From Thaumasiovibrio subtropicus (GTDB lineage Bacteria; Pseudomonadota; Gammaproteobacteria; Enterobacterales; Vibrionaceae): 64,000 bases of DNA. The stretch covers positions 1,116,001 to 1,180,000 of the forward strand of contig NZ_AP023055.1 in NCBI RefSeq assembly GCF_019703835.1, given 5' to 3'. Numbering within the stretch: position 1 is the stretch's first letter; each line of letters begins with the position of its first letter. Positions 1-64,000 of this stretch are shown in pieces. Both the position numbers and the translations under genes were made by a program. Below the pieces are notes generated by a model, which saw nothing but the letters and a program-made list of their open reading frames with translations, did not search any database and was not told the DNA's origin.

Positions 1-1
1 G

Positions 2-259
2 ATGATCACCGACTTCGCCCCTACGGCCACCCTCATCATGGAAGCGCCAGACCTCAACACCCTAGACCCATTCGCTCTCGCCAAGGCAGGCAAAGAGCAC
101 ACCATCGCTTTCACTAACGGCCCCATCGGCAACCAAATCGGCTGGCAATCTCAGAAAGTCCAGTTCGGCCGTCCCAGCTACGCTGACCAAGACGGTACCC
201 AAACCTACTCCATCCCACTGCGTCTCATCGGTGGTAGCGATGAGATATTTAATTGTTAA
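2..259 (+). CDS. Phage major tail (tube) protein, C-terminal part
   Basis: The reading frame is open from the first bases of the window, so the true start probably lies outside and only about 85 residues are seen. It lies directly before two tail-assembly chaperone frames and a tape-measure gene, which is the position of the tail tube protein in siphoviruses. The visible part has the Gly/Thr-rich, beta-strand-like composition of tube proteins, with no diagnostic motif, so the call rests mainly on gene order. Codons are markedly C-ending, unlike the middle of the phage block. It could instead be another small tail protein. Confidence 0.5.
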   Translation: MITDFAPTATLIMEAPDLNTLDPFALAKAGKEHTIAFTNGPIGNQIGWQSQKVQFGRPSYADQDGTQTYSIPLRLIGGSDEIFNC

Positions 260-330
260 CGAACCACTGCGATACACCTTTGCGTTAACCCAGTAGCTGA
301 TTACCAAGCCCCAAATTGAGGACTAATACC

Positions 331-672
331 ATGTTTAAACTTACCAAAAACCGTCTCGTCAAAGCCTGGCCCGCCACCGTCTCCCTTGCCACCGACAATG
401 GCGAAATACAGACCCATGAGATCACCCTCGATCTCGTCCTCCTTGATACTGGCGAATTCAACGACCTCTCGCGCCAAGGCGACCCTGCCTTCTTCAAAAA
501 AGTCATCAAAGGCTGGGACGGCATCGGAGACGAAAATGGCGACCCACTGCCTTTCAATACCAAAACCCTCAAAGCCGCCGTCCAAAACCCTGCCTTTACC
601 GCCGCTGCGCTAAGCGCTTACATGGACGCAGCCCAAGGACGCGCCGCAACAAAAAACTTACCGAGGCAGTGA
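331..672 (+). CDS. Phage tail assembly chaperone (upstream frame, lambda gpG-like role)
   Basis: A protein of 113 residues. The ATG at 331 is chosen because GAGGA lies 8 bases upstream; a TTG at 316 is in frame but has no ribosome site. It sits between the tail tube gene and the tape measure, where siphoviruses encode a chaperone that coats the tape measure during tail assembly. The next frame overlaps it by four bases (GTGA) and lies in the -1 frame. Close to its end the message carries A AAA AAC in the correct phase for -1 slippage, so a longer fused product is likely. No sequence motif proves the role; it is assigned by position, size and the frameshift arrangement. Confidence 0.6.
   Translation: MFKLTKNRLVKAWPATVSLATDNGEIQTHEITLDLVLLDTGEFNDLSRQGDPAFFKKVIKGWDGIGDENGDPLPFNTKTLKAAVQNPAFTAAALSAYMDAAQGRAATKNLPRQ
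651..657 (+). promoter_or_regulatory. Candidate -1 programmed frameshift site (A AAA AAC)
   Basis: The heptamer AAAAAAC is read in the zero frame as ACA AAA AAC, exactly the X XXY YYZ phase needed for tandem tRNA slippage. A -1 shift would bypass the TGA at 670-672 and continue into the frame that ends at 1007, joining residues just before the chaperone stop to Leu-Thr-Glu-Ala. Siphophage tail chaperones commonly use such a shift (lambda G and GT). I did not identify a convincing stimulatory hairpin or pseudoknot downstream. Confidence 0.55.
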
Positions 673-1007
673 TCGCACTCATCGATGGGCCAACCCCCAC
701 CGATGACAACGAATGGCACCAAGAGCTAAAAGACTGGGGGCTACCCATCCCCCTCTCGCCACAACGCTCAGAGCCGACTCTTATCGAACTTTGGCAAGAG
801 AATGCAACGGCACTCGAATGGTGGTTGAGTTTGCCCCAGTTTCTTCGTTGGCATAACGGCATCTGCTTAGGCATGGATGTGCAGGCGGTTGCCGCTGATT
901 TGCAGTTGAGCCAGCGTTCTTACTCCCCCGATGATTATGACCGTCTAAAAGTCATCGCTGCGACTGTTACTGAGAGTGTGAATTTACGTAATGAGTCAAA
1001 ACCTTAA
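669..1007 (+). CDS. Phage tail assembly chaperone, downstream frame (gpT-like)
   Basis: An open frame of 112 residues that can start at GTG 669, overlapping the upstream stop by four bases, or be reached by -1 frameshifting at 651-657. Its end overlaps the tape-measure start by 17 bases. In lambda-type phages the second chaperone frame is made only as a fusion with the first. The fusion product here would be about 220 residues. The protein has Trp-rich stretches (two WW/WH-type segments) and no recognisable enzyme motif. The role is inferred from position and overlap. Confidence 0.55.
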   Translation: MIALIDGPTPTDDNEWHQELKDWGLPIPLSPQRSEPTLIELWQENATALEWWLSLPQFLRWHNGICLGMDVQAVAADLQLSQRSYSPDDYDRLKVIAATVTESVNLRNESKP

Positions 1008-3909
1008 GTTTGCCCTGCGCTTTTCAGCGGATACTCGCCAGTTTGTTAATGGTGTGGGACAAGCCGATCGCGCCGTTGAGCAACTCGGCCAAAAATCGAC
1101 ATCGACGGCAGGAACGTTGCGTGACCTTGATGCGCAAAGCGATCAGCTTTCGACGGCCATGACGAACTTAAAAAGTCATGTGATGGCCGCTGTTGGTGGT
1201 TTTGCGGCGTTGGCATCGGTAAGAGGCATGGTGGGTGTGTATCGTCAACAAGCGTTGCTGATCGACCAAACGGCTAAGCACGCAGATTTGCTCGGTATCA
1301 CTACCGAGGCACTGACGCAATTTCGCCATGCGGGCGAGATGACGGGGATTACGAGTAATAATCTCGATACCGCATTACAGCGTATGACACGCCGAGTCGC
1401 TGAGGCCGCGACGGGTTCGGGTGAAGCCAAAGCCGCCATCGAAGAGTTGGGATTTAGTGCTGCAGCGTTGTCACAGCTCACGCCGGAGCAGATGTTGTAC
1501 AAGTTTGCGGATGGATTTAAGCAAGTTGAGAGTCAATCAGATCGGGTTCGCTTGGCTTTTAAATTGTTTGATACCGAAGGGGTAAAGCTTGCCAACTTAT
1601 TAAAGCTTGGCTCTGAGAGCTTGCGAGAGATGACGCGAGATGCGGATGCGCTGGGCATTACCCTTAATCGCTTTGACGCTAGCAAGATAGAAGAGGCTAA
1701 CACTAGCTTGTATCGGGCGCAGGCCGCTTGGCAAGCCTGGCAACAGGAGATGGTGATAGGTGTTGCCCCTACGCTTGAAGTTGTTGCAGATAATCTGACG
1801 AGTTTGTCTACCGCCATTGGTGTGACTCTTACCGTTGCACTAGGTCGCGGTATAGCAGCGCTGGGAAACAAAACGGCGGCCTCTCTTCGCGCAACACTCG
1901 CCGAACGCAGTCATCAACTCGCCTTAGTAGCACAGACAAAGCAAACCATCGCCGTAACGAGTGCAGAGATCGCTCGCTTACAGTCACTGCAGCTATCCAA
2001 TGGCTTTATTTTTCGCTCTACTGGCGGCGAAAAAGCGCTGGCTATTGCTCGTGCTCAACTCACTGCGGCGACCACGACCCTTACCACTGCTCAAGCCCGG
2101 CTCAATGTCGTCGCGCGCGCCGGAACAGGTGTGCTGGCAATGCTGGGTGGCCCGCTTGGTATTGCTATGATGGCCGCGGGGGCGTTGGCGTATTTTGGTA
2201 TGCAGGCCGACAGTGCGAAGTTAGATACTGAGCAGCTCAAACATGAAGTAGATGGTTTGCTAGGGCGTATGCAGGCGCTAGAAGCTACGCGTCTCAATGG
2301 TGTGATTGAAAAGCAAAAAACCTTGGTTGCTGAGCTTCGCGGCGAGTATCGCAAGCTGGCATTTTCTCCTGCAGCATCCCCCCAAAGCCTATGGCAGCGC
2401 TTGTTTGAAAGTAACAGCGAAATGCGTGAGCGGCAGATCCGTGAAGCTCGCGAGTCGGCAGAGGCGGTATCAGCGATTCAAAAGCAACTAATGCAAGCTG
2501 AAGCCGATTTGTCCGCCCTGGAAGCGCGTTTAGCGGGTAGCCAATCGCCGAGTGAGCCGACAGGCATTTCTAGTAGTGCTAATAGCGAACAAACGGCGGC
2601 CGCAGAGCGACAACTCGCGACTTTGAAGCGTCAAGTGGCGATGTTAGGCCAACGCAGTGAAGCGGCGAAAATTGCCTATGAAGTAGAGCAAGGTGGGCTG
2701 AAAAATGTCAGTGATGCGCTGAAAAACCAGTTGCGGTTGGAGGCGCAAAAGCTCGATAACAAAGCGGCCGCACTGGAAGCGCAGCAACGCCAACAAGAAC
2801 TTGAACGACAAGGCGATAGTTTGTTAGCGCAACTAGAGCAACAAATTGCTTTGCATGGCGTGAGCAGTGAAGTGGCGAAAGTGCGTTACGAGATTGAAAA
2901 AGGCAGTCTGCAGGGCATTAACGCGTCACTGGCTGAGAACATCTTGCTTCAAGCGGCGCGTTTAGACCAACTGAACGAGACAGGCTCAGACAGTCGCCAT
3001 ATTGATGCGTTTTATGCGGAAACCGATGCATTGAATGATGCGTGGCTGCTTCGTAGCGCGATCATGGCTGACCGTGAAAATGAAGCGAAGACGCGAGAAG
3101 AATACGCGTATGGCGAGCGTTTAAGCCGTCTTTCTGCTGTGTTTCAACGGGCTTATACCCAAGCCCAAGATAACCAATCCCTCCAAGATCAACTAGAAAG
3201 CGAGTATTTCGCGAGTCGGGAAATACTGCGGGCTGAACACGAAGCCAATCTCACCGATATTGAACGTCAAGCCATTGATGAGCGCGCCGAATATCAGCGT
3301 ACTGTTGCGGATAACTTACTGACGTTTACAGAGCAGCAACTCGGTATTACTACCAACTTTCTGCGTGGGGCGGGCGAAGAGCAATCCAGCATCTATCGAG
3401 TGTTGTTTGCGGCGCAAAAAATGGCGGCCATCCCTTCGATGATCATTTCGACGGAAGAAGCGGCAATGAAGGCGATGGCAGCTTATCCAGCCCCCGCTGG
3501 CCCTGCGTTAGCCGCGGCCGTGCGTACCATGGGCTATGCCTCGGTGGGAATCGTCGCTGGTACCGCGATAGCAGGTCAAGCCCATGACGGTATCAACCGC
3601 GTACCTGCCGCCAATGAAGGCACCTGGATGCTGCGCAAAGATGAGATGGTGCTCAACCCTAAACAGGCGGATAACTTCCGCTGGATGGTGGGGGTAATGA
3701 GCCAAATGAAACAGATGCAGGCGCAGCAACAACAGTTTTATCGCCAACCTGCGCCGCAGGGAGGCGGTTCACCAAATGTGAACGTATCACCCGCGCCGGT
3801 GCATGTGGCCTTTCTCGACAATGAAGCCCATTTGGCGGCTTATCTGCGCAGTGACATTGGAGAAGAGGCGGTGGTGAAAATCGTACAACGGAATCGTGGC
3901 AGTTTTTAA
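991..3909 (+). CDS. Phage tail tape measure protein
   Basis: At 972 residues this is the longest gene of the phage block, as expected of a tape measure, whose length sets tail length. It is strongly alpha-helical, with long Gln/Ala/Glu-rich coiled-coil stretches at roughly residues 300-370 and 440-750. A hydrophobic Gly/Ala segment lies near 380-405, and a Gly-rich region follows with a C-terminal motif (GINRVPAANEGTW, then LRKDEMVLNPKQ) typical of lambda gpH-like tape measures. The ATG at 991 lies inside the preceding chaperone frame. During infection such proteins are ejected with the DNA and can act on the cell envelope; no lytic domain is visible here. Confidence 0.9.
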   Translation: MSQNLKFALRFSADTRQFVNGVGQADRAVEQLGQKSTSTAGTLRDLDAQSDQLSTAMTNLKSHVMAAVGGFAALASVRGMVGVYRQQALLIDQTAKHADLLGITTEALTQFRHAGEMTGITSNNLDTALQRMTRRVAEAATGSGEAKAAIEELGFSAAALSQLTPEQMLYKFADGFKQVESQSDRVRLAFKLFDTEGVKLANLLKLGSESLREMTRDADALGITLNRFDASKIEEANTSLYRAQAAWQAWQQEMVIGVAPTLEVVADNLTSLSTAIGVTLTVALGRGIAALGNKTAASLRATLAERSHQLALVAQTKQTIAVTSAEIARLQSLQLSNGFIFRSTGGEKALAIARAQLTAATTTLTTAQARLNVVARAGTGVLAMLGGPLGIAMMAAGALAYFGMQADSAKLDTEQLKHEVDGLLGRMQALEATRLNGVIEKQKTLVAELRGEYRKLAFSPAASPQSLWQRLFESNSEMRERQIREARESAEAVSAIQKQLMQAEADLSALEARLAGSQSPSEPTGISSSANSEQTAAAERQLATLKRQVAMLGQRSEAAKIAYEVEQGGLKNVSDALKNQLRLEAQKLDNKAAALEAQQRQQELERQGDSLLAQLEQQIALHGVSSEVAKVRYEIEKGSLQGINASLAENILLQAARLDQLNETGSDSRHIDAFYAETDALNDAWLLRSAIMADRENEAKTREEYAYGERLSRLSAVFQRAYTQAQDNQSLQDQLESEYFASREILRAEHEANLTDIERQAIDERAEYQRTVADNLLTFTEQQLGITTNFLRGAGEEQSSIYRVLFAAQKMAAIPSMIISTEEAAMKAMAAYPAPAGPALAAAVRTMGYASVGIVAGTAIAGQAHDGINRVPAANEGTWMLRKDEMVLNPKQADNFRWMVGVMSQMKQMQAQQQQFYRQPAPQGGGSPNVNVSPAPVHVAFLDNEAHLAAYLRSDIGEEAVVKIVQRNRGSF

Positions 3910-3919
3910 GGAGAAGGGC

Positions 3920-4774
3920 ATGGCGTGGGAAATGGGTGTAGCTCAAGGATATCGAGATTTATTGGTCAAGGTTCATGATTTGGCTGTTGCAAATGGGTGG
4001 ACTGTTGAGCGATGGATCCAAGAACCAGAGGGTGATGATGAACTTATATTGTCGACCAACGGTGGGAGTGAGCAAGAGTTTTTTACTGTAGGGCTCAAAA
4101 CAGATTATTCAGTCACACACGAGCGCTATAACCTAAAAGTGATGAGCTCACTTCAGTACAGCTTCGGTGATTCTTTTGAGACACAGCCTCAGCAGACAGA
4201 GTTGTTTTATTTTTATCTCTGGCAGCACGATATGCCTTATCTCATTTCTTTAGATAAAGACCATATCAAAATTGCCTGCCAAGTCTCCGTTACAACACAC
4301 TGTACTTACTTAGGTAATATCAGAAGTTATGCATCTCTAGGGCATTGGCCCAGGCGAAATGGGTGCTGGGGAGAGGGGACGAGCGCAAATGCAAATTGGG
4401 CAAGCCAGGGGGATAGTTACTCGAACTTTCTTAAATTGAGCAACTATGCAGGCCAGATTATGTGGATTGATAATCACTACTTTCGACCAGCGCTGGTTCA
4501 TCCATCTATGTATACCTACGGTTTGCTCCATTCAGACAATGGCAATAACGCTAAGCGTCATTGGATGATTCCTTTGTCATTAGTCGATGGAAGTTTGACA
4601 AGTGATGGGGGCCGAGGAATGTTGGGCGAGTTTATTGGCTGCTTTTTCATTTCAGGGGCCAATACATCAACGTGGTCGATCATCACCTCCTTTGATGGCG
4701 AGAGGCAATTTTTAGCTATTCAAAATATCTATCGAACGAGTAATGTTGATTTTATGGCATGGGAGCTCAAGTAG
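3920..4774 (+). CDS. Phage structural protein of unknown function (first of a possible pair)
   Basis: A protein of 284 residues. The ATG at 3920 is preferred over an upstream GTG because AAGGAG ends 6 bases before it. It is not recognised as a named family. It is rich in aromatic residues and Gly/Ser, lacks a signal peptide or membrane segments, and lies between the tape measure and the distal tail genes, so a tail-tip or baseplate role is likely. Base composition drops in GC relative to the tape measure and rises again after 5.7 kb. Its overall pattern faintly resembles the next gene, suggesting an old duplication, but this needs a profile comparison. Confidence 0.6.
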   Translation: MAWEMGVAQGYRDLLVKVHDLAVANGWTVERWIQEPEGDDELILSTNGGSEQEFFTVGLKTDYSVTHERYNLKVMSSLQYSFGDSFETQPQQTELFYFYLWQHDMPYLISLDKDHIKIACQVSVTTHCTYLGNIRSYASLGHWPRRNGCWGEGTSANANWASQGDSYSNFLKLSNYAGQIMWIDNHYFRPALVHPSMYTYGLLHSDNGNNAKRHWMIPLSLVDGSLTSDGGRGMLGEFIGCFFISGANTSTWSIITSFDGERQFLAIQNIYRTSNVDFMAWELK

Positions 4775-5682
4775 TGGCTATTTTACGAGCGTCAATTCAA
4801 AGCTGCAATGAAATTCCTGAACTGGCGAAACAGCTAATCTTGGAAAATCCAAATAGTGGTTGGGTGTTTCAGCACAATTATGATGTAGATGGTCGATTTG
4901 TTGTCGAGAGCACCACTGAGCGACTTGCTTTAGGGTTCAACTTCTCCACAGATTGGCCAGAGCAACCTCAACTATATGTAGGTACTGCATATCTCTCTCC
5001 TACTTGGCCCCCGAACTTGGATAGCATGTATGAATCCATTATGGACCGTCCAAACCCCGTCAGTTATCCAGCAGTTTGCTATGTCTTAATGGCTCCAAGT
5101 CACTTTCATATTATTCTGCATAGTGTAGAAAGTGCCGACCTGTGCTTAATCGCAGGCGGGGGTGTTTGTGCTGATGCGCATCCTGACATGTCTGGACATG
5201 CGATTTGGGCCAGTGCTCAGTCTCGCTCAACATACAATGAACAAGCGTACTATCTAAGTGACACACCAGCTAATCAGGGAAGGACGCGAACAACAATGAT
5301 TCGTGATTCTGACGGGCATTGGAGTTGGTATGGATCATCCAAAGGTTCAACACGTTCACCAATTAGTGTTGGTAACCTGTCTTGGTGCAATACTTACGAT
5401 TATCGCTTTTTCCAGAGAAATCACGGCGTTCTGCGTCAATCTGCTACTTCAGTTTTTTTACCTGTGCTCATCAGCCAAAGTGGGTGGGCAGATGTTGGAG
5501 GGTTTGCCCCTAGATTTGATATTACACCAATACGTTTGACATCTAGGGAGTTTTTAGGAGTAGCATCGATTGTTGTTTATCAAGGTACACCTTGGGTTGT
5601 TTTTCCATTTCGGACATTTATGCATGGTCAAGGTGTTGATCCAGCTATTGCGATAGTCCTTGAACCAGGTGACAAACTATGA
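4774..5682 (+). CDS. Phage structural protein of unknown function (second of a possible pair)
   Basis: A protein of about 302 residues. GTG 4774 is chosen because GGGAG lies 8 bases upstream and the start overlaps the previous stop by one base. An ATG at 4759 is possible but has no ribosome site. The protein is aromatic and Gly/Ser-rich and ends four bases inside the next gene (ATGA), so the genes are translationally coupled. Like its neighbour it is AT-richer than the surrounding tail genes. No family is recognised. Position after the tape measure suggests a tail-tip component, perhaps surface-exposed. Confidence 0.6.
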   Translation: MAILRASIQSCNEIPELAKQLILENPNSGWVFQHNYDVDGRFVVESTTERLALGFNFSTDWPEQPQLYVGTAYLSPTWPPNLDSMYESIMDRPNPVSYPAVCYVLMAPSHFHIILHSVESADLCLIAGGGVCADAHPDMSGHAIWASAQSRSTYNEQAYYLSDTPANQGRTRTTMIRDSDGHWSWYGSSKGSTRSPISVGNLSWCNTYDYRFFQRNHGVLRQSATSVFLPVLISQSGWADVGGFAPRFDITPIRLTSREFLGVASIVVYQGTPWVVFPFRTFMHGQGVDPAIAIVLEPGDKL

Positions 5683-7313
5683 CTGCTTTGAGTGGTTGGG
5701 TGTTTGACAACCTATTCGTGTTTGAGGCTTATCCTTCTCCACCACTTCCCGTTCCAACACCTGTTTATGTTCCTGAGCCAACGGTAACAGGCTATGTAGA
5801 GTCTCGTTACTTTAGAGTCGAGACGGTAAGCGTTGAGTCAATCCCAACAAAGAGTTTTTGGGATCGAGACTTTAAGAACTCTCTATTTCTAAGCCCTAGC
5901 CTCATCGATCTTGGTTTTTTGGCTGGCGAGTCAGAGCATGCGGTTGAGTTGTGGAGTACCTTTGAAAAGCCGCTGTCGCTTTCACGACTCGTCGGATTGA
6001 ATACCAGTGGCTTGATGCTAAGTGGCCCTGAAGAAGAGGCCGTTCTTCCTGCGTTTGGGGGGCATTTTGATTATGTACTGAGGGTGAGCAATGCAGTCGA
6101 TGTCAAAATCGATGCGCATTGGTATTGGGAGTTTGATGCGGCAAGCACTGAGCTCTCGGTGCTTGGTACAAAGTTGGTGCCTTGGCCCTATCGCCCTGTT
6201 TATCCCGTTGAAGAGCAGTGGCAGTGGAAAACGGCGGTGATTGAAACCCGAACTCAAGAGCAGCGATTAGCCAATGCTGAAAGTCCACTCCAAAGCCTCA
6301 CCTATCACTACCGTCATTTAACTGCAAAAGCGGTCGACAATGATGCGCGTTTCGCTGTTCAAGGTCGCTATCCTTTTGCGGTTCCGCTGTGGTTAGAAGG
6401 CATTAATAATGTCAGCGTTGCAGAAGGTAAGTTTGAAATTGTAGCGGATATTGGCGAGCGTCCATTTGGTGAGATTGCCATGCTGTATCACGGCCCTTAT
6501 GACTTTGAGATGGTCGATATTTCCGATGTTCATCCAGATAGGCTTGTACTCAAAAGACCAACACTTTATCACCATGACAATGCGGTACTGCTGCCGATTC
6601 GCTTTTGTCTGTCTGAACAAGGGCTGCAATCGACCCGGCGCGGGAGAGCCGCTGAGCAACACATCACATTTTCTCACACTGCCCCTTTGATCCCCCCTAC
6701 CAATGATTGGCCCCTGATGTATCTAGGGCGACCCGTACTTTTTAATCGCGGGCGCGCTGAGGGCATCGCTGATGATGTGGCGTTTAATTGGAAAAGTAAG
6801 ACAACGAGTACGGGTAACGCCGTGCATGTGCTCAATCAAGACTTTTCTCGACACCGCACAGAATGTGAGCTTTTGGAAAGAGACAGAGCGCATTTGCAAG
6901 GCTGTTTATCGCCCCTTAAAGGGCAGTTAAACACCCTTTGGTGGGTGAGCTTTCATCAGGAAATTCAGATAGCGGATAAGTGCAGTCGCGGACGTATTGT
7001 CGTCAGTCGACGCGGCTTCAATGACTACTTCCCTTCGGGTGTTCACCTCTATTTAGCCTGGCGTTCGGGGCGTCAGTTAACGAAAGCCATCCCTGCGGGA
7101 TTCGATGAGCACGGTAATGAGGTGTTGGAAATCGAGGGCGATCTGAGTGAAGCGGTGCTTCCGGATGACCTAATAGGTGGGCATCTGATGCGCTTAATGC
7201 GCCCTGCAGAAGATGAGTGGCAGTTTCAACATAACGCGAAGACATCTGCAATTCGCTTGCCTTTGGTTGAAGTCCCCAATAATGAAATCAGGGAGTTAGA
7301 GCATGGTGGTTGA
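5679..7313 (+). CDS. Phage distal tail or baseplate protein, unknown family
   Basis: A 544-residue protein starting at an ATG that overlaps the previous stop (ATGA). After a Pro-rich linker near residues 23-38 it looks like a series of beta-rich domains, with many Trp and Tyr residues. It lies immediately before the DUF2163/BR0599 gene; large proteins of unknown fold occupy this place in related siphophages. No catalytic motif is visible. A tail-tip structural role is inferred from context only. Confidence 0.65.
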   Translation: MTALSGWVFDNLFVFEAYPSPPLPVPTPVYVPEPTVTGYVESRYFRVETVSVESIPTKSFWDRDFKNSLFLSPSLIDLGFLAGESEHAVELWSTFEKPLSLSRLVGLNTSGLMLSGPEEEAVLPAFGGHFDYVLRVSNAVDVKIDAHWYWEFDAASTELSVLGTKLVPWPYRPVYPVEEQWQWKTAVIETRTQEQRLANAESPLQSLTYHYRHLTAKAVDNDARFAVQGRYPFAVPLWLEGINNVSVAEGKFEIVADIGERPFGEIAMLYHGPYDFEMVDISDVHPDRLVLKRPTLYHHDNAVLLPIRFCLSEQGLQSTRRGRAAEQHITFSHTAPLIPPTNDWPLMYLGRPVLFNRGRAEGIADDVAFNWKSKTTSTGNAVHVLNQDFSRHRTECELLERDRAHLQGCLSPLKGQLNTLWWVSFHQEIQIADKCSRGRIVVSRRGFNDYFPSGVHLYLAWRSGRQLTKAIPAGFDEHGNEVLEIEGDLSEAVLPDDLIGGHLMRLMRPAEDEWQFQHNAKTSAIRLPLVEVPNNEIRELEHGG

Positions 7314-8046
7314 GCTATATCGGGTACAAATTGGCAATGAAGAGTGGTTGTTTACCTCTGCGCAAGCGGATGTTGTCTATCAAGGGCGGCGATGGGCAAC
7401 GCAGCCAATCGAGCGTTCTGGCAATATCGAGCAATCAGATGACCCTTTGAAAGTGGAAACCAGTTTTGATGTGGCTGCAGGCAGTGAGCTTGCGGATATT
7501 GCATTAAATCCGCCACTTAACATTGCCCCGAAGCTGACTATTTTACGCTCCGAGGGACTTGGCTATGAGACCGTGTTTACGGGCCGAATCATGGCAGGTG
7601 TATGGAATGAGGGCTGGGTGAAAGTAGAAGTCGCGCCAGTGCAAACCGAGCTGCAAGTGACAGGCTTGGTCGAAGTGGTTTCGCCGCAATGCCGTTATAC
7701 ACCAGGAAGCAGAAAATGTGGCTTGACGTTGCAAGGGACAAACGTGTCAGTGAAACAGTGTAAGGGAGCGCTGGTGACATTTAATGAATCGCTGCCGCTG
7801 CATTATCAATTTGGCTATTTACGCCAGGGCCAAAATCATTATTTCATCGACCAACAAACGGCTAAGAATCAAGTTTCTCTATTGCACCCAGCCTTAATTG
7901 CTGTGGGTTCAACGCTGCAGATAGTTCAGGGATGCGATCGCACGCTGCAGTGTTGCGCCGAGCGCTTTAATAATGCGGCCAACTTTGGTGGAGCCGCTAA
8001 TTTGCCGACTAAAAACCCCTATGTGGGTGATCCGATTGATAGATAA
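7303..8046 (+). CDS. DUF2163/BR0599-family phage tail protein
   Basis: A 247-residue protein whose start overlaps the previous gene by 11 bases, with GGGAG upstream. The central Cys pair in SPQCRYTPGSRKCG and further C-terminal Cys residues (GCDRTLQCC) match the conserved cysteines of the BR0599/DUF2163 family, a tail-tip component in many siphophages and gene transfer agents. In those systems it lies between the distal tail protein and the hub protein, as here. The cysteines may hold a metal site or disulfides; this is not established from the sequence. Confidence 0.8.
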   Translation: MVVELYRVQIGNEEWLFTSAQADVVYQGRRWATQPIERSGNIEQSDDPLKVETSFDVAAGSELADIALNPPLNIAPKLTILRSEGLGYETVFTGRIMAGVWNEGWVKVEVAPVQTELQVTGLVEVVSPQCRYTPGSRKCGLTLQGTNVSVKQCKGALVTFNESLPLHYQFGYLRQGQNHYFIDQQTAKNQVSLLHPALIAVGSTLQIVQGCDRTLQCCAERFNNAANFGGAANLPTKNPYVGDPIDR

Positions 8047-8055
8047 GGAGTTGAA

Positions 8056-8268
8056 ATGATTTGGGTAGCGTTTGTCTTTGCGGCGATCTCTCTCTATGTC
8101 AGCTATCGCGCGATGAACCAAGATGTTGCCGCCCCTGATGCGCAAGAGCCAAAAGCGCCTGTCATCGAGGAAGGAAAGGCGATTGGCGTGGTGTTTGGGC
8201 GAGCCAAAATCAGCAGTGGGACGGTTTACTGGTGGGGAGATGTGCGTAGTGTTGAAATCCGCAAATAG
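8056..8268 (+). CDS. Small phage protein with N-terminal membrane segment
   Basis: A 70-residue protein with a strong ribosome site (AAGGAG, 5 bases before ATG). Residues 2-18 form one hydrophobic helix, followed by a charged linker and a short beta-like domain (GKAIGVVFGRAKI). Small proteins of this form lie between the BR0599 gene and the hub gene in related phages. The domain after the helix resembles the start of tail-tip proteins that begin with a glycine-rich strand, so it may be a minor tail-tip or assembly factor. Function is unknown. Confidence 0.65.
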   Translation: MIWVAFVFAAISLYVSYRAMNQDVAAPDAQEPKAPVIEEGKAIGVVFGRAKISSGTVYWWGDVRSVEIRK

Positions 8269-8455
8269 GGTCTATCCCTCTGATTTAGCACCCGCGGGAT
8301 ATTGCTGCAGCGGTGGCCGTACTTTCTTTGCTGGGCATGGGTTGAGTTGGGCTGATTTTGTCAAAGAAGGGATTGCGATTTCGGAACTTGAAGAGATTAA
8401 CGATCCAATTGTTGAGGATGTGATTGCGTGGGTAAGAAAAAATCGCAAGTCGTAG
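8249..8455 (+). CDS. Small phage protein (YCC-G-R-FF type), tail module
   Basis: About 68 residues, best started at GTG 8249, where GGGGAG lies 9 bases upstream. It overlaps both the preceding small gene and the following hub gene. The stretch AGYCCSGGRTFFAGHGLSWA resembles a short protein with a conserved Tyr-Cys, Arg and Phe pattern that sits at the same place in other siphophage tail modules. It is probably soluble and structural. The start could also be ATG 8240, but that would leave no room for a ribosome site. Confidence 0.55.
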   Translation: MLKSANRVYPSDLAPAGYCCSGGRTFFAGHGLSWADFVKEGIAISELEEINDPIVEDVIAWVRKNRKS

Positions 8456-10557
8456 GCCATCGCTGGTATTGGGGACAGCATTTGGTGCTTTGCCATGGCC
8501 CTGTGGATGCCATTATAAAAATCTGGTTTGGTGAGAAGGTCGGCTGGTCGGGCTATGCCTTTGAAAACGACGAGATTCATATCGATAAGCCGACACTGTT
8601 CGGAGACCGAGACCAATATGGTGGTGTTGTCGGTAATATTGATGTCTTGTTAGGGCATGCCGATCAAGATACCAATACCTATCTTTATCAGCATTGCGCG
8701 AAAACGGCAGGCGGTAAGAAGGTGGTGAGTGCCTTTCGGTATCTCACCTCGTTAGTGTTTAAGACCCCAGAAATGGGGAATTCCAGTTACCCTCCGCCTG
8801 TTTCGGTAGAAGTTGCTCGCATTAAGACGGGTTGGGACGGAAATCCCATTTGGTATGCTGAGCGTGCAAATCCAGGTACAGGGCTCAACGCAGCTCACGT
8901 TCTTCATGAACTTGTTGAGTGCCCCGAATGGGGTGTGGGCAATAGCGACATCGATGATGCAGCGTTTAAAGTGGCAGCAGATAAGCTATTCAATGAACGA
9001 TTTGGGCTCAATGCCCACTGGACGCGTCAGCAACCTGTCGAGGACTTTATCAAAGATATCTGTCGCTATATCAATGGCTATGTCTATACCAATGAAAGTT
9101 CAGGCAAAATCACGCTCAAGCTCGCCCGTGATGATTATGTGATTGATGATTTAGAGGTGTTAACCAGCGATCAGATTCGGACATGTCGAAACGTGCGAAG
9201 ACGAAGCCAAGCTGACATTATCAACACCCTGACCGTCACCTATACCGATTCTGCAACACACGAAAAAGCAGCGATTACTGTGATGAACTCAGCAATGGTT
9301 AATGCGGTGGGCAGAACGGTGGGTGAGACGGTGAAGTTTCCTATGATTATGGATTCAACACTGGCGTATAAAGTGGCGATGCGAGAGCTCAAAATGCTCT
9401 CTTCACGCTTGCTGACGGCTGAGATTTATTGCGATACGCGCTTTACTCACTTGCAACCTGGTGATGTGGTGAAAGTAGAATACCCGCCCGCAGGGTTAAA
9501 CCATGTTATGCGTGTGCAGAAGAAGCGGCGCGGTACGATGGCAAAACCTGAGATTAAGCTTGATGTGATGGAGGATGTCTTTTCCCCGACAAGCGGTGAG
9601 TATACGCCACCACCACCGAGCGATTGGGATAGTCCTCTAAATCCGCCTATGGCTATCGCGACTCAGCGTTTAATGGAAGCGCCTTATTGGTTACTTGCTA
9701 ATACCTTTAACGCTTCTGAGTTAGCTGGATTTGGCGATGATAGTGGTATGTTACTTTGGCTCGCGGCGAAACCAACAAGCGATACGTTAGGTGCAGAGCT
9801 TTACTTTGATAACACCAACCGTTGGACATATAGCCACCGTGCAAACTTCACCCCAGCATCCTTTACCACCGAGGCTATCGACAAACACGCCATTCAGGTG
9901 ACACTCACCGACAACGCCCTGACCCAAGCAGACCTCCCGATGGTTTGCGCGATAAACGATGAGCTAGTGGTAGTATCAAAAGTCGAAAACGGCATCGCGT
10001 CATTAACCCGCGCCGTCCTCGATACCCATCCCCAACACCACCCTGCCATGAGCTGGCTAACTTCTTTATCAAGTGAAGCCATCGATAACGAATTCATTCA
10101 GGGCGAACAAGTCAAAGTCCGCGCCTTAACCGTCACTCCTATAGGGATACTCCCCGACCCTCAAGCCACCATCATCACCACCGACATCCAAGCCCGAGCC
10201 TTTAAACCCTTACCCGTATGCAACGTCCGTTTAAACGGCGCTTACGACCCAGAAGAAACCACCCTGCCTATAACACTTTCATGGTTACACCGTAACAGAT
10301 TATCGCAAGTCGGCCAGCCAGAGCAATTAACTAGCTGGTACCAAGGCGGTAACCCGGAACCCGGTGTAGAAACAAGACTAGAAATATATGATCAAGACAA
10401 GAACAAAATTGTCGATTTAATCACCAACAAAAGTGAAATATTAATTCCCAACTTCGAAACAAACCCAACAAAAATTGAGATTATACTGACTTCTTTGAGA
10501 AATGAGACAGAATCTCAAGTTAAGTATCGTCACAGCGTAATTATAAAACCGCAATAG
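8428..10557 (+). CDS. Phage tail hub / tail-tip protein (gpJ-like N-terminal part)
   Basis: A 709-residue protein starting at GTG 8428 within the previous gene. The N-terminal 400 residues have the pattern of siphophage hub proteins: VGHRWYWGQHLVLCHGP, a Tyr/Trp-rich region, a YxxRANPGTGLNAAHVL helix, and a stretch around residues 200-330 like the phage tail 3 family. The last 240 residues are beta-rich, and their codons are strongly C-ending, unlike the first part, suggesting that the receptor-facing end was exchanged. It is the last phage gene seen; no separate tail fibre follows before host genes. Confidence 0.75.
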   Translation: MGKKKSQVVGHRWYWGQHLVLCHGPVDAIIKIWFGEKVGWSGYAFENDEIHIDKPTLFGDRDQYGGVVGNIDVLLGHADQDTNTYLYQHCAKTAGGKKVVSAFRYLTSLVFKTPEMGNSSYPPPVSVEVARIKTGWDGNPIWYAERANPGTGLNAAHVLHELVECPEWGVGNSDIDDAAFKVAADKLFNERFGLNAHWTRQQPVEDFIKDICRYINGYVYTNESSGKITLKLARDDYVIDDLEVLTSDQIRTCRNVRRRSQADIINTLTVTYTDSATHEKAAITVMNSAMVNAVGRTVGETVKFPMIMDSTLAYKVAMRELKMLSSRLLTAEIYCDTRFTHLQPGDVVKVEYPPAGLNHVMRVQKKRRGTMAKPEIKLDVMEDVFSPTSGEYTPPPPSDWDSPLNPPMAIATQRLMEAPYWLLANTFNASELAGFGDDSGMLLWLAAKPTSDTLGAELYFDNTNRWTYSHRANFTPASFTTEAIDKHAIQVTLTDNALTQADLPMVCAINDELVVVSKVENGIASLTRAVLDTHPQHHPAMSWLTSLSSEAIDNEFIQGEQVKVRALTVTPIGILPDPQATIITTDIQARAFKPLPVCNVRLNGAYDPEETTLPITLSWLHRNRLSQVGQPEQLTSWYQGGNPEPGVETRLEIYDQDKNKIVDLITNKSEILIPNFETNPTKIEIILTSLRNETESQVKYRHSVIIKPQ

Positions 10558-10561
10558 AAAC

Positions 10562-10616
10562 CGGATAAGTTGAGAAAAAATATTTCTCAACTTATCCGAA
10601 CTTATTTCTCAACTTA
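10562..10616. repeat. Hairpin and triple 12-mer repeat at the edge of the phage block
   Basis: A perfect 16-bp stem (10562-10577 with 10583-10598) around a 5-base loop starts 5 bases after the hub gene. Its arm TTTCTCAACTTA recurs as a third copy at 10605-10616. There is no T-run, so it is not a classical intrinsic terminator, although it could stabilise the 3' end of the tail mRNA. Repeated short sites at the edge of a prophage could also be recombinase or transposase binding sites. The remaining 190 bases to the next gene show no ORF, only DnaA-box-like words near 10778-10800. Confidence 0.6.
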
Positions 10617-10807
10617 AGTGACGCGCTACACGAAAAAAAAGCGCTGGATTAGTCCAACATGTCACACTTTTGAGTAATTTGACGGTAATACTAATTCACG
10701 TCGCGAAATATGCGATATCTACTTGACACACTTCCGAGCTCAGGCTGCTTGTAGCCTTCGAGCATTTGTCCACAGCTTTATACACGGCTTTTGTGGATAA
10801 GCAGAAA

Positions 10808-11242
10808 CTAACCAAGTATTCGTTCCATGACAATATAGTCTACGTCTTTCTTTTTAAAAGGTTTACCACGCGGTTTCATGTCCAGTTTCTCGTAAAACGA
10901 ACAGGCCGATAAGCGAGCATCACACCAAAAATGTGCAACTTGTTTCGCCTTTAGAAAACCCAATACACTGTGGATAAGCGCCGAACCAACCCCGTTCCCT
11001 TGATAAGATGGTAAGGTCGCAAACTTCCTTAATCGAGCACTTGATTGCGCTTTGCATATAAAAACAGATGCTACCGAGATCAACTTGCCATCAATATAGG
11101 CACCGAAGTGATGCCCAAGCGCATCCTCTTCCAGAATAACTGATGACTTATTGTGGGATGGCCAAAGTACTTTGTGACGTATTTCCACAGTTTCTTCAGG
11201 TGTAATTTGACTTATGTGCAGCCGAGCCAAATAATCGTCCAT
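10808..11242 (-). CDS. GNAT-family N-acetyltransferase
   Basis: A 144-residue protein. The acetyl-CoA binding signature is seen as QGNGVGSALIHSVL (motif A, Q/RxxGxG/A) near residues 81-94, and the C-terminal strand-helix contains a conserved FYEKL segment. Family size is about 140-170 residues, so it is complete. It is the first host-like gene next to the prophage edge and is divergent from the small gene that begins at 11327. The substrate cannot be told from sequence. Confidence 0.85.
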   Translation of the reverse strand: MDDYLARLHISQITPEETVEIRHKVLWPSHNKSSVILEEDALGHHFGAYIDGKLISVASVFICKAQSSARLRKFATLPSYQGNGVGSALIHSVLGFLKAKQVAHFWCDARLSACSFYEKLDMKPRGKPFKKKDVDYIVMERILG

Positions 11243-11326
11243 AGTCGTAATCTCAAATCACAGGAGGTAATAACAAACTGTCTATTAGGCGATGAATTTA
11301 ACTGTATTTCAAGAGAGGTGTTTGTT

Positions 11327-11500
11327 ATGCAAGTCCATTTCTTTGTGCCTAGATTAAGCCAAGAAACAGAGTACACATACGAAGATGGTGCCATTTATTG
11401 GCTATGCGGCCACGAAGTAAAGCGTCGTAAAGTCTCATTGGCTAACCTGAACCGGAAGATCGATTGCGGCGAATGGGTCGTCAAATCGATTAAAGAATAG
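11327..11500 (+). CDS. Small hypothetical protein, 57 residues
   Basis: ATG 11327 follows AGAGG at about 9 bases. The protein is soluble, basic towards the C-terminus, and has the pattern of a small beta-sheet protein with two Cys residues (WLCGHEVKRRKV and IDCGEW). No family recognised. It is divergent from the GNAT gene, and the region between the two starts (11243-11326) must contain both promoters. A 9-bp hairpin follows. Confidence 0.55.
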   Translation: MQVHFFVPRLSQETEYTYEDGAIYWLCGHEVKRRKVSLANLNRKIDCGEWVVKSIKE

Positions 11501-11514
11501 TCCGGTGTTTTCTG

Positions 11515-11535
11515 GCCCAGTTATCTTAACTGGGC
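11515..11535. terminator. Hairpin after the small gene
   Basis: GCCCAGTTA and TAACTGGGC form a perfect 9-bp stem with a 3-base loop 15 bases after the stop codon. There is no T-run on either side, so termination strength is uncertain. Confidence 0.45.
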
Positions 11536-11689
11536 AGAACCTCTCCAAGGTTGTAAACGAATTGTAACCATTCTCGAAAAAGACACATTTGTTTACGTCT
11601 AAGTGTGGTAAAGCATGCCATTCGATGCCATGATCGAGCTATCGGTTCAATGATGCGCTTCGTTATGTGCGAATAAGGCTCTCTTCACT

Positions 11690-12592
11690 ATGCTCAAAAA
11701 TGCCACTAATGCATCTCAAGGTATGCTACTTTTTTCTGTCTCATCCTTACAAAAGTTTGCCATGGGGACCCTCAAGATAAAGGAGATCGTACCTTATCGC
11801 CATCTAACCCAAATCCCCCACTCGCACCCTAATATTATCGGTGCAGCAAACATGCGTGGCGTTACCATTCCGGTAATCGACATGGCAAAAGCCATTGGCT
11901 ATCGCGCTATTTCAGAACAAGAGCGTGAAAACTGCTCAATTATCATCACCGACTGCCGCAATTTACAAGTCGGATTTCTCGTTCGTAGCATTGATAAAAT
12001 CGTCAGCTTTGACTGGAAGCAAATCGAGTCTCCCCCTAACAGCCTCGGTGAGAATGTCTTTGTGACTGGCGTGATGAATGTCGGTGATAACCTCGTACAA
12101 CTGCTAGACGTTGAGCTCATTCTTTCGACCATCTACCCAGACTCGCACGATGCTTTACACCCAGTATTGACAGATTTGCAACGCGAAACACTCCGCCCAC
12201 TCAAGATCCTTCTCGTGGACGACTCTGCAGTCGCACGGAGACAATTAACGGAAGCCCTAGAAAGTATTAGCATTCCCTACTTTGTTGCTTCGAATGGACA
12301 AGATGCGCTTAACATTATGCGTCATGCTGCCAAAGGGGGAGCACCCGTGCAAATTCTTGTTAGCGATATTGAAATGCCAGGGCTTGACGGGTACGAGCTG
12401 GCGTTTGAAGTTCAGAATAGCCCTGAGCTTAACCGCACCTACGTTATCCTTCATACGTCACTCTCAAGCCACATTAGCGTCTCTCAGGCAAAGCAAGTTG
12501 GGGCGCATGAAGCACTGACCAAGTTTAATGCTGACGAGTTAATTCACGCAATGCTGCGTGGGGCAGAAGCTGTCTCAACCGTTGATGCATAA
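11690..12592 (+). CDS. cheV: CheV-type chemotaxis coupling protein (CheW-REC)
   Basis: A 300-residue protein with a CheW-like domain (about residues 10-150; conserved NMRGVTIPVIDM) followed by a receiver domain (about 170-295) with the acidic pocket LLVDDS and the phosphoacceptor Asp226 in SDIEMPGLDG. The Thr in HTS and a Lys near LTKF complete the receiver set. CheV proteins link chemoreceptors to CheA and tune adaptation by phosphorylation. Vibrios have several. It lies directly upstream of luxP, separated by about 120 bases with a weak hairpin, so the two are probably transcribed separately. Confidence 0.9.
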   Translation: MLKNATNASQGMLLFSVSSLQKFAMGTLKIKEIVPYRHLTQIPHSHPNIIGAANMRGVTIPVIDMAKAIGYRAISEQERENCSIIITDCRNLQVGFLVRSIDKIVSFDWKQIESPPNSLGENVFVTGVMNVGDNLVQLLDVELILSTIYPDSHDALHPVLTDLQRETLRPLKILLVDDSAVARRQLTEALESISIPYFVASNGQDALNIMRHAAKGGAPVQILVSDIEMPGLDGYELAFEVQNSPELNRTYVILHTSLSSHISVSQAKQVGAHEALTKFNADELIHAMLRGAEAVSTVDA

Positions 12593-12708
12593 TTGATACT
12601 TTCGTGAACAAGTAAATAGACTTTTTCGACTGCCAATCCCAACAAGTTTGGCAGTTGTCGTCTATAGTAAAAAGGAATTTTCACTCTCTTGTTTGGCGAC
12701 TTAGGTAA

Positions 12709-13809
<1,101 letters not shown>

Positions 13810-13811
13810 TA

Positions 13812-16367
13812 ATGACAGAAAAAAGCTTTAAAAAACCTCAATCATTAGCCAACTTAATTGTTCGACTCTTTTTTGTTGGCTATAGCTTTCTTACGCTTGC
13901 AATTATTACGCAGAGCTACCATTTCAGTGTTAACAGCATCAATAGTGAAATATCGAGAAATCTAGATCAGACATCGCGTTTATTGCAGAACATCATAGAT
14001 TACAAGCTTGCTGCCTTAAAAAGTAGTCAGGAAGCAAATGTTAATAGTCAAGAGTTGCAAAATCACCTTATCAATAAAGACTTAACTGCAATCGATGATT
14101 TATTTTTCGCACTGGAAGAAAATGACGCCGCAAATTCACCAGACTTTCGCTTCATTAGCAATGGAGAAGAATTGATTTGGCATGATGGTGCGAGCTTTTT
14201 TCATGGCATTGACGATAACTTAATAAAAGAACTTATTTTAGAGCAAAATAACAATCGTGAGTGGCACTATGTCCAGAAAAACAGTCTTCTTAACACTGTC
14301 GATCTGTTGATTCGACAGACACCAGTTGTCAATCGCGAGACGGGAAAAGTCATTGGTTACTTGTCGATCGCCATCGTACTCAACAACAACCTCTCTCTCA
14401 TCGATGAGTTTCGTCGCGCCTCTAACGTTGAATCGGTCTTTCTCGTTAACGGCGCAAATATTGTTGCCACCAATTTAAGCATCGATACTGCAGAGTATGC
14501 TTATGTTAAAGAAATGCTCACGACAACCAAGAGCAAGTCGCTCGATAACAACTACTTAGTCAATGTTTCTGCCTTTAATGTTAACGAGACTGAATCCTAC
14601 ATCCAGTTCCTGACACTCGAAAAAAACGATAACATTGAGCTATTGCGTGACAAGTTTATCTGGAGTGTGGTTGCCTCTCTGTTTGCAGCGATCCTGCTTC
14701 TTCTGCTGACTCGTCGTCATATAAAAAGCCGCATTGTTGACTCATTGAACACGCTTATGTCCTATACCCGCTCCGCTACGGAACGCAGGGAGTTCAAAGC
14801 CTTTGGCGGAACGCCGATTTCAGAGTTCAACCAAATTGGCGCAACACTGCAAGCCACACTTTCAACACTCATTGAGAAAGAACGCTCATTAGATGATTTG
14901 TTTAAGATCGCACTTTCTCCGACCATCGTTTGGGACGCTGATTGCTCTATCAAACGCATTAACCCAGCGGCCAAAAGCCAATTTAACTATCAGGAGCATT
15001 CGTCCACGCAATCTGCTGAGTTCGAGCTATTTAGCACCGCCATGCGCCCCTTGCTTGAAAGTGCTTTAACGGGGGAAACAATTCGTGGCGCACATACCCA
15101 ATATGGGGAAACGGTTTATAACTGGAACTTAGCACCACTTATTATCGACTCGCAAGTCATTGCAATCATTGGCCAAGCTCAGGATATCACTGCTTTGATT
15201 GAGGCTGAGCGCCAGAGTCGACGCGCTCAACTCGCTGCAGAAGCGTCCGCGAATGCCAAATCAGATTTCTTAGCTAAAATGAGCCATGAAATCCGAACAC
15301 CACTCAATGGTATCTTGGGGATTGCTCAAATACTGAAAGGTTCTCTCAAAAATACCCAGCATTTAGATAAGGTCGAGACGCTGTATCAAAGCGGTGAGCA
15401 CCTGTTGACCGTATTGAATGATATTCTCGATTTCTCTCGTATCGAGCAAGGGAAGTTCACCCTTGAGTTCAACAACATGGCGTTAAAAGAGATCACCAAG
15501 CCGATTATTGATGTCTATCAACCGCTTTGTGATGAAAAGGATATTCTGTTTCATATCGATTGCAAGGTTGAGGCAAACACCGTTTTCTATTCCGACAAAT
15601 CTCGCATCATTCAAATTCTGTTCAACTTGTTAAGTAATGCGGTGAAGTTTACCCATCAAGGTGAAATCAGCTTTTCAGTCTGGAAAGAAAACAAACTTTG
15701 CTATTTCAATGTTCGTGATACTGGCATTGGCATCGATGAAGACACCCTGCCAAAACTGTTTGAACCTTTCACGCAAGCAGAGCCTTCAACGACGCGTAAA
15801 TACGGAGGCAGTGGACTTGGGCTTTCGATTGTAAAAAGTTTAGTTGAGTTACTTGAAGGGGAACTTAAGATAGAGAGCCAATTCGGCATTGGCACTTCTA
15901 TCACCTTTTCACTGCCCATGAAAGAAGTCGCGCAGAGTATTCCGATTGAACGCGCTATAGAAACAGTCAAGCCTGTTGCTGTGCCACATAACATCAACGT
16001 ATTGCTGGTTGAAGACAACAAAACCAATGCTTTCGTCGCCAAGGTGTTTTGTAAAAAATTTGGCATCAGTGTCGATTGGGTTGAAAATGGCGAGGAAGCG
16101 CTCAATATGCTGTCAGATAAAGCCTTTGACTTAATTCTAATGGATAATCATATGCCAGTGATGGGGGGGATTGAAACCACTCGACGTATCCGTGAAGAAT
16201 TGAATATAACTACCCCGATTTATGCCTGTACTGCCGATGCCTTTGAAGAAGCGCACAATGACTTTATGGCGGCGGGCGCTAACTATGTCATCGTAAAACC
16301 CATTCGAGAACAAAATTTCGTTGCTGCACTTGACCACTTCAAACAGCTTAAAATTTCCAACACCTAA
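13812..16367 (+). CDS. luxQ: LuxQ, hybrid AI-2 sensor kinase/phosphatase
   Basis: An 851-residue inner-membrane hybrid kinase. A membrane helix near residues 15-35 and a second near 280-301 flank the periplasmic domain that binds LuxP. They are followed by a PAS-like region, HisKA with His492 in MSHEIRTPLNG, a HATPase domain (NLLSNAVKFT, DTGIGI, GGSGLGLSIV) and a receiver with Asp778 in LILMDNHMP. His492 coincides with the numbering of the Vibrio harveyi enzyme. It would pass phosphate to LuxU and LuxO, neither of which is in this window. It starts two bases after luxP, so translation is probably coupled. Confidence 0.96.
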   Translation: MTEKSFKKPQSLANLIVRLFFVGYSFLTLAIITQSYHFSVNSINSEISRNLDQTSRLLQNIIDYKLAALKSSQEANVNSQELQNHLINKDLTAIDDLFFALEENDAANSPDFRFISNGEELIWHDGASFFHGIDDNLIKELILEQNNNREWHYVQKNSLLNTVDLLIRQTPVVNRETGKVIGYLSIAIVLNNNLSLIDEFRRASNVESVFLVNGANIVATNLSIDTAEYAYVKEMLTTTKSKSLDNNYLVNVSAFNVNETESYIQFLTLEKNDNIELLRDKFIWSVVASLFAAILLLLLTRRHIKSRIVDSLNTLMSYTRSATERREFKAFGGTPISEFNQIGATLQATLSTLIEKERSLDDLFKIALSPTIVWDADCSIKRINPAAKSQFNYQEHSSTQSAEFELFSTAMRPLLESALTGETIRGAHTQYGETVYNWNLAPLIIDSQVIAIIGQAQDITALIEAERQSRRAQLAAEASANAKSDFLAKMSHEIRTPLNGILGIAQILKGSLKNTQHLDKVETLYQSGEHLLTVLNDILDFSRIEQGKFTLEFNNMALKEITKPIIDVYQPLCDEKDILFHIDCKVEANTVFYSDKSRIIQILFNLLSNAVKFTHQGEISFSVWKENKLCYFNVRDTGIGIDEDTLPKLFEPFTQAEPSTTRKYGGSGLGLSIVKSLVELLEGELKIESQFGIGTSITFSLPMKEVAQSIPIERAIETVKPVAVPHNINVLLVEDNKTNAFVAKVFCKKFGISVDWVENGEEALNMLSDKAFDLILMDNHMPVMGGIETTRRIREELNITTPIYACTADAFEEAHNDFMAAGANYVIVKPIREQNFVAALDHFKQLKISNT

Positions 16368-16369
16368 AT

Positions 16370-16397
16370 AAAAAAAGGCGCAAAGCGCCTTTTTTTA
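16370..16397 (+). terminator. Intrinsic terminator after luxPQ
   Basis: GGCGC-AAA-GCGCC with flanking A-run and T-run (about 7 each) directly after the luxQ stop. The symmetrical A and T tracts make it potentially bidirectional. The IS630-family element begins 20 bases beyond it. Confidence 0.9.
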
Positions 16398-16416
16398 TTT
16401 AGGGATCATTCAGTTA

Positions 16417-17527
16417 TACCAATCTGGAAAATTAACTGGTCAGTTTAATCCAGTCTCTGGTGCACATTTTGGTCACTCTATCTGCACGCTTCAAGAATCG
16501 ATTCCATGCAGTGCATACTTTCGACACAATATCTTCGTAGTCGGTAAAACTCTGATTGGCAAGATAGTGTTGTCTGAGCCAACTCCACACTTGTTCTATC
16601 GGGTTTAGCTCTGGTGAATATGGCGGGAGCTTGATGATACTGACATTACTGAACTGTTCTGCAATGTCATTTGTATGCCAGCCAGCACCATCCATAATGA
16701 TCACTGCGTGACGACCTTTTTCGGTCACCGCGGAGATCTGCTTAAGGTGCTCAACCATAATGTCCTTGTTAACCCAAGGAACGACCAGCGCCTCGCCAAT
16801 ACCTCTAGCGGGACATACTGAGCCAAACAAATACGCATATTCAAACTGCTGCTGTTTAACTGCTCTTGGTCTTGATCCACGTTTAGCCCAAAGTCGAGTT
16901 GTCGTGTTTTGCTGACCAAATCTTGCTTCATCTTGAAACCAGACATCGACGTTATCAAGCCCCATGTGACCGGGGATCTTAAGGATCGTTTCAATTTTGA
17001 ATTTTTTTAAAATCGTCTTGGATTTGCTGGGATTGACGAGGGTGCTTGGAGCGTGATGTTATCCAAGAGAAGCCCATGTGACTAAGCAAATAGTAGATAG
17101 AGTCTGGGTGGTAGTGTTTACCAAACTCTTTCACGATATAAGCATGAATATCAGTACCTGTTAACCTCCCCAGATGAATCTTCGGCACGCGCCTTTATAA
17201 ACAGGCTTAGCTGTTCACGTTGCTGAGTATTGAGGAATGCTGGGCGACCCGTTCTTGGTTTCTCTTGCAGCCCTTCAAGCCCTTCTTCAAGGAATGTTTG
17301 TACCCACTTATTCACACTCGTTCTGCTTACCTTAAGGAACTTAGCAATTTGGGTTCGAGAGTGACCATCTTTAAAGTGTGCCAATGCGAGCAATCGCATC
17401 TTCATCTGAATAGATTTTTGTTGGCTAGCAAGCTTTTTGAAATCAATGGTATCGAGGCTGTCCATAGCGTCTTTTTTCACGAAGAAGTAACAGCCTCAAT
17501 TAGATCATATTTTTACTTAGATTGGTA
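16417..17527 (-). mobile_element. IS630-family insertion sequence, copy 1 (inactivated)
   Basis: The 1107-bp element lies between TA dinucleotides (16417-16418 and 17526-17527), the TA target duplication of the IS630/mariner group. The outer inverted repeats share CCAATCT and then diverge. The transposase runs on the minus strand. It matches copy 2 (43732-44843) nearly base for base, differing by a 2-bp loss in a G-run and one extra A near the start of the gene. It inserted just after the luxQ terminator and 5 bases from the stop of the next minus-strand gene, so it disrupted neither. Confidence 0.92.
16432..17480 (-). pseudogene. IS630-family transposase, broken copy
   Basis: The N-terminal helix-turn-helix part (reading from 17480; HSRTQIAKFLKVSRTSVNKW) runs to about 17170. 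There a run of four G (CCCC at 17168-17171 on the plus strand) replaces the six G seen in copy 2, shifting the frame so that translation stops at 17151. The remainder (HAYIVKEFGKHY and the DDE part with VWFQDEA, IMDGAGW, NPIEQVW) is intact in other frames. Like copy 2 it also has an A7 run where the first and second transposase frames join. This copy should not make active transposase. Confidence 0.9.
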
Positions 17528-17531
17528 TTAT

Positions 17532-17792
17532 TCAAAGTGGCTGGGCTAACTCTTCGATAATCAACGAGGCCACGTCATCAAAGATCGCATGTGTCATCGC
17601 GCTTGCTTGTTGTTCAGAGAGCTCCACCTCTATCCAACCATCGGCACCGAGGTGCCATAACTCAGTATAGTGAATAGACGACACTTGCACGCCATCAACT
17701 TGCGCAACGCCCTCTGCGCGAAATATGCCTTGTGATGATTCAATCCGCGATAATACGAACTCTCTTTCTTGAAACACTGGCTGCCCCATCAT
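17532..17792 (-). CDS. Hypothetical protein, 86 residues
   Basis: A small acidic protein with alternating strand pattern and a helical C-terminus (QQASAMTHAIFDDVASLI). It is not recognised. The start at 17792 has no strong ribosome site (a second Met follows directly). Its stop lies 5 bases from the IS630-family copy, so the reading frame is natural and not fused to the element. It may form a loose minus-strand group with the following genes at 17880 and 18095, though there is an 87-base gap. Confidence 0.55.
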   Translation of the reverse strand: MMGQPVFQEREFVLSRIESSQGIFRAEGVAQVDGVQVSSIHYTELWHLGADGWIEVELSEQQASAMTHAIFDDVASLIIEELAQPL

Positions 17793-17879
17793 TGATAATC
17801 GTCCTTAACCTTCCATGAACTACATCGCAAAATATAGTGCATATTTTTCAAAGCCGCTAGATGGATGCGATGAACGGTA

Positions 17880-18095
17880 CTATCTATCAACCAATGGTCT
17901 CAATACATGATCAGCGCCCTGACGTTTCAACTCAAGCATCAATGCCATCTGTTCGCCAAGTTTATTTTGGGGGAATCCTTTGCGTTCAAACCACAAAAAG
18001 TACTCTTCAGGCACGTCTACCAGATAGCGGCCACTGTATTTGCCAAATGGCATCTTCGCTTTTGCCAGCGCTAGCAACCCTTCATTAGAAAGCAC
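17880..18095 (-). CDS. DUF3820 (QSregVF_b) family protein
   Basis: A 71-residue protein with the conserved core MPFGKYSGRYL, DVPEEYFLWF, and KGFP near residues 15-42. This is the signature of the DUF3820 family, annotated as putative quorum-sensing-regulated virulence factor on the basis of one member. Length matches the family. The start is GTG 18095, overlapping the stop of the upstream acetyltransferase by one base (TAGTG), so the two are translationally coupled. Biochemical function is unknown. Confidence 0.85.
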   Translation of the reverse strand: MLSNEGLLALAKAKMPFGKYSGRYLVDVPEEYFLWFERKGFPQNKLGEQMALMLELKRQGADHVLRPLVDR

Positions 18096-18595
18096 TACGA
18101 AAACCTCAACGTACGTTCATAAATCGCCACACTGTGAAAACGATCGAACTTGAAACCGACATCCGTAAACTTGCCGACCTGACTAAACGCATATTTTTTG
18201 TGTAACGCGACAGAAGCCGCATTGGGTAAAGTAATCACCGAGTAGGCCTTCTTAAAGCCATCTTTCTGCATCGTTTTAATCAGATGATTCATCAGTTCAC
18301 TACCCGTGCCGACACCTTTGTACTCAGGCGATAAGTATAAAGTAAGCTCCGCCGAGAGTCGGTAAGCCGCTTTTTCACGGAATTGATTGAAGTAAGCGAA
18401 ACCAACGATTTGAGATTCAACTTCGTACACAAAGAGTTTATAGGGCGAATCATCTCGATTGAATGTTGCCATCCACTCAAGACGCTCGGCCAACGACCAT
18501 GGCGCGAGATCGAAAGTGATTGCGGTGTTATTGACATAGTGATTGTAAATATCGTTTATCGCTGACGCGTCGTCCTTTGTCGCTGCTCGAATCAT
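18095..18595 (-). CDS. GNAT N-acetyltransferase, phosphinothricin acetyltransferase-like
   Basis: A 166-residue protein. The ATG at 18595 is preferred over an upstream one at 18625 because AGGAGAG lies about 6 bases before it. The N-terminal IRAATKDDASAINDIYNHYV, the central acetyl-CoA loop YKGVGTGSELM and the C-terminal NAASVALHKKYAFSQVG are typical of the Pat/YncA (MddA) branch, which acetylates small amines or methionine analogues. It is coupled to the DUF3820 gene by a TAGTG overlap. The true substrate is unknown. Confidence 0.88.
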   Translation of the reverse strand: MIRAATKDDASAINDIYNHYVNNTAITFDLAPWSLAERLEWMATFNRDDSPYKLFVYEVESQIVGFAYFNQFREKAAYRLSAELTLYLSPEYKGVGTGSELMNHLIKTMQKDGFKKAYSVITLPNAASVALHKKYAFSQVGKFTDVGFKFDRFHSVAIYERTLRFS

Positions 18596-18764
18596 CGCTT
18601 CTCTCCTGCTAACACACTCATGCAATGATGAAACGATATCATGCTATGACGTTTTTTTCGCGATACCCTCGCGGATATAGGTACTAGTTGCGCTTTATTT
18701 AATCAGATTAACGTATTCAAAACACATCAAAAACACCTTCACACAGACCTACCCCACCAACCCA

Positions 18765-18881
18765 TTAGAATTGGATAATAAGCCAAAACACACCAAGTCC
18801 GGAAAAAACGGCTAGTAATGTTGCCAAGAGATACTGCATAAAAGATTTCACTGACTTTCCTTCTACTCTCTCGCTAATCAT
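18765..18881 (-). CDS. Small membrane protein, 38 residues
   Basis: A short frame below usual length cut-offs. ATG 18881 is preceded by AAGGGG at about 7 bases. The N-terminus is charged (MISERVEGKSVKS), followed by a single hydrophobic helix from about residue 14 to 37 (FMQYLLATLLAVFSGLGVFW, then LIIQF). One-helix proteins of this size are often accessory subunits of membrane enzymes or stress peptides. No family recognised. It stands alone in an intergenic stretch of about 600 bases, which supports it being real. The rest of that stretch holds only the partial repeat at 19022-19135. Confidence 0.55.
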   Translation of the reverse strand: MISERVEGKSVKSFMQYLLATLLAVFSGLGVFWLIIQF

Positions 18882-19021
18882 AGATATCCCCTTATCAGAA
18901 AATACTTAACATCGACGCTCTACCCGACCTATGAACGGTCCTTTTCTGCGGGTTTAACGAGCACTTTATTTATACCCCATTGCAAATGAATCAATGCTGA
19001 CTAGTGACTATACTCATGTCA

Positions 19022-19135
19022 CCTTCAGATGTTTGTTCAGCGAGAATTTCTAGGTTTGCCATCGTGGCATTGTTTTGAGGTTCTTGTCGACTAAATCAAA
19101 AAACAGTAACAAAGGTGGCGAACCGAGAAAATCAC
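19022..19135 (-). repeat. Degenerate half copy of the 265-bp inverted-repeat element
   Basis: Resembles the right half of the full elements at 34404-34668 and 41244-41508, in the same orientation as the 41.2-kb copy. Shared words include TTGTTCAGCGAGA, TTCTAGG, GACTAAATCAAAAAACAGTAAC and GGTGGCGA. The terminal repeat is decayed (CTTCAGATG for CTCAAGATG). It ends about 70 bases upstream of rlmF. Confidence 0.7.
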
Positions 19136-19204
19136 TCAGAATAAACACCTGCCGCCAATTTGCGTATATAATCCGTGCCCTAACGCAGCGGATGGCATTG
19201 AACA

Positions 19205-20170
19205 GTGAAACCAAGTAAAAACAACGTAAGACTACATCATAGAAACAAGCACAAAAATGGTTATAATTTTGAGTTACTCACCAAAGTAAACCCAAACCTA
19301 AAGCCTTGGTTAACTCGCTCACCTGCAGGTAGAACAACGATTCCGTTCTCTGAGCCGGATGCTGTTCTTGAACTAAATCGTGCACTGCTGGCCGCCGACT
19401 ATGGTGTTGCCCATTGGGATATCCCTGCGGGAAACCTCTGTCCTCCGATCCCTGGTCGCGCAGAATATATCCACTATCTCGCCGATCTCTTGAAAGAAAG
19501 TAACGCTGGGAAAGTACCAAACGCTAAGTACATCTGTGGGTTAGATGTCGGTGTTGGTGCTAACTGTATCTACCCCATTTTAGGTAGCGCTGAGTACGGA
19601 TGGCATTTCTGGGGTTCAGACATTCAAATGGCGTCGATTAAGTCCGCCAAACAGATCGTTAATGGCAATCCGAATTTAAAGAAGAAAATTTCTCTCTACC
19701 ATCAGAAAGACAAAAACGCCTATTTTAAAGGGGTCATCAGCAAAGATAGCTATTTCACCTTTACCATGTGCAATCCTCCCTTCCATCGCTCAGCACAGGA
19801 AGCAACACAAGGCTCGCAACGTAAAAACAAAAATTTACAAAACAACAAGTACAAACGCGGCCAACAACCGACCAGCAGCAACCCTAAATCACTCAACTTT
19901 GGTGGCAACGCTGCAGAGCTATGGTGTAAAGGCGGTGAACAAGGTTTCATCCTGAATATGGTGGCAGAAAGTCAAACCTACGCAGAGCAGGTGCTTTGGT
20001 TCACTAGCTTGGTCTCAAAATCTGAAAACCTGCGTCCTATTAAAAAGGCATTAGAAAAAACGAAGGTTGCAGATAGCCGCGTCATAGAGATGCGTCACGG
20101 TAACAAAGTCAGTCGATTCATTGCTTGGACTTATCACCCCGTTGATACGCATACTGATTGGTTTCGTTAA
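19205..20170 (+). CDS. rlmF: 23S rRNA (adenine(1618)-N6)-methyltransferase RlmF
   Basis: A 321-residue protein with the RlmF layout: N-terminal LHHRNKHKNGYNF, WDIPAGNLCPPIPGRAEYIH, the SAM-binding GLDVGVGANCIYP near residue 113, and the catalytic NPPF motif at residues 190-193. It uses S-adenosylmethionine to methylate N6 of A1618 in 23S rRNA. The Asn-Pro-Pro-Phe tetrad is the adenine N6-methyltransferase signature. The GTG at 19205 has no clear ribosome site, but no better start lies before the conserved N-terminus. A Lys/Asn-rich insert near residues 200-225 is expected in this family. Confidence 0.95.
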   Translation: MKPSKNNVRLHHRNKHKNGYNFELLTKVNPNLKPWLTRSPAGRTTIPFSEPDAVLELNRALLAADYGVAHWDIPAGNLCPPIPGRAEYIHYLADLLKESNAGKVPNAKYICGLDVGVGANCIYPILGSAEYGWHFWGSDIQMASIKSAKQIVNGNPNLKKKISLYHQKDKNAYFKGVISKDSYFTFTMCNPPFHRSAQEATQGSQRKNKNLQNNKYKRGQQPTSSNPKSLNFGGNAAELWCKGGEQGFILNMVAESQTYAEQVLWFTSLVSKSENLRPIKKALEKTKVADSRVIEMRHGNKVSRFIAWTYHPVDTHTDWFR

Positions 20171-20243
20171 CAATTTAAGTGCATTGAAACGCAGGTAATT
20201 AACCAAATTTTAGCTTTAACCAGATCACAAAACACTCTCCTAA

Positions 20244-20289
20244 GCCACTAAAAATCATGAGTTTCTGATCTTGGTGGCAAACTTTTTTT
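20244..20289 (+). terminator. Probable terminator after rlmF
   Basis: A GCCAC/GTGGC outer stem with a small inner ATCA/TGAT stem, followed by seven T (20283-20289). It lies about 75 bases after the rlmF stop. The stem is short and interrupted, so the call is moderate. Confidence 0.5.
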
Positions 20290-20335
20290 AGCATCTTTAA
20301 TAAGCTTACTTTTAGTGGGTAATTAAGGAGGATAC

Positions 20336-20530
20336 ATGGACTTTGAGGTGTTAATCAAAGAGAAGTACGGTTTTTCTGTGTTTGAAAAGAGAATTGTACA
20401 CCCTGACGGCAAGAGAGGCCGCTCAACGTATGAAATTAGGGATAGACAAAACCAAGTCGTTGCTTGCTTTGAACATATCAGCCTAGTGTTTAGGCACTTA
20501 GAGGATGAGTTAGCGGATACTGTCGTATAA
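20336..20530 (+). CDS. Small hypothetical protein, 64 residues
   Basis: A strong ribosome site (AAGGAGGA, 5 bases before ATG) supports this 64-residue frame. The protein is soluble, with charged N-terminus, GKRGRSTYEIRDRQNQVV in the middle and an acidic end. It reads like a small two-strand plus helix domain. No family recognised. A 10-bp hairpin follows the stop. The gene is convergent with the H-NS-like gene at 20694. Confidence 0.6.
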   Translation: MDFEVLIKEKYGFSVFEKRIVHPDGKRGRSTYEIRDRQNQVVACFEHISLVFRHLEDELADTVV

Positions 20531-20542
20531 GTGCGTAGAGAA

Positions 20543-20581
20543 ACACCAATACATTCCTTAAAACTAAGAAAGTATTGGTGT
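20543..20581. terminator. Hairpin between convergent genes
   Basis: ACACCAATAC (20543-20552) pairs perfectly with GTATTGGTGT (20572-20581) around a 19-base AT-rich loop. It lies between two genes that converge. There is no T-run, so it may act weakly in both directions or protect transcript ends. Confidence 0.55.
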
Positions 20582-20693
20582 TCTACTCAATAAAGCCAAT
20601 AAAATTCATCACTTAAAAGGAAAATAACACTGTTTAGTATGACAGCGTGATATTTCTATATGAATATAACTTTATTGATATGCAATATTTAAC

Positions 20694-20972
20694 TTATAGA
20701 TCGCGCGGGTCGATACCATCTTTCGCTAGCATCTCGCTGATTTCAGCTATACGTTGCTGACGCGAATCTTCTTTAAACTCATTTAATACAGCAATAAGAT
20801 TATTCACTTTTTCCAAAGGCATACGTTTAATAACCGCTTTCTGGCGCCCTGGTACTTCATCAGCAAAATCGAGTAATACCGAGCGATAATCTGTACGTGT
20901 TTCGGTTTTGCCGGTGTTAACTTGATTTAAAGCCGCAGCAAGGGCTTTTTCAGCTTTCTCAAAATCATTCAT
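20694..20972 (-). CDS. H-NS-like oligomerisation-domain protein without DNA-binding domain
   Basis: A 92-residue, mostly helical protein. The segment MPLEKVNNLIAVLNEFKED and the C-terminal IAEISEMLAKDGIDPRDL resemble the dimerisation helices and the conserved DGID-x-x-x-L end of the H-NS N-terminal region. It stops exactly where H-NS proteins continue into the linker and the AT-hook-like DNA-binding domain. No remnant of that domain is visible downstream, only AT-rich sequence. If correct, it would be an H-NS antagonist or partner comparable in architecture to truncated H-NS proteins of genomic islands. The similarity is short and recognised by eye only, so another helical family remains possible. 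Confidence 0.45.
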   Translation of the reverse strand: MNDFEKAEKALAAALNQVNTGKTETRTDYRSVLLDFADEVPGRQKAVIKRMPLEKVNNLIAVLNEFKEDSRQQRIAEISEMLAKDGIDPRDL

Positions 20973-21156
20973 TGATCGTAAAACCCAACTGGGTGTTCCA
21001 CATTAAATAAAAGTAATACACCAAAGTGGTGCAGACGCTTCAACACCGTCTAAAGGTGTCTTTAAGGATGTTGAAGAGGATGAAACGCTATCTTGGAAAG
21101 AAACAGCTATAAGCGAATAGTAATACCACTTTTTCAAGTTGTCTAGTATTTAGCGC

Positions 21157-22230
21157 TTATTTAGTACTCGAAACTGGGGTCACTCGCACACCTTTAATCA
21201 TTGCGTAACAAAAATCACCAATATTCAGCTTTAGTTCATCCAATGCCCAATCTGTTATATTTGCCAGCAAGCGTTGCTCCGCAACAGACAGAACGATGGT
21301 AATTAAATTAGGATGAGAGTTTTTATCAATTTCAACAATTTGCGCTTTTAAGCAATTACGTACACTTGATGCCACTTTGTGAATTGATAGGGAAACATCA
21401 CTCGCTGCAACATTTAGCATGATAGCCGAACCCAAAGGCAACGTCTGGCCGTTAATCCATACTCGCTCATTACCTCCCAAAGAGAGGGCTGTCATATTGT
21501 AATCTGTATGATAATGCGTCACTTCCGCTTGCAAAATGGCACTAAGCACGCCTTCTGCAAGAAATGGCCTGACAGCCTGGGCTGACCATGTCTTACTCGC
21601 TTCCCCACTCGCCACAATGCGCCCACTGTCGATAACCACAAGGTGTGACGCTAGCTGAAAAATCTCATTCACCTGATGAGTGACGATTAAAACGGGTAAA
21701 TTAACCGTCTCTACCAACTGCTTTAAATATGTGATCAGTTCACTTTGCCTAGGTGCATCTAGCCCATTCATGGGTTCGTCAAGCAATAACAATGTCGGAT
21801 TCGTCATTAATGCACGAGCGATAGCAACACGCTTCTTTTCTCCACCAGACAATCTGTTCGGTCGCTTGGCCAATAACTTATCCAAGCCGAGTAACTCCAC
21901 CAACTGTGCAAACCGTTGTGTACTGTTACCACCGTAACAAATGTTGTCTTTGACACTGAGATGAGGAAACAAGCGATCATCTTGAAAAACATAACCTATG
22001 TTTCGTTTCGCTAGATCAACGGACAGACCAGATTCTGTGTCAAAAAAAAGGCGTTCCCCAACCTTCAAAAAGCCTTTATTGGGTGTATCTATGCCTGCGA
22101 TCAAGTTAATTAACGTGGTTTTTCCTGCCCCAGAGGGGCCAAAAATCGCTGTTACGCCTTCTGGCGGCAGTAAAGCCTTAAAGTAAAAGAGTTGTCCGGC
22201 ACGTTCAAAGTCAATCTCGAATTCAATCAC
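21157..22230 (-). CDS. modC: Molybdate ABC transporter, ATP-binding protein ModC
   Basis: About 357 residues from GTG 22230, which overlaps the modB stop (GTGA) and follows GGAGAG at 6 bases. A Met further upstream at 22260 would extend into modB and lacks this site. Walker A is FGPSGAGKTTLI, the signature is LSGGEKKRVAIARAL, and Walker B is LLLLDEPMNGLD. After the nucleotide-binding domain the last 140 residues form a TOBE/Mop domain (VAASDVSLSI), diagnostic for ModC. It energises molybdate import with ModA and ModB. Confidence 0.95.
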   Translation of the reverse strand: MIEFEIDFERAGQLFYFKALLPPEGVTAIFGPSGAGKTTLINLIAGIDTPNKGFLKVGERLFFDTESGLSVDLAKRNIGYVFQDDRLFPHLSVKDNICYGGNSTQRFAQLVELLGLDKLLAKRPNRLSGGEKKRVAIARALMTNPTLLLLDEPMNGLDAPRQSELITYLKQLVETVNLPVLIVTHQVNEIFQLASHLVVIDSGRIVASGEASKTWSAQAVRPFLAEGVLSAILQAEVTHYHTDYNMTALSLGGNERVWINGQTLPLGSAIMLNVAASDVSLSIHKVASSVRNCLKAQIVEIDKNSHPNLITIVLSVAEQRLLANITDWALDELKLNIGDFCYAMIKGVRVTPVSSTK

Positions 22231-22910
22231 TTCACTCTCCGTAACTGCCAACGCTGACAATATTCAGAAGCCCCAACAGCAATACATGCAAGTAAGACAG
22301 AGAGAACACATAAGCGTGTTGCCTGCCACTCACCTCCCGGCATCTCTAACTGTTGATAGATGGCCAAAGGAATGGTCTGCGTTTGTCCGGGTATATTGGC
22401 GACAAAGGTGATCGTCGCACCAAACTCACCGAGTGCGCGTGAAAAACCCAAGAGGAAAGCCGAAATCATCGCAGGGATACATAGTGGAAAAGTGATGGTA
22501 CAAAAGACTCGTAACCGGGAGGCGCCAAGCGATCGCGCGGCTATCTCTAGTTTTGGGTCAACATATTCAAAACCGGTCCGCAGTGCTCGCACCATTAAAG
22601 GTAATGATACAATTGCAGAGGCAACAGCGGCCCCTTTCCAATTAAATGCGACGCTAACATCAAACCACCTCTGCAGTAGCTGTCCCATGAAACCAGAGGG
22701 CCCCAGAGTGATCAAAAGCACATAGCCTATGACAACCGGGGGAACAACGAGAGGCAGGTGCACCACTGTACTAAGCAACGCTTTACCCGTAAAAGTTTTT
22801 CGAGCCAATAGCCACCCCAACCAGAGTGTGATGGGAAAAAGACCAACAATGGCAACCAGAGAGACTTTGATACTCAACCAAAGTGCAGCTTGTTCAAATG
22901 GGGTAAGCAT
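22227..22910 (-). CDS. modB: Molybdate ABC transporter, permease ModB
   Basis: A 227-residue inner-membrane protein with about five hydrophobic helices and the cytoplasmic coupling loop AARSLGASRLRVFCTITFPL (EAA motif). The PLVVPPVVIGYVLL and LGEFGATI segments are characteristic of ModB. Start overlaps the modA stop by one base (TAATG) and its end overlaps modC by four, so the operon is translationally coupled in the order modA-modB-modC. Confidence 0.95.
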   Translation of the reverse strand: MLTPFEQAALWLSIKVSLVAIVGLFPITLWLGWLLARKTFTGKALLSTVVHLPLVVPPVVIGYVLLITLGPSGFMGQLLQRWFDVSVAFNWKGAAVASAIVSLPLMVRALRTGFEYVDPKLEIAARSLGASRLRVFCTITFPLCIPAMISAFLLGFSRALGEFGATITFVANIPGQTQTIPLAIYQQLEMPGGEWQATRLCVLSVLLACIAVGASEYCQRWQLRRVK

Positions 22911-23605
22911 TAAGGTAATTCAAATCCATAGTCCATTAATACCATCTTGCTTTCTTCTCTCATTAGAAAATGCGCAAGCTCATTCCCTTTCTCAGTGAAA
23001 GAAACAATGTGATATTCGATCGCTTGATGCAAGCTAGCATCGATTTGGAGCACCACATTGACATTGTCGGAATGCTTTGCGTCCGTGCTATAAACAACAC
23101 CATAAGGCGTGGCCCCTGTTTCAACGTAACGTAATGCCTGCCTAACATGCCTTGCTGGCACCCATTCTGATACCGGCGAAAGTTCAAGCGAGCGCCTGAC
23201 TTGGTCAGTATACAGGCCCGCTGGCACATGGCTAGGATCCGCGACAGCGACCAAACCATGAGAGCCTCCCAGCATCTCCTTGAGGGTTAGCTCGTCATTC
23301 TCTACCTTATTCCCCTTAATAACCACCAGCTTGTTGGTAAGAAACCTCTCAACCTTTAATGCGGAGGTATGCTCAGTAACATAAGTTGTCCAACTGGGGT
23401 GAGCGGAAATATAGAGATCAGCAGGTGCGCCTTGGACAATTTGCCGAGCGAGTGAAGAGGATGGACCCGGCACCAGCGTCACCGCATAGTCAGCCGAATT
23501 AAACAATTTGCCAATTGGTTCACTCAATGAGGACGCTAAATAAATCTGGGCTGAATAGGCAAATGGCTGATAAAAAAACACTAACAGTAGCCATTTCTTC
23601 AGCAT
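22910..23605 (-). CDS. modA: Molybdate-binding periplasmic protein ModA
   Basis: A 231-residue protein with a signal peptide (residues 1-18, KKWLLLVFFYQPFAYS). The ligand-binding pattern is seen as LASSLSEP, GPSSSLARQI, GAPADLYISAH and VADPSHVPAG, typical of ModA and its tungstate-tolerant relatives. It is shorter than Escherichia coli ModA by about 25 residues. First gene of modABC; no ModE gene and no clear ModE box were seen upstream. Confidence 0.93.
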   Translation of the reverse strand: MLKKWLLLVFFYQPFAYSAQIYLASSLSEPIGKLFNSADYAVTLVPGPSSSLARQIVQGAPADLYISAHPSWTTYVTEHTSALKVERFLTNKLVVIKGNKVENDELTLKEMLGGSHGLVAVADPSHVPAGLYTDQVRRSLELSPVSEWVPARHVRQALRYVETGATPYGVVYSTDAKHSDNVNVVLQIDASLHQAIEYHIVSFTEKGNELAHFLMREESKMVLMDYGFELP

Positions 23606-23654
23606 GAGTCACTCCTTCGGCGCACATTAATAACGAGAGGCTAAAAGTGTATAG

Positions 23655-23746
23655 CTTTTTGATTTAGTCGACTAGAACTTCAAAGCAATGTCTCAATGAC
23701 AAATCTAGAAATTCTCGCTGAACAAGCATCTTGAGGGGGCTTGAGC
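23655..23746 (+). repeat. Degenerate half copy of the 265-bp inverted-repeat element
   Basis: Matches the right half of the element at 34404-34668 in the same orientation: TTTTTGATTTAGTC, ACTAGA, TCTCGCTGAACAAGCATCTTGAG. The terminal TATA is lost. It lies upstream of modA and may overlap its promoter region. Confidence 0.7.
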
Positions 23747-23861
23747 AAGTAGCCACAAGCGAATCTGGAAAACGGTAGATGGGTGAAAACACGCCATAGC
23801 TAACACCTTCCGACGAGAAAAGATGCCGTCGTTAAGTCCAGTCAATGGTCGAATTCACCAT

Positions 23862-24473
23862 TTAACACGCCCTAAGAATCTGCCAAGCCTCGCAGACTTC
23901 TCTAAACTTCTCAGCATTACCTTCTTGACGGTCCGGATGCCATTTTAATGCTAACTTGCGCCATGTACGTCTAATTTCCATGTCAGATGCGTCCATAGGA
24001 AGGCCAAAGACGACAAGCGCTTCATCGCGATCTAGGTCAACAACATGCCCCCTGTTTTCATTGACATGCTGCTGATAGCGTTTCCAAAACGAATCCATCA
24101 ACACCTTGATATCCTGATGACTCGCGTCGTAATTTTGCCAGTCAAGATAGTATTCACGTAAAGGATCTTGATAGTTGATTTGATGCCCCCCTCCCGTCGC
24201 CCACATCAAGCAAATATCCATTGCTTCGGCTTGTAGCCACTGTTTGGGTAGCAACATTTCCTGCAACTGGAACAGCGCATTCATCATGAGGAAATTGCGT
24301 TTGAAAAGGTCTAAATAGCTGTCATCATCAAGGGAGGTTATCATGTCTTGCTTACCAAGCGCTTCAGCAAGGGTATGTACTTTCCATCCTGAAGGTTGCT
24401 CTTCTAAGATGCTGAGTATTGGCCAAATCAACGGATTTTCAAACTCAGATTCACGTTGTTCCTTCACCTGCAT
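23862..24473 (-). CDS. DnaJ-related protein
   Basis: A 203-residue protein with a helical N-terminal DnaJ-related domain (about residues 15-140, including FKRNFLMMNALFQLQ) and a C-terminal J domain (about 148-200). The J domain has the HPD motif (LKWHPDRQEGN), so it could stimulate an Hsp70. This arrangement, with the J domain last, is typical of the gammaproteobacterial DNAJ-related family. The partner chaperone and clients are unknown. It is convergent with nothing and stands alone after modABC. Confidence 0.85.
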   Translation of the reverse strand: MQVKEQRESEFENPLIWPILSILEEQPSGWKVHTLAEALGKQDMITSLDDDSYLDLFKRNFLMMNALFQLQEMLLPKQWLQAEAMDICLMWATGGGHQINYQDPLREYYLDWQNYDASHQDIKVLMDSFWKRYQQHVNENRGHVVDLDRDEALVVFGLPMDASDMEIRRTWRKLALKWHPDRQEGNAEKFREVCEAWQILRAC

Positions 24474-24684
24474 AGCCTAGCCTCGTATTCAACACCTCTT
24501 ATATATATAAGCCAAGCCCCCACAAATCAAAAGGTGTCCGATTGGATTATTTCATTCAGAAACAAAAATGAGACATTGACCCATAAAAGCGGCCAATATG
24601 GAAGATTATCTAGGCTTGCACAAAGGAAGCGCAATATTGTTGCTTACGGTCGGACAGGAATGAAACGCAAGAATACCAGCGATG

Positions 24685-25311
24685 TTACTCGCTACTCATA
24701 TCAACGAGATAGCTACGTGTTGAAAGTTCGATATCGATTTCCTCAAGCAGCTCATACGCTAACTCCCCTAGCTTCTTACTGGCAGGGTTTAAATAGTCCG
24801 CTTGAAAAACCAGGTCTAACTGAATGCCTTCGCGAGTGAGCTGGCTAAAGCAACGAATAATCAGTGGATTGACATAACGCGTGATACCTTCTTCAACCAA
24901 TATCTTGCCAATCCCACGTTCTCTACAAGCAGAAAGCACGGCGATAAGATTTAAATCTATCGAGCAATACCAGCGACCTTTCATTCGCCAAAAGCTCAGG
25001 GATAGTTTCATTAAGCCATTGCATTGCTCAGACTGGGTAATCGTGACATCGACATCTAGGGTGTAAGAGCGGTTACCAACAACATCTTCCGTTAGCCAAT
25101 AATCGTCCAGTGTAAACAAAGTCTCAGCGTGCGCCTGACTGGCGAGATCTTTATTTAGGTTGGCGACAAACTCTTGTTTGCAGACATCAGACAAGTTGTT
25201 GACTTGAATAGATAAATCACTAGACGTCTCGATTCCCCATGACGTACACGTGTTTTGCAATAGCGTCTCTTTAATCAATTGAAATTCGACGTCGTTGATG
25301 TCTGTTGCCAT
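24685..25311 (-). CDS. Hypothetical protein, GNAT-like features
   Basis: About 208 residues from ATG 25311, which has CAGGG about 8 bases upstream. A longer frame to 25392 would add a hydrophobic leader but lacks a ribosome site. The protein shows a beta-rich middle with SYTLDVDVTI and a central ACRERGIGKILVEEGI segment that resembles the acetyl-CoA loop of GNAT enzymes (RxRGIG), followed by a helix and strand. This is only suggestive. The function is unknown. Confidence 0.5.
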   Translation of the reverse strand: MATDINDVEFQLIKETLLQNTCTSWGIETSSDLSIQVNNLSDVCKQEFVANLNKDLASQAHAETLFTLDDYWLTEDVVGNRSYTLDVDVTITQSEQCNGLMKLSLSFWRMKGRWYCSIDLNLIAVLSACRERGIGKILVEEGITRYVNPLIIRCFSQLTREGIQLDLVFQADYLNPASKKLGELAYELLEEIDIELSTRSYLVDMSSE

Positions 25312-25508
25312 AAATAAAGCCCTGAATAAAAACGAAATCAGTGTACATAAAATCCAGAAGCAACAAGAGATTTCCACTGAGAGTACCGTCACAAGTTTTT
25401 ATCGAATCTTTACTCCTAGTTTCAAAATGTTACCTAGAACAGGTTTTCCTATGCCTTACAATGAAAAAAGGGCCAACAGATCGTGGCCCTATCGTTCAGT
25501 TTCCCGTC

Positions 25509-27815
25509 TTAATAGGTGAACTTGTTCACCTCTTTATGCAGCTGAGTTGATTGATCTGCCAAACCAGAAACAACACCAGAAATACCTTCTGTAATCCCAC
25601 TAACATGTGATGCGCCATCTGCGATATCTGTCGTGGAGTGGCTGATATCTTCTGTGACCGAAGATTGTTCCTCTGCCGCGGCAGCAATTTGCGAGCTCAT
25701 TTCATGCACTTGACCAATTAGTCCGCTGATCTCATGCATTTTTTCGCTACTGTTAGCCACACTTTCTCGTCCTTGCTCAATCAGACCACTGACTTGAGAA
25801 ATATTCTCTACCGTCGCTTGTGTCTCAAGTTGCAATGACTCAATCTTAGTACGAATTTCGCCAGTCGACTGCTGAGTGCGCGTGGCTAATGTACGGACTT
25901 CATCTGCAACCACTGCGAAACCGCGGCCATGCTCACCCGCCCGCGCGGCTTCAATAGCAGCATTCAATGCCAAGAGATTGGTTTGCTCAGCAATCGCCTG
26001 AATCACCTCTAGTACATCAGAAATAGACGTACTTTCAGCACGAAGTCGCTCGATAGATATGGTGGTTTTCTCCATCTCTTCCGATAATGTATTCATCGCT
26101 CCTTGCAAGTTTTGACCTATTTGCTCACTCTCATTCCCTGCCCTATTCACATCGTCAACAAGCTCCGCACTTCGTCCTGCGAAACTGGCGACCTCTTGAA
26201 TTGATACGCTCATTTCATTACTTGCTGTCGCCATCGCCTCACATTTTGATGATTGCGTATTCATTAGACCGACCGCATCATTCATTTCGTGGCAGATAGA
26301 CGCGGTTTCCTTATCAATCACCGCTGTTAACGTCGCGACATCACCCAACACTTCTCGCACTTCTCCAAACGTACTGTTTAACGACTGGGCTAACTCAGCA
26401 ACCTCATCTTTACCATCAATATCTAACACCATCGTAAGATCTTTGGTTGCGCCGATCGACTTGACTCTATCAGTAATGCGTTTAACCGGAGCACTAATGG
26501 ATTTACCCACCACAGACGCGGCAAGCAGCGCAAGTACAATGACAACCGCCGCCGTAATCGCGACCGCAGTCCACACGCTTACCTGCAATACTTCAATATC
26601 CTTCAGGGCTTCTTTTGCATCAATTTCACTCATCAAAGCCCAGCTTTGATCAAATACCGTCAAACTCGTATACGCTGACAGGACTTCTTCACCACGATAG
26701 TCCATAAATCGCGCGACACCCGACTGCCCTTTTAGCGCATTTTGGACACCGATGGTGGTGATGCTTTGAATACCGATGGCTGAGGCTTTATCAGCAATCT
26801 CATTAACAACGCCACTTGCCATGCCACTACGACGAATCATATCGACGTAACTGTCAACATCTTCTACCAAGCCTCGTGGTTGGCTTCGAAGCAAATTATC
26901 TGAACCGACAAGATAAGTTTCACCACTTAGCCCTAAACCCGCCGTTTCCCATTTACCGAAAAACGTCATAATGCCGTTTATGCGATCAACTGGCATTTGG
27001 AAAGCGATAACGCCAACCAACTGATTGTCTCGATACAGTGGCGTAGCCACAAAAGAGGCAGCGCTTTCATAAGAGGGCAGATAGGGTTTAAAGTCATCAA
27101 ACGCAATTTTGCCCGATGGGAACCCAACGGCTTTGTTAAAGACATTGGCTAAACCTGAGTTACGATATGGGCCTTGCTTAAGATTGGTGGCAAAGTCCAA
27201 CTCTTTGAAAACCGAATAGACGATATCCCCTTCTGGGTTAATCAGAAAAATGTCGTAATAACCGAAGGCGTCCAGGAACTTAGAAAAGTAAGGGTGAAAC
27301 TGTTCATGTGTTTGGCTATATTGCGAGCCATCATTAGGGTTAAGTAACTGATATTTCTCACCTAATGGATATTGGTTAGCGCCGATATAGGTCGCCTGCA
27401 GCCCTAATCCCTGAGGTGATAGGCCTGATAATAAGCCATTCACATTCACAGAACGACCAGCGTTTAGCTCACCGTATTGAACACGAAACTCATCTTCATA
27501 ATATTTCTTCAGTGAACTTATTTCGCTGTCTTTATTATTTACATAAGCATCGAAACCACTGGAAAATGACTCTACTGCTTCAACGACACTCAAACTGCCG
27601 GCTTGTGTCAAAAGCTGCTTTGAAATTGTTTCAAAGTAATCTTCTATCTGCTGCTGCTTAATCGCTCTAACTGAGATAAGTTGCTGCTGAGCACGGTTGG
27701 ATATAGAGGCTTCGGATAAGTTTAAAGATTGCCAGGCTAAAATACCGCCAGTTAACAAGACCGAAACTACACAAAGTGCCGCACAAGCGAGCACTATTCT
27801 GGACCCGATTTTCAT
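25509..27815 (-). CDS. Methyl-accepting chemotaxis protein
   Basis: A 768-residue chemoreceptor. Membrane helix 1 is at residues 7-30 and helix 2 near 405-430 ([20 protein letters not shown]). The large periplasmic region between them looks like a double Cache sensor, and there is the phrase [23 protein letters not shown] follows, then the signalling tip [20 protein letters not shown]. No C-terminal CheR/CheB pentapeptide is seen. The ligand is unknown. It is monocistronic, with the sensor facing the periplasm and the tip contacting CheA/CheW. Confidence 0.93.
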
Positions 27816-27947
27816 AAACTACCCACACTATAATAATAATAAAAACGACATCATTATTTAGGTGTAGGTAGCGCAGTGATCTTTTTCAACTAATTGGGCG
27901 ATATTCTGGACACACTAACTAGTTTGATATGCAACATGTATTACAAT

Positions 27948-29870
27948 TTAGGCATTCCGTGACGCATGCGGGTAATTCGGTGCATATTTATCTTGCCAAT
28001 CTAGAAGTTCTTCACTTTTAATTGGACGAGAATACAAGTAGCCCTGAATTTGGCGACAACCAAGATCTCTCACCGCTTCTTGCTCTTGAACACGCTCCAC
28101 ACCCTCGGCAACCACAGTAAGATTCAAGTTGCGGCCCAATTCAATAATACTCTTTGTGATGGTGACCTTTTCAGGGCGCTGATCAATCATATCAACAAAG
28201 GTGCGATCAATTTTCAGCTTATTTATCGGGTATTCAGACAAATAAGATAGGTTGGAATACCCCGTCCCAAAGTCGTCAATACTCAGTTTAACGCCCAGCG
28301 AGCGAATACGCTGTAATGTCGAAATTAAACGTTTTTCATGTTTCATTAAGATGCTTTCGGTTAGCTCTAGCTCAATCCAGTCACCATCAAGTTCATAGTT
28401 ATCGAGTAAGGTCGCCAGCCGCGAAACGAAATCTGGTTGGAAAAATTGCAAACTTGATACATTCACAGACATAGGCACAAGGCGAATTCCTTCTGATTGC
28501 CACTGGGCTTGCTGTCGGATAGCGGCCTCAAGCACCCAATCACCAATGTCAGTAATAAGACCCGTTTGCTCTGCAAAAGGAATGAAAGACGCGGGTTCTT
28601 GCTCACCGACTTCAGGTTCATTCCAACGAACCAAGGCTTCTACCGCTGTCATTTGATTAGTATCGACATCAACAATAGGTTGGAATCTGAGGAAAAACTC
28701 ATCGCCACGTAACGCATTTCTCAGTCGCTTCTCTAGCGACAGCTGTTCAAAAGCAAGCCCTGCATATTCCTCTGAAAAGAAATGGTAGCGTTTTCGACCG
28801 GCTTGTTTCGCCTCATACATGGCAATGTCAGCAGCCCGGACAAGATCCCAACAATCATCGCCATGATCAGGGTAGAAACTCACGCCCATGCTGGCTGATA
28901 AATCAAACTCAAACTTAGAAATTGTATAGGTTTGATGAGACGCATCGAGTAACTTCTTCACTAGAGAGTTCAGCTCTGCCATGCCTTTTAGTTGCTTGAA
29001 AACAACCACAAACTCGTCGCCACTCAAACGATAGACTTTGCCGCGATCGTCGACGGATAGTCGCAAAGCCTTTGCCATCAAGGTGAGCGCTTTGTCACCG
29101 GCAATATGCCCCATTGAGTCGTTAACCAGCTTAAACTTATCAAGATCAAGGAAGCACACCGCTAATAACTCACCAGCTTTGTGCTCAGAAATCGCCTTGT
29201 TCACATCTTTCTCTAGCGAAGCGCGATTCGGAAGGCGGGTGAGTTCATCATAGTTTGCTTGAAACTCGAGTTTCAACTGCGCATTTTTGCGCTCACTAAT
29301 GTCCCTTGCTGTTCCCGCGGTGCCAATGATTTTGCCATTTTCATAGACTGGCACCTTAATCAACTCTATCCAGTTGTAATGGCCATCCACATGACGTGCA
29401 TTAAAAACGCGACGCACTGTTTCACCCGTTTCTAACACCTGCTGGTCTTCACGAACATAGGTCTCAGCATCATGGGGATCTGAAATATCAAAATCTGTTT
29501 TACCAACCAACGACATATATTCGACATCAAACGCTTCACCGAACTTTTCATTCACGGCTAAAAACTGCCCCTTATCATCTTTAATCCATGCCAGATCCGG
29601 CAGGCTATTGATCAGCGCCTGATAACGCTGTGCTAACGTTTCTAGCTGCTGCGCTTCCGATTCACGGTGTGACAATGATGCCTCTAAGCGCTTGACGCGC
29701 CAGTGATAAGTAAAGAAAAGGATTAATGAAGGACAAAATAGTAATACGCCAATCGCTAAAGGCGTGTTGATTTGATAATGAGAGATCAGTATGACACTGA
29801 CAAGAAGCCACAGCGCACTCACCCCGCCGGCAACCAGTGAAATACGCGATCCTTGCTGCTGATTGTTCAT
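27948..29870 (-). CDS. PAS-GGDEF-EAL cyclic di-GMP protein
   Basis: About 640 residues from ATG 29870 (GGAGAG at about 6 bases); an ATG at 29894 is less likely. Two N-terminal membrane helices are followed by a PAS domain (LINSLPDLAWIKDD), a GGDEF domain with the SGDEF variant signature, and an EAL domain with AVEALVRW, ELTESILM and DDFGTGYS. All EAL metal residues appear present, so phosphodiesterase activity is likely. The cyclase signature is also compatible with activity, but the RxxD inhibitory site is missing. Net effect on cyclic di-GMP cannot be told. Confidence 0.93.
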   Translation of the reverse strand: MNNQQQGSRISLVAGGVSALWLLVSVILISHYQINTPLAIGVLLFCPSLILFFTYHWRVKRLEASLSHRESEAQQLETLAQRYQALINSLPDLAWIKDDKGQFLAVNEKFGEAFDVEYMSLVGKTDFDISDPHDAETYVREDQQVLETGETVRRVFNARHVDGHYNWIELIKVPVYENGKIIGTAGTARDISERKNAQLKLEFQANYDELTRLPNRASLEKDVNKAISEHKAGELLAVCFLDLDKFKLVNDSMGHIAGDKALTLMAKALRLSVDDRGKVYRLSGDEFVVVFKQLKGMAELNSLVKKLLDASHQTYTISKFEFDLSASMGVSFYPDHGDDCWDLVRAADIAMYEAKQAGRKRYHFFSEEYAGLAFEQLSLEKRLRNALRGDEFFLRFQPIVDVDTNQMTAVEALVRWNEPEVGEQEPASFIPFAEQTGLITDIGDWVLEAAIRQQAQWQSEGIRLVPMSVNVSSLQFFQPDFVSRLATLLDNYELDGDWIELELTESILMKHEKRLISTLQRIRSLGVKLSIDDFGTGYSNLSYLSEYPINKLKIDRTFVDMIDQRPEKVTITKSIIELGRNLNLTVVAEGVERVQEQEAVRDLGCRQIQGYLYSRPIKSEELLDWQDKYAPNYPHASRNA

Positions 29871-30021
29871 GTTTTCTCTCCGACGCACATCCATTTGTCG
29901 ATCTTAGTCAATTAACGCTAGGTAACCTATATCTTATTTAAGCCCACTTTGAAACCTAAGAATGAATTCTTCGGGAGCTCTGTTGCAGCAATTATGTGAC
30001 TATGCTTCATAGTTACATAAA

Positions 30022-30048
30022 AAAAACCTCGACTAGGCCGAGGTTTTT
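30022..30048 (-). terminator. Bidirectional intrinsic terminator after deaD
   Basis: AAAAACCTCG and CGAGGTTTTT enclose a 7-base loop. On the minus strand the stem is followed by an extended T-run (complement of the A-run that starts about 30019). It lies about 40 bases after the deaD stop. Confidence 0.88.
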
Positions 30049-30087
30049 CATTTCATCTTTTCAATGACTTAAGTGGATTCTTGCCAC

Positions 30088-31944
30088 TTAGTCTTGATGA
30101 TTGCGACGACGACGATCGCCACCATTGTGATTGCGCTCACCACGATAACTTCCTCTGTGGTCTCCGCCACGGTTACGATCAAAACGACGCTCGCCATCAC
30201 GACGACCACGACCGCCGTCACGGTTGTTACCACGATTACCACCACGGTCATTACGTGGACCACGACGGAAATCAGCCATCACTTCACCATCAACGACAAC
30301 GGCATTAACTTGGTTCTGACGGATACGCAGCTTCTTAAGTTGCTCCGTCACGTCTTTGCTGATCTTCTTAGGTAGCTGAACATAAGTATGCTCAGGTGCA
30401 AGCTTGATAGCACCAATGCTGTCTTTGTTCAGACCAAGTTCGTTTGCAATTGCGCCAACGATATCTTTAACTTGTACGCCTTGCTCACGACCCACTTGTA
30501 GTTGGTAGGTATCCCAATCGGCAGCGTTGAATTGACGACGCTCACGACGTTCGCCACCATCACGGCCTTCACGGCGATCACGACGACGTTGCTTATCGCG
30601 CTCCATCGCAGCGATCATTGGGTCTGGACCGTTGTAGAACAACGGACGGTTACCTTGTTGACGCTTCAGTAGCATTGCCGATAATGTCGTCGCGTCCACA
30701 TTGATGCTCTCTTGCAAAGATTCCACCAGCTCAGCAAATTTCTCTAGAGAAGGCATCTCTTTGTCTTCAGCAAGGTTTGCAGCAAGACGCTTAACGCGCG
30801 CTTCTGCTACTGCGTCACGGAGTGGAAGTTGAATCTCCTCCATACGTGACTTAGTCACGTGCTCGATAGTACGCAGCATGCGGATTTGGTTAGTACGAAC
30901 CAATAGGATCGCCTTACCAGTACGTCCGGCACGACCAGTACGACCAATACGGTGAATGTATGACTCAACATCGAATGGGATGTCGTAGTTAAATACGTGT
31001 GTAATACGTGGCACATCTAGACCACGCGCAACGACATCTGTTGCCACTAGGATATCAATGACACCACGTTTGATATGATCAACCGTGCGCTCACGTAAAG
31101 ACTGAGGAATATCACCGTGTAATGCTGCTGCTTTAAAGCCGCGCGAAGATAACCAATCCGCAAGGCGCTCGGTATCTTGACGAGTACGAACGAAAACAAT
31201 AGAGGCATCCGTTTCTTCAGTCTCAAGTAGACGAGACATCGCTTCGTCTTTCTCGACACCTTTCACTACCCAGAACTGCTGCTCAACTTTGGCAACAGTA
31301 CGGTTTTCACCCGCAACATCAATACGTGCAGGTTCACGAAGGAAGCGGTCAACGATCTGTTTAACCATAGGTGGCATGGTCGCAGAGAAAAGCACACGTT
31401 GTGCAGATTCTGGTGCTTGCTCCATAATCCAGGTAACATCGTCTACGAAGCCCATTTTCAACATTTCGTCGGCTTCATCGAGAACGAAAGTATGCACTTC
31501 ATCTAAGTGCAGACGATCACGTGTGATAAGGTCTTTCACACGACCCGGTGTACCTACTACAATATGCGCACCAGATTTTAGTGCACGCATCTGATCAACG
31601 ATGGATGCGCCACCGTAGATTTCCAATACCTTAAGGCCTTTAATGTTTTGGCCAAGGGTTTTTACTTCTGCCGCAACTTGAATAGCAAGTTCGCGGGTAG
31701 GCGCCATGACAATCGCTTGCGGTTTACGCTGAGATAGATCCAGCTTGTTCAGTAATGGCAGAGAGAATGCTGCTGTTTTACCTGTACCAGTTTGAGCCTT
31801 ACCTAACGCGTCAGTACCAGTAAGTAGTAGAGGGATAGAGGCTGCTTGGATTGGCGTTGGAGCAACAAAGCCCATCGCGTCAAGTGCAGATAATAGAGTG
31901 TCGGCCAGAGCTAACTGGCGAAATTCTGTGACAGATTCTTGCAT
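30088..31944 (-). CDS. deaD: ATP-dependent RNA helicase DeaD (CsdA)
   Basis: A 618-residue DEAD-box helicase: Q motif (FVAPTPIQAASIP), Walker A AQTGTGKT at residues 50-57, PTRELAIQV, the DEAD box in VLDEADEML, SAT, and motif VI HRIGRTGRAGR. After the core come an RNA-binding DbpA-like domain (about 485-560) and an Arg/Gly/Asn-rich tail that ends near the stop. DeaD remodels RNA during cold growth and ribosome assembly. Its divergent neighbour is rnb. The long upstream region (31945-32288) could carry a cold-shock type leader. Confidence 0.97.
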   Translation of the reverse strand: MQESVTEFRQLALADTLLSALDAMGFVAPTPIQAASIPLLLTGTDALGKAQTGTGKTAAFSLPLLNKLDLSQRKPQAIVMAPTRELAIQVAAEVKTLGQNIKGLKVLEIYGGASIVDQMRALKSGAHIVVGTPGRVKDLITRDRLHLDEVHTFVLDEADEMLKMGFVDDVTWIMEQAPESAQRVLFSATMPPMVKQIVDRFLREPARIDVAGENRTVAKVEQQFWVVKGVEKDEAMSRLLETEETDASIVFVRTRQDTERLADWLSSRGFKAAALHGDIPQSLRERTVDHIKRGVIDILVATDVVARGLDVPRITHVFNYDIPFDVESYIHRIGRTGRAGRTGKAILLVRTNQIRMLRTIEHVTKSRMEEIQLPLRDAVAEARVKRLAANLAEDKEMPSLEKFAELVESLQESINVDATTLSAMLLKRQQGNRPLFYNGPDPMIAAMERDKQRRRDRREGRDGGERRERRQFNAADWDTYQLQVGREQGVQVKDIVGAIANELGLNKDSIGAIKLAPEHTYVQLPKKISKDVTEQLKKLRIRQNQVNAVVVDGEVMADFRRGPRNDRGGNRGNNRDGGRGRRDGERRFDRNRGGDHRGSYRGERNHNGGDRRRRNHQD

Positions 31945-32288
31945 TGGGATCCCAATAGATAATCGTAAAAAAAATAGAGACCCCTTAAGCTCAAAGGTTC
32001 TGCTACAGCAACCGCAGCTATGGGCCTCGACAAATGAGGCGCGGATTCTACGCCAAATCCATCACAATTACTAGAAAAAAATGAACCTCATCACATTTTT
32101 TATTTTTTCATACAGTTGTTTAAGACTTTATCTCCCAATTTCGAACAAAAATACTGCAAACCGGACCGACTTTTTGTTGGTAAATCATCTGTATCTACAA
32201 ACGCTTAATAATGACGGCATTTCAATACTTGGTTTTATCCCACCTACCCCGTATAGTGTGACCGTCAACGAACCGAGACCTGTTTATA
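31945..32288. other. Divergent intergenic region between deaD and rnb
   Basis: 344 bases without a gene. It must hold promoters for deaD (minus) and rnb (plus). It is AT-rich with A and T tracts around 32070-32110 and a small inverted CCTC/GAGG element near 32024-32040. I see no ORF, RNA gene or clear operator. Confidence 0.5.
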
Positions 32289-34283
32289 ATGTTTCAAGAT
32301 AATCCGTTATTAGCACAACTTAAGAAAGACTTTCAGGAAGCCCTGCCTAAAAAAGAGGGTACCATCAAAGCAACTGACCGAGGTTTCGGCTTTTTAGAAG
32401 TCGACAACAGTAAAGACAGTTTTTTCATTCCACCGTCATACATGAAAAAAGTGATGCACGGTGACAAAGTTTCCGCATTCATCCGCAATGAGAAAGATCG
32501 CGAAGTCGCTGAGCCAGAAGCGCTAATTGAAGCATCTGTATCTCGATTCATTGGCCGCGTGAAACTCTTTAAAGGCCGTCTCAATGTCATACCCGATCAC
32601 CCGCAAATCAAAGACGCAATAAAAGCAAAAACCCGTAAAGGTCTCGCGAGCGACTCACTTTCCGAAGGTGATTGGGTTGTCGCGCACATCACTCGCCACC
32701 CACTGGTAGGTGATAACAAAACCTTTTTCTGCGAAATCAGCCGTAAGATTGCGTCCTCAGAAGATAAAGGCGTGCCTTGGTGGGTCACACTCGCTAAACA
32801 TGATCTCCCTGATGCAGAGCCAGCCGGCATCGAAAACTGGGAAATGCATGATGAAGGGCTAACTCGCGAAGATTTAACGCATGTTCCTTTCGTAACGATT
32901 GATGGCGAATCCACTAAAGATATGGATGATGCCCTTTATGCCGAGAAAAATGACGACGGCAGTTTCAAAGTCACTGTTGCTATTGCGGATCCAACGTCTT
33001 ACATCGCGGTCAATGACGAAATGGATGCGGAAGCACGCAAACGTGGTTTCACCGTTTATCTGCCCGGCCGTAATATTCCAATGCTCCCTCGCGAGTTAAG
33101 TGACGAGCTTTGTTCTCTTAAGCAAGATGAAAAACGTCCTGCGCTTGTCTGTGAGATGGAAGTGGCCGCAGATGGCACACTAAGTGATGACATTCGTTTC
33201 TTCTCTGCTTGGATTCAATCACAAGCCCGCCTAGCTTACGACCATGTTTCTGACTATCTAGAAAATGGCCATAGCGATGCATGGCAACCGAATGACGTCA
33301 TCGCTGAACAAGTCGCCAACTTACACGCGTTCGCTAACGCGCGTACCGAATGGCGTACCAAGAATGCTGTCATCTTCCCAGATCGCCCTGATTATCGTTT
33401 TGAATTGAGCGAAGATAACGACGTCGTCGCCATTCACATCGATGCGCGCCGTACCGCAAACCGCATGGTTGAAGAAGCCATGATTACGGCGAATATTTGT
33501 GCGGGTCGCGTGCTAGCAAAACACTTCGACAGTGGTGTCTTTAACAGTCATGCTGGCTTCAATGCAGAGAAGATGAACGAAGTGATGGACGTACTGAAAG
33601 AATTCAATGCGCCATTCGATGCTGAGCAGCTACAATCCCTTGATGGCTTCAGTGCATTACGTCGCTGGCTAAATGAGCAAGAGACAAGCTACCTCGACAA
33701 CCGTATGCGTAAGTTCCAAGCATACAGTGAAGTTGGTAATAAGCCTTTACCTCATTATGCGATGGGTTTGGATGTTTATGCCACGTGGACTTCTCCGATT
33801 CGTAAGTACGGGGATATGATCAACCATCGTATGCTGAAAGCCGTCATCTTGAGCCAAGAACCCGTTCAACAGCCAGATGAGACCGTGGGTGAAGAGATGG
33901 CTCTGCACCGTCGCGTGCATCGTATGGCCGAGCGTGATGTAGGCGATTGGTTGTATGTTCAACTGTTGCAAGCAGATCTGAAAAACGAAACGGTTTTCAC
34001 CGCTGAGATCTTTGATATTAATCGAGCGGGTATGCGTGTGCGCCTTCTTGAAAACGGTGCCATGGCATTTGTCCCAGGTCCATTAATTATGGATAACAAA
34101 GCGCGTATCGAATGTGTGGGTGAATCAGGCATCATTAACATCGACAAGAACAAAGAGTATCAGCTCGGTGATCAAATCGAAGTCAAGTTAGCCGACATTA
34201 AAGCCGCGACCCGCAGTATCGTTGCAAAACCGATCAAGATCTTCCCAGATCTGGTTGAGAACGCAGAGTCTGATAAAGACTAA
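32289..34283 (+). CDS. rnb: Exoribonuclease II (RNase II)
   Basis: A 664-residue RNase II/RNB family protein with N-terminal cold-shock-like domains, the RNB catalytic domain and a C-terminal S1 domain. The four catalytic acidic residues are present: Asp205, Asp211, Asp213 and Asp214 (in [12 protein letters not shown]), the equivalents of Asp201, 207, 209 and 210 in Escherichia coli. The [20 protein letters not shown] stretch is the conserved RNB C-terminal motif. It degrades single-stranded RNA 3' to 5'. Intrinsic terminator directly after the stop. Confidence 0.96.
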
Positions 34284-34305
34284 TCTCAAATTGCCATATG
34301 AACAT

Positions 34306-34333
34306 AAAAGCCACCGTTTGCGGTGGCTTTTCT
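34306..34333 (+). terminator. Intrinsic terminator after rnb
   Basis: AAAAGCCACCG-TTTG-CGGTGGCTTTT, an 11-bp stem with flanking A and T tracts, 23 bases after the rnb stop. Confidence 0.92.
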
Positions 34334-34403
34334 CTTTCTAATGCGGATAACCTCGACATTCTGGCTGCTAAGCATCCACTGTATGAGCCCGAAGAAATCA
34401 CTG

Positions 34404-34668
34404 TATACTCAAACCACCTCAAGATGCAGGATTCAGAAGCGGCCTAGCGCATCGAGTTCAAGGCAAAGGTGTGAAGGAATGGCTTCCCCCTTTCAAACAC
34501 CTTTAACGCAGAAATCGGGGCGCTAGTCGCTTCCCGCAGGGCGAGTTTTCTAGGCTCGCCACCGTCGTCACTGTTTTTTGATTTAGTCCACTAGATCTTC
34601 AAAACAGTGTCTTGTTGACAAGCCTAGAAACTCTCGCTGAACAAGCATCTTGAGGTGGCTTGAGTATA
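34404..34668 (+). repeat. 265-bp inverted-repeat element, full copy A
   Basis: Starts and ends with a 24-bp inverted repeat, TATACTCAAACCACCTCAAG then ATGC (one mismatch between ends), with TA at both borders. It is about 98 percent identical to copy B at 41244-41508 in reverse orientation, with the same length. It carries no coding gene. TIR-bounded, non-coding, TA-flanked elements of this size are MITE-like; the mobilising transposase is not in this window, since the local IS630 termini differ. Confidence 0.88.
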
Positions 34669-34781
34669 TTTTATCGCAAAAGAAAATTAAAGAATTCAGC
34701 GCTCTGTCGTTACTTCTAAACATGGATGAGTATATGATGGCGTTTTTGCAACAGATGCTCGAAATACGTTAGTGAGTTTGA

Positions 34782-36023
34782 ATGACCCTGTTTCCCACCA
34801 AGTTGATTACCTCCGCCTCGTTCCGTATCTTCTTTCCGATCGTTGCTGTTGCGAGTCTGTTTTTAAGTTTGGACACCCTTGTTAGCGCGTCGAGCGCCTA
34901 TCTAGACTTGGTTGTGTTTTTGCCCTACGTTGGCTTCGCATTGACCATTCTGTTGGCGCAGCCATTCAACCAGGGCCGAACAGCGCAAGCTGCCTTTCTC
35001 ATGCTCGCCGCTTATTGGATTGTTCAGCAATACTTACAAGTCCCTTTACACGAAGGGGACAACCGTCTGATTTACACCCTACTGGCGATATTTTTACCAC
35101 TTAACCTCATGGCACTCCTCGTTATGCCGCAACGTAGGCCATTCTCACGCCACGGGGCGATCTATCTACTTTGGTTCGTGGTTCAAGTACTCGCCGGGGT
35201 ACGTCTGATCGAAACCTTTTCCGGAAATAGTGAGCAACTATGGAATGGGTATTTTTACGCCATCAACGCTTGGTCTCCCCTCCCTATTCTGATTATTGTC
35301 TTAGGTCTCCTTTCATTAAGTGTTATTGCGCTTTTAATCGCGAAACGAAATCATGGCACAGATCAGGTCATTTTTATCTGTCTACTCTTTTCCACGTCGA
35401 CATTTTTGCTTTTTGATTATCCCTATGTCTCGTCGACCTTCTTTAGCGTTGCTGCAATACTGCTACTCACGAATATCATCAGTAGTAGTCACGAGTTGGC
35501 ATTCATCGACCAATTGACCAGCATTCCCGGTCGACGGGCATTAGAAGATGAAATGAAACACCTTACCCGCCAGTACAGCATCGCGATGCTCGATATTGAT
35601 CATTTTAAAAAATTCAATGACACCCATGGCCACGATACTGGCGACGATGTCCTTCGTTTGGTCGCTAAACAAATGACCCTCACCAAAGGCGGCGCGAGAG
35701 TCTATCGTTACGGGGGAGAAGAGTTTACGGTGCTTTTTCACGGTAAGACACCTGAACAGAGCGTCGAGTTTTTGGAAGAGTTGCGAGAACGTATCGCCAG
35801 CTATCCGCTTGTATTGCGCGATGGCGACAAACGCCCCGAAGCCGACAAAGACGGTAAAAAAATGCGTAATCAAGCCACGAAACGTAAGACAGTCAATGTG
35901 ACAATCAGTATCGGTGTTGCCAATGGTCGCGACTTCAGTCAGCCACATGAGGCGATGAAATCGGCTGACCAAGCCCTCTACAAAGCAAAGAAAAAAGGTA
36001 GAAATTGTACAGTCATTGCTTAA
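34782..36023 (+). CDS. Membrane diguanylate cyclase (GGDEF)
   Basis: A 413-residue protein with about six to seven hydrophobic helices over the first 235 residues, resembling a MASE-type sensor, then a GGDEF domain with the motif RYGGEEFTVLF. DIDHFKKFNDTHGHDTGDDVL supplies metal and substrate contacts. The RxxD inhibitory site is absent (KGGA at that place), so product feedback by that route is unlikely. It is predicted to make cyclic di-GMP. ATG 34782 is the only good start before the first helix. Confidence 0.9.
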   Translation: MTLFPTKLITSASFRIFFPIVAVASLFLSLDTLVSASSAYLDLVVFLPYVGFALTILLAQPFNQGRTAQAAFLMLAAYWIVQQYLQVPLHEGDNRLIYTLLAIFLPLNLMALLVMPQRRPFSRHGAIYLLWFVVQVLAGVRLIETFSGNSEQLWNGYFYAINAWSPLPILIIVLGLLSLSVIALLIAKRNHGTDQVIFICLLFSTSTFLLFDYPYVSSTFFSVAAILLLTNIISSSHELAFIDQLTSIPGRRALEDEMKHLTRQYSIAMLDIDHFKKFNDTHGHDTGDDVLRLVAKQMTLTKGGARVYRYGGEEFTVLFHGKTPEQSVEFLEELRERIASYPLVLRDGDKRPEADKDGKKMRNQATKRKTVNVTISIGVANGRDFSQPHEAMKSADQALYKAKKKGRNCTVIA

Positions 36024-36096
36024 ATAGACGATGCACAAGCCTTCTTAAGAGACTTGTCCCGCGAGGTCAGCAGGCTTGTCAGCAAGGTCCTGACCG

Positions 36097-37011
36097 TTAT
36101 TCAGATCGCTTCCAATCGGCTATCGCCTTAATATGCGCAGGCGAGATACCACAACATCCGCCAATAATATCCGCACCTAAGTCGTACCAACGGGCAACGT
36201 ATTGTAGATAGTCCTCAGGAGACAACTCTCTGTCTTCAATAAGCGCATTGTTCGCTTCATGATCCGGTTCGATTGGGGTGAAATTATTGGCGTACACCCC
36301 AATGTGAAGAAATTTACCTTGTGTAGTGAAGACATGTCGTGCTTGCGAAATTGCACTGTCCATCACTTCAGGTACAGAGCAATTAAACATGACACCACTT
36401 GCCTCTTGGGTTAAGACCGCACGTACCGCTTCCTCAACAGACTCCCCAGAGCGCAACCGTGCAGGGCCGCACACTTCATCATTTAAAGTGAACGCAAAAT
36501 GGCGAGGTTTATCGCAACCAGCCAGCACAGACTGTATCACTTCAAGCTCTTTGATACTTGCAATAGTCTCAGCAATCCAAAGGTCGACATAAGGGCGCTG
36601 CGCATCGCACAGCGTCTGATAGATATCTTTGGCCTCATCTGGCTTGAATAAATCAGGGCGATAGCTACCAAATGCAGGCGGAATGGTACCAGCTACACAA
36701 GGCAATGCCTGTGTACCCTTCGCTTCATTCAGGCGCTGATCTACAGCTTGTCTTGCGAGTTTTGCAGCCAATGAAGCCAAACTAAAACCTGCTTGTTGAT
36801 ATCTGAGATCACCAAGATGAAAAGGGACGCAAGCATACGCATTGGTAATAATGATCTCTGCCCCTGCGTCGATAAAATGACGATGCGCTTGCAGTACATA
36901 TTCAGGCGACTCCAGCAATGCTTGAGCGCTCCACAAAGGCTGTGAGAAAGGCGCGCCCATTGCTTTTAACTCTCGCCCCATCCCACCATCGAGTACAGTC
37001 AGTTTCTTCAT
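36097..37011 (-). CDS. Homocysteine S-methyltransferase family protein
   Basis: A 304-residue protein of the MmuM/betaine-homocysteine methyltransferase barrel fold. The N-terminal LDGGMGRELKAMG is conserved, and the three zinc-binding cysteines are visible: Cys211 in MFNCSVPE and Cys286-Cys287 in IIGGCCGISP. It should transfer a methyl group to homocysteine from an organic donor such as S-methylmethionine or betaine; the donor cannot be told. It is isolated between a cyclase gene and a chemoreceptor, with no transporter alongside. Start at 37011 lacks a strong ribosome site. Confidence 0.88.
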   Translation of the reverse strand: MKKLTVLDGGMGRELKAMGAPFSQPLWSAQALLESPEYVLQAHRHFIDAGAEIIITNAYACVPFHLGDLRYQQAGFSLASLAAKLARQAVDQRLNEAKGTQALPCVAGTIPPAFGSYRPDLFKPDEAKDIYQTLCDAQRPYVDLWIAETIASIKELEVIQSVLAGCDKPRHFAFTLNDEVCGPARLRSGESVEEAVRAVLTQEASGVMFNCSVPEVMDSAISQARHVFTTQGKFLHIGVYANNFTPIEPDHEANNALIEDRELSPEDYLQYVARWYDLGADIIGGCCGISPAHIKAIADWKRSE

Positions 37012-37126
37012 TGTTTTACAAATATTACCGAGTAATCGTCCTTTATCGTAGGAAAGCGCCTTAACGTCAAGCTCAAACTAAAAAAGCCGCCAAGGAGCGC
37101 CCTTTAGCGACTTACCATCAAGCTAC

Positions 37127-37250
37127 CTCAAAATACAGGGGTCAGAAGCCGGCTAACGCCACGAACTATAGGAGAAGGTGTGAAAGACTATCTTTTCCCC
37201 TTTCACACACATTTACCGCAGAAATTGCGGCGCTAGGCGCTTCCCTTTAA
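37127..37250 (+). repeat. Degenerate copy of the left half of the 265-bp element
   Basis: Shows the same order of words as 34420-34545: CTCAAAATACAGG for CTCAAGATGCAGG, TCAGAAGC, GGTGTGAAAG, CCCCTTTCA, CACATTTA, CGCAGAAAT, GCGGCGCTAG and GCGCTTCCC. It is clearly older than copies A and B. Its end overlaps the stop codon of the chemoreceptor gene at 37247. Confidence 0.65.
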
Positions 37251-38872
37251 GCGAGTTTGAACTGACTGGCCGCGTTATCTAGCCGTTTCGCGAGCTCATA
37301 AAGGCGCGTAATGTCCTCGGAGGCATTGTCAGCGGACACACTGTTTTGCTGCGCACCGTCTGCAATGCGATGAACACGTTCAGCCATCTCATTGTTCGCG
37401 CTTGTCTGTTCGGACAGCGAACTACTGACTTCATCAATAATGCTCACAAGATCACTTGAAGAATGCTGCAGTGCTTTCACCGTCTCTTCTGCTTGTGTTG
37501 CCTGACTCACACTGTCATTCACACTCTCCACGACCGATTGCATTTGAGCGACAACATTACTGGTGCCACCTTGGATTTTTTCAATCGTTTCAGCGATTTG
37601 AATGGTTGATTGAGACGTTCGCTCAGCGAGCAAACGTACCTCGTCAGCCACAACGGCAAATCCTCGCCCCTGATCGCCCGCACGCGCCGCTTCTATCGCC
37701 GCATTTAACGCTAAGAGATTGGTTTGCTCTGCCACATCTCGGATGACGGAAATCACCGTTTGAATTTGTGACGTGTGCGCATCCAGCTCCGTGACTAAGC
37801 TCGTTGAGGTCTCAACCTTGCTAGCCGCGAGACCTAAGCGAGAGAGCGTTTGCTGCATTGACCCCGCCGTTTGCTCACTTTGTTGACCCGCTTTGTGAGA
37901 AAGAGCGCGCATCGAACCCGCGTTACCAGAGATGGTATCAATACTCACCGTCAGCTCTTCAACCACTGCGGACATGGCTGCAGAAGCATCCTGCTGCTCT
38001 GATGAAGTTTCCGAAAACTGACGTGCTGACTTTTGCAGGGAATGGGCATCCGCGAGCAGCGAATTTGCCCCCGTTTGCACCGCATCAAAGGCTGCACTCA
38101 AGCTGATTAACAGTTGGTTAAACGCATGCGCGACGGCAGAGATTTCATTTTTCCCTTCCAGTTCAACTTCAATCGAAAGGTCATGATGCTTTTGACTCGC
38201 TAAAATGCCATCTTTAAGTCGATCGAGGGGTTTAACGATGCTGTGAGCAACCCAAAGCGAACAGATAAGTAAAGTCGCAATGACAATAGAAACCACCAAC
38301 ATTGACGTACGTGCCTCAGACCAAAAGATCTCTTCGACGTCGTCAACATACAAGCCAGTAGAGATAATCCAGTCCCAGGGAGCGAAGTGTTGCGAATAAG
38401 CAATTTTTTGCTTCGCAACGGTTTCGTTCGGCTTAGGCCATACGTATTCGACAAAGCCGCCACCTTGCCTTACCGCAACATTCACCGCATCCGTAACGAT
38501 AAGCACCCCATTTTCATCCGCTAGTCGAGACAAATCCTGCCCGTTTAAATCCGGGCGAATAGGATGGTTCACCATGACAGCGCTCGAATCATACACCGAG
38601 AAGTACCCTGTTTGAGCATAGCGCATTGCACCTATCATATTGGTTGCGGTAGCTTTTGCTTCCTCCATCGATATCTCACCCGACACCGCTTTTTGATGAA
38701 GATCTTCAACAATGCTAACCGCACTGCCAACCATAACTTCTGTTTCACGATGGCGTTCGTCATACAGCGCACTGCGAATGTCGAGCAGGTTGATAACTGA
38801 AACAATTACCAACGCCGACGCGGCAGCTAATATCAGCAGAACTAACCTGCCCCTAATCGATAACGAGTTCAT
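37247..38872 (-). CDS. Methyl-accepting chemotaxis protein, Cache type
   Basis: A 541-residue receptor with helix 1 at residues 9-30, a periplasmic single Cache domain (about 55-185; [16 protein letters not shown] and [18 protein letters not shown] are diagnostic of sCache_2), helix 2 at about 192-212, HAMP, and the signalling domain with [20 protein letters not shown]. Ligands of such domains are often small organic acids. No pentapeptide at the C-terminus. The last three codons and stop lie in sequence resembling a decayed repeat, so the C-terminus may have been trimmed. Confidence 0.93.
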
Positions 38873-39255
38873 TGTTGTTTACCTCTGATCCCTAGCCTAG
38901 ACATATCCTTGCATCAATAAAGAGAGCAACAAACGCGCATTCACAACAGCTGCTACCAACTAGTCAACTTCATACAGTCAACACCTCTAACAAGTGGCGG
39001 CATATTCAGCGAAAAATATTGTTCTCAAAGAGGCTGGATACACATGTTTTTATATGCAACGAAACAAGTATAGCAATTTTGACAAGAGCGTCAGAAGATC
39101 TATTCGTGAAAGCAATATTTTGATCAAAAAACAGAAAGTTGATCACCAAAATACGATTCTGAGTGAAAACTCAATAATAGTGTGATATTAATTCCACAAA
39201 ATGGAGCACAATATTTTTAGGCGCAAAACCCTCTATTCACAGGCAATGACGTTAT
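38873..39255. other. Intergenic region between divergent MCP and GGDEF genes
   Basis: 383 bases. A short frame of 63 codons on the plus strand (38994-39185) exists but lacks a ribosome site and family resemblance. The region is AT-rich around 39000-39220 and must carry the promoters of both divergent genes. No repeat or RNA gene was recognised. Confidence 0.45.
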
Positions 39256-40425
39256 ATGCCATTGAAGCATCAACTTGAAAAATCAGTAATGAGGTGGTCA
39301 TTGATTCAAATGGCTGCGGTATTGCTCGGGCTAACGTTTTTACATGTCTATCCGATGCCAAGCTACGAATCGGGCATCTTCCACATTATTCCAAGCCTGA
39401 TGATAGGTATGACCGCCATCATGGCCGCGGTTTTTCACAAGCCCAAACTCTTCTTTGCCATGTTACTTTTGTTCGCGAACTATGCTTTGCTTGAAGCCGT
39501 GCACGATTACCTTGCGCCCGAACTCCTCGCTGTCACAACAGGTTTATCTATCTACATCACTAACATCAACTTGATTGCACTGGATAGCAAACCCAAACGC
39601 CGTATTCTATCCAAAACTGGCGCACTTTATGGCTTAGTATTGATACTACAGATGGGTTGGGGAGCCCTAGTCATCGGACACCTTGCTGACGCACCAAACC
39701 CGGAAACTACCTTGATATGGATACCGCGCATCTATAGCCAGCATTGCTCTGCACTCAACATCTTTTTCGGCGTGACAGCAATGAGTTATATGTTCTGGCG
39801 TTTCAAACGATCGCCTTCAGTCAGCCGTCTCGCGCTTTTCACCTGCGCAATGACTATCAACGCTACCCCACTCGTTTGGAGTAATCCGCTCAGCTTCAGT
39901 TTGATGTATACCTTATGCGCGCTGCTTACCTGCTCTATTCTCGTCAATCACAGCCGCGTTTTAGCTTATCGCGATATGCTTACGGGTGTTGGCAGTCGGC
40001 GTGCTTTAGATGCAGCACTTCAACACACCTACGGTACCTTCACCATTGCCATGCTCGATATCGATCACTTCAAGAGCATCAATGACAAGTATGGACATGA
40101 TGGAGGCGACATCGTGTTAGAAGAGATGGGTAAAGTCCTTAAAAGTAGCCTTCAGAAAGCGGCGACTTTTCGCTATGGCGGAGAAGAGTTTGCTATCCTT
40201 TTTTATGGCCACAGCAGAGAGCAATGTTTTGAGACACTCGAGAGACTGAGAAAGCGAATTAGCCATCTCAGTGTCGAGCTCCCGACCAACCATCACCTTC
40301 GTATAACAGCCAGTATCGGCTTAGCAGATAGTTTAGATAGCGAAGACGCAGAAGCCGTATTGAGAAATGCTGATCGTGCGCTCTACCGCGCCAAACATGC
40401 GGGAAGAAACCAAGTGAGTTTCTAG
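39256..40425 (+). CDS. Membrane diguanylate cyclase (GGDEF)
   Basis: A 389-residue protein with about six to seven predicted helices across residues 15-235, then a GGDEF domain with FRYGGEEFAILF and AMLDIDHFKSINDKYGHDGG. Its architecture parallels the cyclase at 34782, and the two may be distant paralogues. The RxxD inhibitory site is missing (QKAA). It should synthesise cyclic di-GMP in response to an unknown membrane or small-molecule cue. ATG 39256 has a weak ribosome site. Confidence 0.9.
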   Translation: MPLKHQLEKSVMRWSLIQMAAVLLGLTFLHVYPMPSYESGIFHIIPSLMIGMTAIMAAVFHKPKLFFAMLLLFANYALLEAVHDYLAPELLAVTTGLSIYITNINLIALDSKPKRRILSKTGALYGLVLILQMGWGALVIGHLADAPNPETTLIWIPRIYSQHCSALNIFFGVTAMSYMFWRFKRSPSVSRLALFTCAMTINATPLVWSNPLSFSLMYTLCALLTCSILVNHSRVLAYRDMLTGVGSRRALDAALQHTYGTFTIAMLDIDHFKSINDKYGHDGGDIVLEEMGKVLKSSLQKAATFRYGGEEFAILFYGHSREQCFETLERLRKRISHLSVELPTNHHLRITASIGLADSLDSEDAEAVLRNADRALYRAKHAGRNQVSF

Positions 40426-40873
40426 CCACTTTTCGTTGTCTCTACCCTATTTATCGTTGCAATATTCTTATCTACAAGGGCTGTTTTCTCACTTGAAACA
40501 GTGCCGACAAGCGTCATCGTGCAGCCTATGATCAAACCCGTCACCGAGAATTAGTTCATATTCCTAGCCACTCTTTCTAACACTAGGTAAAGTTCTTTGA
40601 ACTATGTCCCAACAATGAGAAACAGGCGTTTTAGCATCTAGCTTCACATGCGATTATCGATGTCGCTATTGGCAGTTAGTTGGATGCGGGCAATAAAAAA
40701 CCCGGCGTTGCCACCGGGTTTGTTACAAAAGTCCAGTAGTTAGGACCCAGCTATGCTGTAACGCAAGTTAGTTTGAGTGATTCTCTGTGCTGTCGGCGGC
40801 CAAACCAATACACAAAGTTTGCACTCGAGGAGAAAAACCTGCCTAAGTGAAAAACAGGCCTTTTTTGTTATTG
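40426..40873. other. Intergenic region with minus-strand terminator
   Basis: 448 bases without a recognisable gene. The only clear structure is an AACCCGG/CCGGGTT hairpin at 40699-40720 with a T-run on the minus strand, placed as if it once ended the operon that contained malG. A second, weaker CCTG/CAGG hairpin near 40845-40866 is followed by T on the plus strand. Confidence 0.5.
40699..40720 (-). terminator. Terminator downstream of the malG remnant
   Basis: AACCCGG (40699-40705) pairs with CCGGGTT (40714-40720). The minus-strand transcript continues into a T-run (complement of the AAAAAA just before 40701). It fits the end of a former minus-strand maltose operon. Confidence 0.75.
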
Positions 40874-41235
40874 TTATCCTTTCACGCCACCTGCTGTTGA
40901 TCCGCCCACATGGAACGTCTCAGCCACCAAGAATGCGACTGTAATCGGTAACGCAGATAATACGGCTGCAGCCACAAAGCTTCCCCCACAAATCGTGCTG
41001 AGAATAGCGTTACTGCTGCATGCCCACTGCTAACGTTTAGGATTCTACATCACCAAGCCACCAAGATGCTACTGGTACTTCGATCACCCCTACAATAAAT
41101 GACAAATTAAACACTAATGCAAGAATTGGTACTGATAACGGTAACAAAACCAGTCGAAAAGTTTGCCATGGTGTTGCGCGTTCTAACGCTGCCGCTTCTT
41201 CTAACCAGTCATTAATAGATTCAAGATATCCTTAA
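40874..41235 (-). pseudogene. malG: malG remnant (maltose ABC transporter permease, C-terminal part)
   Basis: Read on the minus strand, two blocks match MalG. The first is [20 protein letters not shown] and [20 protein letters not shown] (the EAA coupling loop), continuing to [13 protein letters not shown]. The second is [20 protein letters not shown] ending in TAGGVKG and a stop at 40874-40876. Between them the frame is broken around 40990-41050 and part of the sequence (the region of the NPQNYLWG loop) is damaged. The 5' two thirds are absent and are replaced by the repeat element at 41244. No other mal gene is in the window. Confidence 0.85.
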
Positions 41236-41243
41236 ATTGTCCA

Positions 41244-41508
41244 TATACTCAAACCACCTCAAGATGCTTGTTCAGCGAGAGTTTCTAGGCTTGTTAACAA
41301 GACACTGTTTTGAAGATCTAGTGGACTAAATCAAAAAACAGTAACGACGGTGGCGAGCCTAGAAAACTCGCCCTTCGGGAAGCGACTAGCGCCCCGATTT
41401 CTGCGTTAAAGGTGTTTGAAAGGGGGAAGCCATTCCTTCACACCTTTGCCTTGAACTCGACGCGCTAGGCCGCTTCTGAATCCTGCACCTTGAGGTGGTT
41501 TGAGTATA
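41244..41508 (-). repeat. 265-bp inverted-repeat element, full copy B
   Basis: Full-length copy in opposite orientation to copy A at 34404-34668, with a handful of base differences. Ends are TATACTCAAACCACCTCAAG and its complement. It begins 8 bases beyond the broken end of malG, which makes it a candidate cause of, or partner in, the deletion of the upstream mal genes. Confidence 0.88.
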
Positions 41509-41614
41509 CATGTAAAGGGACTCCGTCCACATAGACAATCCTGACCATATCGGCCAACTCAACCCAAGCATGGATAGAGGCGACAACGAATAACAAGTTG
41601 TCATCGATGCAATT

Positions 41615-41641
41615 GATAAAGCGCCCCGAGAGGCGCTTATC
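41615..41641 (-). terminator. Terminator after the phosphoesterase gene
   Basis: GATAA(A)GCGCC and GGCGCTTATC form a stem with a 6-base loop, 19 bases after the stop of the minus-strand gene at 41660. The T-tract on the minus strand is short. Confidence 0.7.
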
Positions 41642-41659
41642 GTTCACGAAAAAAGCACG

Positions 41660-43390
41660 CTATTGTCTTGGCGTGGTAGATTCAAGCGGCAATCTCATGA
41701 CACCTGACGCTTTATCAGCAATAAAGTGTTGATAATTACCATAGTAGTACTCTAACGCTTGAACACGGCCTTCAACGTAGTAGTTATCACCGTGGTCTAC
41801 ATCAGCAACAATCACACGTTCATTGTAAAGGTATGCTGGCTTATCGAAGACTGTATGGCCGACCACGACTTGTGAGGCACCGAATGCGGTTAAACCCGCC
41901 TCAAGCGCTTCCTGACTAAGCGCACCATCCGGGATCGAACGATCCCAATACAAGCGTGAAGGTAGGTAATAGGCATCTTTAATAAGGTTGCCTTGATCAT
42001 CATAGCGGATATAACCATTATCAAGATGTTGACGACCGTACTCATTCACCGCATCCAGCGTTAAGCTACCGTCCTGAATTGCAGCAATGAGATCATTGTT
42101 AAAACCAGCATGAACGATCAATAAATCACCCGCCACTTCCATTACATTCTTAGTACGCAACCATTGTCCTAACACCGTCTCTTTGGTATGCAGTTCTAAC
42201 AAGGTTTTACCCATCAAGCTTGCATTCTCGAAATAACGAGGATGAACATAGCGAAAGTCACCATAGAAGTTCATTAGATCGTGATTTCCCAGAATGAAAT
42301 GCACGTCCCCACCCGCCTTTTGGGCTTGGTTCTCTAAATGGTAAAACAACCAAAGACTCTCAGTCACAAACGCACCACGATCGAATAAATCACCTAGGTG
42401 ATAGAGATGGCCATTACCGTAGGTCCAGTTATACGCTTCATCCATAACACCCGCTTGCACGAGCATATAAACCATCGCTTCAATTTGGCCTTCTAGATCG
42501 GAAGTAACGAAAAACTTGGCGGGCTTTTCATATCGGTAAGCTGGCACACTGTACTCATCTTTAAGCTCGACCTTAAACTCACCAAGTTCGCCGGGTAAAC
42601 TAACAATGATTTCAGCATCAGACGCGTTATTAAATGTCTGCATGATCACACCCTGCTGAGTCACAGATTGCGTTGAGATAACCCCGTCTTCGTGTACCGT
42701 CACATAAGGACCATCTGGCTCACCTGTATATTCAAATGACGCACTCAACGCCGCATTAAACTGCACATCATTCGTTTGATGGTAGACCTGATTATAAACG
42801 GCAACGGCAATCACATTTTCACCTTCTTTAAACACTTGCTTTGGAAGCACGAAGGTATTCTCGGCATTATTCGCGTACTTAGAGTAACGTAAAGGTGACG
42901 TTGTGTTTGATAATGCTTCATCACGAATGAGCAAAGGCGATCGGGCGATTTCTGCTCCATTCACATAAATAGCAGCCGCATCGTCAACACGCATCTTAAG
43001 ATAGACATCATGTAGCGTCTCGATGTCTGCAACGTCAACTGACTTTCTAAAATAATAAGCGCTCGGCGTTTCGCCTTCCCAGTTCAGCGTTTTATAGTCG
43101 GTTAATGCCGTATTTCCCTCTAACGGATAGTCATATCCATATGAAAATATGCCCGAGCCTTGTTTCCAATCCGCATCATCAAATATAACCTCGGTCCAAT
43201 TAGCATCGGGAGCGACACCTAAATCGAGATAACGCCACTCAGCGCCATAGTCAAAAAACAACGCTTTATTCAAATCTGCTGGTTTTTCGCTGCCACCTTC
43301 AGTCGTATTACTATTACATGCTGAGAGAGCTAATATCGAAACTAATGCTACTGCAGTACTGCTGCGGACCCGTTTTTTATTCATATTCAA
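41660..43390 (-). CDS. Lipoprotein with metallophosphoesterase domain
   Basis: A 576-residue predicted lipoprotein: signal peptide with lipobox LALSAC, Cys25, and Asn at +2, compatible with outer-membrane sorting. Residues 40-235 form a beta-rich carbohydrate-binding-like region (YLKMRVDDAAAIYVNGAEIA resembles a jelly-roll). Residues 290-560 carry phosphoesterase motifs GDLFDRG, GNHD, HAGFN and VVGHT. The first motif reads SDLEG rather than the usual D-x-H-G. The start is TTG 43390, 7 bases after AAGGG, or ATG 43384. Substrate unknown; probably an envelope-located phosphatase. Confidence 0.82.
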   Translation of the reverse strand: MNMNKKRVRSSTAVALVSILALSACNSNTTEGGSEKPADLNKALFFDYGAEWRYLDLGVAPDANWTEVIFDDADWKQGSGIFSYGYDYPLEGNTALTDYKTLNWEGETPSAYYFRKSVDVADIETLHDVYLKMRVDDAAAIYVNGAEIARSPLLIRDEALSNTTSPLRYSKYANNAENTFVLPKQVFKEGENVIAVAVYNQVYHQTNDVQFNAALSASFEYTGEPDGPYVTVHEDGVISTQSVTQQGVIMQTFNNASDAEIIVSLPGELGEFKVELKDEYSVPAYRYEKPAKFFVTSDLEGQIEAMVYMLVQAGVMDEAYNWTYGNGHLYHLGDLFDRGAFVTESLWLFYHLENQAQKAGGDVHFILGNHDLMNFYGDFRYVHPRYFENASLMGKTLLELHTKETVLGQWLRTKNVMEVAGDLLIVHAGFNNDLIAAIQDGSLTLDAVNEYGRQHLDNGYIRYDDQGNLIKDAYYLPSRLYWDRSIPDGALSQEALEAGLTAFGASQVVVGHTVFDKPAYLYNERVIVADVDHGDNYYVEGRVQALEYYYGNYQHFIADKASGVMRLPLESTTPRQ

Positions 43391-43731
43391 TGTCTTTCCC
43401 TTTACGCTTGTTGAAAATACGACAAGACAGTAAAGTCAAAGTACTGCATTTTTTAAAGATTTATAACCAAATTAATTTCCTTATCAGTAGTGAATTATCC
43501 TGACACGTAAACAACCGCAACACTTGCCAAACAAACTGTCATGCCAAATTTAATAGGCGTATTTCAGCCAATGATATACGGAAAAGGAATCAAAATAGAA
43601 CCCTACCCCGCCATTGATGACAAATCATGAAATTTAAATGACAGTTGATAGCCACAGAGGTAGATGATAATTCTAAAATTGATCTCATTGGTGATATTAA
43701 ACTTTAGTTCAAACCCGCCTTTATACTCTTA
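43391..43731. other. Intergenic region before IS630-family copy 2
   Basis: 341 bases of AT-rich sequence upstream of the lipoprotein gene, up to the IS border. It should contain the lipoprotein promoter. I see no ORF with a ribosome site and no repeat. Confidence 0.4.
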
Positions 43732-43792
43732 TACCATTCTAAGTAAAAATATGATCTAATTGAGGCTGTTACTTCTTCATGAAAAAGACGCT

Positions 43793-44269
43793 ATGGACAG
43801 CCTCGATACCATTAATTTCAAAAAGCTTGCTAGCCAACAAAAATCTATTCAGATGAAGATGCGATTGCTCGCATTGGCACACTTTAAAGATGGTCACTCT
43901 CGAACCCAAATTGCTAAGTTCCTTAAGGTAAGCAGAACGAGTGTGAATAAGTGGGTACAAACATTCCTTGAAGAAGGGCTTGAAGGGCTGCAAGAGAAAC
44001 CAAGAACGGGTCGCCCAGCATTCCTCAATACTCAGCAACGTGAACAGCTAAGCCTGTTTATAAAGGCACGTGCCGAAGATTCATCTGGGGGGAGGTTAAC
44101 AGGTACTGATATTCATGCTTATATCGTGAAAGAGTTTGGTAAACACTACCACCCAGACTCTATCTACTATTTGCTTAGTCACATGGGCTTCTCTTGGATA
44201 ACATCACGCTCCAAGCACCCTCGTCAATCCCAGCAAACCCAAGACGATTTTAAAAAAATTCAAAATTGA
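43793..44269 (+). CDS. IS630-family transposase, first frame (HTH part)
   Basis: 158 residues from ATG 43793, the start shared with copy 1. It holds a winged-helix/HTH DNA-binding region (HSRTQIAKFLKVSRTSVNKW, then LEEGLEGLQEKPRTGRPAF) and a second HTH (GTDIHAYIVKEFGKHYHPDS). It ends after an A7 run at 44251-44257. Loss of one A or a +1 shift there would join it to the second frame as KKFKIETILKIPGHMG. Both IS copies share this arrangement, so it is probably a regulated fusion and not a recent lesion. Confidence 0.85.
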   Translation: MDSLDTINFKKLASQQKSIQMKMRLLALAHFKDGHSRTQIAKFLKVSRTSVNKWVQTFLEEGLEGLQEKPRTGRPAFLNTQQREQLSLFIKARAEDSSGGRLTGTDIHAYIVKEFGKHYHPDSIYYLLSHMGFSWITSRSKHPRQSQQTQDDFKKIQN

Positions 44270-44294
44270 AACGATCCTTAAGATCCCCGGTCAC

Positions 44295-44828
44295 ATGGGG
44301 CTTGATAACGTCGATGTCTGGTTTCAAGATGAAGCAAGATTTGGTCAGCAAAACACGACAACTCGACTTTGGGCTAAACGGGGATCAAGACCAAGAGCAG
44401 TTAAACAGCAGCAGTTTGAATATGCGTATTTGTTTGGCTCAGTATGTCCCGCTAGAGGTATTGGCGAGGCGCTGGTCGTTCCTTGGGTTAACAAGGACAT
44501 TATGGTTGAGCACCTTAAGCAGATCTCCGCGGTGACCGAAAAAGGTCGTCACGCAGTGATCATTATGGATGGCGCTGGCTGGCATACAAATGACATTGCA
44601 GAACAGTTCAGTAATGTCAGTATCATCAAGCTCCCGCCATATTCACCAGAGCTAAATCCTATAGAACAAGTGTGGAGTTGGCTCAGACAACACTATCTTG
44701 CCAATCAGAGTTTTACCGACTACGAAGATATTGTGTCGAAAGTATGCACTGCATGGAATCGATTCTTGAAGCGTGCAGATAGAGTGACCAAAATGTGCAC
44801 CAGAGACTGGATTAAACTGACCAGTTAA
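44295..44828 (+). CDS. IS630-family transposase, second frame (DDE catalytic part)
   Basis: 177 residues containing the catalytic triad: Asp in VWFQDEARFG, Asp in IIMDGAGWHTND, and Glu in PPYSPELNPIEQVWSW. The spacing of the last two fits DDE enzymes of the IS630/Tc1 group. On its own it lacks the DNA-binding domains encoded by the first frame, so a fusion product across the A7 run at 44251 is expected. The ATG at 44295 may be internal to the fusion. Confidence 0.88.
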   Translation: MGLDNVDVWFQDEARFGQQNTTTRLWAKRGSRPRAVKQQQFEYAYLFGSVCPARGIGEALVVPWVNKDIMVEHLKQISAVTEKGRHAVIIMDGAGWHTNDIAEQFSNVSIIKLPPYSPELNPIEQVWSWLRQHYLANQSFTDYEDIVSKVCTAWNRFLKRADRVTKMCTRDWIKLTS

Positions 44829-44843
44829 TTTTCCAGATTGGTA

Positions 44844-44992
44844 TTACAGAAGAGATAAATTGAAGCATCACTTCGATCAGTGAAATATCTGACCAAACGG
44901 CAGCTGGCGCAGAGCAGAGCCATACTTCAAGCCAAACCCTCGCTACCCTATCTGAACAAATGCGCGAGCATACCACCCGCTTTGGAGCTTGA
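44844..44992 (+). pseudogene. C-terminal stub of a methyl-accepting chemotaxis protein
   Basis: Starting at the IS border, the frame reads EIN-stop-SITSISEISDQTAAG, AEQSHTSSQTLATLSEQM, then TRFGA and a stop at 44990-44992. This is the last helix of an MCP signalling domain. One codon is TGA where related receptors have Arg (CGA), and everything upstream has been replaced by the IS630-family element. The missing part is not on the other side of the element (43391-43731), so a deletion accompanied or followed the insertion. Confidence 0.75.
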
Positions 44993-45486
44993 TACCAACA
45001 TCATAAAGCCCCTGTGCTCAAGCGTTTGCCTACGGCTTGTGCACAGGCAATGCTGTTCAACCTTGATTACATATCACACACCTGTCCATATCTTGTTCTG
45101 CTCGAGCTTTCACATTCATTATTTTGTATTCAAATGAATCTTTTCTATTGGATCAAAGTTATCTATTACAGATCTAATTACCTCTTTAATCCTGTCTAAA
45201 AAATGATTTCCGGCCCCAGTTCTGTCACTCCAAACCCTCTCACACATAACCGATTGAAATATAAAACCAACCTAAATAGAAGTGGCAATGAGATAGATTT
45301 TGACCAGAATTCCTAGCAACTCAGAAAAAACGATAACGCAACTAACTCGCTACATTACGAGCATTTTTGACGCATATATCGTGCGACTTTGCTACAAAAC
45401 CAGATTTGATCTTATGTAGTCAATTGATTAGAGTACTAACCGTTCGCGTCACACAGCGAAAAGCAAGATCATAAAAGGAACAAAGA
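44993..45486. other. Intergenic region before proVWX
   Basis: About 490 bases. A hairpin (CCTGTGC at 45010-45016 with GCACAGG at 45041-45047) probably once ended the lost chemoreceptor gene. The remainder is AT-rich and should contain the proVWX promoter, which in related bacteria is osmotically induced. The ribosome site AAAGGAAC lies before proV. No ORF with support. Confidence 0.45.
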
Positions 45487-46674
45487 ATGCCTCCCATACT
45501 GGAAGTTCAAGGGCTATATAAAGTATTTGGTGAGAAGCCTGACCGCGCTTTCTCTCTGATAGAGCAAGGAAAAAATAAAGACACCATCTTCGAACAGACA
45601 GGATTGACTGTTGGTGTTCATGACGTATCCCTCTCCATCAACGAAGGCGAAATCTTCGTTATCATGGGCCTCTCTGGCTCGGGTAAATCCACACTAGTTA
45701 GACTTCTCAACCGTCTCATAGAACCAACACAAGGTAATGTGCTGCTACGCGGTAAAGACATCGCCCACATCTCTGAAGACGAACTTCGCCAAGTGCGTCG
45801 CAACAACATCTCCATGGTTTTTCAGAACTTTGCATTAATGCCACACATGACGGTTATCGAAAATGCCGCATTTGGGCTTGAGTTAGCAGGTATTGCTTTG
45901 GAAACTCGTCAGGCGAGCGCAATGGCGGCATTGGAACGCGTTGGCTTAGATGCCTACGCAGACTCCTACCCTGATGAGCTTTCAGGCGGTATGAAACAAC
46001 GTGTGGGCCTAGCAAGAGCGCTGGCTTGCGACCCAGATATCTTGTTAATGGACGAGGCATTTTCAGCACTTGACCCATTAATTCGAACCGAAATGCAAGA
46101 TGAGTTAATTCGCTTGCAGAATGATGATAAACGAACCATTGTCTTTATTTCGCATGACCTCGATGAGGCAATGCGGATCGGTGATCGTATTGCCATTATG
46201 CAGAACGGCGTTGTTGTTCAGGTTGGTACACCGGATGAGATCCTCAATCAACCTGCCAATGACTACGTTGAAGCCTTTTTCCGAGGCGTAAATATTGCCA
46301 GCGTCCTTTCTGCGAAAGATATTGCCCGCAAGAAACCCGCAGCCGTGTTCAAAAAGTCTGAACATGATGGTCCTGCCTCCGCAATGCAGATACTGATTGA
46401 TAGTGACCGTGATTATGGTGTGGTCGTCGATAAGTTGAATCGATTTGAAGGCATCGTCTCTATCGAGTCCTTACGTGAAGCGCAAAAAAGCAATGCGTCT
46501 TTGACAAGCGCTTTACTGCCCGACAGTGTCACACTTTCCCCACACCTTCCGATCAACGACACCTTAGGGACTGTCGCCAGTGTGCCTTATGCCGTCCCTG
46601 TTGTTGATGAGGAAAAACACTATTTTGGTGTTATCACTAAATCACGATTGCTGCAAACATTAGACAGAGATTAA
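45487..46674 (+). CDS. proV: Glycine betaine/proline ABC transporter ATPase ProV
   Basis: A 395-residue protein. Walker [10 protein letters not shown], signature [15 protein letters not shown] and Walker [14 protein letters not shown] are complete, and the ATPase is followed by paired CBS domains (about residues 280-395) as in ProV/OpuAA. The N-terminal [20 protein letters not shown] is typical of the betaine uptake ATPases. First gene of proVWX, 4 bases before proW. Imports compatible solutes under osmotic stress, fitting a marine host. Confidence 0.96.
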
Positions 46675-46678
46675 GCAC

Positions 46679-47815
46679 ATGGCGAATACACAAGACACTA
46701 CTGACCCGTGGGCGCAATCCACTGACACACCTGCAGACCCATGGTCACAAGCGACAGAGTCATCTAGCGCTGACCCATGGTCTCAAACGACTTCAGAGCC
46801 AACGTCTGACCCTTGGGGGCAAGTGACCAATACTGAGCCGGAAAATAGCTGGTTAACCTCAGAAGCTGTGGAAGAAACCCCTTTTGATATCATGGATCCC
46901 TTTGCGGAAGCCATTCTCCCACTCGACAGCTGGGTAGAAACCGGACTTAACTGGTTGGTCGAACATGGTCGTCCCGTCTTCCAAGCCATCCGGGTACCGA
47001 TTGATTTTATCCTCAGCTCATTCGAAACAGCGCTTGTATCAACACCTGCGCCTTTTATGCTGGTTATCTTGTTCCTATTAGCATGGCAATCGGCAGGTAT
47101 TCGATTAGGCGTATCCACCTTAGCCGCGCTGATCGGTATTGGCCTGATTGGCGCTTGGGAAGAAGCGATGGTGACACTTTCTCTCGTCATGACATCCGTC
47201 TTTTTCTGTTTGCTTATCGGACTGCCACTCGGAATTTGGCTTGCGAGAAGCGATACCGCCGCCAAGTTTGTTCGGCCGTTGCTAGACGCCATGCAAACCA
47301 CACCTGCATTTGTCTACCTTGTGCCTATTGTCATGTTATTTGGTATTGGTAACGTACCCGGTGTTGTTGTCACCATTATCTTTGCGTTACCTCCCGTGGT
47401 GCGACTTACCATTCTCGGTATCCAGCAAGTTCCAGAAGAGTTGATAGAGGCAGGTCATTCCTTTGGCGCGAATCGTAAACAGATGCTTTACCGCATCCAG
47501 TTGCCTCTCGCTATGCCAACCATTATGGCGGGTGTCAACCAAACATTAATGCTGTCACTTTCTATGGTGGTTATCGCCTCAATGATTGCGGTAGGCGGAC
47601 TCGGACAAATGGTACTTCGTGGTATCGGCCGTCTTGATATGGGCTTAGCTGCGGTTGGCGGTGTCGGCATTGTTATCTTAGCGATTTTGCTTGACCGCAT
47701 CACACAGACACTTGGCGTTAACGCGCAAAACACTAAACAGCGCTGGTACCACACTGGCCCTATCTCGCTGTTCCTAAAAAAGAAACAACAACCAAAAGCA
47801 AGTACTGCTAACTAG
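46679..47815 (+). CDS. proW: Glycine betaine/proline ABC transporter permease ProW
   Basis: A 378-residue inner-membrane permease with about six to seven helices, the ProW loop [20 protein letters not shown] and the coupling motif [20 protein letters not shown]. The cytoplasmic or periplasmic N-terminus contains four spaced copies of DPW-x-Q (DPWAQ, DPWSQ, DPWSQ, DPWGQ) within 50 residues, followed by NSWLTSEA. Escherichia coli ProW has a shorter Trp-containing tail, so this is an expanded version. Start at 46679 lies 4 bases after proV. Confidence 0.96.
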
Positions 47816-47825
47816 GAGAAAACCA

Positions 47826-48833
47826 ATGAACTATTCATGGAAGAAAGTGCTACAAGCAAGCGTACTATCAACCGTCACGCTTTCTGCAACTGCAATGGCA
47901 GACAAGCTACCGGGAGAAGGGATCAAAATTCAACCCGTCCAATCAACGGTAGCCGAAGAAACATTCCAAACGCTTATCGTTAACAAAGCAATGGAAGCCT
48001 TAGGTTACGAAGTGCTGCCAACTAAAGAAGTAGATTACAATGTGGCTTATACCTCTATCGCTGAAGGTGACGCCACTTACCTTACCGTGGGTTGGTTCCC
48101 GCTTCATGCTGATAAATACACCATGGCAGGTGGCGACGAGAAGTTTTTCCGCAAAGGTCAATACATCAGTGGCGCAGCCCAAGGCTACCTAATTGACAAG
48201 GCGACAGCTGAAAAGCACAACATCACAAACATCGGCCAACTGACTGATCCAGCAATTGCGAAACTGTTTGATGCTAACGGCGATGGCAAAGCAGATTTGA
48301 CAGGTTGTAACCCTGGCTGGGGTTGTGAGATGGTTATCGAACACCAAATCGATGCGTTCAAGCTAAGTGACACAGTGACGCATAACCAAGGTAACTATGC
48401 CGCGATTATCGCGGATACCATTTCACGCTATAAGAAAGGTGACCCAATCCTTTACTACACATGGACACCATACTGGGTGAGTGGCGTATTGGTTCCGGGT
48501 AAAGATGTCGTTTGGCTAGAAGTGCCGCATTCAGCACTACCAGGCGAACGCAGTAACGTCGACACCGCCCTTCCAAACGGTAAAAACTACGGTTTCGAAA
48601 TGAACTCAATGCGTATTGTTGCCAACAAAGCCTTTGCTGATGCTAACCCTGCCGCGGCTAAATTGTTTGAAATCATCAAAGTCAACATCAATGATGTCAG
48701 TGCGCAAAACATGATCATGAATACTGGTAAAAACTCTGCAGCGGATATCGAATCGCACGCGAATGGCTGGATTAAAGCCAACCAAGCCACCTTCGATGCA
48801 TGGGTAGAAGCCGCGAAACAAGCTGCGCTTTAA
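47826..48833 (+). CDS. proX: Glycine betaine-binding periplasmic protein ProX
   Basis: A 335-residue solute-binding protein with a signal peptide (residues 1-25, cleavage after TAMA). Conserved betaine-binding elements are visible: [20 protein letters not shown] with its two Cys residues, [20 protein letters not shown], and MRIVANKAF. The Trp residues that form the aromatic box for the quaternary ammonium are in these segments. Last gene of proVWX, followed by an intrinsic terminator. Confidence 0.96.
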
Positions 48834-48854
48834 GCCTAGAGTCACCCATCAAGC

Positions 48855-48883
48855 AAAAGCCGAGCATCTTCGCTCGGCTTTTT
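48855..48883 (+). terminator. Intrinsic terminator after proVWX
   Basis: AAAGCCGAGC and GCTCGGCTTT form a stem with a short ATCTTC loop and T-run, 22 bases after the proX stop. Confidence 0.9.
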
Positions 48884-48976
48884 AGTCTGTCTCATTTAAC
48901 ACTACTCTACTCTTGGCAATTTATGCGAGAGAGTGATAATGCTGATAGAGGAACCCACAATCGCTTAATCACGAGC

Positions 48977-49420
48977 TCACTCACAGGCTTCCATAGGAAT
49001 AAACCGAATCCCCGCAACCTGAGATTCAGGGCCCGTGACATTGAATCCTTGCCGCTCGTAAAAGCGCACTGCATTTAACGATGATCGTAACGTGATGCTC
49101 TGTTTGCTCGACGACGACATCAAGCGTTTTAGGAGTAAATGACCCACTCCCTGACCTTGAACCGATTTATCGACAAATAAATGTGATAAATAGTCGCCGT
49201 TTTTGATCGCGCCGACACCAACAATCTTGCCCTCGCTACATGCCTTCAACGTGACATAGGCTTGACGATCAAAAATTTCTTCCAGCGCATCGATCACAAA
49301 CGCTTGATAGGATTGCCGACCTTCATCCGTAAACTCAGAGAGAACATCGACGCGAGAGACCTCGCTGATAAGCGCTTTCACGCTGTCAAGATCCGCTAAC
49401 GTCGCTTCACTTATTTGCAT
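48977..49420 (-). CDS. GNAT-family N-acetyltransferase
   Basis: 147 residues from ATG 49420, which follows AAGGAG at 9 bases; the upstream Met at 49450 lacks one. The acetyl-CoA loop is VQGQGVGHLLLKRLM, preceded by LSHLFVDKS, and the C-terminal strand has NAVRFYERQGF. These are standard GNAT features. Substrate unknown. It precedes the Maa-like gene on the same strand with a 35-base gap, so the two are probably co-transcribed. Confidence 0.87.
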   Translation of the reverse strand: MQISEATLADLDSVKALISEVSRVDVLSEFTDEGRQSYQAFVIDALEEIFDRQAYVTLKACSEGKIVGVGAIKNGDYLSHLFVDKSVQGQGVGHLLLKRLMSSSSKQSITLRSSLNAVRFYERQGFNVTGPESQVAGIRFIPMEACE

Positions 49421-49454
49421 CTCACTACACTCCTTCTCAATACAACACAACTTA

Positions 49455-50012
49455 CTACACTACCAGATGCTTGATAAACCTCGCCGGTACCCCGCCATAC
49501 AGCGTGTCTGGTGGCACATCACGATTCACAAACGAACCTGCTGCGACGACTGACCTCGCCCCAATTGTCACCCCGGGCTTGATCACGACGCCACCGCCTA
49601 TCCACACGTCGTCCTCAATCAATATCGGCTCACAATAGGTTTCCCATCGTCTTCGCTGTTGATAATCGAGAGGATGACTCGCCGTGTAAAACTGCGCATT
49701 GGGGCCAATGAGCACGTTGTCACCGATGACAATACGAGCGCAATCAAGAAACATTGCATTCATATTGACCAATGTGTTCTTGCCAATGAAGATATTTTTA
49801 CCAAATTCACAGGTAAAAGGTGAACGCAATTTACTCTGTGAACCGAACGCCCCTAGCAACTGATGCAAAATAGTCATTCGACTATCCATATCCAGACTCT
49901 GATTCAGGGCTGTAACTAACGCCGCGGCTTTATCTCGGACATCTGTTATTGTTTCATCTTCATCCCAGTAAAGCTCTCCTGACGTCATGATGTCGAACTT
50001 AGTCCTAGCCAT
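49455..50012 (-). CDS. Maltose/galactoside O-acetyltransferase-like hexapeptide enzyme
   Basis: 185 residues from ATG 50012, after AAGGAGG at 5 bases. The N-terminal MARTKFDIMTSGELYWDED and the left-handed beta-helix repeats (IFIGKNTLVNMNAMFLDCAR, VLIGPNAQF, DVWIGGGVVIKPGVTIG) are typical of the Maa/LacA/NodL branch, with the catalytic His in YTASHPLD. It should acetylate a sugar or related hydroxyl compound using acetyl-CoA. It is first of a possible two-gene unit with the GNAT gene downstream. Confidence 0.88.
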   Translation of the reverse strand: MARTKFDIMTSGELYWDEDETITDVRDKAAALVTALNQSLDMDSRMTILHQLLGAFGSQSKLRSPFTCEFGKNIFIGKNTLVNMNAMFLDCARIVIGDNVLIGPNAQFYTASHPLDYQQRRRWETYCEPILIEDDVWIGGGVVIKPGVTIGARSVVAAGSFVNRDVPPDTLYGGVPARFIKHLVV

Positions 50013-50224
50013 AGACACCTCCTTAGTGCGGACATCAGTGTCAGTTTATTCATACAAAACGAATAAAACACGCAAAAAGAGAATACATATCGAAAAACGC
50101 AAAGAGCGCCGCATTGGCGCTCTGGATGGTTCATTAAATTGCAGTTGAAAATAGAATACTCAGCCTGTTATTGACGCAGCGAATCATTCGCCCTGCAACT
50201 GAGGAAAGCATTTAGATGCAGCAA

Positions 50225-50656
50225 TTAAGCTTCGGAAGGCAATTTATCGATATACCATGTGCCTTTACACGGTGCATTCGTGACAGACCACTCCCCTTCT
50301 ATCCGATCACCTTGCGCTGTTCCAGCAAAACGATAACCCCACCGTTGGCTATTCGCATAGAGCTGGAGGTCGCCTTGTTCTGAAATCCAGCCCTCCAAGA
50401 TTGTGTTGTTATAAGTGAGGCGAATTTTCACTTTCCCTTCAATGACACTGCCTAAAATATCCGTTTTAAGGCAAATGCTATCCCCACTCGTATCTTTACG
50501 AGCACCTTTCCATTCACCATCAAACGTTGTCGAAGCGACGAAATTTGGACTATCTGGCAACGGAGGGTTTAATGGGGCTCTTTCTCCTCGATCTGTATTA
50601 ACAACAATCAAGGCAAATCCGCCTATCGCAATGAGCGCAAACAACCATTTTTTCAT
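50225..50656 (-). CDS. Membrane-anchored or exported hypothetical protein
   Basis: About 143 residues from ATG 50656 (MKKWLFALIAIGGFALIVVN); starts at 50668 or 50695 are also in frame. The N-terminal helix could be a signal anchor. The remainder is beta-rich with a repeating lipocalin-like pattern (FDGEWKGARKD, IEGKVKIRLTYNN, RIEGEWSVTNAPCKGTWYID). The two GEW motifs suggest a small barrel. No family recognised. Confidence 0.6.
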   Translation of the reverse strand: MKKWLFALIAIGGFALIVVNTDRGERAPLNPPLPDSPNFVASTTFDGEWKGARKDTSGDSICLKTDILGSVIEGKVKIRLTYNNTILEGWISEQGDLQLYANSQRWGYRFAGTAQGDRIEGEWSVTNAPCKGTWYIDKLPSEA

Positions 50657-50730
50657 TTTACTATCCATAGCATTTAACTCATTGCAGTCTATCATGCATC
50701 CAATTGATGAATATGTTAAGTGCTTCTAAA

Positions 50731-51288
50731 TTAATGACTATCTGTCACGAGTCGACCATAAAGTGCGGAATCTGACACGACCCCGTTCACCTCCCAGCGT
50801 GCTCGCAGTAATCCTTCTTGAGTAAAACCAAGACGAGACAGGGCGTTGGCAGAACCAACATTATCAGGATCAATTTCCGCTTCAATTCGTCGCAAGCCAA
50901 GCGTATTAAAACCAAACTGAATAAGGGCTTCACCTACTTCTTGGATAACACCTTTACCCCAGTAGGGTTTAGCAACACCAAAGCCAATTTCTGCTCGCTT
51001 AGATTCACCATCATAAGCAAACAGCATGCACTTGCCGATCAGCTGTTTTGTTTTCCGTTCAAGGATCACATAGGTCAGAGTCTCATTACTCTCTAGAGCC
51101 TGTCTGCAGCTCTCAATAAACGCTGTCGCGTCATGCAATCCTTGCCATGGCGGTGTATTCCAATACTTCATAACAACGGGATCAGAGAAAATCGCAAACA
51201 GTGCTCGGTCGTCTTGGCTTTCTGGCAAACGTAAACTAAAGCGATCGGTCTCTATCGGCATCGCTAACTCACCTAACATACTACTCAT
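50731..51288 (-). CDS. RimJ/RimL-type GNAT N-acetyltransferase
   Basis: 185 residues from ATG 51288 with AGGAGAG 5 bases upstream. N-terminal ETDRFSLRLPESQD and the acetyl-CoA segment AKPYWGKGVIQEVGEALIQF fit the RimJ/RimL branch, with the typical IDPDNVGSANALSRLGFTQEG that follows. Members acetylate ribosomal protein N-termini or unrelated small molecules; the substrate here is not known. Its start lies inside the end of the upstream GNAT gene (8-base overlap). Confidence 0.88.
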   Translation of the reverse strand: MSSMLGELAMPIETDRFSLRLPESQDDRALFAIFSDPVVMKYWNTPPWQGLHDATAFIESCRQALESNETLTYVILERKTKQLIGKCMLFAYDGESKRAEIGFGVAKPYWGKGVIQEVGEALIQFGFNTLGLRRIEAEIDPDNVGSANALSRLGFTQEGLLRARWEVNGVVSDSALYGRLVTDSH

Positions 51289-51757
51289 GCTCTCTCCTAT
51301 TAATCCTTTTCACCATCTGCCATTCGGTTGCCATCCCACCATCAAGCAGCTCAAAAATCATCGACTTTTCATAGGCTTTAGCTTTAAAACCCATAGATTC
51401 AAAAATGGCTTTATTTCCCGTCTCCTCAACGCACCAAAGCGAAAAATGCTCAGCATTTGGAAAAGCAAGTGCCAACTCAGACAGGATTTCATTTGCCACT
51501 CCCAATCGTCGGTAACTGGCATCAACAGCCAACGCAGAAATAGATAGACATTTAACACTGAGTTTCACTTCCACTCGTCCGACAAGCGCTCCTTCGTAAA
51601 AGTAACCGAAAAAGCGCCAGGATGATTGAATATCAACTTGCTTAGGCTTGGCACCATGTATAACGCGATAGCAATGCCGATAAGGTGCAAAGCACGCTCT
51701 CGACAGCGCTAGCCCTTCTGGGTCATTTGCCTCAATTTCCTGCAACTTACCCTGCAT
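51281..51757 (-). CDS. GNAT-family N-acetyltransferase
   Basis: 158 residues from ATG 51757, preceded by AAAGGAG at about 6 bases; further Met codons at 51781 and 51796 have no site. Motif A reads SALAVDASYRRLGVANEILS, with the Q/RxxGxG element partly altered to RRLGVA. The C-terminal region has ETGNKAIFESMGFKAKAYEK. It is coupled to the RimJ-like gene by an 8-base overlap. Confidence 0.82.
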   Translation of the reverse strand: MQGKLQEIEANDPEGLALSRACFAPYRHCYRVIHGAKPKQVDIQSSWRFFGYFYEGALVGRVEVKLSVKCLSISALAVDASYRRLGVANEILSELALAFPNAEHFSLWCVEETGNKAIFESMGFKAKAYEKSMIFELLDGGMATEWQMVKRINRREHE

Positions 51758-51950
51758 CAAACTCTCCTTTACCTCCCGCATATATTCAAAAATCAAGAAT
51801 AAGCGCTTGTTACCTTGATATCTTTCTAATTAACGCTTCACAGGCAGCCGATTCAATAACATGGTAAGCTTTCACTTTAAGCGATGCCCGATATCGACCC
51901 CTCAACGAAGAAAAGGCATAAAACTCACATCAACCTGATCTAGCCATGTT

Positions 51951-52472
51951 ATGACCGCAAGCGCCCTACTTAACTCTTATGGTTCAGCTCTACTCGTGCT
52001 GACGGACAAAGAACAACAAGTTCTTTCGCATGTTCTCACTCGACTGGATACACGTTTTGCCGAACTGACTCAGAGACTCAACGATAAACCAGAAGCCGAT
52101 ATTTTATTAGGTTTACTGACTGACACATGGCAAAACGAGAAGGCCGTTTTAGACCATCATGCCGATGCCATGATGGAGATGCAGCAAACCTTAAACCAGT
52201 ACCTTGACGCCAATGCCATTCGCAATGACTCCTTATCCGAATGGCTTTGTATCTCGAAGCTTTGGTTGCTTGCGCAAGGCTATCAAAACATCGACTTTAG
52301 TCTGGCTAACGAGTATGCCGAAAACATATCTCTGACCGTTAATGCAATCACAAATGAGGCGCAAACAGTTGATCGCTCAACGTTAATGCATTGTTATTAC
52401 ATTGGTCAAGACGCGCGTCCTCGTGTACCTTGGTACAAATCAATACAGAAAACGTTATTTGGAAAGTCATGA
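51951..52472 (+). CDS. Hypothetical helical protein, 173 residues
   Basis: A soluble, mostly alpha-helical protein with a leucine-rich N-terminus and Trp/Tyr-rich C-terminus (YYIGQDARPRVPWYKSIQKT). No family recognised. It overlaps the next gene by four bases (ATGA), so the two are translationally coupled. A role with the redox protein downstream is possible but not shown. Confidence 0.6.
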   Translation: MTASALLNSYGSALLVLTDKEQQVLSHVLTRLDTRFAELTQRLNDKPEADILLGLLTDTWQNEKAVLDHHADAMMEMQQTLNQYLDANAIRNDSLSEWLCISKLWLLAQGYQNIDFSLANEYAENISLTVNAITNEAQTVDRSTLMHCYYIGQDARPRVPWYKSIQKTLFGKS

Positions 52473-52840
52473 AACTGATTAGATGGATACTCGGCCGTCT
52501 CATTCTTGGAATTAGCACACTTACCAAGCCTAGTGGTATAACGCGTAGCGAAGCAGACCAGCAATCGATTGACAATGCCACCACATCTCTCTCACTGTAC
52601 CAGTTCCCGGCCTGCCCCTTCTGCGTGAAAGTGCGTCGCTCAATGGCGCGACTATCATTAAACATAGAAACACGCGATCCAAGAACGAACGCTGAAGACC
52701 GTCAGGCTCTGCTGGAGGGTGGCGGCAAGCTGACCGTACCTTGTTTGCGCATAGAAGAAGCAGGGCAAGTCACTTGGATGTATGAGTCGAGCGATATTGT
52801 CGCTTATTTAGAGCAGCGATTTGGGCAACAAACCGCATAG
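52469..52840 (+). CDS. Glutaredoxin-like protein with N-terminal hydrophobic segment
   Basis: 123 residues. The CPFC motif (Cys49-Pro-Phe-Cys52) in LYQFPACPFCVKV, the cis-proline region KLTVPCLRI and the SSDIVAYLEQRFG tail identify a glutaredoxin/GST N-terminal fold. Residues 1-19 are hydrophobic and may anchor it in the membrane or be a signal anchor. It probably reduces mixed disulfides or participates in thiol repair. ATG overlaps the previous stop (ATGA), and the VOC gene follows after 10 bases. Confidence 0.85.
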   Translation: MKLIRWILGRLILGISTLTKPSGITRSEADQQSIDNATTSLSLYQFPACPFCVKVRRSMARLSLNIETRDPRTNAEDRQALLEGGGKLTVPCLRIEEAGQVTWMYESSDIVAYLEQRFGQQTA

Positions 52841-52850
52841 AGGAATCCTG

Positions 52851-53273
52851 ATGAAGCCAAAAATCAGCATCATTACCTTAGGCGTTGAGAATCTAGACGC
52901 TGCAACGCACTTTTATCGTGATGGTCTTCAACTTCCGGAGCATCAATTTGACGGTGACGGTATTTCGTTTTTCGCCTTGTCAGGTACTTGGCTCGCCCTA
53001 TACCCACATCAAGCGCTTGCAGAGGATATTGGGATACCTTTAGAAAAGCCAACAGGTTATAACGGCGTAACACTCGCCCACAATGTGGTGACAAAAGAAG
53101 AAGTCGACGCGGTATTGGCGCAAGCAGTAGCAGCCGGGGCAACCTTAATTAAACCCGCACAAAGCGTGTTTTGGGGAGGCTACTCTGGCTACTTCAAGGA
53201 TCCAGAAGGCTATCTTTGGGAAGTGGCTTACAACCCCTTTACTGACTTAAGTTGGGAAGCCGATCAACGGTAA
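52851..53273 (+). CDS. VOC-superfamily (glyoxalase/dioxygenase-like) protein
   Basis: 140 residues from ATG 52851, after GAGGAATCCTG. Two paired beta-alpha-beta modules are visible: ITLGVENLDAATHFYRDGLQ and the second with GYNGVTLAHNVV. WGGYSGYFKDPEGYLWEVAY is a typical end of the fold. The family binds a divalent metal and acts on small electrophiles or antibiotics; the ligand is unknown. Third gene of a probable three-gene unit with the glutaredoxin. Confidence 0.88.
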   Translation: MKPKISIITLGVENLDAATHFYRDGLQLPEHQFDGDGISFFALSGTWLALYPHQALAEDIGIPLEKPTGYNGVTLAHNVVTKEEVDAVLAQAVAAGATLIKPAQSVFWGGYSGYFKDPEGYLWEVAYNPFTDLSWEADQR

Positions 53274-53294
53274 CAGAGAGGCGATGGCCTCTCG

Positions 53295-53972
53295 TCATTT
53301 CAAACACAATACCTTCGAAAGCCAACGCCCGATTTCAATAATTTGCGGCATCGTAACTTGATGAGCCATAGGATAGGTGGTCCATTGCACATCATAACCG
53401 CGCTCAACGAGTGCATCTCTTGCTTCCAGCCCCATATTAGGTAACACAACAGGGTCAAAATCACCATGCATGATACGGACTGGGATCTGGCGATTCGCCT
53501 CGGTGAACTGAACATCCTCTCGCGTTGCGAAATAGGTACTCATCGTCAGTAAACCACCCAATGGAAGGTCATAGCCCAACGCGGTATGGTAAGCCACGGC
53601 ACCACCCTGCGAAAAACCCGCAATCACGATGCGGTTTGCTTTTATTCCCTTTTCTATCTGATCTTCAATCAGATTTTCTATCGCACGCGCAGACGCAATA
53701 AGCTGCGACTTGTTCACGGTTCTACTCACACCAGCAGACAAAATATCAAACCATGCTGACATTTTCAGCCCGGCATTGACCGTCACAGGAATGGCTGACG
53801 CATGGGGAAAAATAAACCTTACCGCTGCGTCAGCGGGGAGTCCGAGTTCTGGTACCACGGGCTCGAAATCATGCCCATCAGCACCTAAGCCATGTAGCCA
53901 GATGACACAGGCATCGGGATCATTCGCTGGCTCAACAAGTACATGCGGAATAAGCTCTCGCTTCGATGACAT
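53295..53972 (-). CDS. Carboxylesterase / phospholipase (alpha/beta hydrolase 2 family)
   Basis: A 225-residue esterase with the nucleophile elbow GFSQGG, the early WLHGLGADG motif that forms the oxyanion region, Asp in GDFDPVV and His in YPMAHQV, so the Ser-Asp-His triad is complete. It is close to the EstB/acyl-protein thioesterase branch that hydrolyses short acyl esters. Cytoplasmic (no signal peptide). AAGGA lies before the ATG. It is convergent with the VOC gene. Confidence 0.92.
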   Translation of the reverse strand: MSSKRELIPHVLVEPANDPDACVIWLHGLGADGHDFEPVVPELGLPADAAVRFIFPHASAIPVTVNAGLKMSAWFDILSAGVSRTVNKSQLIASARAIENLIEDQIEKGIKANRIVIAGFSQGGAVAYHTALGYDLPLGGLLTMSTYFATREDVQFTEANRQIPVRIMHGDFDPVVLPNMGLEARDALVERGYDVQWTTYPMAHQVTMPQIIEIGRWLSKVLCLK

Positions 53973-54061
53973 ACTACTTCCTTAATCTACTGCAAGGTTG
54001 ACATGAAAGTGTTTTCAACAATCAACCTATTTGCTCAAGCCCCTCCTAAGAAGCTTGAGTA

Positions 54062-54871
54062 TTACTGAAATTCACCATGAGCGAGAAAGTGTGACACTTG
54101 CTCAATCACTCCTTGATTTTGCATCATAAAGGTATGGGTAACGGGCATGACGATATGCGCTTTCATTCCTGTCACTTTCGTATTTTCAACAGAGACCTTG
54201 CCATCATCTGGGCTTGGCAGCAGCAGAGATAACATTGGATTAAAGGTCCTCGACCCTGCAATCACCCCTAACTCAAAATGCACAGGCCCCAACTGATTAG
54301 GGATACTATCGGCTTGGGTACCTAATGCTATACCTGCCGGGCCATTGATCCAACCAAACAAGGCCCAATCCCCCATCGCATCCACAATTTCACTACCGCG
54401 ATTGGGTGGCCCTAACATGACAGCGCGACCAAGCTTAGGCATAGAGTGTTGCGATATATAGTATCTCAATAAGATACCGCCCAATGAATGCGTAACAAAA
54501 TGTATCTGCGCAGCATCGCCACACGCTTCAATCGCTGGCGGAATCGCAATTTCGGTTAAGGTATCAATCGGATGATCCGTAGAGGGGTAATCTTGATTAA
54601 CAACACGGTAGCCCAAGGTGGTTAAATGCGCAGCCATTTTAGACATCGAGTCACTGGAGCGAATTAAACCATGAAGTAGCACCACGCATTGACGGTGATT
54701 TTCATCAACAAGCTCTTTGTTGTTCGCTTTTTGTGGCGTGATCGAGGTACTGGAAGCTGAGCTAGCTGGCGACGAGAACAGAGCCATAAAGATACCAAAA
54801 GCTATGGCCGCTGAGGTCAGCTTAAAAAGAACGAGCCGATGATGGAAATGGCGCTGAGATAAAAAAAGCAT
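54062..54871 (-). CDS. Exported alpha/beta hydrolase (lipase-like)
   Basis: 269 residues from ATG 54871, following AGGG at 7 bases; an upstream Met at 54907 lacks a site. A signal peptide or anchor spans residues 16-37 (ALFSSPASSA). The fold shows VLLHGLIRSSDSM, nucleophile HSLGG and a late MPVTHTFMM segment that may hold the His. It resembles bacterial lipases of the LipA/EstA type, including VNQDYPST. It may be periplasmic. It lies 80 bases after the lipid and photolyase gene block and could belong to it. Confidence 0.82.
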   Translation of the reverse strand: MLFLSQRHFHHRLVLFKLTSAAIAFGIFMALFSSPASSASSTSITPQKANNKELVDENHRQCVVLLHGLIRSSDSMSKMAAHLTTLGYRVVNQDYPSTDHPIDTLTEIAIPPAIEACGDAAQIHFVTHSLGGILLRYYISQHSMPKLGRAVMLGPPNRGSEIVDAMGDWALFGWINGPAGIALGTQADSIPNQLGPVHFELGVIAGSRTFNPMLSLLLPSPDDGKVSVENTKVTGMKAHIVMPVTHTFMMQNQGVIEQVSHFLAHGEFQ

Positions 54872-54950
54872 GCTGATACCCTGTTGGCCTTCGCACGCTT
54901 TCATCAAGCAGAGAGCAGACCATCAGCTCACTTCACGACGTCGACAGCGG

Positions 54951-55466
54951 CTAAGGCTCTGTTCCAATAAGTGCTGTTCGCATTTTGGGATAAGCGGTGT
55001 CAGGAGATAACCATATCGCCATAAAATTGCGACTCAGATCGCTATCTTCAATGACTGCCAGTCGTTCATCTGCAAACCAAAACTCACTTTGGCCACTCTC
55101 CTCCAGTGTAAACGTGAGGCGGTCCCCCTCGTTCACATCAGGCCACAAAGGTGCAAGTGCAGCCAACCACTGCGATTGCAATGCTTTATCGATACCTAGA
55201 TGCTCCCATTGGTCGGCGGTCGCCTCCAGTAAGGTCTCTTTGGAGATACTGCGCTTATATTCTATCGTCAATGCAATGTCGCCTTGCACATCATATTGCC
55301 CATTTGGCGACCGCAGCTCTGATTCATAAACACGCCAAAAACCCCAGGTAAATGTCGCGCTGCCAATGGTCTGCCACTGTTGCCAAGAAGAGGCATAGCT
55401 TGTCATTGGTGAGAGCCAGTAGGTCAACGAGACCAAAACAAGTGCTAGATGTTTAGACCGCTTCAT
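54951..55466 (-). CDS. Chalcone-isomerase-like family protein
   Basis: 171 residues with a signal peptide (1-25, LSPMTSYAS). It resembles the bacterial chalcone-isomerase-like domain, with WGFWRVYESELRSPNG at the front and LTIEYKRSISKETL in the middle. The family is found next to DUF2878 and Cfa-type genes in vibrios and related bacteria. Isomerase activity is not expected from this alone. Its start overlaps the end of the DUF2878 gene by about 14 bases, so the two are coupled. Confidence 0.78.
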   Translation of the reverse strand: MKRSKHLALVLVSLTYWLSPMTSYASSWQQWQTIGSATFTWGFWRVYESELRSPNGQYDVQGDIALTIEYKRSISKETLLEATADQWEHLGIDKALQSQWLAALAPLWPDVNEGDRLTFTLEESGQSEFWFADERLAVIEDSDLSRNFMAIWLSPDTAYPKMRTALIGTEP

Positions 55467-55941
55467 GAGATTTCACCTCCCGCGATGACCACCAGTGCAG
55501 CCCAGCGCACAACATCGCCCACGAAGTGAACACTAAACTCAAGGTCAGCAAATCGCCGAAGGGAAAATCAACCGCTCCTAATTTAAAACCCGCATAATAG
55601 CTTGCTGCGGCGCTGGTTGCCCCACCCAACATCACCACCAATATTGGCATGTTGGCCAGACTGGGTTTTAAGTGCCAGCAGTAAAAACCGAATCCCATCC
55701 ACAAAGACATTAGCCAAAAAGGCATTACACCATGATCAAACGCGAAGAGATCAAAATGAATCATCAATGTATCGAGGGTGATACCTAGCATAGAGACGGA
55801 GAGCGCCATCGGTAAAGAGCGAGGAACAAGGGCTAGGTGTATCGCAAGGACGGGAAAAGTGAGCCAAAGCCACTCATCTCTCCCAACAACACACAAAAAC
55901 CAAAATGCATTGAAGCCCAAAGTCAGTGCCAGCAGTTTCAT
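55453..55941 (-). CDS. DUF2878 integral membrane protein
   Basis: 162 residues from ATG 55941, following GAGGGAGG; upstream Met at 55965 has none. About five hydrophobic helices, with the conserved NAFWFLCVVGRD at the N-terminus, GITLDTLMIHFDLFAF and the WLMSLWMGFGFYCWHL helix. The family is unknown in function and always sits in lipid-modifying clusters of this type. It overlaps the chalcone-isomerase-like gene downstream. Confidence 0.85.
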   Translation of the reverse strand: MKLLALTLGFNAFWFLCVVGRDEWLWLTFPVLAIHLALVPRSLPMALSVSMLGITLDTLMIHFDLFAFDHGVMPFWLMSLWMGFGFYCWHLKPSLANMPILVVMLGGATSAAASYYAGFKLGAVDFPFGDLLTLSLVFTSWAMLCAGLHWWSSREVKSHEAV

Positions 55942-55986
55942 CACGCCTCCCTCTATGTTTCTCAAGCTCTATCAAACCGACATCGT

Positions 55987-57222
55987 TTAACGCCATTGTG
56001 GGCGAGATGCCACAATTTGCACCGTACTGATGGTTCTTTCCAAGAACCCGCCTTCGCAGTAACTCAAGTAGTAACGCCACATACGGACAAACCGCTCGTC
56101 GTAACCGAGTCGAAGCACTTCATCAACATTGCTACTGAAGGCCTGATGCCAATCACTCAGCGTTCTCGCGTAATCAATGCCAATATCTTTGACATCACGG
56201 ATAACAAGGTCGCTGCGTTGGGTGAGTGTTTCACTCAGTTTGGTGATTGAAGGTAAGAAGCCACCAGGGAAAATATATTTTTGAATGAAGTCGACACGGT
56301 TGCTGTAGTGATCATAACGTTGATCCGCAATGGTGATCGCTTGAATGGCCATCAAACCGTTGGGTGTTAACAGTGATTCACACTTTTTGATGTAAGTATC
56401 AAGATACTCTTTTCCCACCGCTTCTATCATCTCTACCGATACCAGCTTGTCGTAGGTGCCAGTCAAATCGCGATAGTCTTCGAGCAGTAAGGTAATGCGA
56501 TCGCCTAAATTCTCTTCTTCAACGCGACGTTTTGCCCAATCGTATTGCTCCTGTGAGAGCGTTGTGGTTGTCACACGGCATCCATAGTGCTTGGCGATAT
56601 AAATAGCAAGCGCTCCCCAGCCCGTGCCGATCTCTAAAACGTGATCATCAGGCTGCAGATGAAGCTGCTGACAGAGTCGTTGCATTTTGTTTATCTGCGC
56701 ATCACTCAGCGTATCCGCATCGTGTTGGTAGATCCCTGACGAGTAGAGCATGTTGTCATCCAAGAACTGGGAGTAGAGTGCATTGCCGAGATCGTAATGG
56801 GCGGCGATATTGTCTCTTGCCTGTTTCTTACTATTGCGATTAAACAGGTGAGAGAGCTTGTACCCGATACGAGTCATCCAACTGGTTTTCTTCTCAAGGT
56901 TATCAAGCATCACCAGATTGCGCGCCATAACCTGAACGACTTTCGTCAGGTCGGGCGAATCCCAATCGCCGTCCATAAAGGCTTCAGCGGCGGCGATTGA
57001 ACCTCCCTTTAACATGCGCGAATAGAGCCTTGGATGCCGAACCACTAGCTGCGCCTGAAGTGTCGCATTTCTGTCGCCAAAATAGTGCGTGTCCGCCCCT
57101 TCTTCTACTAGCGTGATACCCGCTTCGGTAACATGTGATAACAGCTTATGTACGCCGCGACGGGCCAAGCGCTCAGTACTTGTCATCGTAAGACTCGCTG
57201 CTTTAGTTTGGGAATCATGCAT
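55987..57222 (-). CDS. cfa: Cyclopropane fatty acid synthase-type methyltransferase
   Basis: A 411-residue SAM-dependent enzyme of the CFA synthase family. The SAM motif is [16 protein letters not shown], followed by [36 protein letters not shown] and the late [10 protein letters not shown]. The Cys and Glu contacts of the bicarbonate site cannot be settled by eye. It acts on unsaturated acyl chains of membrane phospholipids. In this operon it follows DUF1365 and the FAD oxidoreductase, a trio linked in other bacteria to photo-oxidative stress and modified fatty acids. Start overlaps DUF1365 by 8 bases. Confidence 0.93.
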
Positions 57223-58048
57223 TGTGTTTTCTCTCGCTCTTGTTATTCGTTATCGCTTTGTTGTGCTGCGGATTATCCGCTTTATCGTCGCCAACCTCTT
57301 CGGAGGGATAAGGTTGATAAGGAACGCACTTCAACCAAAGCTTAAGCGCCTGCCAGTAAATACCCATGACCACTTTTACTGTCATCGCTGGCGTGGTGAT
57401 CATTTTTTTCAATAATGAAAAACGGCCCAATGTCTCTCGCTTAAGCGCTAAGGTCGCATCAAACACTTTCTCTTGGCTGCCCGTATCCGTTCTCACATCA
57501 AGATGGACGTTTAAGGTTTTACCGGGTTCGTTGATTCGCCAATCATAAATCTGTTGCAAGGTATTAAAGGGGGAAACATGAAAGCTTTTGTGGTGTCGCC
57601 AACGACTCTCTTCCCAGTGTTGTTTCGCAGGTAACAGGTAATAATGCCGTTGATTCCATGGCGTGTTACTCACTTCCGCCAACAGATATTGCCATTGCCC
57701 CGATTTATCGTAGAGGTAGTAGAGATTTAGTGGGCTAAAGTAGAAACCCAGATAGCGTAACTGCGCTAACATTTTCACCCGCCCTTCTCTATCTGGCGTG
57801 CCACCCAGCGCCATCACTTTATCGAAGACAGCGTGCTTTAACTCCCCTTCGGAGTTGCGAAGATAGTCTTGGCGCTGAAAACGGGCAGGCAGCCAAGAAC
57901 GGGTGCCAAATCCACGCAACCATTTGGCAAGATGCGGTAACTCATCCAAATCAATAAAGGGCATAAAAAACGGGTATTTAAAACCGTGCTTTTTCGGCGT
58001 ATAGCGTTGATGAGTGACCCAGCCACTGTATAGAGCGCTCTCCATCAC
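57215..58048 (-). CDS. DUF1365 family protein
   Basis: A 277-residue cytoplasmic protein with the family pattern [52 protein letters not shown] and the KSFHVSPF motif. Function is unknown, but it is regularly coupled to the FAD oxidoreductase and Cfa-type gene, and homologues take part in singlet-oxygen responses in alphaproteobacteria. Its start overlaps the FAD gene stop by four bases and its end overlaps cfa by 8. Confidence 0.9.
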
Positions 58049-59355
58049 GCTACTCCAGACACTAGTTTCAAAGGGGAGTCTATCGCGACACTTTGCGTTT
58101 CATTGCGAATCTGTTTGACCACATCCAACGCGCTGCGTACGCCATCTTCATGGAAACCGTTATACCAATAAGCGCCGCAAAAATAGGTCTGTTGAATACC
58201 ATTGATTTCCCCCCGTCGTTGCTGTGCCGCGACGCTCTCTGTATTAAAGACAGGATGAGAATAGTGAAAGATATTCAATATTTTATCTGCGGCGATGCGA
58301 TCACTGGAGTTCAGAGAAACACAAAATGTTTCAGGTGCATCAATACCTTGAAGGATATTCATGTTGTAGGTCAACGTCGTGGGGTTGTCGCCTTCATCAC
58401 CACCAGACATATGGTAATTCCACGATGCCCACGCCTCTCTTCGTGTCGGCAGAATCGTGTCATCGGTGTGCAGCACGACCTCATTCTCCTGATAAGGCAT
58501 AGCACTTAGAATATCCAACTCCAACGCAGTGGGGTCCGACAACATCGCAAGTGCTTGATCGCTGTGGCAAGCAAAAATCACCGTATCGAAGAAATGCTCA
58601 ACACCACCTGCAACCACCTTCACCTCTTTACCTTCACCGAGGCCTAGACGGGTGACACCCTGTACAGGGGTGTTTAGGTGGATATCGGCCTTCAACTGTG
58701 GCTCCATGCGGCGTATATACTCTCGAGAACCACCAGGAACCACATACCATTGAGGGCGATCCTTGATATCGAGCAAGCCGTGATTGAGGAAAAACCGCAG
58801 AAAGAAGGCCAAAGGAAAAGCGCGCATGTCGTTTAAGGTGGACGACCAGATCGCCGCACCCATAGGCAGAATGTAATCTTCTTCTAAGGCTTGACTAAAC
58901 CCATAACGAGATAAGAAATCACCCAGTGTGCCTTCCAGTGCAACGTCGTCATAAACGGCTTGTTTTGCCAGTTTATTGAAACGCATGATCTCAAACAGAA
59001 AGCGATAAAAAGACAGACTGAACCAATTACGTTTCTGTGCGAACAAGGTTGAGATCGTATGGCCGTTGTATTCCAAATCCTTACTATCGTTTCTTACACT
59101 GAAACTCATCTGCGTTTTCTGACGCCCGATACCTATCTCTTCCAAGAGACGCTCGAAATTAGGATAGGTACGATCGTTAAAGACAATAAAACCGGTATCA
59201 ATCGCATAACGCCCACTATCAACCTCAACATCCACCGTTGCCGTGTGACCTCCTAATGTTTCACCCGCTTCAAACAGGGTGACGTCGTGTTCATTGTGGA
59301 GATACCAAGCGGAGGTAAGGCCAGAGATACCACTACCTATAATGGCAATTTTCAT
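58045..59355 (-). CDS. FAD-dependent oxidoreductase (amine-oxidase fold)
   Basis: 436 residues from ATG 59355, which overlaps the SDR stop (TAATG) and follows CGGGAGA. An earlier Met at 59397 is inside the SDR gene. The N-terminal [19 protein letters not shown] is the dinucleotide-binding motif, then [10 protein letters not shown] and [19 protein letters not shown]. The C-terminal [20 protein letters not shown] completes the FAD site. In related operons this enzyme acts on methylated or unsaturated fatty acyl chains with the Cfa-type protein; the exact reaction is not known here. Confidence 0.9.
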
Positions 59356-60083
59356 TATTGTCTCCCGATCATTTTCTGTATAAGTGAAAGGCGCCAAGAA
59401 AGAGGAAGTAGAGTCAGCGCACGCATAAATCCGGTAAATCGTGATGGAAAGTGAATATCGAGTTTTTTCTTTTCTACCCCTTTTTGCACTTCGCGCGATG
59501 CATGCTCCACAGACACTCGCATCGGCATAGGGAAGTCATTTTTATCGGTCAAGGGGGTCTTAATGAAACCCGGACTAACGAGTGACACGGTCACGCCAAG
59601 CGACGATAAGCCCATACGTAATGAGTGAGCAAAATAGGCAAGGGCCGCCTTGGAGGCGCCATAAGCTTCCGCGCGAGGTAACGGCAAATAAGCGGCACTC
59701 GACCCAACCAATACAAGGTGTGTCTTGGACGTAAATTGGCTTTGCAACGCTTCAATGCAATGTAATACCCCAAAGAAGTTGGCAGAAAAAACACGCTCAA
59801 ACAGTGCCGTATCGACTCTTCCCTCATCAAGGTACTCACAGTTTCCTGCGTTCAAGACAATGAGGTCAGGGACTTCAGGTAATCCCATCAGGGCGGCTTC
59901 TGTTGCCTGCTTGTCGGCCACATCAAAAATCACCGCTTCGATGTTCGGTGAATGTTGACAGAGTCGCGATAACCGCGCTTCGCTCCTCCCGGTCGCGTAG
60001 ACTTTTTTGCCTTGCTTCGCATAGTCCAGCGCCAACTGCTGCCCCAGCCCTGAGCTCGCGCCTGTAATCAATACTGAACTCAT
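59355..60083 (-). CDS. Short-chain dehydrogenase/reductase
   Basis: A 242-residue SDR. The cofactor motif is TGASSGLGQQL, followed by NAGNCEYL, and the catalytic Ser-Tyr-Lys set is in VGSSAAY and YGASKAAL. SLVSPGFIKTPLT closes the active site. NAD(P)H-dependent; the substrate is unknown. Its start overlaps the NTF2-like gene by four bases and its stop the FAD gene by one, so it is within a coupled operon. Confidence 0.92.
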   Translation of the reverse strand: MSSVLITGASSGLGQQLALDYAKQGKKVYATGRSEARLSRLCQHSPNIEAVIFDVADKQATEAALMGLPEVPDLIVLNAGNCEYLDEGRVDTALFERVFSANFFGVLHCIEALQSQFTSKTHLVLVGSSAAYLPLPRAEAYGASKAALAYFAHSLRMGLSSLGVTVSLVSPGFIKTPLTDKNDFPMPMRVSVEHASREVQKGVEKKKLDIHFPSRFTGFMRALTLLPLSWRLSLIQKMIGRQ

Positions 60084-60517
60084 TGCCCCAACCTCGCTTT
60101 TATATGCCGAATAATGCTTCCGACTACCGGTACCGCCTCATAGAGCATCGCGCCCAAATCAAAAAAGTCTTGATGCTTGACCACTTTGTCTCCCGCAAAC
60201 GTCAACATGGTGCACCCTTCTAAGCTACGCGCTTCGCCCTTTTCTAGACGCGGGTGGGAGAAGCGCATTGTCCAATGCAAATAGCCCTTGCCCGCCGCTT
60301 CTTGAAAATGGTGAACATCAAACTCGCAATAGTTCAAATTGGCATAGAGCGATTCAAAATAATCTTCCAATGCAGCAAGCCCTTCGATGCGGTGTGCCGG
60401 ATCAACAAACACGACATCTGGGTCATAGACCTCTTTCAGTAAATGAATATTGTCTTTATCTAGTCGCTGATAAAGGTCGACAAAGTGGGCTATGGGCGAT
60501 GCCGCATCTAAAATCAT
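60080..60517 (-). CDS. NTF2-like (SnoaL) domain protein
   Basis: A 145-residue protein with the cone-shaped NTF2-like pattern: FVDLYQRLDKDNIHLLKEVY, VFVDPAHRIEGLAALEDYFE, and KVVKHQDFFDLGAMLYE. Its conserved residues suggest ligand binding or isomerase-type chemistry in this family, but function is unknown. It is fully embedded between phrB and the SDR gene with 4-base overlaps on both sides. Confidence 0.87.
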   Translation of the reverse strand: MILDAASPIAHFVDLYQRLDKDNIHLLKEVYDPDVVFVDPAHRIEGLAALEDYFESLYANLNYCEFDVHHFQEAAGKGYLHWTMRFSHPRLEKGEARSLEGCTMLTFAGDKVVKHQDFFDLGAMLYEAVPVVGSIIRHIKARLGQ

Positions 60518-61971
60518 ATTTCGCTTCCTGATGGCACAGCCTGCTCTTTGGCCAACTGGAATCGACTAATTGCAATAGTCCGTGCTTCACCGTGATCAAC
60601 GATCGGTGCAGGATATGCCGTATTGCCAACGCCAGCCCAAAGATGCGGCTCATGAATTAAGGTTTCGGGACAATTTTCTAACTCTTTCACCCACTTACGA
60701 ATAAAATCGCCATTAGGATCAAAGCGTTTGCCCTGCGTTGTTGGATTAAAAATACGAAAATAGGGTTGCGCATCCGTGCCAGTCGAGGCTGCCCATTGCC
60801 AACCGCCATTGTTGGCAGCAAAGTCTCCATCGACCAGCTTCGACATGAAATACGCTTCACCTTGTCGCCAATCGATGAACAGATCTTTGGTCAAAAAGCT
60901 AGCCACTATCATACGGAGGCGATTATGCATCCAACCCGTTTCGTTCAACTGGCGCATGGCCGCATCGACAATGGGATAGCCCGTTTTTCCTGCTTGCCAA
61001 GCACTGAGCGCAGCGCTGTTCTTTTCCCATCGCACCGCTTCACTCCAGGGCGTAAATGCTTGATGACGGCACAATCGCGGATAGGCATAAAGTAAGTGGT
61101 TGTAGAATTCTCGCCATACCAATTCATTCAGCCATGAAAAGCCGCCTGATTTCGGGTTATCAATACAGTCTGGCGCTGCGGCCATCAGCATGGCGAAACA
61201 CTGACGCGCTGACAGCGCACCAATGGCCAAATAAGGCGATAGCATGCTCGTGCCATCAACAGCGGGATAGTCTCGCTTCTCGTGATATTGATGCACTGAC
61301 TCATCACAAAACTGCTGTAATCGCGACGATATCGCACCGTCATCGACCGGATATGCATCACTCGGTATCTTTTCAGAAGCGAAGGTAATCGGTTCCACTT
61401 GCTGGGTATCACCTTGCAAGGGATAAAACTGTGGAGACGGAGTGGGACGCGGCATGGCCTGTGCGCCATAAGAGTTTAAGACCCGCAACCACGATTTACG
61501 AAACGGCGTAAACACTTTGTAGGGCTCGCCATGACCATTCAATACAGTCCCAGGAGCAAGAATACAGCTGTCATCATAAACCTGCATCTGAACACCCACC
61601 CCTTTCAACGCGTTTGCCACTTGATAGTCGCGTTGCATTTCATTGAGCTGGTATTCTTTATTACACAGGACTGCACTGGCATTAAACTCCGTGCACACTT
61701 TTTCAACGAGCGAAGGTGTAGCCGCAAAGTCGTCACATTGTGTCACAAGCAGAGGAATACCAAGACTGTTCAACTTTTTACGCAACACAACCAGTCGACG
61801 TTCGATAAGGTCAGCCTGAATCGGTGCCATTTGATGCGCGCGCCACTGCCCCGGTGTCTCGACAAACAGTCCAATAATGGGCTGTTGACGTTCCGCTGCT
61901 TTGCTCAACGCGGTGTTGTCCGCAACTCTGAGATCGCGCCTAAACCACACGATGATAGGAGCATTACTCAT
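60514..61971 (-). CDS. phrB: Deoxyribodipyrimidine photolyase
   Basis: A 485-residue photolyase. The N-terminal domain begins WFRRDLRVADNTAL, and the C-terminal FAD-binding domain carries WMHNRLRMIVASFL, DLFIDWRQGE, YFMSKLVDGDFAANNGGWQW and ASTGTDAQPYFRIFNP. These fit class I CPD photolyases, which split pyrimidine dimers using blue light. The gene overlaps the MerR regulator upstream by 8 bases and the NTF2-like gene downstream by four. YbgA-phr adjacency is also seen in Escherichia coli. Confidence 0.95.
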   Translation of the reverse strand: MSNAPIIVWFRRDLRVADNTALSKAAERQQPIIGLFVETPGQWRAHQMAPIQADLIERRLVVLRKKLNSLGIPLLVTQCDDFAATPSLVEKVCTEFNASAVLCNKEYQLNEMQRDYQVANALKGVGVQMQVYDDSCILAPGTVLNGHGEPYKVFTPFRKSWLRVLNSYGAQAMPRPTPSPQFYPLQGDTQQVEPITFASEKIPSDAYPVDDGAISSRLQQFCDESVHQYHEKRDYPAVDGTSMLSPYLAIGALSARQCFAMLMAAAPDCIDNPKSGGFSWLNELVWREFYNHLLYAYPRLCRHQAFTPWSEAVRWEKNSAALSAWQAGKTGYPIVDAAMRQLNETGWMHNRLRMIVASFLTKDLFIDWRQGEAYFMSKLVDGDFAANNGGWQWAASTGTDAQPYFRIFNPTTQGKRFDPNGDFIRKWVKELENCPETLIHEPHLWAGVGNTAYPAPIVDHGEARTIAISRFQLAKEQAVPSGSEI

Positions 61972-62773
61972 TAGTCATCCTTTTTTCTAAAAGTGAGGAG
62001 GCATCTGCACCGCTATTAAACAAGGTCAATTCAGGGTGCAGCTGTGAAATCAAACCCTTGCTATATACAGGCATATCTAGCTTTGCGATTTCCTGTATAG
62101 CTTGGTTCGAGAGCTTTTTACGCCCCATGACAATGATTTGTTCAGCAGATGTCGCTGACAAAGACTTGAAATGATCAATTTGGTCGACAATGACAACGCT
62201 GTAGCCCTGTTGTCTGAGACCTAACGCCGCCAACCAGATGTGATGATCAGCCTCTTGAGCACTAGCGATTGCAACCACACCCTTCTTCCCAGAAAGAGAA
62301 ATAGCTAACGCAGCGCATACTGCGATAACCGCATTGCGCCACACGGCGCGCTCAACGGACACCAGTGCTGAATCGCCGAGAACGGCATCAATATGGGCGG
62401 CAATCTTCCCTTCAAAATAACTGAGTGGGTAGAGTTTCAGCGCTTCTTTCACCAAGGCTTCAACCCTGTGCTGATCGCCCTTACGGATTCGCAGCAACAG
62501 ATCTTCCGCCTCTTGTGGTACATCGAAATTGAGTTCGACCTCTTGCTGCGAGCCCAGTAGCGGCCTCACCTTACCGATTGACACCCCCTTCTCGAGCCAA
62601 TACAGAATATGGCCAATGGATTCGATATCTTCTTCGGTATACAAGCGGTGACCTTTGTCTGTTCGCATCGGTTTTATCAAACCATATCTGCGCTGCCACG
62701 CGCGTAAGGTGACAGTATTCACGCCGGTTTTGTCTGCAACTTCACCGATTGAAAAATAACGCTTAGAGTCCAT
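61964..62773 (-). CDS. MerR-family regulator, LitR/CarH-like, second gene of its own operon
   Basis: A 269-residue regulator. The N-terminal winged helix (YFSIGEVADKTGVNTVTLRA, WQRRYGLIKP) is MerR. The C-terminal part (about residues 80-260) resembles the B12-binding region of CarH/LitR, but the signature DxHxxG is altered: ADHHIWL has a His but lacks the Gly, and the following GG is absent. B12 binding is therefore doubtful, as in short-type LitR or PplR proteins. It likely represses the operon in the dark. The start overlaps the YbgA gene by 11 bases. Confidence 0.87.
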   Translation of the reverse strand: MDSKRYFSIGEVADKTGVNTVTLRAWQRRYGLIKPMRTDKGHRLYTEEDIESIGHILYWLEKGVSIGKVRPLLGSQQEVELNFDVPQEAEDLLLRIRKGDQHRVEALVKEALKLYPLSYFEGKIAAHIDAVLGDSALVSVERAVWRNAVIAVCAALAISLSGKKGVVAIASAQEADHHIWLAALGLRQQGYSVVIVDQIDHFKSLSATSAEQIIVMGRKKLSNQAIQEIAKLDMPVYSKGLISQLHPELTLFNSGADASSLLEKRMTNE

Positions 62774-63704
62774 AACGTAGTCTCAACTCCTTAGGGTAAG
62801 GATTTAAATAAACTTGCGATGCCAAATAGTCATCAGGATAGCTTTGTAAATAGTGATTGATGAGCGTGATCACAGCCAAAATCGGCAGGGCACCATGTCG
62901 ATAATCCATGATGACACCAGCGAGCTCGGCCTTTTGCTCTTTGGTCAGGTACTTTTTGAAGTAACCTTGAATATGTTGCAGGGTACAGGTGTTGTTTTTG
63001 CGATTCGCGCGATCGGTAATGGCGGCCATAAATTCGTTTCGGTAACGCTCAAAAAACGATTGAATGTCGTGATTGGCGATATCGGCGACGAGTCGACCAA
63101 GGTCTCGATACGCTTTCTGATTGTGTGCCATCAAAACCAACTTGTATCGTGAGTGGAACTTAACTATCGCCCCAGCAGTAAGCTCTTTGGTCGAGTCATA
63201 AAGGTCTTTCAGCGCGAAAACGCGAAAGACGAAGTTCTCACGCAGGTACTCATCACAAAGACGGCCATCTTCCTCAACGGGCAGCCATGGATAGCGCTTC
63301 ATTAGCTCACGAGTAAACAGTCCGCTGGTACCGCCCGGCACAGTATTTCCATTCTCGATATAAAGTTTCACTCGTTCCATGCCACAGGTTGGTGATTTAG
63401 CGCAAACAATAAAGCCACATAAATCACTCATGCTCGGCAACACTTTCTCTGTGTAACCCAGCATATCGTCGGTAAAGTCCACACTGCGGTCTTTGTTACT
63501 GACCAAACGGATGCCATTTTCCCGGTCGATAAGGCGTATCGTCGGTCGCGGCGTACCCATCCCGATGGCGTTTTCAGGGCACACAGGGCGAAACGTAAAA
63601 TGCTTCGTCAGTTCATCCACAACAAAGCGGTTCATTTTGTGACCGCCATCGAATCTCACTTTTTCGCCCATAACACAGGCACTTACACCAACATTGATCG
63701 ACAT
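62763..63704 (-). CDS. YbgA-like protein (DUF523 + DUF1722)
   Basis: 313 residues from ATG 63704, following GGAGCGAG at about 5 bases; the longer frame upstream would pass through the operator repeats. The N-terminal DUF523 half holds conserved Cys residues (GVSACVMGEKVRFDGG, CGFIVCAKSPTCGM, CDEYLRE), and the C-terminal DUF1722 half has KYLTKEQKAELAGVIMDYR. The homologue ybgA precedes phr in Escherichia coli. Recent work on the family suggests thiouridine-related chemistry, but I cannot confirm this from sequence. First gene of the light-stress block. Confidence 0.87.
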   Translation of the reverse strand: MSINVGVSACVMGEKVRFDGGHKMNRFVVDELTKHFTFRPVCPENAIGMGTPRPTIRLIDRENGIRLVSNKDRSVDFTDDMLGYTEKVLPSMSDLCGFIVCAKSPTCGMERVKLYIENGNTVPGGTSGLFTRELMKRYPWLPVEEDGRLCDEYLRENFVFRVFALKDLYDSTKELTAGAIVKFHSRYKLVLMAHNQKAYRDLGRLVADIANHDIQSFFERYRNEFMAAITDRANRKNNTCTLQHIQGYFKKYLTKEQKAELAGVIMDYRHGALPILAVITLINHYLQSYPDDYLASQVYLNPYPKELRLRYGL

Positions 63705-63719
63705 AACTCGCTCCAGAGT

Positions 63720-63787
63720 TGTACATTTATAACTCTTTGTACAACTATTAATGATTTTTGGATCATTGTACAAACATTTTTTGTACA
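63720..63787 (-). promoter_or_regulatory. Operator-like array of four TGTACA motifs before the photolyase operon
   Basis: TGTACA occurs at 63720-63725, 63738-63743, 63767-63772 and 63782-63787, usually inside TTGTACAA-type contexts. It covers the likely promoter of the YbgA gene on the minus strand. Spacings between starts are 18, 29 and 15 bases. MerR regulators of the CarH/LitR type bind repeats with a core TnTACA, which fits. A TGATCC word at 63760-63765 (minus strand) is also present; it resembles the -35 of ECF11 (RpoE/ChrR-type) promoters, but no matching -10 was found. Confidence 0.7.
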
Positions 63788-64000
63788 ATGCAACGATAAG
63801 CATAGTATGCATACAGAGTTGTGACGATGAACGGCATCAAAAGAGTGAATGAGATCTATACTCAAGCGACCCGAGTAAGGTTGTTCAAAGGGAAGAGTTA
63901 GGCTTATCCACGCGGTGTTTTTTTAGCAGTTCTCATAGGCATTCACGTGAATAAATAAGAATGGGTTTTGTGGGAAGATGAAATGGACAAAGACTCAACA

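Follow-up and report, generated by a model that had tools for sequence, protein, structure and literature searches.

Upstream of rudS in Thaumasiovibrio subtropicus the hexamer TGTACA recurs four times over a short distance, and the question raised by this locus is which protein reads the repeats, over which promoter, and with what effect. The window analysed here is the whole stretch of DNA of 64,000 nucleotides. The initial annotation had placed four TGTACA motifs within 68 bp, which was confirmed (at 63720, 63738, 63767 and 63782), and had proposed an operator by which a MerR-type regulator controls its own operon. Along the minus strand, box 1 is followed by box 2, TGATCC, box 3, box 4, GGAG and the ATG of rudS at 63704 (Table 1), and the boxes lie 16–83 bp upstream of this start. 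This start, which GGAG precedes by 6 bp, is the most likely one; the open frame extends upstream to an ATG at 63812. The boxes bracket a predicted core promoter, a feature overlooked in the initial annotation. Behind the array ten co-directional genes, mostly overlapping, occupy 54951–63704, in agreement with the ten-gene operon described there. The figure of ten itself is a working count and the limits of the operon are predicted, since terminator-like sites are near the shuffled number (15 versus 11.5) and the two genes next in line (54062–54907 and 53295–53972) may also be members. A like gene order, with an occasional gene missed, was found in T. occultus, Grimontia, Enterovibrio, Salinivibrio, Veronia, most Photobacterium, Aeromonas, Oceanimonas and Shewanella corallii; at Vibrio loci the block detected was rudS-litR-phrB only.

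Table 1. Boxes, promoter elements and genes of the rudS operon (positions in the window)
Feature	Position	Strand	Remark
TGTACA box 1	63782..63787	-	farthest upstream; outer half of upstream dyad; aligned arrays
TGTACA box 2	63767..63772	-	inner half of upstream dyad; TTGTAC at the −35 position under a σ70 reading
TGTACA box 3	63738..63743	-	TGTA at the place of the σE −10 (CGTA): TGATC-N17-TGTA
TGTACA box 4	63720..63725	-	downstream half of promoter-proximal dyad; within predicted leader
Upstream dyad CATTGTACA-N9-TGTACAATG	63764..63790	.	boxes 1–2; box spacing 15 bp
Promoter-proximal dyad GTTGTACA-N12-TGTACAAC	63718..63745	.	boxes 3–4; exact match to class II LitR consensus and MlrA word
TGATCC	63760..63765	-	putative −35 of ChrR-controlled ECF sigma factor; 22 bp before box 3
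GGAG	63711..63714	-	likely rudS ribosome-binding site, from sequence
rudS	62763..63704	-	TudS/2-thiouracil desulfurase + DUF1722, tRNA 4-thiouridine desulfidase type; PF04463 E 1.3e-35, PF08349 E 1.3e-42; function according to PMC11417400
litR/mlrA-like	61964..62773	-	MerR-type regulator (Pfam MerR_1) with degenerate B12-type C-terminal half; proposed repressor
phrB	60514..61971	-	deoxyribodipyrimidine photolyase; PRK10674 E 2.4e-194, above its cut-off
SnoaL-like protein	60080..60517	-	
Short-chain dehydrogenase	59355..60083	-	
FAD-dependent amine-oxidase-like oxidoreductase	58045..59355	-	start probably at an internal ATG
DUF1365 protein	57215..58048	-	
Cyclopropane-fatty-acid-synthase-type methyltransferase	55987..57222	-	position of ufaM in Pseudomonas
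DUF2878 protein	55453..55965	-	
Chalcone-isomerase-like protein	54951..55466	-	

Taken as a whole, the explanation that we favour is probable: auto-repression by a LitR/MlrA-like protein at two dyads laid over a σE-type promoter. We infer that the four boxes form two dyadic binding sites for the LitR/MlrA-like MerR-family product of the second gene, whose dimers on both dyads, perhaps joined as a tetramer, would sit over the core promoter and shut down the operon together with litR itself. Release of the repressor would follow a photo-oxidative signal, most likely passed on by another protein. In this species the core promoter would most likely be read by the ECF factor σE held by ChrR, with TGATCC between the dyads as −35 and with box 3 overlapping the −10. 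Because box 3 would lie over the −10, repressor and σE would be rivals for these bases, and the operon would be fully expressed only with the repressor released and σE free. Among the parts of this scheme, an autoregulated operator of LitR/MlrA type is very probable when taken alone; action by repression is highly likely; a σE-type core promoter in this lineage is somewhat favoured; and light or redox, named as the signal in the initial annotation, is plausible from related systems.

The initial annotation had made its idea depend on the motif being kept upstream of orthologous operons, and it is kept. Arrays were sought with a finder that takes four boxes, one mismatch per box, with box spacings limited to 14–19 and 26–35. 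Of 50 family-genome loci, the window's among them, 45 have a four-box array at the same place, as do 43 of 47 named Vibrionaceae loci. A relaxed run with two mismatches in the outer boxes, applied to 10 array-less loci (L108 not among them), added L018, L028 and L065 and brought the counts to 47/50 and 44/47; the two sets overlap, as they share genomes, and hold 83 distinct arrays. The array was also present at 6 of 7 Aeromonadaceae loci. By the finder, no array was detected at five Vibrionaceae loci with regulator and upstream DNA present (L043, L045, L084, L108 and L129), among which L043 and L129 have one box pair each; L021 lies at a contig end, without upstream DNA. The finder likewise detected no four-box array at 26 other named loci (Enterobacteriaceae, Erwiniaceae, Halomonadaceae, Shewanellaceae, Pseudomonadaceae, Oceanospirillaceae, Ectothiorhodospiraceae and two unplaced), several of which carry single box pairs. 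Over 97 arrays the box spacings are 16–19, 29–33 and 17–19, with one exception, the 15 bp of the upstream dyad in the window (18 bp in the sister species T. occultus). This dyad has N9 here and N10–N13 in the other 96 arrays, and in view of its spacing it may be weak or differently bound in this species. The class II LitR dyad T(G/A)TACA-N12-TGTA(C/T)A, a consensus from PplR1 of P. putida (Sumi et al. 2020) taken via PMC9758184, is matched exactly at 63720–63743; the second N12 dyad of that operator is replaced by the N9 dyad in the window.

What lies between the dyads was examined next to the promoters of ECF11 σE factors controlled by ChrR. In V. cholerae, TGATC-N16-18-CGTA is by prediction the ChrR-controlled σE promoter (PMC5241685). 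In Shewanella the same motif is the RpoE2 promoter, with two starts mapped by primer extension and with the rudS-type operon listed as a predicted target (among PMC6852236, PMC7380195 and PMC4336711). The window shares the TGATC (63761–63765), but at N16–18 it has no CGTA(A/T); it has TGTAC at N17, and the −10 would be TGTA and not CGTA because it is superposed on box 3. The predicted rpoE promoter of the same genome reads TGATC-N17-CGTAT, against TGATC-N17-TGTAC in the array. TGATC was found in 29 of the 83 distinct arrays, the window's included, 24 times at 22 bp and 5 times at 23 bp before box 3, while shuffled spacers gave it in register 0.2 times on average and 3 times at most. It is present in all named arrays of Thaumasiovibrio, Grimontia, Enterovibrio, Salinivibrio and Veronia (14/14), in 4/16 of Photobacterium and in 0/14 of Vibrio. 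With ChrR status taken for 43 of the 50 genomes (six lay outside the ChrR search and L021 was left out), TGATC occurs in 17/31 ChrR-positive versus 0/12 ChrR-negative genomes (p 0.001), and in 22/31 ChrR-positive genomes once second arrays are counted. In this comparison G126 was counted as ChrR-negative because two genomes without match were unlisted, and the array-less L043 and L045 were entered as lacking TGATC.

The same operator and repressor could also act on an ordinary σ70 core, as in P. mendocina; box 2 would then supply TTGTAC as −35, the −10 would be a TAnnnT lying between the boxes, and TGATC would have some other role. Arrays of Vibrio and of several Photobacterium do have TTGTAC-N17/18-TAnnnn, in many cases with TGC in front of the −10, and they lack TGATC; TAnnnT is still kept in many arrays with TGATC; and the promoter P6650 of P. 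mendocina is σ70-like (PMC9758184). For the window this possibility is doubtful. The nearest thing to a correctly spaced −10 is AATAGT, a consensus scan finds no σ70 promoter on the minus strand at the array, and TGATC is fixed at 22–23 bp and seen only in ChrR-positive genomes among the 43 compared. On the other hand, 14 of the 31 ChrR-positive genomes have a litR array without TGATC, Vibrio arrays lack it altogether, and arrays without TGATC score better for a σ70 −10 (home-made score, p 0.002); the use of σE is therefore lineage-specific at best. The operator by itself is a known type of switch, and the new part is its superposition with a σE promoter. A wider form of the σE reading seems to us about evenly balanced: a widespread two-input promoter, in which repressor and singlet-oxygen σE share bases, box 3 serves as −10 and both sensors must agree, with lineages having switched σE and σ70 cores under an unchanged operator, lost the operator together with the repressor, or, in Shewanella, set it in a different register.

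The initial annotation had also suggested looking for the motif upstream of rpoE-chrR, and there it is not shared. Among 30 chrR loci read, the window's own included, the 1.5 kb upstream of chrR are free of TGTACA in 25 and contain a single copy in each of the remaining five. A regulon shared with rpoE-chrR is thus unsupported here, as there is no box at that place and the pair is confined to the rudS operon: in the genome of the window (5.56 Mb) no second exact TGTACA pair with 6–15 bp between the boxes was found, and a relaxed dyad search gave matches at control level only. With no box at its own rpoE-chrR, the operator looks local in this genome. As a separate candidate, the palindrome ATGAT-N6-ATCAT around TGATCC, which we take to be Fnr-like, was considered as a general reason for TGATC and rejected, as by eye it does not recur in other arrays.

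The second gene does encode a MerR-type regulator (Pfam MerR_1, E 4.2e-18), and the degenerate B12 region that the initial annotation ascribed to it was borne out. The closest curated family is MlrA (E 3e-29, residues 7–206, under the family cut-off) and the next is CarH (E 4e-19, residues 5–135). In the HTH, identities are 38/70 to MlrA, 41/70 to BluR and 29/70 to CarH, and the recognition segment VTLRAWQRRYGL is identical to that of E. coli MlrA/BluR. In a 50-row alignment T22-W26, R28, R29 and L32 of the winged HTH are invariant, and V21, Q27 and Y30 are kept in at least 90%; in a 21-row alignment the HTH is highly conserved and the C-terminal half keeps little besides a KxYP motif. The AlphaFold2 model (pLDDT 87.7) has an HTH, a helical bundle and a Rossmann-like domain in the CarH arrangement, and its top Foldseek matches are CarH structures (E 7e-11, whole-chain TM about 0.4). 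The motifs of the class I CarH/LitR B12 photosensors are named ExHxxG and Wx9EH. With these photosensor repressors the protein thus has in common the MerR-type HTH, both further domains and a light-type operon; in a profile alignment to CarH, however, neither the B12-binding His of ExHxxG nor the Wx9EH positions are conserved. The B12-binding_2 score is 13 bits against a cut-off of 23, and two His residues of the window's protein lie 2–3 residues off the ligand position and are not conserved in the family. Photosensing through B12 is unsupported, as the B12-ligand positions are not kept. In a quick tree the regulator stands among other Vibrionaceae; Aeromonas, Shewanella and the enteric MlrA/BluR are close by, while Pseudomonas and Halomonas branch off outside. 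Many of the inner branches are poorly supported, and the Vibrionaceae set is without strong support. The protein likely belongs to class IV LitR (Vibrio). The GxNCRFLQ-type motif is the LOV signature, and no exact codon-pattern match to it was found in the genome. Two short BLUF proteins of about 150–160 aa are encoded in the same genome (L165, C1:3009850; L166, C1:2079604), on the other chromosome and with no TGTACA pair adjoining; they are possible light-dependent partners of the regulator.

The sites themselves point to the same branch of the family. B12-type CarH proteins read tandem TnTACA repeats, whose word and spacing are unlike the operator described here. The CarH-style repeats invoked by the initial annotation thus give way to the dyad TTGTACA-N12-TGTACAA of MlrA and class II LitR. 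In E. coli the MlrA site at csgD is TTGTACA-N12-TG(C/T)ACAA (PMC9662190, PMC3509220), and MlrA and BluR sites are built of GTACA half-sites (PMC3509220), so that both half-sites and recognition segment are common to these proteins and the window's. They differ in that MlrA activates csgD, BluR works with a BLUF-EAL partner, and each has one site, whereas the window has a four-box array over an autoregulated operon. Nearer in layout is the class II LitR PmlR2 of P. mendocina, which footprints on two TGTACA-N12-TGTACA sites before PME6650, one over the −35 and the other between +1 and ATG; it acts as a repressor in vitro, and under blue light a LOV protein releases it (PMC9758184). The genes there are PME6650, pmlR1, phrB, SDR, FAD oxidoreductase and ufaM (PMC9758184). 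PME6650 is probably rudS, judging from PMC11417400 and from a Pseudomonas sp. rudS-litR-phrB locus with the same TTGACT-N16-TATGAT promoter, where boxes stand 31 and 19 bp apart without a full four-box array. The operator of P6650 (P. mendocina / P. putida class II LitR) and that of the window are alike in two-dyad layout and gene content. They differ in dyads (both N12 in P. mendocina, N12 and N9 here), in core (σ70 there, σE-like in this lineage), in the LOV anti-repressor, whose gene the signature search did not find in the window's genome, and in the protein, as the Pseudomonas homolog L134 is 26% identical overall. PMC11976125 also belongs among the precedents. For class IV LitR of Vibrio, which is without B12 domain and whose function is called unknown in PMC9758184, the array offers a concrete putative binding site.

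These comparisons bear on the sign of regulation. The regulator might be an activator, like MlrA at csgD or metal-type MerR proteins: its closest curated family acts in this way, and VCA0056 of V. cholerae is reported as suppressor or enhancer, activating tcpA (PMC5241685, PMC9662190). This appears improbable, because the boxes lie over core promoter and leader, an arrangement also seen at P6650 and ycgZ, both of them repressed promoters (PMC9758184, PMC3509220), because the MlrA site at csgD is well upstream (PMC9662190), and because the operon is kept without boxes in lineages that lack litR.

The distribution of litR provides a natural experiment in promoter rewiring. Of 247 family genomes, 235 have rudS and 154 the regulator. 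Among the 81 litR-less genomes that bear rudS, 20 were examined, and the array is present in none of their rudS operons (0/20), versus 47/49 with litR (Fisher 2e-15 with kinship ignored, a value that overstates independence since the sequences share ancestry). A search of these 20 rudS stretches turned up no litR. In 18 of them phrB follows 947–1084 bases after the rudS start, which leaves no room for litR; in L176 and L184 phrB was undetected in the examined stretch. A weak box pair occurs in 2/20, and TGATC stands 55–69 bases before the rudS start in 11/20. It can be seen that in these genomes absence of litR goes with absence of the array. Together with conservation, with a layout and gene order like those of the P. 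mendocina class II LitR locus, and with a dyad like the E. coli MlrA site, this joint absence supports the operator and the autoregulation put forward in the initial annotation. As a side observation, the rudS-phrB operon of litR-less genomes (L176–L195) often has a promoter TGATC-N17-(C/T/A)GT(A/T) without boxes; a litR-less Photobacterium-group genome has TGATC-N17-TGTAT before rudS. In the litR-less G023, rudS lies about 11–12 kb from a chrR gene.

Further, in five Photobacterium angustum-type genomes (L171–L175) rudS, in two copies, is a unit of its own some 3.9 kb upstream of litR, and the rudS unit and the litR-phrB unit each have their own four-box array. TGATC is in the array of the rudS unit and is absent from that of litR-phrB. 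An unrelated regulator that reads TGTACA, with litR merely hitch-hiking, is then very improbable, given arrays absent from all 20 litR-less operons, arrays before both units where rudS and litR stand apart, and related proteins that bind the TGTACA word (PMC9758184, PMC3509220). In its favour, LitR binding at the boxes is so far a prediction, and an exact dyad exists somewhere in 36/93 litR-less genomes, against 127/154 with litR. The reversed control pattern was found in 22/93 and 26/154, respectively, and the dyad pair alone is therefore unspecific.

Nor is TGTACA a common word here: the window holds 9 copies in all, 5 of them outside the array, where shuffling gives 13.6 on average. Simulation of 300 windows of 64 kb with matched dinucleotide composition put at most 3 copies, and that a single time, into any 68 bp; for 20000 simulated 400-bp stretches with the local composition the highest count was 2. 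The initial annotation was thus right that such a density is unlikely by chance. A chance cluster of a 6-mer in AT-rich DNA is refuted by these simulations, by the conservation, and by a scan of other sequence, 2.5 Mb with both strands included, that gave zero arrays even with 3 mismatches allowed.

LitR/MlrA-like repression at the array can be set beside the blue-light response of V. cholerae. There MerR (VCA0056), likewise predicted to be in one operon with phr (VCA0057), and ChrR jointly account for the response; a mutant in both chrR and merR is light-blind, and blue light still induces the MerR operon when ChrR is missing (PMC5241685). The ChrR-independent induction agrees with Vibrio arrays that lack TGATC. 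The superposition seen in the window would offer a testable link between the MerR/LitR and ChrR/σE arms, whose relation was left open by that 2017 study (PMC5241685). In V. cholerae a different 18-mer was footprinted by VCA0056/MlrA at tcpA, with induction through Fnr (PMC9662190). This 18-mer has no match in the window at up to 3 mismatches. Near the 97 arrays its best match has 4 mismatches, and 19/97 arrays have one at 4–5 mismatches versus 8/97 in one shuffle, a small excess left uninterpreted. In V. metoecus a perfect four-box TGTACA array is found in place of the tcpA-type site. The array findings as a whole suggest that the published V. cholerae site is not the main operator of that protein.

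In Shewanella the two signals are joined in a second way. The published promoter of the S. oneidensis operon (SO_3386) reads TGATCC-TTGTACAA-...-CGTAAT (among PMC6852236, PMC7380195 and PMC4336711), and the available portion of that account holds no comment on TTGTACA. There and in L103, TTGTACA lies in the −35/−10 spacer, a different register from that of the window. Of two Shewanella loci compared, S. fodinae has TGTACA-like boxes and no TGATC, and S. corallii has TGATCC-TTGTACA-CGTA.
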